Below are positions 1 through 37,312 of a stretch of DNA of 37,312 nt, piece by piece. Source of the DNA: an uncultured Elusimicrobia bacterium (GTDB lineage: Bacteria > Elusimicrobiota > Endomicrobiia > Endomicrobiales > Endomicrobiaceae). Position 1 is the stretch's first letter. Each line of letters starts with the position of its first letter. Where the stretch lies: NCBI GenBank assembly GCA_947168325.1, contig CAMVLN010000003.1, positions 1-37,312 on the forward strand, read 5' to 3'. Both the position numbers and the translations under genes were made by a program. Below the pieces are notes generated by a model. The model saw only the letters and a list, made by a program, of their open reading frames with translations, was not told the origin of the DNA and searched no databases.

Positions 1-1253
1 ATCTCTTCTGTATATCTATCCAACTTAGCTACATCGTTTTCTATTGAATATTTACTATAAAGCTCTTTAAATTTTTCCATCCCTACTTTTACATATTCCC
101 ACTCACTCGCTGTTAGTTCTGCCCCTAAATATCTCCTATAATACTCTTTGAAATCACTTATATATGAAACTTCTATTTCCGTTTCACTATTAGACAATAC
201 TGTCCTTATTGCATCTACCAACTTCCTTTCTTCTTTTAACAATTCTACTGGGTTTATCCTTGATACTTCCTCTTTTACTGCAATAAATTTATCCAACATA
301 GGATATTCTTCTTTCATATCTTTCTTCGTCGCTATACAATAATCCCTTATACATCTACTTATCTCTTTTATATCTGTTAAGTTCTCTGTCCTCTCTATTA
401 ATTCCTTATATTGCTTATATGTCACTTCCCTCTTTATCTCTTCTGTTATCCTTACTAGCTCCTCTTTTAAGGCTTTTTCGTTTATCCCTCTCCCTCTATA
501 TGTCCCTAAATATATTTGTAAATTCTTGTATCCTTCTACTTTTATATTGTTCCTCTTTGCATAACTAAATAGCCTTCTTAGATACCTTTCTTCCGTTATT
601 TCCCCTCTGTTCCTTGCTTCTATCAATTCGCTAAATCTCTCGTTCTTATACCCTAAATGTTTCTCCCTTAAAAATTCTATTTCTCTTTCTATCTTCTTTA
701 TATATCTGCCTATCTCTTCCTTAGCTTTTATTATTTTCGATAACCTCTCTATATTCCCTAAATACAATCCTTTCTCTTCTATCCCTCTTAATATCCTTTC
801 CTTGCCATTTGTTATTGAATAATATTCCGTACCTGTTAGTTTACCTTCTTTTATTAGTCCTTCTAGTATCCCTTTCTTATATCTAGTTTTTATTTTAGAA
901 AATATACTTGTATCTATTTCCCCTACTGCTCCCTCTACATACACCCTTTCTACTTTATACCTCTTTGTTATCCCTTCTATTATGCTTGATATGTTCTTTT
1001 GTACACTATAATCACAATGCAAATCTTGTATGTTTATTACCACTGTTTGGCTTCCATTATTATTTATCCCTATCACTTTCCCGTATCTCTCGTTCAACAA
1101 TCTCCCTTGTTGCTGTATCCCTTTTGTATCAAATATATTTTGCATCACTACAGAACTTACTCCAACTGCTGTATATCCTACATTACTCATCACTGTCATC
1201 ATTATGCTACTTGCTACTACTACTGCTATTGCTTTCTTTACCTTTACTATCAT
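1..1253 (-). CDS. N-terminal part of a large exported protein with a D-x-H-C...E-G (ChaN/TraB-like) domain, cut by the left window edge
   Basis: Translating the minus strand from ATG at 1253 gives about 417 codons with no stop to the window edge, so the ORF track omitted it. An in-frame TAA lies two codons upstream, which fixes the start at or below this ATG, and GGAAGG sits just before it. Residues 1-31 (MIVKVKKAIAVVVASS..) look like a signal peptide or anchor. Residues 71-109 read VVINIQDLHCDYSVQ followed by VYVEGAVGEID. The D77-x-H79-C80 and E107-G108 pairs recall the ChaN/TraB/EreA-type superfamily fold and a domain I recall from Omnitrophota/Elusimicrobiota giant proteins, where a G-T/A-E-[YF] segment and 'GIE' follow, as here. 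The rest (from about residue 165) is charged and helical. It uses many AGG, GGG and ATA codons, like the last 600 codons of the giant ORF at 19069. Function unknown. Confidence 0.8.
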   Translation of the reverse strand, partial: MIVKVKKAIAVVVASSIMMTVMSNVGYTAVGVSSVVMQNIFDTKGIQQQGRLLNERYGKVIGINNNGSQTVVINIQDLHCDYSVQKNISSIIEGITKRYKVERVYVEGAVGEIDTSIFSKIKTRYKKGILEGLIKEGKLTGTEYYSITNGKERILRGIEEKGLYLGNIERLSKIIKAKEEIGRYIKKIEREIEFLREKHLGYKNERFSELIEARNRGEITEERYLRRLFSYAKRNNIKVEGYKNLQIYLGTYRGRGINEKALKEELVRITEEIKREVTYKQYKELIERTENLTDIKEISRCIRDYCIATKKDMKEEYPMLDKFIAVKEEVSRINPVELLKEERKLVDAIRTVLSNSETEIEVSYISDFKEYYRRYLGAELTASEWEYVKVGMEKFKELYSKYSIENDVAKLDRYTEE

Positions 1254-1327
1254 TCTTTATTCCTTCCTTTTATTCCTTCTCCATTTTCCTTACTTGTATC
1301 CTTCTTATTATTCTTTTCAGCTCCCAT
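1250..1327 (-). CDS. Possible 25-codon small ORF coupled to the large protein at the left edge
   Basis: An ATG at 1327 opens a 25-codon frame (MGAEKNNKKDTSKENGEG..) that is Lys/Glu/Asn-rich. Its TGA stop overlaps the ATG of the 1-1253 gene as ATGA, a classic translational-coupling arrangement. A weak GGGA precedes its start. It has no recognisable domain and may be chance or leader sequence. It lies in the 200-base gap after hisG. Confidence 0.25.
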   Translation of the reverse strand: MGAEKNNKKDTSKENGEGIKGRNKE

Positions 1328-1453
1328 CCATCCCACACATAATATCTTTTTTTCTTTTTATTATAAAAATATATCATATATTTAAATTTATTAAAAACCT
1401 TTCTTATTCTTAATTTTACTATACACGAAAAAACATATAAAACATTTTTTATA

Positions 1454-2326
1454 CTAATAAATTATTTTATTTAAAGGATACTCTATAATTCCTTCAGCTC
1501 CAGCTCTTTTAAGTGCAGGAATAACTTTTTTTACTATATTTTCTTCAATTATAACTTCTAAAGCTATCCAATTACTATCACTTAAATTTGAAATAGTAGG
1601 TTTTTTTAATGCAGGCAAAATTTTTTCAACTTCAGGCAACTTTTTAGAAAGTATATTCATTTTTAAACCAACCATACCTTCTGCATTTAGTGCTCCTTGC
1701 AAAAGAATTGAAAGATTCTCTATTTTCTCTCTTTTTGAATTATCTTTCCAAGCATTATCATTTGCAATAAATCTTGTTGTAGACGACAGAATTTCTTCAA
1801 CTATTCTTAAATTATTTGCCCTAAGTGAAGAACCAGTTTCTGTAAGTTCAACAATAGCATCAACTAATTTACCAGCTTTAGCTTCTGTTGCACCCCAAGA
1901 AAATTCTATGTTTGCTTTAACTTTATTTTTTAAAAAATATTTTTTTGTATAGTTTAAAAGTTCTGTAGCAATCCTTTTGCCTTGTAAATCTTTTATACTT
2001 CTAACATTTGAATCATTAGGAACAGCAAGAACCCATCTAACAGGTCTAAATCCCGACTTTGCATATCTAAGTTCACAAACTTCTTTAACTTTTGCACCCG
2101 TCTCACATATCCAATCAAAACCTGTAAGTCCCGCATCAAATACTCCATCTTGAACATATTTTGCCATTTCTTGCGATCTTACTAACATAACTTCTATCTC
2201 ATCATCACTACAAGTAGGAAAGTAAGATCTTGAAGAAATATTTATTCTTATACCTGCTTTTTTAAATAATTCAACTGTTGAATCTTGTAAGCTACCCTTT
2301 GGGAACCCTAATCTTAATTTTTTCAC
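1454..2326 (-). CDS. hisG: ATP phosphoribosyltransferase, long form (HisG)
   Basis: Catalyses the first, committed step of histidine synthesis: ATP + PRPP to phosphoribosyl-ATP. The N-terminus reads [11 protein letters not shown]. The PRPP-binding loop is at residues about 156-171 ([16 protein letters not shown]). The length of 290 aa, with a C-terminal ACT-like segment after about residue 215, matches the long homohexameric form that is feedback-inhibited by histidine and needs no HisZ. The start is GTG, with GGAG about 11 bases upstream. It is the last gene of a DUF1015-cvpA-hisG run, 16 bases after cvpA. No other his gene is in the window. Confidence 0.95.
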
Positions 2327-2342
2327 CTTATTTTTTTCTCCT

Positions 2343-2825
2343 TTAAAACAACATATAATTTTGTATATTTTTTATTTTTTTATTATCAATAAAACTTGGA
2401 ATATATTTCCCAAAGATAGGCAAAGTTACTTTAGATAATTTTGAAATTATTGAAGTAGTTTTTTCAATTTTAGATTGTATTTGATTTGCATAAACATCTA
2501 AACTTGGAATTATTACATTTGCAGACAGTATGAACCATAAAAAAAAACCAAAACAAGCACCGGCTAATTTATCAAATATAGATAAATATAAAAATTTAAC
2601 TATTTTAAAAATAAAAACACCAACTAAAAATATTATTATTGCAACTGCAACAAAAACGAAATAATAATTTATACCAACTTGGTACGGATAATTTTCTGCT
2701 AATATTATCGCAAAAAAACCAGAAACTACAGCAAAAAAACTTTTAATAATTCCAGCATAATAGCCGATGTATAGTAAAAACAATAACAATAAAATTATAC
2801 TAATATCTATTGCCAAACTTAACAT
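2343..2825 (-). CDS. CvpA family inner-membrane protein
   Basis: A 160-aa protein with about four hydrophobic helices (near residues 5-27, 28-43, 52-75 and 85-108) and a polar C-terminal tail. The opening ([22 protein letters not shown]..) and the layout fit the CvpA / colicin V production family, whose members are integral membrane proteins linked to secretion and envelope function in various bacteria; the exact role is unknown. Its ATG overlaps the end of the DUF1015 gene by 7 bases, so the two are translationally coupled, and hisG follows closely. Confidence 0.8.
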
Positions 2826-4039
2826 AATGTGTGAATAACTATTCCACTAGCCAATTTTGGAAAAAAGTAAGTTGACTTTTGTGGCATATTTTCATTATTT
2901 AATGCAATTTCTTTTATAGCTTCTACAGGAGTTGCAGGAACTATAATTGCAATTTTGTTTGTTTTACTAGCCAATTCTACAGCTTCCTTTTCATCTTTTA
3001 CATAAATATATTTATCTGCAGAAACTTGTTCTTTTGGTATCAATATATTATGTAATATACTTACACCTAAATTTCTAAAAGCTTCACAATTTTCTGGCAT
3101 AGCTTTATTTAATAATTCAGTATCTTTTATAACCAATGTCCTATAATTTCCATCTTTAACAACCATAATAGGTTGAACTTTTTCTTTTTGTAACTTTATA
3201 AAATCTTCTTTAGGTAAAATATTAAAATATTTTTCAATGTTTTCCTCTAGATTTTTTGGCTCTTCAATAACTCTATGAGTAGGCCATATAGAAATACCTT
3301 CATCTTCCATTGGGCATAAAAAAGCAAGAACATAACCATATTCTTTTGTATCAGAAAAATTTGAATCTTTACCTTTTATGTATTGCAAATAATTCCATGA
3401 AGTTTCATATCTATGATGACCATCAGCAATGAATGTTTTTTTATTCTTTAAACAATTTTCAACTTCTTTAACTATTTTTTCATCACTTACAACCCAAACT
3501 TTATGATTAGTTTTTTCATCATCTGTTGCAACAGATGTTGGCTTTTTTGTAGAAATATCTTTACATAAATTAATAATTTTATTACTATCATCATTAAACA
3601 ACAAAAATATTGGGCTTAAATTTGCTTCTACAGATTTTAAAAGATTTAATCTATCTTCTTTTGGTGCCGAAAGAGTTTTTTCGTGAGCTTTTACTGCCCC
3701 TCCACAAGGATTTTCAATTTTTAATGCAGCAAAAAAACCTCTTCTTACCATTTTTATACCATGGTCCATAAATTCTTGTTCATAAAAATAAAGAGCTGGT
3801 TTATCTTCTTTTAATAAGACACCTTTAGATAACCATTCCTTAAACAAAACACTTGCTTGTTCATATTTATTTTTTGTCCCTTGTGAATCAGAAAGTTCAA
3901 GCTTTACCATATTATACTGAGATTTTTTCTTTAGTTCTTCTTTTTGACTTGGACTTATTACATCATAAGGAGGACATATTTCATTTGTAATATTTTCTTT
4001 TGCATATCTAACACCATTAAATGCCTTTATAATAGCCAT
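2819..4039 (-). CDS. DUF1015 family protein
   Basis: About 406 aa of soluble protein. Recognised by the PPYDVIS motif near the N-terminus and the family hallmark IADGHHRYET in the middle; DUF1015 proteins are predicted HTH-containing or ParB-like/kinase-associated proteins of unknown function found in Elusimicrobia, spirochaetes, Thermotogae and clostridia. The ORF track starts at a TTG five codons earlier. I prefer the ATG at 4039 (MAIIKAFNGVRY) because GGGAG lies 9 bases before it, overlapping the TTG. A good promoter lies upstream (see 4073-4102). First gene of a run with cvpA and hisG. Confidence 0.88.
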   Translation of the reverse strand: MAIIKAFNGVRYAKENITNEICPPYDVISPSQKEELKKKSQYNMVKLELSDSQGTKNKYEQASVLFKEWLSKGVLLKEDKPALYFYEQEFMDHGIKMVRRGFFAALKIENPCGGAVKAHEKTLSAPKEDRLNLLKSVEANLSPIFLLFNDDSNKIINLCKDISTKKPTSVATDDEKTNHKVWVVSDEKIVKEVENCLKNKKTFIADGHHRYETSWNYLQYIKGKDSNFSDTKEYGYVLAFLCPMEDEGISIWPTHRVIEEPKNLEENIEKYFNILPKEDFIKLQKEKVQPIMVVKDGNYRTLVIKDTELLNKAMPENCEAFRNLGVSILHNILIPKEQVSADKYIYVKDEKEAVELASKTNKIAIIVPATPVEAIKEIALNNENMPQKSTYFFPKLASGIVIHTLC

Positions 4040-4072
4040 TCTAATTACTCCCAAAAATTTAAAATTTTATTG

Positions 4073-4102
4073 ATTTTACATAATATCTTAATATATTGTC
4101 AA
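4073..4102 (-). promoter_or_regulatory. Sigma-70-type promoter for DUF1015-cvpA-hisG
   Basis: On the minus strand TTGACA (4102-4097) is followed after 18 bases by TAAAAT (4078-4073). The predicted start near 4066 leaves a leader of about 27 bases containing the GGGAG site before the ATG at 4039. It lies in the 100-base gap between nadB and the DUF1015 gene. Confidence 0.6.
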
Positions 4103-4138
4103 AAAAATTTTCTTTATTTTATGCTCTTATAAATTATA

Positions 4139-5704
4139 TCAATTATTTTTATTTATAATCGTATCTTTTTTATTTGCTAATTTTATTGGATAGCTTGTAG
4201 TATAGTGAGCTCCTCTACTTTCCTTTCTTGTCTTTGCAGATTTTATTATTATTTCAGCTACATCTACTATATTTTTTATTTCTAAAAGTTCCATACTAAC
4301 TTTAAAATCTCTAAAATGTTTCTTAACTTCTTCTTTAATAATATTTAATCTTTTTTGTGCCATCAAAAGTCTCTCATCAGTTCTAACAATACCCACATAA
4401 TTAGACATAAGTCTTCTAACTTCTTCCCAATTATGCAACATTATAGTAGAATCGCCATTACCTGTACTTTTATTAATAAAAATTTTTATATTTTCATTTA
4501 TTTTAATATTGGGTAACATTTCTTTACTTTTTTGATATGCAAACTGGGCAAAAACAAGCCCTTCTAACAAAGAATTAGAAGCAAGTCTGTTTGCCCCATG
4601 TAAACCATTACAGGCATTTTCCCCAATGGCAAATAAGTTTGTTATAGAAGTTTGCCCATATTCATCTACTTTTATTCCACCACAACAATAATGTGCAGCT
4701 GGAACAACCGGTACCATATCTTTTGCCATATCTATTGAATATGACAAACATTTTTTATATATATTAGGAAACCTTTTAACTATAAACTCTTTTCCCCTAT
4801 GTCTTATATCTAAATATACAAATTTATCTCCACTTTTTTTAAGTTCTGTATCTATTGCCCTTGAAACAATATCTCTTGGAGCTAAATCTTTTAGTTTATG
4901 ATATTTTTGCATAAACGGTTCACCTTTTTGATTTTTAAGTATCGCTCCTTCCCCCCTAACCGCTTCTGAAATCAAAAAAGATTTAGCTGCTGGATGATAC
5001 AAACATGTAGGATGAAATTGAATAAATTCCATATTGGATATATCTGCTCCAGCTCTATATGCCATAGCAATTCCATCACCTGTTGCTATATCAGGATTAG
5101 AGGTATATAAAAAAACTTTTCCTATTCCACCGCAAGCAAGAACTACAACTTTAGCTAAAAAAGTTTCAACTATAGATTTATTTACATCATACACATAAGC
5201 TCCACAACACTTTTTATTTTCATCAATAATCAAATCTATTGCCATATTGTATTCATATATATTTACATTTTTAGCTCTTCTAATATTTTCTACAAGAACT
5301 TTTTCTATTTCTTCACCTGTAATATCTCCAGCATGAAGAATTCTTCTTTTACTATGTCCACCCTCTAAACCAAGTTCAAACTCAAAACTATTGTACTCTT
5401 GTTTTGCAAACTTCATTCCCATATTTATCAATTCTTTTATTCTATCAGGAGCAGATTTTACAGCAATGTCTACTATTTTCTTATTACAAAGGCCATCACC
5501 TGCAACAATAGTATCTTGTATATGCTCATCAAAAGTATCATCTTTATCTATAACACAGGCAATTCCACCCTGTGCTTTTCCTGTGGCCGAATCAAACAAC
5601 TTTTTTTTTGTTATAAGTGAAACTGTTCCTATTTTGCATGCTTTTAAAGCAAAACTAAGCCCTGCTATTCCGCTTCCTATAACTAAATAATCTGCTTTTA
5701 TCAT
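4139..5704 (-). CDS. nadB: L-aspartate oxidase (NadB)
   Basis: FAD-dependent oxidation of L-aspartate to iminoaspartate, the first step of bacterial de novo NAD synthesis; NadA then makes quinolinate. The 521-aa length is typical. The dinucleotide-binding GSGIAG is at residues 10-15. TGKAQGGIA (about 41-49), the active-site region AAHYCCGGIKVDEYG and the C-terminal FAD contact ENACNGLHGANRLASNSL are all typical of NadB rather than of fumarate reductase or succinate dehydrogenase flavoproteins. The C-terminal helical domain ends with a SRGAHYTTSYP-like signature. nadA and nadC are not in the window. It stands alone, 128 bases after panC; no strong Shine-Dalgarno is visible. Confidence 0.95.
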   Translation of the reverse strand: MIKADYLVIGSGIAGLSFALKACKIGTVSLITKKKLFDSATGKAQGGIACVIDKDDTFDEHIQDTIVAGDGLCNKKIVDIAVKSAPDRIKELINMGMKFAKQEYNSFEFELGLEGGHSKRRILHAGDITGEEIEKVLVENIRRAKNVNIYEYNMAIDLIIDENKKCCGAYVYDVNKSIVETFLAKVVVLACGGIGKVFLYTSNPDIATGDGIAMAYRAGADISNMEFIQFHPTCLYHPAAKSFLISEAVRGEGAILKNQKGEPFMQKYHKLKDLAPRDIVSRAIDTELKKSGDKFVYLDIRHRGKEFIVKRFPNIYKKCLSYSIDMAKDMVPVVPAAHYCCGGIKVDEYGQTSITNLFAIGENACNGLHGANRLASNSLLEGLVFAQFAYQKSKEMLPNIKINENIKIFINKSTGNGDSTIMLHNWEEVRRLMSNYVGIVRTDERLLMAQKRLNIIKEEVKKHFRDFKVSMELLEIKNIVDVAEIIIKSAKTRKESRGAHYTTSYPIKLANKKDTIINKNN

Positions 5705-5832
5705 TTTTATTCTTTTCTATTTTAAATCACTAAATAAGTTTAAATTTTATTTGTTGTAAGTTTTATTTGTCTATTTTTAATATCTATATATATCTAATTA
5801 TCTATTTAATTTACAATTATTTTATAATAGTT

Positions 5833-6675
5833 TTATTTTTCACAAACCATATTATCTATAAGCCGAACATTACCAACTTTAACCGCAACAGCAATTACAA
5901 TATTTTTATCCAAATCTGTAACTTCTTGTAAATTTTTAGAATTTCTTATTTCAATATAATCTATTTTACTATTAGGAATTTTTAAACTATTTTCTTCTAC
6001 AACTTGTTTTATATCTTCAATTTCTTTACCTTCACAAAACAACTGTTTAGCCAAACATAAAGATTTATATATTCCTGTTGCCTGAACCTTTTCTTCTTTT
6101 GATAAATATGTATTTCTGCTAGACATTGCAATTCCCGACTCTTCTCTAACTATTGGACAGCCTACAATTTCAATATTAAAATTTAAATCCTCAACCATTT
6201 GTTTAATAATTATATATTGTTGATAATCTTTTAACCCAAAATATGCTCTTTGAGGCATAACTATATTGAAAAGTTTTGCAACTATTGTACATACACCTTG
6301 AAAATGTGTTGGCCTTGTAATGCCACACATTATTTTTGATACATTATTGTTATAAATATAAGTTGAAAAATTTTTGTTATATAGTGTTTCATTTGTAGGC
6401 AAAAACAAAAAATCTACCTTATTATCTTGGCAAACTTTTATATCTTTTTCTATTGGTCGTGGATATTTTTCATAATCTTCATTTGGGCCAAACTGTATAG
6501 GATTTACATATACTGAAACAACTGTAATATCATTTTGTAAAACAGACTTTTTTATTAGAGAAACATGCCCCAAATGTAATGCCCCCATAGTAGGAACAAA
6601 GCCAACATTCTTTCCTTCTTTTTTTAATTCTTCTATTATTTTTTGTAATTCTTCTGGTTTGTTTATAACTTTCAT
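5833..6675 (-). CDS. panC: Pantothenate synthetase (PanC)
   Basis: Joins pantoate and beta-alanine with ATP to form pantothenate, the vitamin B5 precursor of coenzyme A. The 280-aa length is normal. The nucleotide-binding HxGH motif is in FVPTMGALHLGHVSLI (about residues 26-41), with YVNPIQFGPNEDYEKYPRP downstream and the KMSKS-like MSSRNTYLS. Its ATG overlaps the panB stop by four bases (ATGA), so the two genes are translationally coupled. panD, which makes beta-alanine, is not in the window. Confidence 0.96.
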   Translation of the reverse strand: MKVINKPEELQKIIEELKKEGKNVGFVPTMGALHLGHVSLIKKSVLQNDITVVSVYVNPIQFGPNEDYEKYPRPIEKDIKVCQDNKVDFLFLPTNETLYNKNFSTYIYNNNVSKIMCGITRPTHFQGVCTIVAKLFNIVMPQRAYFGLKDYQQYIIIKQMVEDLNFNIEIVGCPIVREESGIAMSSRNTYLSKEEKVQATGIYKSLCLAKQLFCEGKEIEDIKQVVEENSLKIPNSKIDYIEIRNSKNLQEVTDLDKNIVIAVAVKVGNVRLIDNMVCEK

Positions 6676-7463
6676 TTATATGTATTAACCTCTTGAGGAA
6701 AATTCAATTCTTTAACTTCTTTACTATACTGTTTTGTAGCATCTTGAATAATTTGTGCTAAATTTGCATATTTTTTTACAAATTTTGGAGTAAAATCTTG
6801 AAACATTCCAAGCAAATCATCTATAACTAAAACTTGTCCATCACAATATTTGCCTGCACCTATACCTATAGTTGGAATATCCAACTTTTCTGTAACAAAC
6901 TTCGCTACTTGCTCTGGAATACCTTCAAAAACTATCATTGATACACCAACAGATTGCAACAACAAAGAATCTTCCAATAATTTTTTTTGAGACTGATTAT
7001 CTCTACACTGAACTTTGTACCCTCCCATTTTATCTATAGATTGTGGCATAAGTCCTAAATGACTAACAATTTTTATACCCTCATTTATTATTGATTTGAT
7101 TGACTCTATAATTTCAACTCCACCTTCAAGTTTAACCATATCTGCACCACAATCTATAAGTTTTTTTGCATTTTCTACTGCTAATTGTGTATTATCCTCA
7201 TAAGATTTATATGGCATATCTGCAACAACTACAACTTTATCTTTATTTGTTCCTCTAACTACTGCTGATGTATAATGTATCATATCTGCCATAGTTACTG
7301 ACAATGTATTTTTATAACCTAACTTTGTCATACCAACAGAATCGCCAACGAGGAACATATCTATATTCGATTGTGACAATATTTTTGCCATAGTTGCATC
7401 ATAACAAGTTGTCATAACAATTTTTTCTTTATTTTTTTTCATTTGCAAAAAATTTTTTAACAT
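6672..7463 (-). CDS. panB: 3-methyl-2-oxobutanoate hydroxymethyltransferase (PanB)
   Basis: Transfers a hydroxymethyl group from methylene-tetrahydrofolate to alpha-ketoisovalerate, giving ketopantoate in the pantothenate pathway. The 263-aa protein shows the TIM-barrel motifs of the family: MTTCYDATMA, the metal-binding VGDSVGM, VADMPYKSY, KLEGG, HLGLMPQSI and GIGAGKYCDGQVLV. GGTGGA lies 8 bases before the ATG. It is the first gene of panB-panC; a possible -10 element lies about 60 bases upstream. The ketopantoate reductase gene panE is not seen here. Confidence 0.96.
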   Translation of the reverse strand: MLKNFLQMKKNKEKIVMTTCYDATMAKILSQSNIDMFLVGDSVGMTKLGYKNTLSVTMADMIHYTSAVVRGTNKDKVVVVADMPYKSYEDNTQLAVENAKKLIDCGADMVKLEGGVEIIESIKSIINEGIKIVSHLGLMPQSIDKMGGYKVQCRDNQSQKKLLEDSLLLQSVGVSMIVFEGIPEQVAKFVTEKLDIPTIGIGAGKYCDGQVLVIDDLLGMFQDFTPKFVKKYANLAQIIQDATKQYSKEVKELNFPQEVNTYK

Positions 7464-7522
7464 ATTTTGTCCACCATAAAGCTTTAGTAAATTTTTTATA
7501 AAATATTATTTATTAAAAAATT

Positions 7523-7528
7523 ATTATA
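7523..7528 (-). promoter_or_regulatory. Candidate -10 element upstream of panB
   Basis: The minus strand has a perfect TATAAT at 7528-7523, about 60 bases before the panB ATG, but the matching -35 is only a T-rich run. The rest of the 7464-7626 gap is AT-rich and holds no gene. Confidence 0.35.
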
Positions 7529-7626
7529 CCTCTTTACTTAATAAAAAAATATTTTTTGAAAATATATTTCTATTTTCATTAAAACTGATTTATACTTTTC
7601 ATGAGGTAAAAAACTTAAAACTTATC

Positions 7627-7661
7627 AAAAAAAGACATCACCCAATTTTGGACTGATGTCT
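7627..7661 (-). terminator. Rho-independent terminator after the Ig-like lipoprotein gene
   Basis: On the minus strand AGACATCA (7661-7654) pairs perfectly with TGATGTCT (7640-7633), with a smaller CCAA/TTGG pairing inside, followed by seven T residues. It lies 30 bases after the stop at 7691 and closes the 7691-9184 operon. Confidence 0.8.
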
Positions 7662-7690
7662 ATAATATAAATAGGTTAAAACAACAATTA

Positions 7691-8044
7691 TCAACTAACA
7701 GTAATATCTACAGATGCTACTACACCTTGACAAGACAAATATATCTTTCCATTTCCGCTTTGCTTTGCAAGAAAATTAACTGTCCTAGAAGTTACAAAAT
7801 AAAACTCGCCCAATTCTACAGGAAACACTGACCAGCTAACAGGCTCATCAACCTCTTCCTTTGCGCTATTTCTTATGATAGATTTTAATTGGTATATATT
7901 CCCTACACTATAAGAAATACCATCCGCTGGCTCTATTTGTAAAACCATTGCATTATTCGTCAACTTATCCCTTTTAGTACATCCATAAAAACAAGATACA
8001 AGACAAACAAATGACAATAAAAATAAAATTTTTATATAACTCAT
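7691..8044 (-). CDS. Small lipoprotein with one bacterial Ig-like (BIG2-type) domain
   Basis: 117 aa. The N-terminus is a lipoprotein signal (hydrophobic SYIKILFLLSFVCLVS) with possible lipobox cysteines at C18 and C22. The remainder has the pattern of a BIG2-type Ig-like domain: a 'VSWSVFP..LGEF' core strand, then 'VNFLAKQSGNGKIYLSC' and a final 'VASVDITVS' strand. Such domains act as adhesive or spacer modules on the cell surface. It ends an operon with the DUF5683-like and jelly-roll lipoprotein genes (14-base gap to the former) and is followed by a terminator. Confidence 0.75.
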   Translation of the reverse strand: MSYIKILFLLSFVCLVSCFYGCTKRDKLTNNAMVLQIEPADGISYSVGNIYQLKSIIRNSAKEEVDEPVSWSVFPVELGEFYFVTSRTVNFLAKQSGNGKIYLSCQGVVASVDITVS

Positions 8045-8058
8045 AAACTCTTTCCAAT

Positions 8059-8538
8059 CTAAACAGAAAATCTAGTTTTATAGCTCAACATAAAACCATC
8101 CTTTCCATAAGCATAAAAATTAAATTTCTTATAACCATAATCTTCTGACTGTTTATTTGCAACAATATAAGCATCAACAATAGAAAATAACCAGCTAGCA
8201 ACCGCAACACAACCAAAAATTCTAGATACATTTAAATCTTTTTCATAATCGTCATAATAAGAAGACTCTATGGCTCCTAATTCCTTATATCTTTCATAAT
8301 CACCTTCAGATTTATTTAAGTAATAAAATGCACCAAAAACAGAAACTGCAAAAACACCAAACACTATCCACCCTTTTGTTCTCTGATAATTCCAACCCTG
8401 ACCCCAACCAGGCATAATAGCAGAACGAATAAGAGCATTTGTTGGAGTATATTCCGAAAAATCACAAGTGAATGCACTTGCATCTGCACAATTTAACAAA
8501 ACTATAGAAATAATAACAACAAATATTTTTTTTAACAT
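8059..8538 (-). CDS. DUF5683-like membrane protein
   Basis: 159 aa. It has a cleavable-looking signal peptide (ending near ADASA), then SAIMPGWGQGWNYQRTKGW, the hallmark P-G-x-G-Q motif of DUF5683-type proteins, followed by two membrane helices (near 55-75 and 105-130) and a C-terminal strand-rich tail ending in FMLSYKTRFSV. Family members occur beside outer-membrane and surface-protein genes; their function is not known. The gene sits 4 bases after the jelly-roll lipoprotein and 14 before the Ig-like lipoprotein. Confidence 0.75.
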   Translation of the reverse strand: MLKKIFVVIISIVLLNCADASAFTCDFSEYTPTNALIRSAIMPGWGQGWNYQRTKGWIVFGVFAVSVFGAFYYLNKSEGDYERYKELGAIESSYYDDYEKDLNVSRIFGCVAVASWLFSIVDAYIVANKQSEDYGYKKFNFYAYGKDGFMLSYKTRFSV

Positions 8539-8542
8539 ATTA

Positions 8543-9184
8543 TTAATCTTTAGTAAATCTTATATTATCTATATAGACTGTTCCACCATTAGTTGGTATA
8601 CCATCTTTATCTACAGCTAAAGCTAAACCTACAACGAACTTCAAATTATCCATCTGTACACCTGTAATATCAATTTCCACTTCTTGCCATGTAGATGTTA
8701 TTTCTGAACTTGTTACACTATATGTAATCTTATCAGGAATTGATAATTTAAAAACACAATTATTGTACAAATTTCCTCTTACATAAAACTTCAACCATTT
8801 ATACCCACTATTTGTTAAATCTATGATACCACCTATCTCATTCCTAGATTGCATTCCAAAACCAAAAAATGTCTTTTCAGGACTTTTTGAATTTCCTCCC
8901 CATGTAAATTTTATACATCTTGTTCCTGACTGAGGAGCATTTGTACATTTAGTATCCAGTGTAGCATTATTCCAACTATCACAGAATGGATCATCTTTCC
9001 ATACATAAGGTTCAGAATTTCCTTTAGTATTAAACTCATCATCGTACAGATACCATGTATCTGGCCAAGCAGCAATGGGAGCATTGAGACCTAGCAATGC
9101 ATCTACAGGATATTTTTCACATGAAGTAAAAAATACAACACAAACAAAAAAGATAAATAAAAATTTATTAAAAATCCTATTCAT
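8543..9184 (-). CDS. Lipoprotein with a jelly-roll, carbohydrate-binding-module-like domain
   Basis: About 213 aa from the ATG at 9184; the ORF track begins three codons earlier at a TTG. A type II signal (FLFIFFVCVVFFTSC) puts the lipobox cysteine near residue 23. The rest resembles a CBM-type beta-sandwich: 'SGTRCIKFTWGG', 'GGIIDLTNSGYKWLKFYVRG', 'TSTWQEVEIDITG' and the closing 'GTVYIDNIRF', the usual order of strands in such domains. It shares this layout with the secreted protein at 9428, so they are probably paralogues. It likely binds a glycan at the outer surface; ligand unknown. First gene of a three-gene operon. Confidence 0.75.
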   Translation of the reverse strand: MNRIFNKFLFIFFVCVVFFTSCEKYPVDALLGLNAPIAAWPDTWYLYDDEFNTKGNSEPYVWKDDPFCDSWNNATLDTKCTNAPQSGTRCIKFTWGGNSKSPEKTFFGFGMQSRNEIGGIIDLTNSGYKWLKFYVRGNLYNNCVFKLSIPDKITYSVTSSEITSTWQEVEIDITGVQMDNLKFVVGLALAVDKDGIPTNGGTVYIDNIRFTKD

Positions 9185-9375
9185 AAACAACAAAACAAAA
9201 AAATATTTTCTTTAAAGGTCAAACCTAATTTAAATATAAAACACAGTTCTATACCATTTATTCACTACTAATTACACACTAAAACCTTTTATAACAAACA
9301 GCCTTACAACTTATTTATATGCGAACTACAAAATAACAAACAATAATACATATACTACTTTAAATTTTAATCTCT

Positions 9376-9414
9376 TTTGAGGATAGGAAAATTATTCCTA
9401 ATCCTATCCTCAAA
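9376..9414 (-). terminator. 13-bp perfect hairpin downstream of the secreted jelly-roll gene
   Basis: TTTGAGGATAGGA (9376-9388) pairs perfectly with TCCTATCCTCAAA (9402-9414) across a 13-base loop. It begins 14 bases after the stop of the gene at 9428, but no T-run follows on the minus strand, so it may be a weak terminator or an mRNA-end stabiliser. The rest of the 243-base gap up to 9184 holds no gene. Confidence 0.5.
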
Positions 9415-9427
9415 CAAAGAAAAATAA

Positions 9428-10048
9428 CTATTTATAAGAAATATTATCTAAATAAAAAACACATCCATTTGGATTATCTTTTTTAGATAATGCGAAACAA
9501 AAACCACCTATAATATAACTCAAATCTTTGCCTTTTAAATCTATAGTATACTCTTTCCATTCTTTTGTAAGAATTATAGACTCTATTGATGCTGAATCAG
9601 AATCCGGATATTCACCCGTGATACCACCAACTTTAAATTCAGCTATTTTTTCACCACCTTTTGCCCCTCTAGCCCAAAAAGTCAACTTTGTTGCCCCTGT
9701 TAAATCGTATCCTCCTTTTTTATCCCCCCAATTATTTGCTGGTTGTTGCCAAAAAATACCTCCCCAACCCTGACCCTGTGTCTTCTTTGCACTGTACGAT
9801 ATTTTTATACAACTTTTTCCTTTTTTTGGATTTTCTAAACATGACGAATTATAACCTAAATCTCCTGTATCACCCATCCAACCAGATGGAATAAAATGAT
9901 TTTCCTTTGAAGCATCTTGAGTATAAACTTTAAACTCCTGAAAAGATGAAGCAGGCTTCTTATCTTTTGCTTTAAATCTTGGTGCTGCAAAAGATACTCC
10001 TGATACCAATAGCAAACTCAACAACAACAAACTAACTAACTTTTTCAT
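9428..10048 (-). CDS. Secreted protein with a jelly-roll, carbohydrate-binding-module-like domain
   Basis: 206 aa from the ATG at 10048, chosen because GGAGG lies about 10 bases upstream and the reading then opens with a good signal peptide (MKKLVSLLLLSLLLVSGVSFAA). The longer track start at 10084 adds 12 codons with no SD. The mature part has the beta-sandwich pattern 'GKSCIKISYSA', 'GYDLTGATKLTFWARGAKGGE', 'EWKEYTIDLKGKDL' and the final 'GCVFYLDNISYK', as in many CBM-like domains. Tryptophan-rich 'GWGGIFWQQPANNWG' could be a glycan-binding face. It follows the OmpA-domain gene by 35 bases and is probably co-transcribed with it. Paralogue of the lipoprotein at 8543. Confidence 0.78.
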   Translation of the reverse strand: MKKLVSLLLLSLLLVSGVSFAAPRFKAKDKKPASSFQEFKVYTQDASKENHFIPSGWMGDTGDLGYNSSCLENPKKGKSCIKISYSAKKTQGQGWGGIFWQQPANNWGDKKGGYDLTGATKLTFWARGAKGGEKIAEFKVGGITGEYPDSDSASIESIILTKEWKEYTIDLKGKDLSYIIGGFCFALSKKDNPNGCVFYLDNISYK

Positions 10049-10083
10049 TACTAAAACCCTCCAATTTTTATTTATAAAACACA

Positions 10084-12834
10084 TTAATTATTATCCACAA
10101 CACTCTCTTCATTATTTTCTTTGTCTTTCAATACAATAATCTCTACTCTTCTATTTAATTGTCTTCCCGAATCTGTTTCATTTGTTGCAACAGGATTGCT
10201 TTCTCCATAGCCTACAACTGAAACTCTATCTCTATCAATTCCTAGTTTTACTAAATAATTTGCAACTGCTTCTGCTCTTTTTTCCGACAATTTCTGATTA
10301 TACTCCTCTGTTCCCTTACTATCAGTATGACCTTCTATACTTAAATTCTGGTATCCATAAGAACCCAAAATTCTTACAGCTTCTCTAAGTTTCTTATCCG
10401 CACTTGATTTTACATTTGATTTATCAAAGTCAAAAAGAACTTCGCAAGCAAAAGATAATTTTATACCTCTATCTATTTTCTCTACTTTTATTCTAGGAGA
10501 CAACACATTCATTTTACAAACATTAGACTTTGCTATATTACCAAATGTATCAGAAATTATCAACTCTATATCATAAGCCCCATCAGAAACATATTTATTC
10601 TCAAAGTCTTTCCCATTCCATTTTATAGACTTCGGACATTCTCCAAAACCGTCAAAAGATTTAACTATCTTAGAAGTTGCTACATCTACTATCCCAATTT
10701 TCCAACTTGCTACACCACTTTCATCATATGCTACAGGATAAATTTCTAAATTTTTTTCATTAGAAAACATCATTACATCAGAACTCAAACTTAAAGAGCA
10801 TGTAGGAATTTCTTCGTCCTCCTCTAATCCTCTCCTACCATCCCCAAACTTAAATAAACCATCAAATATAAGCCTAACATATGTTCTTATTTCATCAAAA
10901 GAACCTAACTCGTTCCTTGATGCTACATCCTTATCTATTTTTCTTAGTGTATACAAATCATTCTTCCTTCCACCAACATAATCTATTCCAGCAATTACAG
11001 ACTTTGAAAAATCTTTAGAAACCTGTGCATAATATAGTTCGTCAAAAGTAGAACCAAAATCTCTATGCCAGTCATACGGGCCCCAAGTATTCTTTCCATA
11101 ACCAACCATAAACTTATATGAACCTTTATAAACTGTTAAATTTGTCTTTAAATAACCTGTTATCTCCTTTACAAAAGACTCTTGTGCTGTATAAGGGGAT
11201 GACAATTTTGCGGTATCCTCTCCAACCTCAAAATCATAAACAATTTCATAATCATTAAAAAACATTCTTGTCAAAAATAGAAAAGATCCTAAATATCTTT
11301 TTGTAGGCAAAGCTCCACTTACCGCATGACCAGAAAAATTCTCCCACACAATATCATCATTTTCATCTCTATATACTTGTTTATCCGTTCCACCTAAATA
11401 TCTAGTTAACCTAAACTGTGTAGCAAAAGTAAAAGATGCATCTTCTTGTGGATTTAAATTCCATGTTTCTAGTGTATTCGGTTCATACCGATAAAACCAT
11501 GTATTAGGGGTTGGATCATAAGTAAATGTAAAAGTAAACTCATCTGTATCCCTATTATCAAATCCTGTTTGAGGATTTCTCCACCATACCCAAAAAGGTT
11601 GTTTTTTTCCTCTAGCAGAAACTAAATCCACCCCATTTCCAACCTCTCCTCCATTTCCCCTTGCAGGAACTGCTTGTAAAAGAGGTTTCCTTCTCATATA
11701 AGAAAAATGCCCTGTAAAAGTTTTAGTTATAGCTTGTTGAACTGAAACATCCAACTGTTGCTTATTCCCAGCAGAAAGCCCTTCATACAAAAACTTTGCT
11801 CCAACAACATCAAAAAATAAACTTTTTGGAATAGATATTTTTGCTGCCCCACCAAAAGCATCTGCAAAAACAGTTTTATCCTGTTTAATCACTAAATCCG
11901 TCCCATATGTCCCTTCACCAAAATTAACTACAGAATCTACATAATCATAAGTTTCATCCATTCTAAAAGGCCTAAACTTTGTACCTATTTCTAATGTGCT
12001 TTCGCCCAACTTAAAATCTGTACTAATCTCTGCTGTTCTCATCCTTTCATTTTCATCACCATAAGGAATGACATGGTCTGCATAAAAGAAATTAAAATTA
12101 CTACCAAAAATATTTTTATACTTCAAATAAAAACCCTCTTTATAGTCAGTTATTGGCTCACCATATTGCAATTCAATATTTCCAACTTTTCCTTCTATAT
12201 TTAACTGATACCATTCAGGAACACTTCTGCCAGTTATCATAAGTAAATTATACGGGTCAGTCTCTGCATGATAGATATTGAATAAATCTCCATCATACCC
12301 CCAATGATAATGAAATTGATTTCTGTTATATTGCAATTTCGCCCAGTCGTTATGAACTTCTACATTTGCCGTATTCCAAGAAAAATGCGGAAAAATCTGA
12401 CCTTCATCAAACATTCTATGAGGATGATTTAATGAAGTCCAATATCTAGAAGCATAATCTGCAATAAAACTTAAACCAAATTGCATACTTGCCCAACTTG
12501 CTGGCTTAAAAGCTACATCTAAAAATAAAGTCTGTCCCCAACGATCTTTCCAAGACTGATCTTTTAATGATTTATTTGAAGAATCATACCTAAAAAAATT
12601 ATTTAAAGAACTAGGAGATGTATACCACCCATCACCCATTCTATTAAAAATTCCCTCAAGCAAAAGCTCTGCTCTAACAGCGACATCATAAGTATCTAAA
12701 TATTCTGTACCAATAAAACCCAGCACCTGCCTAAAATCCCCTCTAGGGTCAAAGGCAGAGCCACTACTTGCGAACAAAAACACATTCATAATCAATAAAA
12801 AAATGATGACCAGAACACATTTCTTTAAAAACAT
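10084..12834 (-). CDS. Outer-membrane beta-barrel protein with FlgD-like and C-terminal OmpA domains
   Basis: 916 aa. Residues 1-24 are a signal peptide (FLKKCVLVIIFLLIMNVFLF). A long aromatic, strand-rich region (about 25-680) looks like a large outer-membrane barrel. Near 690-790 lies a FlgD-type Ig-like segment ('IKWNGKDFENKYVSDGAYDIELIISD'). The C-terminal 110 residues are an OmpA peptidoglycan-binding domain: VLFDFDKSNVK, IEGHTDSKG, LSEKRAEAVANYL, and NRRVEII. The protein should link the outer membrane to peptidoglycan. It is followed 35 bases later by the secreted jelly-roll protein gene. A near-consensus promoter ends only 9 bases before the ATG and there is no Shine-Dalgarno, suggesting a leaderless transcript. 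Confidence 0.88.
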   Translation of the reverse strand: MFLKKCVLVIIFLLIMNVFLFASSGSAFDPRGDFRQVLGFIGTEYLDTYDVAVRAELLLEGIFNRMGDGWYTSPSSLNNFFRYDSSNKSLKDQSWKDRWGQTLFLDVAFKPASWASMQFGLSFIADYASRYWTSLNHPHRMFDEGQIFPHFSWNTANVEVHNDWAKLQYNRNQFHYHWGYDGDLFNIYHAETDPYNLLMITGRSVPEWYQLNIEGKVGNIELQYGEPITDYKEGFYLKYKNIFGSNFNFFYADHVIPYGDENERMRTAEISTDFKLGESTLEIGTKFRPFRMDETYDYVDSVVNFGEGTYGTDLVIKQDKTVFADAFGGAAKISIPKSLFFDVVGAKFLYEGLSAGNKQQLDVSVQQAITKTFTGHFSYMRRKPLLQAVPARGNGGEVGNGVDLVSARGKKQPFWVWWRNPQTGFDNRDTDEFTFTFTYDPTPNTWFYRYEPNTLETWNLNPQEDASFTFATQFRLTRYLGGTDKQVYRDENDDIVWENFSGHAVSGALPTKRYLGSFLFLTRMFFNDYEIVYDFEVGEDTAKLSSPYTAQESFVKEITGYLKTNLTVYKGSYKFMVGYGKNTWGPYDWHRDFGSTFDELYYAQVSKDFSKSVIAGIDYVGGRKNDLYTLRKIDKDVASRNELGSFDEIRTYVRLIFDGLFKFGDGRRGLEEDEEIPTCSLSLSSDVMMFSNEKNLEIYPVAYDESGVASWKIGIVDVATSKIVKSFDGFGECPKSIKWNGKDFENKYVSDGAYDIELIISDTFGNIAKSNVCKMNVLSPRIKVEKIDRGIKLSFACEVLFDFDKSNVKSSADKKLREAVRILGSYGYQNLSIEGHTDSKGTEEYNQKLSEKRAEAVANYLVKLGIDRDRVSVVGYGESNPVATNETDSGRQLNRRVEIIVLKDKENNEESVVDNN

Positions 12835-12843
12835 GGTTTGCCA

Positions 12844-12872
12844 ATTGTACTATATTTTTTATTTAAAGTCAA
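12844..12872 (-). promoter_or_regulatory. Near-consensus sigma-70 promoter abutting the OmpA-domain gene
   Basis: Minus strand TTGACT (12872-12867), a 17-base spacer, then TACAAT (12849-12844). The ATG begins 9 bases after the -10 element, so the expected transcript starts about 3 bases before the start codon. The rest of the 12835-13100 gap is gene-free; it holds an imperfect GATAT-rich dyad near 12890. Confidence 0.65.
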
Positions 12873-13100
12873 GTATAACATGGGCTAAAGATATATCCGA
12901 TATCCGTTTTTGACAAGATAAAAAGAAAGAACGGAGGAAGAAAAAGAAAAAGGAATAATAAATTACTAACTGTTTCGCACCTTTATTTTGTGTTTTTGGT
13001 TCAGCAAAAAACAACTTGTTGAACAAAACGATATATTCATAAATATAATGAAAGTAAAAATAAGTTTTAATTTTTTCATTGATTTAATTCTTATTTTTCA

Positions 13101-14144
13101 TTATTTCAAGTATGTTTTGAAAAATTTTTCTATTTTATCAAAAGGAATTATGTCTGTTCTATCGTACAAATCTGTGTGGTTTGCACCAGAAATAATCATT
13201 ATTTCTTTGTTATCTTTATATTTACTACCTTTACCTTGAACCATATCTATATAAGCATCTTTACTAAAATAACAAGAATGTGCTTTTTCTCCATGTATCA
13301 TTAAAACTGCACTTCTTATTTCTTTAGTAAAAATAAGTTCTGGTGTATTTATAAATGAAAGTGCAGATGTTTTATTCCACCCTGTATTTGAATTTAAACT
13401 TCTTTTGTGATATCCTCTAGGTGTTTTGTAATATGCATAATAATCTTTCACGAATTGTGGTGCATCTTGTGGTAGTGGATCAACTACTCCGCCAGCAAGT
13501 TCGTATTTTCCGTTTTTAAAATCTTTTATTCTTTGTGCATTTAAACTTTGTTTTAAAGAATAAAGTTCATCTTCTGACATTTTATCAAAATAGCCATTAT
13601 GGTTTACTCTACTCATATTATACATTGTGGAAGTAACTGTGGCTTTTATTCTTGTATCTATACTTGCAGTATTTAAAGCAAGACCTCCCCACCCACAAAT
13701 ACCAATAATACCTATTTTTTCAGGATTAATATTTTCTTGAACAGACAAAAAATCTACTGCTGCTTGAAAATCTTCTGTATTTATATCCGGGGAAGCTACA
13801 TATCTTGGCATACCTTTACTTTCCCCTGTAAATGAAGGATCAAATGCTAATGCAACAAAACCCCTTTCTGCCATAGTTTGTGCATATAAACCAGAAGATT
13901 GTTCTTTTACAGCACCAAATGGTCCTGAAACTGCAATTGCTGCCAATTTGTTTCCTTTTTTATATGTTTTAGGTATATACAAATCTCCTACAAGTTCTAT
14001 ACCAAATCTATTTTTAAAACTTACCTTTTTAACATTTACTTTATTACTTTGTGTAAAAACTTTGTCCCAACTTGCTTGTGCCATACTTAATCCCCCAGAA
14101 ATTAATATTAGTGCTAACAAACTTACTGTTAAATTCTTAAACAT
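13101..14144 (-). CDS. Exported alpha/beta hydrolase (dienelactone-hydrolase-like)
   Basis: 347 aa with a signal peptide (MFKNLTVSLLALILISGGLSMAQA). The alpha/beta-hydrolase fold is visible in LAAIAVSGPFGAVKEQ (oxyanion strand), GFVALAFDPSFTGES, the nucleophile elbow IGICGWGG with a cysteine at the nucleophile position, the acid-loop strand SAVLMIHGEKAHS, and the C-terminal ISGANHTDLYD histidine. Similar proteins occur in gut Bacteroidetes and clostridia, often beside sugar acetyltransferases, flavodoxins and LysR regulators. The substrate is unknown. AAGGAGG lies close before the ATG, and the gene starts 13 bases after the acetyltransferase stop, so the two form an operon. Confidence 0.85.
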   Translation of the reverse strand: MFKNLTVSLLALILISGGLSMAQASWDKVFTQSNKVNVKKVSFKNRFGIELVGDLYIPKTYKKGNKLAAIAVSGPFGAVKEQSSGLYAQTMAERGFVALAFDPSFTGESKGMPRYVASPDINTEDFQAAVDFLSVQENINPEKIGIIGICGWGGLALNTASIDTRIKATVTSTMYNMSRVNHNGYFDKMSEDELYSLKQSLNAQRIKDFKNGKYELAGGVVDPLPQDAPQFVKDYYAYYKTPRGYHKRSLNSNTGWNKTSALSFINTPELIFTKEIRSAVLMIHGEKAHSCYFSKDAYIDMVQGKGSKYKDNKEIMIISGANHTDLYDRTDIIPFDKIEKFFKTYLK

Positions 14145-14157
14145 ACCTATATCCTCC

Positions 14158-14757
14158 TTATTTTATTTCTATTTGCTTTATAACTTTTGCAGGATTTCCA
14201 ACCGCTATTGAATTTGCAGGAATATTTTTTGTTACAACACTTCCAGCACCAATAACAGCACCATCACCTATTGTAACTCCAGGTAAAATTGTACAATCTG
14301 ATCCTATCCAAACATTCTTACATATTTTTACCGGATTAGGATGTAAATTTGCTCTTTTATTGGGATTAAAATCGTGGTTCAATGTTGCAATTGTTGTATT
14401 ATGACCTATTAAAGAACCATCACCTATTTCTATTCCACCCTGATCTTGAAAACGGCAACATGCATTTATAAAAACATTTTTACCAATTTTAATATTTTTA
14501 CCACAATCTGTATAAAAAGGGGGAAAACATCTAAAAGATTTATCTACTTGTGTTCCTGTAAGTTTTGAAAACAGCTCAACTATTTGTTGTGGAGTATTGT
14601 ACTTATTATTTATTTCATTTGTTACTTTAAGTGCTTCTTGAGCAAATTTATGAAATATTATAAACATTTCAGAACCGTCACAAATTTCTTCTTTTGTTGC
14701 CATAGCTTTTCTTAGTTTTTCTATATCTTTTATTAATTTTGTATTTGTATTATTCAT
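14158..14757 (-). CDS. LacA/Maa-type sugar O-acetyltransferase (left-handed beta-helix)
   Basis: 199 aa. The C-terminal two-thirds is a hexapeptide-repeat beta-helix: IGKNVFINACCRF, IEIGDGSLIGHNTTIATLNHDF, VKICKNVWIGSDCTILPGVTIGDGAVIGAGSVVTKNIPANSIAVGNPAKVI. The catalytic histidine is in LNHDFNP, as in galactoside, maltose and nodulation acetyltransferases. It should transfer acetyl from acetyl-CoA to a sugar. The N-terminal about 70 residues are helical, as in Maa/LacA. AAGGA precedes the ATG by about 10 bases. First gene of an operon with the alpha/beta hydrolase; transcribed away from the LysR remnant. Confidence 0.9.
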   Translation of the reverse strand: MNNTNTKLIKDIEKLRKAMATKEEICDGSEMFIIFHKFAQEALKVTNEINNKYNTPQQIVELFSKLTGTQVDKSFRCFPPFYTDCGKNIKIGKNVFINACCRFQDQGGIEIGDGSLIGHNTTIATLNHDFNPNKRANLHPNPVKICKNVWIGSDCTILPGVTIGDGAVIGAGSVVTKNIPANSIAVGNPAKVIKQIEIK

Positions 14758-14848
14758 AATATATTTTCCTTTTTTTATAATTATTGCTTATTATTTTAAA
14801 AATAGCAAATACTTATATTTTATATTTATATATGCTTGAAAAGCATAA

Positions 14849-15058
14849 TATAAAAATGCTGGTTTAATGGTAAATTCTGGTGTAGGATATGCTATAACTT
14901 TAGATAAATTAGTAAATATAACTTCAAATTCAAACTTAATTTTTAAACCTTTAAGTCCAAAACTTGAATCAAGATGGAATATAGTTTGGAAAAAATCTAC
15001 ATTATTTTCTTCAGCAACAAAAATGTTTTTAAAAAAACTTAACAAATTGTGTAAATAG
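14849..15058 (+). pseudogene. Decayed C-terminal remnant of a LysR-family regulator
   Basis: About 70 codons after an in-frame TAA read YKNAGLMVNSGVGYAITLDK, then LIFKPLSPKLESRWNIVWKK and a closing helix FSSATKMFLKKLNK. This is the end of a LysR effector-binding domain as in clostridial regulators ('..LMVeeGlGYALcLDKL..', '..FRPL.P.L....ivWKK'). The N-terminal HTH and most of the effector domain are missing; nothing recognisable lies between it and the acetyltransferase. The following 15059-15255 is AT-rich, with no gene apart from the promoter region of the next gene (TATAAT at 15231-15236). LysR genes usually sit divergently from their targets, as this one would have. Confidence 0.7.
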
Positions 15059-15255
15059 TAAAAATCAATTTAATTTATATACAAAGCTAATGACATAAAG
15101 TTAGTATTGGTTAATTTAAAATATTTAATACAAAAAATATATTGTAATAAAAACACTTTAAAAATTAATCTGGTATATGTTTTAATATATATTTAAATCA
15201 TTGTATATTTTATTTACAAACTATAAATTATATAATCTGCAAAAGAGGAGATTTT

Positions 15256-16041
15256 ATGAATAATAAAAATGTAAGTATTTATGTTTTTTCTGGAACAGGG
15301 AACACTCTTTTAATAGCAAATAAAATTTCTGAAATATTTAATAATAATTCTTGCCAAAGTAAAGTTTATAGAATGGAAGCTATTGATTGTAGAAATATAA
15401 ACTTAAATTCTACAATTGGTATTGGATGGCCAGTTGCTTTTTGGAATACATACCCATTAGTAAGAAACTGGATAGACAATTTGCCAGATGGCAACAATAC
15501 AGAAGTGTTTTTGTTTGATACAATGGGTGACAGTTCTTGTAAAATGATAGCACATATCGCAAAGATATTAGAAAAGAAAAATTATAAAATTATAGGAGCA
15601 AAAGGTTTTATAATGCCAAACAATTTTTTGCTTGTTTTAAAAGATTTAAAAAACAAAGAAAGAATAGAAAAAACATTTAAAAAAGTTGAACTATACATAA
15701 AAGATGTAATAGCTGGTAACGGCAAAATTTCTAAACCAAATATTTTTTCTTTTATAGCATTTAAAATAACAAGTTTTATTACAACAAAATTATGGCTTAC
15801 AAAACTTGCAAAAAAAATAATGAAATTTAAAGTAGATAAAAATAAATGCAATAGATGTGGAATTTGTGCAAATCTTTGCCCTACAGAAAATATAGAGGTA
15901 AAAGATTTTGTGCACTTTAAAGATAAATGTATTTTCTGTTTAAGATGTGTATCTTATTGCCCGCAACAAACAATGAGCAACAAAATATTGCTTAAAACTT
16001 ATAGAGCAACAGAAATTGGAGATATAAAATGGAAACAATAA
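15256..16041 (+). CDS. Flavodoxin/2[4Fe-4S] ferredoxin fusion (EFR1-family ferrodoxin)
   Basis: 261 aa. Residues 1-about 150 are a flavodoxin-like domain with the FMN phosphate loop FSGTGNT (about 12-18) and the WPVAFWNTYP loop. The C-terminus carries two 4Fe-4S motifs, CNRCGICANLCP and CIFCLRCVSYCP, both complete. This fusion is the EFR1 type common in clostridia and gut anaerobes; it should shuttle electrons in the cytoplasm, with partner unknown. GAGGAG lies 7 bases before the ATG. The 3' end overlaps the SemiSWEET gene by 13 bases. Its gut-anaerobe character fits acquisition along with the neighbouring hydrolase, acetyltransferase and LysR remnant. Confidence 0.88.
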   Translation: MNNKNVSIYVFSGTGNTLLIANKISEIFNNNSCQSKVYRMEAIDCRNINLNSTIGIGWPVAFWNTYPLVRNWIDNLPDGNNTEVFLFDTMGDSSCKMIAHIAKILEKKNYKIIGAKGFIMPNNFLLVLKDLKNKERIEKTFKKVELYIKDVIAGNGKISKPNIFSFIAFKITSFITTKLWLTKLAKKIMKFKVDKNKCNRCGICANLCPTENIEVKDFVHFKDKCIFCLRCVSYCPQQTMSNKILLKTYRATEIGDIKWKQ

Positions 16042-16301
16042 TAATAGACATTTTAGGATATCTTTCAGCAACATTTACAACAATAGCATTTTTGCCACAA
16101 ATAATAAAAACTATTAAAACAAAATCTGCAAAAGATGTTTCTATGGGAATGTTTGTATTTTTTACGACAGGTGTATTTTTATGGATAATTTATGGAGCTT
16201 TAACTAATACTATGCCGTTAATAATTGCAAATTCAGTAATATTTTGTTTATCACTTATACAAATTATTTTGAAAATTAAATACGACAAAATTAAAAACTA
16301 A
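16029..16301 (+). CDS. SemiSWEET-type sugar transporter
   Basis: 90 aa with three membrane helices (near residues 5-24, 42-59 and 65-83), one PQ-loop unit. The motifs ATFTTIAFLPQIIKTIKTKSAKDVS, GVFLWIIYGA and a helix-3 asparagine (IIANSVIF) match bacterial SemiSWEETs, which dimerise to pass sugars across the inner membrane. It starts inside the end of the preceding gene (13-base overlap) with GGAG 8 bases upstream, so the two are translationally coupled. The substrate is not known. Confidence 0.88.
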   Translation: METIIIDILGYLSATFTTIAFLPQIIKTIKTKSAKDVSMGMFVFFTTGVFLWIIYGALTNTMPLIIANSVIFCLSLIQIILKIKYDKIKN

Positions 16302-16336
16302 AAGATAAAAAACTTCTTTTCATCATTTTGTTTTAA

Positions 16337-17497
16337 TTACTTGTTTAAAAAAAGTTTTGCTGTGTTTGCCAAAAATTTTGCCCCACCAACGAGAGCTTTT
16401 TCATCTAAATCAAATTTAGCATGATGCCAAGGATAAGAAGTAGCTTTATTTGAAGATGTACCTATATAAACAAAAGCACCTTTAATTTCTTTTAAATATT
16501 CTGCAAAATCTTCGCCACCCATAGAAGGATTTTGTAACATTTCAATATTTTTATTACCATAGCATTGTTTGGCACTTTCAAAACATAATTTTACAATACA
16601 ATCATCATTTATCAAGGGAATATTTAATATTTGATAATTTAATGTATATGTTATAGAATAACTTTTGCAAATACCTTGTAATCTTTTTATCATTTCTTTT
16701 TTAATAAGCTCTCTTGTTTTTACACTAAAAGTTCTAACAGTTCCTACAATTTTCACTTTATCTGCAATTATATTATATTGTTTGCCACCTTCAATTTTTC
16801 CAACACTAACTACAGCAGGTTCAACAGGGTTTATTACCCTTGAAACAATAGTTTGTAAAGACATTATAAACTCACATGCAGCAACAATAGAATCTTTTGA
16901 TAAATGAGGATAAGCTCCATGCCCTAGTAAACCTTTTATTTCTATAACAAACTCATCTACTCCTGCCATCATAGCACCATATTTCAATGCAATTTTTCCA
17001 GTTTTTAGCCAAGGACTTACATGAGCACCTATTATGCAATCAACCTTATTTTTAGATAAAACACCCTCTTTAATCATATATTTAGAACCACCAGCTGTTT
17101 CTTCATCTAACTGAAAAGTGAATTGAACTTTACCAGAAAATTCTTTTTTTTGTTTAGCTAAAATCATTGCTGCACCTAACAACATTGTTGTGTTTCCATC
17201 ATGCCCACAAGCATGCATTATGCCATCATTTTGTGATTTATAGGAATGATTATTTTCTTCCTGTATTGGCAAGGCATCTAAATCTGCCCTTAAAGCTATA
17301 GTTTTTTTATTATTAGAATTATTTTTTGCCCCTTCTAATATTCCAACAACTCCGGTTTTACATAATCTATATGTTTTTATTCCTAAATTGTTTAAATATT
17401 TTTCTACTAAGTTAGCTGTTTTAAATTCTTTATTACTAAGTTCAGGATTTTTATGAATAGTTCTTCTAATATTTTTTAATGTTTCAAATAAGTTCAT
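16337..17497 (-). CDS. M20-family amidohydrolase (N-acyl-amino-acid / hippurate hydrolase type)
   Basis: 386 aa; a zinc metallopeptidase-like amidohydrolase that removes acyl groups from amino acids or similar conjugates. It has RRTIHKNPELSNKEFKTA at the N-terminus, RADLDALPIQEE, the metal-binding HACGHDG, QLDEETAGGSKYMI, GAHVSP, a dimerisation domain with GLLGHGAYPH, and the final GGEDFAEY. This is the M20D subgroup (IAA-amino acid, hippurate and N-acetyldiaminopimelate deacetylase-like); which substrate cannot be told from sequence alone. GAGGT precedes the ATG. It follows nnrD by 67 bases on the same strand. Confidence 0.92.
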   Translation of the reverse strand: MNLFETLKNIRRTIHKNPELSNKEFKTANLVEKYLNNLGIKTYRLCKTGVVGILEGAKNNSNNKKTIALRADLDALPIQEENNHSYKSQNDGIMHACGHDGNTTMLLGAAMILAKQKKEFSGKVQFTFQLDEETAGGSKYMIKEGVLSKNKVDCIIGAHVSPWLKTGKIALKYGAMMAGVDEFVIEIKGLLGHGAYPHLSKDSIVAACEFIMSLQTIVSRVINPVEPAVVSVGKIEGGKQYNIIADKVKIVGTVRTFSVKTRELIKKEMIKRLQGICKSYSITYTLNYQILNIPLINDDCIVKLCFESAKQCYGNKNIEMLQNPSMGGEDFAEYLKEIKGAFVYIGTSSNKATSYPWHHAKFDLDEKALVGGAKFLANTAKLFLNK

Positions 17498-17564
17498 TTT
17501 TTACCTCAATATTAAAATTGATTAAATTTTCCAAACTTTAGTTAACTAAATAGCTTACAGCTAA

Positions 17565-18464
17565 TCAAAAAATGTTCAATTCTTTACCTTTTAATTTAGT
17601 AATTGTTTTTATTGCTTTATAAATATTGTTTATTATATCTGTTGCACACATACAAGTTTGAGTTTTTTCTTTGCTTGCAAAATCTCCTGCAAGGCCATGA
17701 ATATATACTGCAGTTGCAACTTTTAATAACAAATCTTTGTTATCATTACATACAAATGCCGATATAATTCCAGTTAAAACATCACCACTTCCAGCTGTTG
17801 CCATACCGGCATTTCCTGTATTATTTACATACAATTTTTTTCCATCGCTAACAACACTATTGTGGCCTTTTAATACACAAATTATATCATTATTTTTAGC
17901 AAAAAATTTAGTTATTTTTTGCCTATAAATTTTATTATCTTTATGTTTTATACCAGATATCCTTTCAAATTCTTTTGGATGAGGAGTAACTATTATTTTT
18001 GCTTTTGAATTTTTAAATTCTTTTATCACAGAATTGTTTTGAATATTTTCTAAAGAATTTAGCCCATCAGCATCTATAGTAACATAAATATTGAAATTTT
18101 TTATTATAGATAATATTAAATTTTTTAATGACAAACTTTTACCCATTCCACAACCAATGGCAACTGAAGATATATTTTTAACTTTTATAAAATTTAAAAT
18201 TTTATTTTGAGCAGATTTTGTGATATTTTGTTTCTTTTCTTCTAAAGGTAATAGCATAATTTCAGGTTTTATGTTAGCTGAAATTGCTGTATAAGCAGAT
18301 TTACCAAAGGCAACAGTAACAAGCCCTGCACCTGAAGTTATTGCAGAATTTGCACACATAAGTGCTGCACCAGGCATATTGTAAGAGCCAGCTATTACCA
18401 AAATATGCCCATAATTATTTTTATAACTATCTTCTTTTCTATTAAAAATATCTTTTATTTGCAC
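17565..18464 (-). CDS. nnrD: ADP/ATP-dependent NAD(P)H-hydrate dehydratase (NnrD domain only)
   Basis: Repairs hydrated NAD(P)H by ADP- or ATP-dependent dehydration. The 299-aa ribokinase-fold protein shows YGHILVIAGSYNMPGAALM, SAITSGAGLVTVA, TIDADGLNSL, IVTPHPKEFERI, VLKGHNSVV and the phosphate-binding AGSGDVLTGIISAF. Many bacteria fuse this to an NnrE epimerase, but here only the dehydratase half is present and no separate nnrE is in the window. The start is GTG with only a poor Shine-Dalgarno, so it is less certain than the rest. Confidence 0.93.
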   Translation of the reverse strand: MQIKDIFNRKEDSYKNNYGHILVIAGSYNMPGAALMCANSAITSGAGLVTVAFGKSAYTAISANIKPEIMLLPLEEKKQNITKSAQNKILNFIKVKNISSVAIGCGMGKSLSLKNLILSIIKNFNIYVTIDADGLNSLENIQNNSVIKEFKNSKAKIIVTPHPKEFERISGIKHKDNKIYRQKITKFFAKNNDIICVLKGHNSVVSDGKKLYVNNTGNAGMATAGSGDVLTGIISAFVCNDNKDLLLKVATAVYIHGLAGDFASKEKTQTCMCATDIINNIYKAIKTITKLKGKELNIF

Positions 18465-18755
18465 AAAAATTTAGTCCGTATCTCATTATTAGATATAAAT
18501 AAATTTCAGTAAAGCAAACTAAAAACTTTAACTATTATATCTATTATAACTTCTATCTTGTAGATTATATATTATATTTGCTAATCTTTAAATCATAAAA
18601 TTTTAAAAATTTAAAATTACTATTTTTTAGTAAAATGCAATATGAAAATACAATTAATAATAAGGAATTTTTATTTTTTTTATAGATTCCCGATAGAGAC
18701 TTTTGGCAATAACAAAAAATAAAAACTTTAGATAATAACAAATACAGCAACGACT
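18465..18755. other. Gene-free AT-rich spacer upstream of nnrD
   Basis: No convincing coding region, RNA gene or clear promoter is seen. It contains an AT-only palindrome near 18596-18620 and a short degenerate copy of the repeat palindrome (GATTCCCGAT.. at about 18686). The 61-codon track ORF here has no ribosome-binding site and no recognisable motif. Confidence 0.6.
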
Positions 18756-18992
18756 GGATTGCTTCGCTTTCGCTCGTAATGACGACAACGGCAAAAAAAA
18801 GGATGTTTATTGTTTGATAGATTCCCGCTCAACTGCTTTGCGGGAATGACAACAACAATGGATTGCTTCGCTTTCGCTCGCAATGACGACAACGGCAAAA
18901 AAAAGGATGTTTATTGTTTGATAGATTCCCGCTCAACTGCTTTGCGGGAATGACAACAACAATGGATTGCTTCGCTCTGCTCGCAATGACGG
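18756..18992. repeat. Tandem 104-bp palindromic intergenic repeats (2.3 copies)
   Basis: Units begin with GGATTGCTTCGC at 18756, 18860 and 18964, exactly 104 bases apart; the third stops after about 29 bases. The first two are almost identical (one base differs near the start). Each unit holds the palindrome ATTCCCGC..GCGGGAAT and a partly self-complementary TTGCTTCGCTTTCGCTCGCAA. This resembles the widespread bacterial intergenic repeats whose spurious translation gives 'CERSEAI..VIPAKAGI'. Its base composition is clearly richer in G+C than the surroundings, suggesting a mobile, REP/MITE-like origin. Confidence 0.85.
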
Positions 18993-19002
18993 CTGTTTTA
19001 AT

Positions 19003-19050
19003 AAAAAACGGCAATTTATAATCTATGTATTTTATAAATTGCCGTTTTTT
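19003..19050. terminator. Strong bidirectional intrinsic terminator after the giant gene
   Basis: AAAAAACGGCAATTTATAA (19003-19021) pairs perfectly over 19 bases with TTATAAATTGCCGTTTTTT (19032-19050) around a 10-base loop. Six T residues end either strand's transcript. It begins 19 bases after the stop of the giant ORF. Confidence 0.85.
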
Positions 19051-19068
19051 TCTTTTTATTCCTTTCTA

Positions 19069-22000
19069 CTATGCTGCACTCAAAGTCGCTCTCATTCCTT
19101 TTAGTACATCCACTGTCATTTGTGACATCTTGTTTACTGGTTTTATATTATCTTCTAACAATACCTTTATATTTTCAAAATCACTTTCTGCTACACTACC
19201 AATAAATAACATATCTGTCTTGTTCCACTGCTGTGCAATCTCTTGTGATACCTTACCTTCCAAAACTTCTTTTACCATATCTGCCAGTGTTGTTGTTTTA
19301 ACTTTGCCTATTTCTACTTTTTGTATCGCTTCACTTATATCTTCTACACTATATCCGTTTACTAGTGCCCTTATTATCCTATACACTATTTGTTTCTTTA
19401 CCTCTATATTCATTGTTGCCATATCTACTGGTTCTTTATAAAATCTTCCTATATTCTTTTCTACATATGCTACTAAACTTCCTATCACATATTGCCTTAG
19501 TGCTACTACTTTATCTTCCCCTTCTATTCCTTTATCTTCCATTATTGCTCTTATCTTTAATTCAAACTCCGGTGTCAAAATCTTTTCTAGTTTCCCTATT
19601 TCATACTCTTCCTTAATTGTTTTTATGCTCATATTATTATCACTCAAAAGTCCTTTTAATGTGTTTACTACTTCTTCCGGTGATACTTCCCCTTTATAAC
19701 TTCCCTTTGAAAAGATTTCTTCATACCCTATTTCATATCCTTCACTAAAACTTATTGTCGCTATATCTTTCTTAAATAATTTTCCAAAACTATTTCCTAC
19801 TACTGCTTTCCCTACTGATATCATTGTCTTTGTAGCTTTTGCTCCTTTCCCAAATATCTTTTCTACTAGCTCTGTTACTTTCTTAAAATTATCTTCTTCA
19901 TCACTTTCTAAGTATAAGCTAATCCTCCCTTGTGTTGCTAACTCTTTTATCTGTTTAATCATTGCTTCGTTATCTTCTTTTATTTCTTTTGCTTCTACTA
20001 CAAATATTACTTTGTTTTTAAATTCACTATCTATTCTAGCTATGTTTCCTATATTGCTTTTCCCTATCTTATACGATATTTCTTTGCCACTTTCCTTTAT
20101 TAATTCTATTACTTTATAATCTATACCTTCTTCTAATAACCTAAAACCATTCACTTTTTTATTCCCTATATATCTTTTTATCTCTTCTTTTGTAGTATCT
20201 TTACTTATACCTATTACCGGATGTAATCCTGCTTCGCTTATCTCGTTTATCTGCCATTTTGTAAACTTATTTATATCGCCTTTTTTCAATACCACTTTGC
20301 TTACTCCGGCTCTTCTTAACAATTTACATTCTCTCTTTATATCTTTCTCTCTCATCCTTTCAAAAACAGCTAACTCGGCATCTTTTAACCCTACATTCGT
20401 ATTTGCTGTTACTACTTCTGCTAGCATATCTTCTATCTCTTCGTCTGTATATTTTAATGCTTTCAACTCTTCTTTATTCTTCCTTCTTATCTTTTTAAAT
20501 TCAAATTTATTTGCATCATATTCCCCACCTGAAATTTCTTTCAGATTCTCTCTTATTACTTCATCTATTTGCAACCTATCCATCAACAAACTTGTTAATA
20601 CCTTTAATATTTTCTCTTCTGTTTTTTCTTTCCATTCTTTCCTAACTATTTCTTCATATGTTTTTTTAGATGTACCTATGAACCTAAATGCTATCTCTTT
20701 TTTCTCAACATCGTACCATGCACTTGCTTTTATTTGAACCATTTTCCCTTTGCTATCTCTTATTGTATTCCCCTGTGCATCTTTTAATATCATAACAGGT
20801 ATTGGACATATCTTTTTATATCTTTGTTGACTTGGATATTCTTCTTTACTATATAAAGTTGTTGGAATATTTTTTTCGTATTTAGTATTTCGTACTTCTG
20901 CCCCTTTGATTTTATCCATTTCTTTTTCGTCCATTACTGTTCCTATTTTGCTCAAATCGCTTGTACATAACATTATAATTCGTCCATTTTCAACAGCATT
21001 GTCTTTTAAATATTTTATAAAATCTTCGCTTGTATATTTTTTGTTTCCTTCATTTTGATCGTACACAATATACTCATATACTTCAGGCATTTTTAAAATG
21101 CTTTTCTTTGGGTTCTTGTTTTTAGTGTTGTTGTATTCTTTTTTTATATATGCATTTTCTGCATAACCATACGAATTGCTGCCTTTTTTTCGTTTTTCTA
21201 TTGTTACAAAATGTGACTGATTTCGGTTTGCTAATACATTTTTTGGTAAATATAATATTGCTGTGTCAGCTTCTTTCATTTTTGTAATCATTTTGTCAAT
21301 ATTATTAGAATCAATTTTGTATACATTTACTTCTGCTTTATTTTTCTTTCTGTTTTTGTTAATTATATCTCTTATTACTTTCATACTTGTAAACTTAATA
21401 TCACTATCGTCTATTGACAATTGTTCTTTTTTGTTAAACACTCCTTTAGCTATCAATTTATACAATATCAGTAATGCAACTTCTTCAATTGTCTTATTTT
21501 GTATTACTTTTTTTATTGCATATGTTGCACAATTAATTATATCTTTTATATCATGTTGCTCTATAATAAAAAATTTATATAATATTTTTATTATTGAGTC
21601 TTTATCGCCACCACTACTTTCTATTGCTTTTGCTAAATGCTGCTTTGCAGATGAATCATATGGGCTTAATTCGGCTAATATTTGATCATACTTACTAGCA
21701 GCAATATTTTGACTATTTACCATATTTTGTTTGTAAATCGTGCCATATTTATCATTATTTACTAAATTTATTAAATTTAAATTATTATTTCCGATTGCTG
21801 CTTCTACCTTTATAAGATAAACAATAACGAAAAAGTTGTTAGAAAGTGGTCGGTTATGTTTATCTTTGATTTCGTATGAATGGACATCACTTGTTTTGTT
21901 ATAGTGAAAAGCTGGGTATTCGGAGTCAGAGTAGGAGTATCCTGCTGTAACAAGAATGTTTTTAATATCTTCTTGATATTTTTGTAATATCTTTTCAATT

Positions 22001-25000
22001 TTTGTAATATCTGTATCACCAACTTTTTTATCGTTATATTGTGATAATTCGGCCTGCACTTTATTAAACCTTTTTTTTAGTAATATTTGAAGACCAGTTA
22101 TTTTTTGTCTGTCACCTTGTCCCACATGAAAATAATGTTGTTTAACTTCATAACCAAATTTAAATTTTTCTTTATCAGTTTTGGGGGTGGTATAAACAGT
22201 CTCCCTCAGGTACTCAAACTTTTTTGTTTTTATGGGTTTAGTAATAAGCTTATATTTTGGTTTTAAGAATTTAATGCTGCCAAAAGAGGATATTCCATTA
22301 AGTTCTTTAAAGTCTTGGGGAATTTGTTTATCAAACAAATATTTGGCATAAGTATCTAAATCGTCTATTCGTAAAAACAAATAAGTTTTATTTTCTTCGT
22401 TAATAATACCACCAAAATTACTAATATCTTGTTTTATTTGTCCTTTTGTGTTTGATATGTCTTTCATTTTAAGATTGTTGTAGTTAGCGTTAAGATAATC
22501 TACTACTTCACTAAAAAATTGTTCTCTTTTGTCTATATCAAATGCAAATTCCATACTCCAAGAACCATTTGTGTTCGTAAAAGTAATGTTGCCGTATGTT
22601 ACTATAATAGGTTGTGTTCCATTTTTTAAAGTTATAAATATCTTCATATCAATATTGTTTTTATAATTACTAACCGATTTGTTATAACTAATAACCCATG
22701 CTTGATAGTGTGATTCATATTGTTTTAAAAAATCTTTTTGAAAATAGGTATCAAAAATTTTTTCGTTAAAAGTGTTCCCCATTTCTTTTGCAAGGTGGTC
22801 TTTTAAGTTGTTCAAAACTAAATTAGAACCATTATCTTCATTACCATTAAAGCCATATATTGATGTGAAAAGTGAAACGTCTACTGGATTTTTTCTCAGA
22901 TATTCATTAGCAAGGTCTGTCATTTTACCATAATTATAGGTTAACTTAAAAATATCTTCTCCGGTAATCTCTTTTTCGAATACTACATTGTTGGATTCTT
23001 TTTTTATTTCAAATACTATTTGAGGAACTTGAACTTGTAAGTTTTTATTATTAGGATTAGTATTAATAATATTAGTAATATTAGTAATATTAGTAATATA
23101 GTCTTCTAATAGCTGGTTCAATGTAGCAACAACTCCAGGATTATCGCTCAATAACAGAAGATTTTTATTATTTCCGAATTTTTTGTCGTATTCTTTATAT
23201 TTTTCTTCATATTTTTTAACAATATCTTCTTTATAGTTTCTAAATTGTTTTTCTAATGTTTGTTTTATTGTTTGTTCTGTGTAGCTTGTTCGTTTAATTT
23301 CTCTAACAAAATTGTTACATAGTGTTTTCATTTCCATATTTAACTCTGCTATGTTAAAACTTTCATAATAATTATCATTATCCGTAATAACAACTTCTTC
23401 TATTTTAGTTTCACAACCAACTTTATAATTAACTTTTTTTTCAACTTCTTTTTCAACTTCTTTTTCTTTATTTATGAACTTGAATTGTATTTTGTCATTT
23501 TCTTTAAGATCTTTTAGATTTAGTTCTTTCAACTTTTTTAACAATGCACTTACTATTATTTGTTCTATATCTTTGCTATTTTTTAATACAGATGAAAAAA
23601 CAAATTCTTGTAATATAACATTATAAGCTTCAGTGCTATCTTTTTCTTCTATTTTTTTCATTAACTTTTTGATTTCTTTTACTGTCTTTATGTTTCCTTT
23701 TGCAAAAGCTTTATTAACTTTGTCAAAAATACCATCGTCTATATGTTCTTCAAGTTGAATGTTTCTTATATAAGTTTGGCCATTGCTATATTGTAATTTC
23801 TGCGGCAACGGCATTTCTCCATTTGTAAATATTAAATAAAATCTAAACATTTTAATTTTATTCCAACTGTTTTCATTAAGTTTTTTGGATTTTACAGCTT
23901 TTTGAAAAGCAGAATTTTCTTGAAAATGTTTTTTATATTTGCCTTCACTAAGTATTAAATTGTTTTTATAATTTTTCAAAAGTTCTTGTTTTAAAATTTC
24001 AAATGATGAATCACTGAGTTGTTCTCGTGTCACACCATGCATATTATTATAAATGAATTCTTTAAAATCGTCCCCAAAAATAACCTCTTCTAAATATTTT
24101 CCAACATTGTTTCCACTATATTTTTTCTTATACTTGTTGTATACTTTTCCTTCTTTGTTTTTATGTATTGTTATAAAATGACCACTATCGTCTTTGTCTT
24201 TGTTCCAATTTTTGTCTTTTTCCCAACGATATTCCTGAAAATAACCATCTGTGAATAAGTTTCCGGTTCCGAAGCTTCCTTGCAACCAAAGATTAACAAG
24301 GGCTATCACTTTATCATCATAATTGTAGGTCAATTTAATTTCATCTATCCAACGCAAAGATATCTCTTCTGTTTGAGGTTGAGGTTGTGGTTCAGGTTTT
24401 GGTTTTTCTATAATAGGTTGTTGAGGATTTTTAAACAATAGTTTAATTCCTTTCAAATATTTTTTCCGGTGTTTGATTTTTTCTTCTATAGATAAGTCTT
24501 TAGTATCCATATACAATAAACCAAAACCTGCACAATATTCTTCTATTTCTTCACCTTTGTTGAAAGGATTTAGAATGTTTTCAATGTTTTTGTCAAATTC
24601 TTGTTTAAATGAAGCAACTTCTTTTTTATCATATTGTCTTTCTAAGTCGGAGAAAATTTTTTCTTTTTTGCTGCTGTTTTTTGCTAACATAAATTGATCT
24701 TGTTTCGAATCATATTCTATGTCAAAATAATTGGATTCTTTGTCATTCCAATCATTCCAATAGTTAACCAAGTTTTCATCAAAGACTTTTGTAAGTTTTT
24801 TTGTTTTTGTAGAGATAATACCTTTACCTATACAAGATATCTTATAAATGTCAATAGTTTTGTTTGCATTGTTCAACGACGAACTGTTCAAAGAATTGTT
24901 CAAACTGTTAGTAATTTCTGTAAAATTATTCTTTATTTTTTGTTTAATATCTTCAAGAGCTTTACTTTCGACAAAGTTGTTCCAACACTCTTTTATCCAG

Positions 25001-28000
25001 GCTTCTTTTGTCATCATATTTCCGGTCAACAAACCCGTAACCCAATAGTTAGCGAATTCTATTGGTATGTTTTTTTTCGATAATCTTCGTTCCAACTCTT
25101 GTTTTAGTTCTTTTTCAATATATTGTTCAAAATTTTGTTCAAAGTTGTTCAATAGTTCTGTTATCTTTTCTTTGTCTGATTTGTTTTTTTCCAACTCTTT
25201 AAGTAAATCTTTATATTTTTCTTCTATTATACTATTAAGTTCTTCAATGAAATACTTACTATGATATCCATTAATCTGTATTGTTTCATCAACAAGTTTA
25301 AACTCAAATTGTTGTTTTGGTATTTCTTGTTTCTCTGGTTCTGGTTCTTGCTGTTTTTCCTGTTTCTTCGGTTCACCATTTTTGATGTTTATTCTTATCT
25401 TTATATTTTCAAATTTTACATGTGTTAAGTTGCTTTTTTGTAATTTTGTGTTTATGGCAACTTCTTTTGTTTTAAATTGGTCTCGTGCTCCTTTTTCATA
25501 AAAATTTTTCAATGGTTCTGTAACTGAATATTTACTATAAAAACCGTCTATTTTTTGGTTTGTTAACTCTTTTTCAACTGATTTATAAAAATCTGATAAT
25601 TTACTTGCTTCAACTGATTTTGAAAAAAATAGTTTTTTAATTTGCTCAAATGCTTTGCCTTTAACATGTCTTTCAAGTTGAAGGTCCATGTCCACTGTAA
25701 TAACAGGTTTTATAACAAATTTTATTTTAGGTAAAGACAAGTGTTTAATAGTATTACCTTTTTCACTTCCTTCACTTTTTGTTATTGTATATTGATAATA
25801 TTGAAAATTTTTAAACACTTTTAGTTCTTTTTCAACATTTGTGACGATTTCTTGTTTTATTTCTTTGCTTATTTGTAAATTTGAACACATATCTATCATT
25901 TCTTTTTCATATTTTTTGATACTGTTTTTTTCTAATAACGTAAAATCATCCAAATTATAACTTTCCAATTTTTGTTGTTTTGTGAAATCACTGTAATATT
26001 GTTCTATTTTTGAATTAACATTTTCAATAACATTTGTAATATTATTAATATATTGTTCTGTAAAGTTTTCTTCTAAAGATATAGGAAGGGAAACTGTTTT
26101 TACTTTTTGTCCAAATTCTAGTTTGAAGTTTGGTTTTTTTTCTTGTACTTCTGGTACTTTTAATTCTTCTGGTCCTTCTTGTCCATTTTCAAAAGATATC
26201 TTCACAACAACATTATTTTCATCAACAGACGAATCGTTTCCGGCGCGTAACGAATCATATTTGTTTTTTACATCTTTTTCTAAAAAATCAATAAAATCTT
26301 TAAGGTCTACTTTATCTACTTTTTTTATTATCAATTGTTCAATAGACTCTTCGTTGCTTATGTTGCTTTCGCTTTCTTCGCTTTCTTCGCTTTCTCCGCT
26401 TTTTTCGCTTTCTCCGCTTTTTTCGCTTTCTCCGCTTTTTTCTTTTTTGGATTTTTGTAGTTGGTTTAGTTGGTCTATTAGTTGGTCTCTTAGTTGTTCT
26501 ATTTGAATATATAATATATCTGTGTTTTTAAACTTTTTATTTAATTCTGATATAAATTTGTCACCATATTTTTGTTTAAAAGGATACTTCAAACTAATTT
26601 CTTTATTTTCTCCATTTTCAACTTGGAGATAACATAGTTCTTCTTTGTTTACTTCGTATTCTTTCATCGATTTTAAAGCTTTTTCTAAATCTTTTTCAAG
26701 GAGGTCTTCGTTGTATTTTTCGCCTTTTAAATATTTTTTTAGTTTTTCGAAGAGGTTTTTTTCTTCTTCTTCTTGTCCTTTTAATAACAACTCCATTTTA
26801 TTTTCTTCAAAATATTTATTAACATTGTCTATAAGTTTGTCCGGATATTTATGGTTAAGTTTTGTTGGAAAAGGTTTTAAAATCATAGAACTTAAATCAT
26901 CTATTATTCTTTTCAAATATTCCAATCTTATTCTTGCTAGAAATCTTTGTTCGGTTTGGTTAACACCAGCATAAATATTGTCTTTATTATTTTTAGCCAT
27001 CATGTCTTGATTAATCTGAGTAAGAACTTGTGTATGTGCTCTTTTTATAAGGTTAAATAACTCCATTAATTTAGCTTCGTTAAATATTTTCATTAAATCT
27101 ACTATTGTATAGTCTTTTTGCAAAAAATGTTCAAAAAGGGTTAACAATATATATGTATAATTTGCACCTTTCTCTTTATCGAGAGGGTAATGAGAGTCAA
27201 GTAGAGCTTTACTAAAGTTTTTGTTATTTAGAGACAGAATGTTATTTATAAAGTAATCTTGTATCTTGCTTATTATATTACCTTCTTTCTCTTTATCTTT
27301 TTTGTTAAATTCTTGTTCAATAAAATTTTCTAAAAATTTAAAATCACCGTTATATTTTTTCAAATCTTGTGCACGAAAAGATTGTTTTAATAATGCTTTT
27401 CTATCTTTTATAAACAGTGCTATGTCTTTTTTGTCAATGTTCAGATTTGTTAATTCGTCTTCTAATTTTTTCAACTCTTCTTCTATCTTTATTTTCATAG
27501 TAAGAAACAGAATAAGTCTGTTTCTTCTTCTATGTAGCTTCTCTTTATCGGTTTCATTAGTTTTGTCTATTTCGTCTAACATGTAAATAACAAGATCTTG
27601 TTCACCTATTAAACCTTCGTCATACATCTCATATTTGTTTTTTCTTTTGTTTTTAAACATTTGTGAATATTGACTATAAGCAGACTTCATAGCATCAACG
27701 GTATAAGATTGAGTTCCTATAGTTGTGTCAAGTTTTTTATTTTTAAATTGGCTGGTAAGAAGTTCATTATAGCTGGCCGTTGTGATTTTTTGTTCTTGTT
27801 TTATTTTTTCTATTCTATATTCAATAGCTTTTTTTATTTTATCTTTATCTTTATCTTTATTAACTACATTAATCTTTTTAAAAAAACTATTAATATCTTT
27901 TATATCGTTTTCTTTTTCATTAAAAAATTTATCAATTTTAAGTATATTCTCATATTCTTTATATTTAGTTTCATCTTGTTCATTTTCTTGTTTATTTTTT

Positions 28001-31000
28001 TGTTCATCTTTTTTATCTTTTTCAGTTTTATCTTTTTTATCTTGTTCATCTTTTTTAATTTTGTCATAAGCTTCTCTTGTACGTTGCACCAATATTGCAT
28101 TTGCTTTATTCTTGTATTGTTTATTATTACTTTTTGCTATTACTGTAGTCATTACTTCAATCATTTTCATCGTATTGTTCGTATCTAGTGATTCTAGTAA
28201 TGAAGATTGGCTTAAATCAGTAGGACCACTACCTAGTAATCCTTTCATGTCGTCTTCTGATAATCTTTCAATATTATTATTATATTTACCCTTATTTTCT
28301 TTAATCAATACTTCTATAGGAAAACCACCACCTTTTTCATTTTCTTCTACTGAAGCTTTTTCACTTTCTTCTACTGAATCTTTTTCACTTTCTTTTACTG
28401 AATCTTTTTCATTTTCTTCTACTGAATCTTTTTCTTTTTCTTCTACTGAAGCTTTTTCACTTTCTTCTATTAAATTTTGTTCATTGTCTCCCATTAAATA
28501 TCCTACTAACTCTGTTTCTGTTTTCTTTAATTCTCCTTGTGAATCAACAACAACATATTTGTCTTCGTCGTCGTCGTTTTCTTTTTCTAATTTTTTTATT
28601 GTTACAAAATGCCCTCTGTTCAATCTCACAATTATTTCATCTTTTTCTATTAAATTAATAAGAGTTTTAAAGTTTTTTATGCGATAGCCATGGTATATTT
28701 TGTTTGAATTGTTGTCCTTCAAATTTTTGTTCAAATATTCTTTAATTGCGAACATACTAGAAAGCAAGTTTTTGTTTAATAAAAATTTATCTTGATTTGC
28801 TTTTTTACTAAATACCCCTGTAGCTATATCTTTCAAAAACATTGTTAAAGATATTTGATAAAGCTCTTTACTTCCTTTAACAACATTATTCACTACTTTA
28901 GTTGCACAATTAATTACATCATTGCCATTATTAATAATTTCATCAATATATATATTCAAAAAGGCTATTGTTTTTATTTTTTGTTTTCTTACTTCTTCTT
29001 CTATATCTTTTTTATTTTTAAAGGCTTCGTCGCTTGTTATTTTCGTTCTTAAATATTTTTCTAATTCTCTTAATGCTTCATCTACATCGTTTTCTATTTG
29101 TTTATTGGTTTTGCTATTTTGTTTGTTACTATTTTGTTTGTTACTATTTTGTTTGTTAAAAAATTTTACTATTTTTTCTTTTAAATCTTTATCGTTACCC
29201 AAACATTCCAAAAAATCTTTTAAAATCAAATCACTATTTTGTTCTATTAAAACTTTAAGTTCTTGAAATCGTTCATCTGTCATTACTTGTAGCCATTCAT
29301 AGATACTGGTTTTGCTTTCAATAGTACTGTCTTTGTTTTCAAGCCAATCTAAAAACCAATCCCAAAATAATTTTCCTGGTCGTATTTCAGTTTTAAGAAT
29401 ATAAGCAAAAAGTATATCAAATATAAACAGTAACAACATTATTGGAGAAGCAAGAAATAATAGTAACACTTTACCATAAAAAACACCAACATCTGAACCA
29501 CTAATTTTACCTCCTTTATTTGATGCCCTAAAAACATTCATTCCTGTCATATTTGCTAAAGCAGTTGCCATAATAAATATATTCGAAACAAAAAAGCCAA
29601 CTACAGCAAGTACAATTTCAGTTGTTGACCATGATGATGCTAACTTCCATAAAATAATCACAAATATAACAACAGCAGTAGCTACACCTAGGAAAATCCG
29701 GAAACCAAACTTAATCGTTTTTTTATAATCCTCATTCATTTCATCAACAGATTTAGTTGTACGCTCCAACCCTTTTGTAGTAGGTGTAAAATTAAATTTT
29801 TGTTGTAAACCTTGGTCAAAACCCTGATATATGGTTCCAGACATACTAGAAAAATAAGGTAAAAATTTAAATATATTAACAAAGAATGTGAAAAAGCCAC
29901 TAACCCCATCAGACAAGGAAGAATTATAAGGTAATGAACTAAAAGAACTACTTTGCATTAACATAATCATAAGAATAACAACAAATAAAATTGGTATAAA
30001 TGCAAATGTATAAGATGTAAATAAAGTAAGAATTGGAAAAAATAACAATATAAACCTTGCAAAAGGAATATTCAAATAATGTTGCCACATCATTGAATTA
30101 ATAACTTTTACATCATAACCAAGTGAACTATCTGCAAAATTAGCATCCCTTGCTGTTCCCTCTATATAATATAACAAAACATTCCACAAATACCGTTGCT
30201 CTGTTGGTGCTGAATATGAGGCCGGTCTTTGCCATAACAGTGTTCTGTATGTTGTAGTAACAGATTTTCTATCTATTTTATCAGAGTCTTTTTTTGCTCC
30301 TTTATACCTTCTTACTAAATTAGATAAGCTTCTGTACATAATAAAGGAATAAGAATCTTCACCTGTATGAACTATTCCCATTACAAGATAATAGTACCCT
30401 GTCCCTTTTCCATAGAAAGTTAAAAAAATAGAAAAACCTCTTTGTGTAACATTTATCCAAGCCTCTTGGGATGAACCGTAAGCATAAGCTGAATAATTTC
30501 CAGGCTCCGCACCAGGAACAAGCATTGGCGGATTTAAAACCGCAACACCGTTTTCTATGAGAGCTATCACAAAATGAGATGCCATAGTTCCATCAAAAAT
30601 CTCCTGACCATACAATAAACTATTTAATGCATCGTGCAAAAACATAACACAACCTACAAATTCTGCCATATTATATACAAGGTTAACATTCTTACCAGAT
30701 GGCGTCCATACTTGATCTCGTTTTAGCTTCCATGGAAAATAAATGCCTATTCTTATTAGATCGTTTGTTTGTTTCATCATCCTAATAAAACCAAATTTCC
30801 CTTCCCAATATAAAGGGTCTATGTGATTTGTTTGAACAAAGTATATAAATTCAGTTGCATGTTCTTCTCTAAAATCACATATTTCTTTTGCATATTGAGC
30901 TAAAGTTTTTCCTTGACAGTCTTGTATTTTGGCAAGGAATTCTTTGGCGAATTTTTTACTTCGATTATCACCGTTTTGACAAGCAGCCTGTAAATCCTTT

Positions 31001-34000
31001 ATAATTCCTTTTTTTGTTACTTCATCTGCTAATTCAACTATTCTCCCATTTGTACCAAGTTTAATATGGTCTGGCATTATTCCTTCAAATAATATAAACG
31101 AATGTTTTTCTTTTACTCTGTTATTTATGCTTTCGTATTTTTTTAAGAAATTTAGAACATGTTTAATTGCATCTTTATTTACAATATATTTGTTGTTTTC
31201 ATCTGTTTCAACAAATAAACCAGAAGAAAACAACTTATCAATAAATAAAACATCTTCTTTGCTTATTTTGCCTGATTCTCTTTGTTTTATTATTGCATTT
31301 ACTTTGCTTTGTATTTGATTAATGACATTATCAGCCTGAGCATTACCATAATCATTTACACCACAGTCTTCTAAAATATCTTTGTACTCTTCATATGCAA
31401 TTTTAACTGCCTCATAATGTTTGCCTACAAAATCTAATGCATCCAAATATTCATATTCACAATATGTTTTAGCATAAGAAACATGATATTGAAATATCTC
31501 CACTGCCATACCACGGACAACTTGGCTATCATTAGATCTTATTTCATTAATTAATTTGTTTATCTCGCTGATAACATATTTATAAAATAGTTTATTTCCA
31601 ACTTCAGTTTCCAATACAGGGAATTTATATGTATCCAAACTTTCTGTGTTTAATAAAGTATTTACAGACTCTTCCATTTTTTCAAAATCTTTTTTTATTG
31701 CTTCATAAGTTTTTTTACCATAATACAATGGTAAAATTTTATTTTTAACTCTTTCTATATTTTCTTTAGCATCTTTTAAAACATTTTCCCAAGCAGTTTT
31801 TCTTTCTCTAGCTATACGCCCCATAACAGTTGTACCTAAATCACTAGAAGACTTTTTAGAAGATAACTCAGACCCTGTTTCAAATGTTTCCCCTGCACCT
31901 GCCATAATATTAGTAACTGTTCTTGGGTTCCCATCCCAACCAAAACCCTGTGGTTTTTTAGCCGCAAAAGTCTCTATTGTTTTTATAATATATTTCCTTG
32001 CAACATAATTTTCTACCCACGGGATTTCTCCTTCACCTGTTTTGATATATATAAGAAAACCTTCTCGTTCTTCTTCAGTCATATCTTTGCAATTTTTAAT
32101 AAATCTTATCATTTCATCTTTCCAACTTCTACCATCAGGAAGGAAACTACCATTTTTTTCAACTTCATCAAATTCGTCAAATCTCGCCTTAATGGCTTTA
32201 GGCCAACCTTTCTTATCATACGATGTTTTAAAAAACCATATTCCCAGTGCTTTTAAACCAAGTATCAAACCAATTGTTGCTCCTAAAAATATCAAAAATA
32301 GAATCACTCCTTTCCAAAATGCAGCTATATTTATATTTAAAATATTATGCATTGAAGTAAAAGGAAAAGATATTGTAGCAAGTATAGCCAACAAAATAAC
32401 CGTAAATTGTACCATATCAAAAACAGCTTTCCTTGTAGCCATTCCTGATGGAGCATCTGCTATTATTCTATGTTGTGCAAGAAATGCACCACCAATGTTC
32501 CAAATAGCTTGAAAAGAAATAGGAGCACTCACAATTAATATAAGAACCGTGACAAAAAGCTTTATAAAATCTAGCCAAAGCCATTTTGAAAAAATTAATG
32601 ATTGTAAAAAAGAACCTCCAATAACTCCACCAAAAAAAATTGAGAAAATAACAACTATTATACACATATACACTTTTGAGAAAGTTTTTGAACTTTTTCC
32701 TGCCACATATTTAGGAAGAAGCCATGCTAATACAAAAAATGTCATCATAATATATAAGAATAACGTTTTTGAAGCGGTGCTCAGTGTATACAAAAAACCA
32801 AAATTACCAAAAGCTAAAAAACCACAAAAACCAGAAAGGAGCAATAGTAGAACACGGAGAGTCCAAAGTATAACCTTTTGCCCTCCTGTTCTAATATTAA
32901 AGTAGGTAGAACCGCCAAAAAGAACTTTTAATGTCTTACTTGTTACTAAATTCCAAGTTATACGAAGTTTGCTAAACCAACCTTGTGCTTGTACATACTC
33001 ACCCTTAACTCTGTCGGTATTAAAATTTGACTGGGTACCAAGATAGTTTCTAAGGCTATCACGATATCTATATTCAAAAGCTTTTAGCTTTTGAACATAT
33101 TCTTCGTTTTGTTTTTTCAGAACAGAATCTTTTTCTCCTTTTTCTCCTTTTTCTCCTTTATTATAATCATAAATATTAGTTCCCACATTTCTGCCAACAG
33201 CTTTACTGTATAAATCATAATAGTTTCTTAAATATTGTTTAAAAATGTCTTTATCTTCTGGACTAAGAGTTTTCTTATCACTGTCACTTCTTCCGTATTT
33301 ACGAGTCCACCACTTAATTTTTGCTTTATCTACTTTGCTATTAAGTTTACTAAAACCTTTATATTTAAGTATACATAATTTCATAGCTGCACTTTCTCTG
33401 TCTGTAACACCACCATCCAGTTTTTTATATATACTATAATAGTCTGGAAAGTCTTTGTTCATATTTGAAATTTGTTTTTTATAATAAGATCCATAAACCT
33501 TATTATTTTCATCAATGATAAAATTTTCTTCTAAAAGTTTACTAAACTTTTCTTTTAAATCACCAAAAATTGTTTCAAACTCTTTTGCTTTTTCTACAAG
33601 TTCTCTAAATTTTTTGTTTACAAAAACATCATTGTTATTCTTCTTAAAGTAATCTTTTTTATCACTACTAAATTCATACTCTCTAATCAAAATAAGTGCA
33701 ATTTCATAAACTTCATAATCATTTTCTAATTCTTTTATGTCTTTAACATACTTAAAATTTTGTTCATTAGTTTTTCCTCTAAGGTAGTTAACTATTTTTA
33801 TCCAAGTGTCGCTATTGCTTCCTTTGAAATTCTTTACTTGTTCAATAATTTTTTCTTTTTCTTGTTGTATGTTTGTTTTGTCATCAGTTAAAATATATCC
33901 TTCAATGGCATCCTGCAACATAAACCTATTAGTATCTGCTCTTAAAGCAGCACTTATATCCATAGCAAACTTTAAATTATTTTTGGCATTTTTTATGCTT

Positions 34001-37000
34001 TTATCGTTATATTTGTCTGCAAATATAATAGATAATATTCCAATAACATCAATAAACTTCTCGCTATTTCTTTCTACATCAATATTATTGAAATTAACTT
34101 TTTCACTACTGTTATTGTCTCCATTATTGTTTATCATGAGACTTTGAAAAATTTCAGCATTAATAATGTTAGAAGTGCCCAAAATATCATTGTTACTTTT
34201 TTCATTTTTAGAAATAAGAGAGCTTTCTTTTATAAGAGAGCTTTCTTTTATAAGAGAGCTGTCTTTTTTACGATTATTGTTATTTTGTTTATCTTTATCT
34301 CTAATATAGTCTCTAATTTTTTTATATGTTTCTGGCATATACATTGCAAAATCGCCTACTTTTATGTTAAAAAGATCTACTTTTCTTATTGCTAAATCAG
34401 TAAATAATCTCTCTGCTGCTCCTTCAAAAAAGACATCGTCAATAGACATTGCCATCTGTGTTTCTTTTTTTCTGCCTTTAACCTCCTGCATATAAAAATC
34501 AATAGACTTTGAAATAATTCTAAAGAAATTTATCGCATTAATAATTTTTGTTTGTACATCTTGTTTTATTTCATTATAGCTTGTTCCATTGTTTTTGAGT
34601 TCTTCTGCACTATCTAAAATCCTCCTTATAAAGTAATATGTAGGAGTTAATAAACTACTATATTCACCAAAAGATAAAGCCTCTTTAGATTTGTCTTTTG
34701 TTTTGTCGTCAAAGTCAGCAAAACCACCAAGCAGAGTTTTTGTCATTTTAAAATCTTTATCGTTAGACATAGCTGACATAGCTATAACACTAGGATTCTG
34801 AGCCAAAATCTTAAATAATATGAATTCTTTTATATTTTGAAAATCCATAGTTTCAAGTCCCCGGTCTTGAAAAGAATAATCAAGGTTGTCAAAATCATCT
34901 TTTTTTAATAAAGAATCTTCGTTATAATCTTCTTCTTTATTGATTTTATTTTTTTTGCTTTTTGTTCTTATTACAATTGGAGCCATTACAAAAGAACTCC
35001 AAAATTGTTCAAGTGCTTGTTGTTTAATTTCGTTAGTAATACTAATACCGTCTGCCTTAATATGTCTTTTGCCAATTATATTTGAATAACTTTCTGGGAG
35101 AATGTTCTCTATTTCTGTACACTGTGGCTTAACTATTTTCTTCCATGAAATATATTTTCCAAAAACACTTAAACTATCATTTCTTATTTCGTTACTTCCT
35201 TGAATATATTGTGTATCTTCATTTGCTGCTTGGACATATCCAAAAAATTCTTGTGCATATATCTTTAATTCTTGAATTGTGACAATTTTGTTGTTAACCA
35301 ATGCTTTTAAAGCTGTGGCTGCTTCCGTTGGTAATAATTTGTTTAATGCTTCTTTTATATCATCATCACTAGCATTGTTATCTGTTATTTTATTAAGAAA
35401 ATTTTTTTCAACTTCTATTTTTATTGAATTCATTATCTGTTCAAGTTGTATCCCGTTCGGGGCTTTTATTCCTTCTTTCTCTTTTTTGCTTTTGTTATTT
35501 TCCTCATCCTCATTTTTGCTTTTGTTATTTTCCTCATCCTCATTTTTGCTTTTGTTATTTTCCTCATCCTCATTTTTGCTTTTGTTATTTTCCTCATCCT
35601 CATTTTTGCTTTTGTTATTTTCCTCATCCTCATTTTTGCTTTTGTTATTTTCCTCATTTTTTTTAATAATCTCTAGTATCTTTCTTGGTTCAAGAATACC
35701 GTTTTTTATAATATACTCAATACCAATAACAAATCTATTCTTATCGTTAATTGATGTCTTTACTACTGTATCATTTATATTGTCTTTTAATTTATAAGAT
35801 TTTATGTCGGCTCCTTTTTTAATAAAATTGTCAATGGATTCTTTTACATATTTAAGTTGAGGTGCTCCTTCTTTTTTTATCTCACTTATATCAACATTTT
35901 TATTAATGCCTACATGACCTTCTTTTATATTCTTTACATATTTTTCTAACCTTTCTTCATACTCATCATTAGTTTCCTCATTTTCTTTTTTTGTAAAATA
36001 AAGTTTTAATTGTGCTACAAGCTGACTTTCTGATAGCTTTGTGTTGATATATTTACCATAAAACCTTTGCATAACAACAAATTCTTCTAATTCCTTTTGT
36101 TCTTCATCAGATAGCTTTCCTATAAGCTCATTCTTATTTTTTTTCTTTATAATTTTCCCAAGCCATAGAAAAAATATAGGTATTGTGACAACAAGAATAA
36201 CACTAATGATTAAGACAATAAGATACATTGTTGCATAATCTTGTGAAAACTCATCTTGAATTGCTTTTCGTATATTTAAGATAGTTATCTCTTTACCCTC
36301 ATAGTATATTTTTATACTCTTACCTTTATATTTAAACTCAAAAAACATACGACCGTCATTGTCTTTTTTATATTCTATATCCGTTAAATATTTATCATAT
36401 TCTGATAAATTTTCTATACTTTTTGCTAAGTTTTTTAAATTTTTAGAATTACTATTAGCATCAAATATGTATATTGTTATAGATACCCCTTTGTATTTTA
36501 CTTCTATGTATTCATATCCGTTCTCATCTTTTTTTATATCTCGCCATGTATATTTGTTGTCATCACCATCTTTAAAAGCTTCATTTATGTCCTCAATTAC
36601 TTCATACTTTTTTTTCACATCTGCTACAGTTATTGCTGTTTTATTAAAATATATTGTCTCTTCTATTGTCTCTTCTTTATATTTATAATTAAATTTAAAC
36701 ACACCATACCCTTCATTTGTTGTAGTATATTCTAAGTTTGTTATATCTTCATCCTCAGACAAATTGTTAATGCTTGTCAACAAGTTTTCCAAAACTTTTA
36801 TATCATTTAATGTCCCAACTTTATTATATAAATAATGATTAAAAGTTACATTTTTATATTTTATTGTTATAAATTGTGCACCGTTTTTATCTGTTTGTAT
36901 AGCGCTTTGTGTATACTCCTTATCACCAATGGTATCATCTAGTAGTTTTAATATTTTTGCTATTTCTTTATAATCCTTAAAACGACTATTTAAAGTACCA

Positions 37001-37312
37001 TCTTTATTATATAAATAATGTTCAAAAATCTTTCCATCTATTTTTATTTCTATATATGGAATATATTTCCCATCCATTTTTTTCAACTTAACTTCTGATA
37101 CTTCAGCATCCTTATACTTTTCTTTAATACTTTCTATAAATTCGTTTAATCCGTTTATTTCTTCTTTTATATCATCTGCTGTTATTACTTCGTTATTAAA
37201 AGGTATTGTCCTTTCTTTACCTTTATAATAAAATTTAAACACAACATATCCTTCATCTGTTGTAGTATATTCTAAGTTTGTTATATCTTCATCCTCAGAC
37301 AAATTGTTAATG
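19069..37312 (-). CDS. Giant multidomain membrane protein (at least 6,080 codons), glycosyltransferase-like with two C39-like peptidase domains; 5' end beyond the window
   Basis: One uninterrupted frame; the track 'start' at 37302 is an internal TTG (Leu), and the frame continues as I-N-N to the edge, matching the internal repeat 'SINNLSEDED'. Residues below count from 37302. 1-355: six beta-rich repeats. 357-384: membrane helix. 549-607: EENNKSKNED repeats. About 1470-1690: six or more membrane helices. 1690-2400: GT-like core with FDGTM (D2237), TGED (2313-2316) and QRYLW (2369-2373). 2415-2640: further helices. 2780-2945: C39-like domain C2799/H2898/D2920. 2950-3600: charged coiled coil. 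3600-5060: divergent alpha/beta repeats. 5240-5445: second C39-like domain C5258/H5364/D5415. 5610-6077: alpha/beta domain, possibly TIM-barrel-like, then helices. Apparently monocistronic, with a strong terminator. The last 600 codons use more AGG and GGG than the middle. Overall role unknown; glycan synthesis or export is an inference. Confidence 0.85.
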   Translation of the reverse strand, partial: INNLSEDEDITNLEYTTTDEGYVVFKFYYKGKERTIPFNNEVITADDIKEEINGLNEFIESIKEKYKDAEVSEVKLKKMDGKYIPYIEIKIDGKIFEHYLYNKDGTLNSRFKDYKEIAKILKLLDDTIGDKEYTQSAIQTDKNGAQFITIKYKNVTFNHYLYNKVGTLNDIKVLENLLTSINNLSEDEDITNLEYTTTNEGYGVFKFNYKYKEETIEETIYFNKTAITVADVKKKYEVIEDINEAFKDGDDNKYTWRDIKKDENGYEYIEVKYKGVSITIYIFDANSNSKNLKNLAKSIENLSEYDKYLTDIEYKKDNDGRMFFEFKYKGKSIKIYYEGKEITILNIRKAIQDEFSQDYATMYLIVLIISVILVVTIPIFFLWLGKIIKKKNKNELIGKLSDEEQKELEEFVVMQRFYGKYINTKLSESQLVAQLKLYFTKKENEETNDEYEERLEKYVKNIKEGHVGINKNVDISEIKKEGAPQLKYVKESIDNFIKKGADIKSYKLKDNINDTVVKTSINDKNRFVIGIEYIIKNGILEPRKILEIIKKNEENNKSKNEDEENNKSKNEDEENNKSKNEDEENNKSKNEDEENNKSKNEDEENNKSKKEKEGIKAPNGIQLEQIMNSIKIEVEKNFLNKITDNNASDDDIKEALNKLLPTEAATALKALVNNKIVTIQELKIYAQEFFGYVQAANEDTQYIQGSNEIRNDSLSVFGKYISWKKIVKPQCTEIENILPESYSNIIGKRHIKADGISITNEIKQQALEQFWSSFVMAPIVIRTKSKKNKINKEEDYNEDSLLKKDDFDNLDYSFQDRGLETMDFQNIKEFILFKILAQNPSVIAMSAMSNDKDFKMTKTLLGGFADFDDKTKDKSKEALSFGEYSSLLTPTYYFIRRILDSAEELKNNGTSYNEIKQDVQTKIINAINFFRIISKSIDFYMQEVKGRKKETQMAMSIDDVFFEGAAERLFTDLAIRKVDLFNIKVGDFAMYMPETYKKIRDYIRDKDKQNNNNRKKDSSLIKESSLIKESSLISKNEKSNNDILGTSNIINAEIFQSLMINNNGDNNSSEKVNFNNIDVERNSEKFIDVIGILSIIFADKYNDKSIKNAKNNLKFAMDISAALRADTNRFMLQDAIEGYILTDDKTNIQQEKEKIIEQVKNFKGSNSDTWIKIVNYLRGKTNEQNFKYVKDIKELENDYEVYEIALILIREYEFSSDKKDYFKKNNNDVFVNKKFRELVEKAKEFETIFGDLKEKFSKLLEENFIIDENNKVYGSYYKKQISNMNKDFPDYYSIYKKLDGGVTDRESAAMKLCILKYKGFSKLNSKVDKAKIKWWTRKYGRSDSDKKTLSPEDKDIFKQYLRNYYDLYSKAVGRNVGTNIYDYNKGEKGEKGEKDSVLKKQNEEYVQKLKAFEYRYRDSLRNYLGTQSNFNTDRVKGEYVQAQGWFSKLRITWNLVTSKTLKVLFGGSTYFNIRTGGQKVILWTLRVLLLLLSGFCGFLAFGNFGFLYTLSTASKTLFLYIMMTFFVLAWLLPKYVAGKSSKTFSKVYMCIIVVIFSIFFGGVIGGSFLQSLIFSKWLWLDFIKLFVTVLILIVSAPISFQAIWNIGGAFLAQHRIIADAPSGMATRKAVFDMVQFTVILLAILATISFPFTSMHNILNINIAAFWKGVILFLIFLGATIGLILGLKALGIWFFKTSYDKKGWPKAIKARFDEFDEVEKNGSFLPDGRSWKDEMIRFIKNCKDMTEEEREGFLIYIKTGEGEIPWVENYVARKYIIKTIETFAAKKPQGFGWDGNPRTVTNIMAGAGETFETGSELSSKKSSSDLGTTVMGRIARERKTAWENVLKDAKENIERVKNKILPLYYGKKTYEAIKKDFEKMEESVNTLLNTESLDTYKFPVLETEVGNKLFYKYVISEINKLINEIRSNDSQVVRGMAVEIFQYHVSYAKTYCEYEYLDALDFVGKHYEAVKIAYEEYKDILEDCGVNDYGNAQADNVINQIQSKVNAIIKQRESGKISKEDVLFIDKLFSSGLFVETDENNKYIVNKDAIKHVLNFLKKYESINNRVKEKHSFILFEGIMPDHIKLGTNGRIVELADEVTKKGIIKDLQAACQNGDNRSKKFAKEFLAKIQDCQGKTLAQYAKEICDFREEHATEFIYFVQTNHIDPLYWEGKFGFIRMMKQTNDLIRIGIYFPWKLKRDQVWTPSGKNVNLVYNMAEFVGCVMFLHDALNSLLYGQEIFDGTMASHFVIALIENGVAVLNPPMLVPGAEPGNYSAYAYGSSQEAWINVTQRGFSIFLTFYGKGTGYYYLVMGIVHTGEDSYSFIMYRSLSNLVRRYKGAKKDSDKIDRKSVTTTYRTLLWQRPASYSAPTEQRYLWNVLLYYIEGTARDANFADSSLGYDVKVINSMMWQHYLNIPFARFILLFFPILTLFTSYTFAFIPILFVVILMIMLMQSSSFSSLPYNSSLSDGVSGFFTFFVNIFKFLPYFSSMSGTIYQGFDQGLQQKFNFTPTTKGLERTTKSVDEMNEDYKKTIKFGFRIFLGVATAVVIFVIILWKLASSWSTTEIVLAVVGFFVSNIFIMATALANMTGMNVFRASNKGGKISGSDVGVFYGKVLLLFLASPIMLLLFIFDILFAYILKTEIRPGKLFWDWFLDWLENKDSTIESKTSIYEWLQVMTDERFQELKVLIEQNSDLILKDFLECLGNDKDLKEKIVKFFNKQNSNKQNSNKQNSKTNKQIENDVDEALRELEKYLRTKITSDEAFKNKKDIEEEVRKQKIKTIAFLNIYIDEIINNGNDVINCATKVVNNVVKGSKELYQISLTMFLKDIATGVFSKKANQDKFLLNKNLLSSMFAIKEYLNKNLKDNNSNKIYHGYRIKNFKTLINLIEKDEIIVRLNRGHFVTIKKLEKENDDDEDKYVVVDSQGELKKTETELVGYLMGDNEQNLIEESEKASVEEKEKDSVEENEKDSVKESEKDSVEESEKASVEENEKGGGFPIEVLIKENKGKYNNNIERLSEDDMKGLLGSGPTDLSQSSLLESLDTNNTMKMIEVMTTVIAKSNNKQYKNKANAILVQRTREAYDKIKKDEQDKKDKTEKDKKDEQKNKQENEQDETKYKEYENILKIDKFFNEKENDIKDINSFFKKINVVNKDKDKDKIKKAIEYRIEKIKQEQKITTASYNELLTSQFKNKKLDTTIGTQSYTVDAMKSAYSQYSQMFKNKRKNKYEMYDEGLIGEQDLVIYMLDEIDKTNETDKEKLHRRRNRLILFLTMKIKIEEELKKLEDELTNLNIDKKDIALFIKDRKALLKQSFRAQDLKKYNGDFKFLENFIEQEFNKKDKEKEGNIISKIQDYFINNILSLNNKNFSKALLDSHYPLDKEKGANYTYILLTLFEHFLQKDYTIVDLMKIFNEAKLMELFNLIKRAHTQVLTQINQDMMAKNNKDNIYAGVNQTEQRFLARIRLEYLKRIIDDLSSMILKPFPTKLNHKYPDKLIDNVNKYFEENKMELLLKGQEEEEKNLFEKLKKYLKGEKYNEDLLEKDLEKALKSMKEYEVNKEELCYLQVENGENKEISLKYPFKQKYGDKFISELNKKFKNTDILYIQIEQLRDQLIDQLNQLQKSKKEKSGESEKSGESEKSGESEESEESESNISNEESIEQLIIKKVDKVDLKDFIDFLEKDVKNKYDSLRAGNDSSVDENNVVVKISFENGQEGPEELKVPEVQEKKPNFKLEFGQKVKTVSLPISLEENFTEQYINNITNVIENVNSKIEQYYSDFTKQQKLESYNLDDFTLLEKNSIKKYEKEMIDMCSNLQISKEIKQEIVTNVEKELKVFKNFQYYQYTITKSEGSEKGNTIKHLSLPKIKFVIKPVITVDMDLQLERHVKGKAFEQIKKLFFSKSVEASKLSDFYKSVEKELTNQKIDGFYSKYSVTEPLKNFYEKGARDQFKTKEVAINTKLQKSNLTHVKFENIKIRINIKNGEPKKQEKQQEPEPEKQEIPKQQFEFKLVDETIQINGYHSKYFIEELNSIIEEKYKDLLKELEKNKSDKEKITELLNNFEQNFEQYIEKELKQELERRLSKKNIPIEFANYWVTGLLTGNMMTKEAWIKECWNNFVESKALEDIKQKIKNNFTEITNSLNNSLNSSSLNNANKTIDIYKISCIGKGIISTKTKKLTKVFDENLVNYWNDWNDKESNYFDIEYDSKQDQFMLAKNSSKKEKIFSDLERQYDKKEVASFKQEFDKNIENILNPFNKGEEIEEYCAGFGLLYMDTKDLSIEEKIKHRKKYLKGIKLLFKNPQQPIIEKPKPEPQPQPQTEEISLRWIDEIKLTYNYDDKVIALVNLWLQGSFGTGNLFTDGYFQEYRWEKDKNWNKDKDDSGHFITIHKNKEGKVYNKYKKKYSGNNVGKYLEEVIFGDDFKEFIYNNMHGVTREQLSDSSFEILKQELLKNYKNNLILSEGKYKKHFQENSAFQKAVKSKKLNENSWNKIKMFRFYLIFTNGEMPLPQKLQYSNGQTYIRNIQLEEHIDDGIFDKVNKAFAKGNIKTVKEIKKLMKKIEEKDSTEAYNVILQEFVFSSVLKNSKDIEQIIVSALLKKLKELNLKDLKENDKIQFKFINKEKEVEKEVEKKVNYKVGCETKIEEVVITDNDNYYESFNIAELNMEMKTLCNNFVREIKRTSYTEQTIKQTLEKQFRNYKEDIVKKYEEKYKEYDKKFGNNKNLLLLSDNPGVVATLNQLLEDYITNITNITNIINTNPNNKNLQVQVPQIVFEIKKESNNVVFEKEITGEDIFKLTYNYGKMTDLANEYLRKNPVDVSLFTSIYGFNGNEDNGSNLVLNNLKDHLAKEMGNTFNEKIFDTYFQKDFLKQYESHYQAWVISYNKSVSNYKNNIDMKIFITLKNGTQPIIVTYGNITFTNTNGSWSMEFAFDIDKREQFFSEVVDYLNANYNNLKMKDISNTKGQIKQDISNFGGIINEENKTYLFLRIDDLDTYAKYLFDKQIPQDFKELNGISSFGSIKFLKPKYKLITKPIKTKKFEYLRETVYTTPKTDKEKFKFGYEVKQHYFHVGQGDRQKITGLQILLKKRFNKVQAELSQYNDKKVGDTDITKIEKILQKYQEDIKNILVTAGYSYSDSEYPAFHYNKTSDVHSYEIKDKHNRPLSNNFFVIVYLIKVEAAIGNNNLNLINLVNNDKYGTIYKQNMVNSQNIAASKYDQILAELSPYDSSAKQHLAKAIESSGGDKDSIIKILYKFFIIEQHDIKDIINCATYAIKKVIQNKTIEEVALLILYKLIAKGVFNKKEQLSIDDSDIKFTSMKVIRDIINKNRKKNKAEVNVYKIDSNNIDKMITKMKEADTAILYLPKNVLANRNQSHFVTIEKRKKGSNSYGYAENAYIKKEYNNTKNKNPKKSILKMPEVYEYIVYDQNEGNKKYTSEDFIKYLKDNAVENGRIIMLCTSDLSKIGTVMDEKEMDKIKGAEVRNTKYEKNIPTTLYSKEEYPSQQRYKKICPIPVMILKDAQGNTIRDSKGKMVQIKASAWYDVEKKEIAFRFIGTSKKTYEEIVRKEWKEKTEEKILKVLTSLLMDRLQIDEVIRENLKEISGGEYDANKFEFKKIRRKNKEELKALKYTDEEIEDMLAEVVTANTNVGLKDAELAVFERMREKDIKRECKLLRRAGVSKVVLKKGDINKFTKWQINEISEAGLHPVIGISKDTTKEEIKRYIGNKKVNGFRLLEEGIDYKVIELIKESGKEISYKIGKSNIGNIARIDSEFKNKVIFVVEAKEIKEDNEAMIKQIKELATQGRISLYLESDEEDNFKKVTELVEKIFGKGAKATKTMISVGKAVVGNSFGKLFKKDIATISFSEGYEIGYEEIFSKGSYKGEVSPEEVVNTLKGLLSDNNMSIKTIKEEYEIGKLEKILTPEFELKIRAIMEDKGIEGEDKVVALRQYVIGSLVAYVEKNIGRFYKEPVDMATMNIEVKKQIVYRIIRALVNGYSVEDISEAIQKVEIGKVKTTTLADMVKEVLEGKVSQEIAQQWNKTDMLFIGSVAESDFENIKVLLEDNIKPVNKMSQMTVDVLKGMRATLSAA
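20970..21585 (-). other. Second C39-like cysteine peptidase domain within the giant ORF
   Basis: Reads DIINCATYAIKKVIQ (Cys 5258), a helical stretch ending with IAKGVFNKKE, then ADTAILYLP, SHFVTIEKR (His 5364), YEYIVYDQNEG (Asp 5415) and a C-terminal 'SEDFIKYL' helix. The Cys-His-Asp order and 'HFVTI' strand are as in C39-type peptidases that cut double-glycine leaders. The preceding glutamine (oxyanion) is not evident. Confidence 0.6.
21830..26640 (-). repeat. Array of divergent alpha/beta repeat modules in the giant ORF
   Basis: By eye, modules of about 120-170 residues recur. Each has a short strand pair (for example FEFKLVDETIQING, IKFVIKPVITVDMD, FKLEFGQKVKTVSLP, IVFEIKKESNNVVF), then a helix with a Tyr/Phe-x-x-x-hydrophobic pattern and a long charged helical stretch. 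Linkers are low-complexity (for example EPEPEK, PQPQPQ, KEVEKEVEK). The repeat count is uncertain, roughly nine or ten. The domain family is not recognised. Confidence 0.4.
26365..26440 (-). repeat. In-frame EKSGES-type microrepeat
   Basis: The minus strand encodes EKSGES repeated three times then decaying to EESEES. The 18-base period is kept in frame. It is a probable flexible acidic linker within the giant protein. Confidence 0.7.
28340..28475 (-). repeat. In-frame 24-bp repeat encoding E(K)(A/D)SVEE(N/S)
   Basis: About six copies of an 8-residue unit (EKASVEEK, EKDSVEEN, EKDSVKES ..) follow the first C39-like domain. All copies keep the reading frame. A length-variable acidic linker is likely. 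Confidence 0.75.
28470..28965 (-). other. First C39-like cysteine peptidase domain within the giant ORF
   Basis: Reads DVINCATKVVNNVVK (Cys 2799), 'LKDIATGVFSKK', 'RLNRGHFVTIKKLE' (His 2898) and 'KYVVVDSQGELKKTE' (Asp 2920). It is parallel to the second copy: Cys-His spacing is 99 residues here and 106 there. The DNA around both cysteines shares GTTGCACAATTAATTA, indicating an internal duplication. It follows the glycosyltransferase-like membrane module by about 150 residues. Confidence 0.6.
29385..32895 (-). other. Divergent processive glycosyltransferase-like membrane module in the giant ORF
   Basis: A block of membrane helices (about residues 1470-1690), a soluble core of about 720 residues, then more helices (2415-2640): the order of cellulose-synthase-like GT2 and GT84 enzymes. 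Candidate motifs in the core, in family order, are EGKFGFIR, FDGTM (DxD-like), YGKGTGYY, HTGEDSYSF (TED-like) and QRYLW (QxxRW with Leu for Arg) directly before the helices. KFNFTPTTKG after helices is like the 'F.VTPKG' of cellulose synthases. This is inferred from motifs only. Confidence 0.45.
35481..35657 (-). repeat. 30-bp in-frame minisatellite, about six copies
   Basis: The plus strand repeats CATTTTTGCTTTTGTTATTT TCCTCATCCT exactly at 30-base steps (35481 to 35657), the first and last copies slightly changed. It encodes EENNKSKNED repeats in the giant protein. Identity between copies is essentially complete, so the array is young and probably length-variable between strains. Confidence 0.9.
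36235..37312 (-). repeat. Tandem beta-rich repeats with a 540-bp higher-order period, cut by the right edge
   Basis: Six units of about 60 residues alternate 'x-Y-T-D-I-x-Y/x-K-D-x-x-G' strands with 'FKYKGK', 'IKYKNVTFNHYLYNK' and a helix. Bases 36721-36772 and 37261-37312 are identical, exactly 540 bases apart (180 codons, three units), and similarity extends leftwards to about 36691/37231. The window ends inside a copy, so more units probably lie upstream. Confidence 0.85.

Follow-up and report, generated by a model that had tools for sequence, protein, structure and literature searches.

What does the frame that runs off the first end of this contig encode, and what might the front part of its product do? 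The window, that is, the whole stretch of DNA analyzed here, is 37,312 nucleotides long and comprises all of contig G000:C3, from an assembly of 1.50 Mb in 175 contigs that is 88% complete. An earlier note, made from the sequence alone, had seen at this edge the hidden start of a second large surface protein, with a D-x-H-C...E-G domain of the kind present in giant proteins of Omnitrophota and Elusimicrobiota. We followed this reading from the frame itself to its relatives, the family of its domain, the proteins that carry the domain and, finally, the function that the domain is likely to have.

A secreted protein at the contig edge

The frame, P0001, remains open for 417 codons from its ATG to the end of the contig (Table 1), in line with the more than 410 codons, clear start and missing stop that had been described, and its absence from the list of open reading frames is explained by a 3′ end that lies beyond the contig. 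Relatives on contigs C29, C126, and C143 of the same genome show that the frame did not arise by chance. The proposed signal peptide is plausible and has a hydrophobic core, which bears out the secretion part of the label "surface protein," and the sequence D-L-H-C (residues 77–80) and the stretch VYVEGAVGEID lie in the frame as claimed. The upstream frame said to be linked to it through ATGA does overlap its start; as a gene, however, this frame of 25 amino acids found no support and the next real upstream gene ends at 1454, so a small upstream gene coupled to P0001 was rejected. A short stretch near the start of P0001 recurs at the end of contig C143, which carries another start of the same kind, and repeats like this one are probably the source of assembly breaks.

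Table 1. Features of the locus and of related loci. Positions are those of the window, except in the last row, where they are those of the loci named.
Feature	Position	Strand	Remarks
P0001, N-terminal 417 codons of a large secreted protein	3..1253	−	3′ end truncated at the contig edge
Predicted Sec signal peptide, residues 1–30, MIVKVKKAIAVVVASSIMMTVMSNVGYTA	1164..1253	−	Hydrophobic core
VINIQDLHCD motif, residues 72–81, end of strand 2	1011..1040	−	D77 and H79 invariant in 96 heads
VYVEGAVGEID, residues 104–114, strand 3	912..944	−	E107 invariant in 96 heads
G157 in the LRGIE strand	783..785	−	Invariant in 96 heads
Predicted all-helical domain insertion, residues 161–417	3..773	−	From AlphaFold models of relatives L013 and L027
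25-aa reading frame, its TGA overlapping the ATG of P0001	1250..1327	−	No support as a gene
55-bp stretch, 95% identity (52/55 bp) to the end of contig C143	1136..1190	−	C143 is another head start
P0002, the other giant of the window, 6,080 aa	19069..37311	−	Lacks its 5′ end, which is past the contig edge; 12 membrane segments predicted
Second giants upstream of ~2,000-aa proteins	L013 3–7916; L016 2–4618; L020 1–7788; L022 1–7887		At least 1,539–2,638 aa; cut by the locus edge

Relatives and the length of the protein

Within its own genome P0001 has one paralog on C29 (36% identity, in a frame of at least 2,128 aa), another on C126 (31% identity, at least 952 aa), and a third copy on C143, of which the first 43 residues precede the end of the contig. 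Sixteen further relatives, with 28–48% identity, were found among named genomes, and all belong to the Elusimicrobiota save those on two contigs labeled otherwise (L017 and L026); these carry a Clostridia/Bacillota label, have heads nearly like those of the Endomicrobiaceae and are probably misbinned. The complete relatives from the same clade, the Endomicrobiaceae, are 1,952–2,048 aa long, as the claim of a large second protein would have it, and none of the relatives has the stop soon after residue 417 that would have undone it. "About two thousand" residues is therefore our best estimate of length, and the full P0001 protein would probably measure about 2,000. We also infer a join with the end of contig C89, where a C-terminal piece of 575 aa with the last residues GILTAA is the counterpart of the last ~560 residues of these relatives (46% identity to the tail of L013 over the matched part) and is probably the C-terminus of the P0001 gene itself.

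That piece adjoins the N-terminal ~1,280 aa of another secreted protein (L097, G000:C89, minus strand, ~3–3854), which contains many GGAIYN repeats and resembles an autotransporter-type or adhesin passenger. We also observed an odd composition in three stretches of this genome, namely positions 3–1253 of the window, residues 1–500 of the C29 giant and residues 5500–6000 of P0002. They are ~70% purine, avoid T and C at four-fold sites and use ATA for 98, 98, and 89% of their isoleucine codons, respectively; in other genes of the window the share of ATA is about 0.36–0.71, and the odd composition is also absent from the same gene in sister species. Being common to heads and to one tail of this genome, it perhaps reflects gene conversion between copies.

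The domain is an N-terminal head of giant proteins

To see how widely the domain occurs, we ran profile searches and found it in 69 of 341 genomes of Elusimicrobiota, on open frames of up to 12,444 aa; the proposed link to the giant proteins of this phylum is thus confirmed, the same domain sitting on frames of several thousand residues. Positive genomes of one other class hold 17–41 copies each, and the exact DNA pattern for NIQDLH occurs up to 16 times per genome across the genus and its sister genera and mostly not at all in g3, the genus with the most reduced genomes. Among 386 genomes, mostly from outside the phylum, 11 that are not Elusimicrobiota carried the domain, on frames of up to 24,620 aa. 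In one small other phylum the domain also exists by itself, as a secreted protein of 565 aa (L135, 8139–9836, minus strand), which shows that it occurs as a unit. It was not found in families f15, f16, and f20–f26 as sampled, and two profiles found no relatives among viral contigs.

Its place in these proteins is fixed. The domain is N-terminal in 103 of 103 frames that have an upstream stop, the first start codon and the QDxH motif being 49–254 residues apart (median 90), and no more than 200 apart in 101 of them. It is therefore an N-terminal head, never internal in our sample, and we rejected the idea that it could lie anywhere within giants. A hydrophobic stretch stands directly ahead of the head in nearly all related frames, and dozens of giant proteins from bacteria of guts and groundwater begin with this front part.

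Probable assignment of the head to the Tiki superfamily

The Tiki superfamily comprises ChaN, Ere, TraB/PrgY, Tiki, and RRSP, and the earlier note had seen a likeness to its ChaN, TraB, and EreA branches. Direct searches of Pfam, NCBIfam, and the PDB with P0001 or a near relative produced nothing beyond chance matches, mostly on the helical insert. The distant heads belong to one family with the near ones (hhalign 100%, E = 2.7e-57, in profile register), and through them the ChaN part of the likeness could be recovered, which also disposes of the objection that no similarity to the ChaN/TraB clan might be detectable: the ChaN/Tiki model PF04187 matches 14 of 31 distant heads, with a best value of 4e-7, and a single head exceeds the curated cut-off (30.7–31.2 bits vs. 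27.7). Heads cover the C-terminal part of the model (positions 69–204, 42–204, or 160–204 of 213). Given this partial coverage and the single head over the cut-off, we consider the head a relative of ChaN and not a member of it; stand-alone, true ChaN proteins are present in other genomes of Elusimicrobiota.

The helical insert attracts chance Pfam matches of similar strength (PF23202, at 4.7e-6), and we therefore gave register and motif agreement more weight than the bare E-value. GGFH of the heads aligns with GNGH of ChaN, and in all 10 sequences checked (4 heads and 6 ChaN proteins) position 202 of the PF04187 profile is occupied by the histidine of this motif (GGFH or GxGH). When heads were compared with a shallow ChaN alignment the hhalign probability was just 6–10%, which we do not take as proof, and the distant heads were nonetheless in register. 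Against the PDB, a sequence search with the distant heads returned EF-hand and splicing-factor noise, on the helical insert. For the remaining parts of the claimed likeness the family models matched no head. Ere (PF05139) was rejected as the closest family, with no match in any of 110 genomes of Elusimicrobiota, and so was TraB/PrgY/GumN (PF01963), whose one match fell below threshold and came from a genome that lacks heads. Overall, the head is probably a Tiki-superfamily domain, a similarity that we trace through intermediate sequences and place at the level of the superfamily.

A further, divergent ChaN-like group was observed in family f15 (L112, L114, L115, L117, L121, L123, and L125). 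Its frames are 200–520 aa long, several of them are clustered, their match to the N-terminal part of PF04187 is weak, and one has a GETHFRFE motif.

Predicted structure and invariant residues

AlphaFold models of the relatives L013 and L027 (pLDDT 83 and 86, pTM 0.71 and 0.79) place the elements in the order β-β-α-β..β-(helical insert)-β-α-β. Two strands, the second ending in INIQDLH, are followed by a helix, a strand with VYVEG and a strand with LKGIE; then comes the insert, ~250–270 residues long and helical, and after it the two last strands with GGYH and ITITP. The models thus predict an α/β core, a β-sheet flanked by helices with the motifs at strand ends, as expected for the Tiki superfamily. 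A Foldseek search of both models against the PDB gave no significant match (best E-values of 0.15–0.25, TM-scores below 0.2), and neither did a search of the first model against viral structures. EreC (6xcs) and BcR135 (3b55) were among the top matches, at E-values of 0.25–0.45, and for both models EreC was the most probable of the top PDB matches listed (0.35 and 0.20), again below significance.

We then asked which residues the heads share. In a set of 96 heads, which had been picked in part by the first motif, the EG, and the GGxH, the invariant columns are Q76, D77, H79, Q85, E107, G157, a later Arg, the GG-x-H and a Pro. The Arg (94 of 94), G157 (96 of 96), and the Pro (92 of 92) played no part in that choice and are invariant all the same. 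DxH, E, R, and H do not vary wherever the position is present (93–96 heads, from several phyla), and an alignment of 31 distant heads with 21–35% identity gives the same invariant set. P0001 is cut before the closing strands, which would carry the Arg and the GGxH; both the Arg and the last His are present in its paralogs on C29 and C126. RRSP, a proteolytic member of the superfamily, cannot do without its Glu-x-His, Glu, Arg, and His (PMC6254334), and the spacing between Arg and His is 28–32 residues in heads vs. 29 in RRSP. Judged by sequence, the invariant D, H, E, R, and H would match the site of two His and two Glu plus Arg of Tiki proteins, with D as a conservative substitute for the first E.

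Architecture of the head-bearing giants

The relatives of ~2,000 aa consist, in this order, of a signal peptide, the head, a membrane segment near residue 730, a glycosidase-like domain, a further two or three membrane segments and a tail of ~560 residues common to other giants. The middle domain, which we read from its sequence as α-helical and possibly glycosidase-like, had no PDB match by sequence. Across head-bearing proteins the middles vary and the head is conserved. One secreted head-bearing protein of 2,298 aa (L025) has a PEP-utiliser swivel domain and a PPDK/PEP-synthase ATP-binding domain (PF00391 and PF01326) at residues 1555–2150, cytoplasmic-type parts inside an exported protein. 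A giant fragment on contig C91 of the source genome (L098, G000:C91) shares the glycosidase-like domain with the ~2,000-aa relatives; it has 11 membrane segments and, at residues 400–950, a helicase-like region with DEAD-type motifs, whose Helicase_C match (2.8e-4) is below the cut-off. Divergent SecA domains have been reported for giants of the Omnitrophota, and the helicase-like region is reminiscent of these.

Nearly all complete giants examined from Endomicrobiia end in -[LM]x[ASTGCV]AA or near variants (ILSAA, ILTAA, MLAAA, ILGAA); such C-termini are those of L013, L014, L016, L018, L020–L022, L025, L028, L160–L163, L165, L166, L168, and, in the window, the giant whose frame ends at 19069. 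This last protein, P0002, has no Pfam match and the C-terminus ATLSAA, as in head-bearing giants. In the flanks that we examined, open reading frames ending in AA were head-bearing giants, large neighbors or two short frames, possibly pieces. Such a -LxAA signature could serve as a sorting or protease-recognition signal. In several species a second giant, ending in GILAAA or similar, lies directly upstream of the ~2,000-aa protein (Table 1), so that giants occur in tandem.

Proposed function of the head

On balance, we think it probable that P0001 is the start of an exported giant whose Tiki-superfamily head most likely hydrolyzes a peptide or ester bond and may serve to process or mature the giant chain or its neighbors. 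The product would be a Sec-exported multidomain protein in which the signal peptide is followed by a Tiki-superfamily domain of ~450 residues, whose core is a parallel sheet and which carries a long helical insertion. The active site would be made up of Asp77, His79, and Glu107 together with the Arg and His past the contig end, Asp taking the place of the first Glu, and the bond cleaved would most likely be a peptide or ester bond. The head would leave the Sec channel first, fold, and then perform a step shared by all these proteins; the likeliest such step is the processing or maturing of the giant chain or of envelope neighbors. We think so because the head always stands at the N-terminus, ahead of very different middles and shared tails. 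A shared role is favored by the contrast between the head, with its conserved sequence and fixed position, and the middles, which have neither.

Alternatively, the head might be a secreted hydrolase that acts on outside targets (the surfaces of prey, host, or polymers), and the giants would be weapons or digestive platforms. Giants of Omnitrophota and Elusimicrobia are indeed read as predation or adhesion proteins in the literature (PMC10066038, PMC12057145), and Ruminimicrobiellum may live with rumen ciliates (PMC11257099). A target-facing enzyme would, however, be expected to differ among paralogs and to shift in position, whereas the head is conserved and always N-terminal and the variation sits in the middles of the giants, so we find this reading possible yet doubtful. 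It is also unlikely that the head is a ChaN-like ligand binder at the envelope, a non-enzyme in which the conserved residues would hold haem or another cofactor: no family of the superfamily other than ChaN matches heads, and Pfam gives ChaN the name of a haem-binding uptake protein, but the whole catalytic set of the hydrolytic members, Arg included, is invariant in them across several phyla. That the head lies outside the Tiki superfamily, as an unrelated α/β fold sharing similar short motifs, would agree with the lack of a significant Foldseek match and with the chance Pfam matches of the insert; we judge it improbable in view of the PF04187 match above the curated cut-off, the 14 of 31 members matched, the register at position 202 in 10 of 10 sequences and a strand order and motif placement that fit the superfamily. 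Finally, a broken or short remnant that makes no long protein is very unlikely, for although the frame is visible only up to residue 417 and its genome has few heads (3 exact motif copies vs. up to 14 in the genus), it is intact up to the contig end, full-length relatives reach 1,952–2,048 aa, and contig C89 ends in an intact C-terminal piece that matches.

Extending the maturation reading beyond P0001, we suggest, quite tentatively, that the head marks one unnamed class of giant secreted proteins over several phyla, in which a Tiki-type peptidase head would process or release the chain after export. Behind the head would come a middle that varies and contains membrane segments as well as borrowed enzyme domains, with the short -LxAA end as an addition in Endomicrobiia.

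Significance

Giant genes of Elusimicrobia and Omnitrophota were already known (PMC10066038, PMC11573180, PMC12057145), and in one survey no COGs are assigned to any giant of the Elusimicrobiota (PMC11573180). One giant-gene preprint aside (West-Roberts et al., 2023), we did not find a shared head of giants described in the literature, as far as the accessible text of the sources goes, and the Pfam and NCBIfam libraries hold no model for it. The Tiki superfamily is itself known; the shared head of giant proteins appears to be new.

Giants of the Elusimicrobiota and similar phyla count among the largest proteins predicted in bacteria, and hardly any domains are recognized in them. A common N-terminal domain with an invariant active-site pattern defines a family of them and is a means of locating true gene starts in fragmented assemblies. 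It also replaces the label "function unknown" by a question about one enzyme domain, giving these mostly uncharacterized giants a first testable activity, and the stand-alone head of 565 aa is small enough for expression and crystallization.

Comparison with known systems

The head-bearing giants, with frames of 2,000–24,620 aa here, resemble the published giants of Omnitrophota and Elusimicrobiota in length, signal peptide, several membrane segments and few recognizable domains; the accessible text of those descriptions mentions no common N-terminal domain (PMC10066038, PMC11573180, PMC12057145). Among enzymes of known structure, the Ere family (PF05139; EreC 6xcs, BcR135 3b55) supplies in EreC the likeliest, though not significant, PDB match of both models. 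With ChaN (PF04187) the likeness is one of sequence: the (G)ExH of ChaN and the QDxH of the head both end an early strand, an E follows after the next strand in both, and GxGH and GGFH stand at the same profile position. The head differs from ChaN in its helical insert of ~250–270 residues, in having D for E and in having GG-F/Y-H, not G-x-G-H; ChaN proteins stand alone, in frames of ~270–480 aa here, whereas heads mostly sit on giant proteins. RRSP and the proteolytic Tiki members, compared with the head by residue set, share with it two His, two acidic residues, and one Arg. RRSP differs in target, delivery and domain order, the head being N-terminal and having D in place of the first E, but like the head, a putative enzyme, it is a domain inside a very large secreted protein (PMC6254334).
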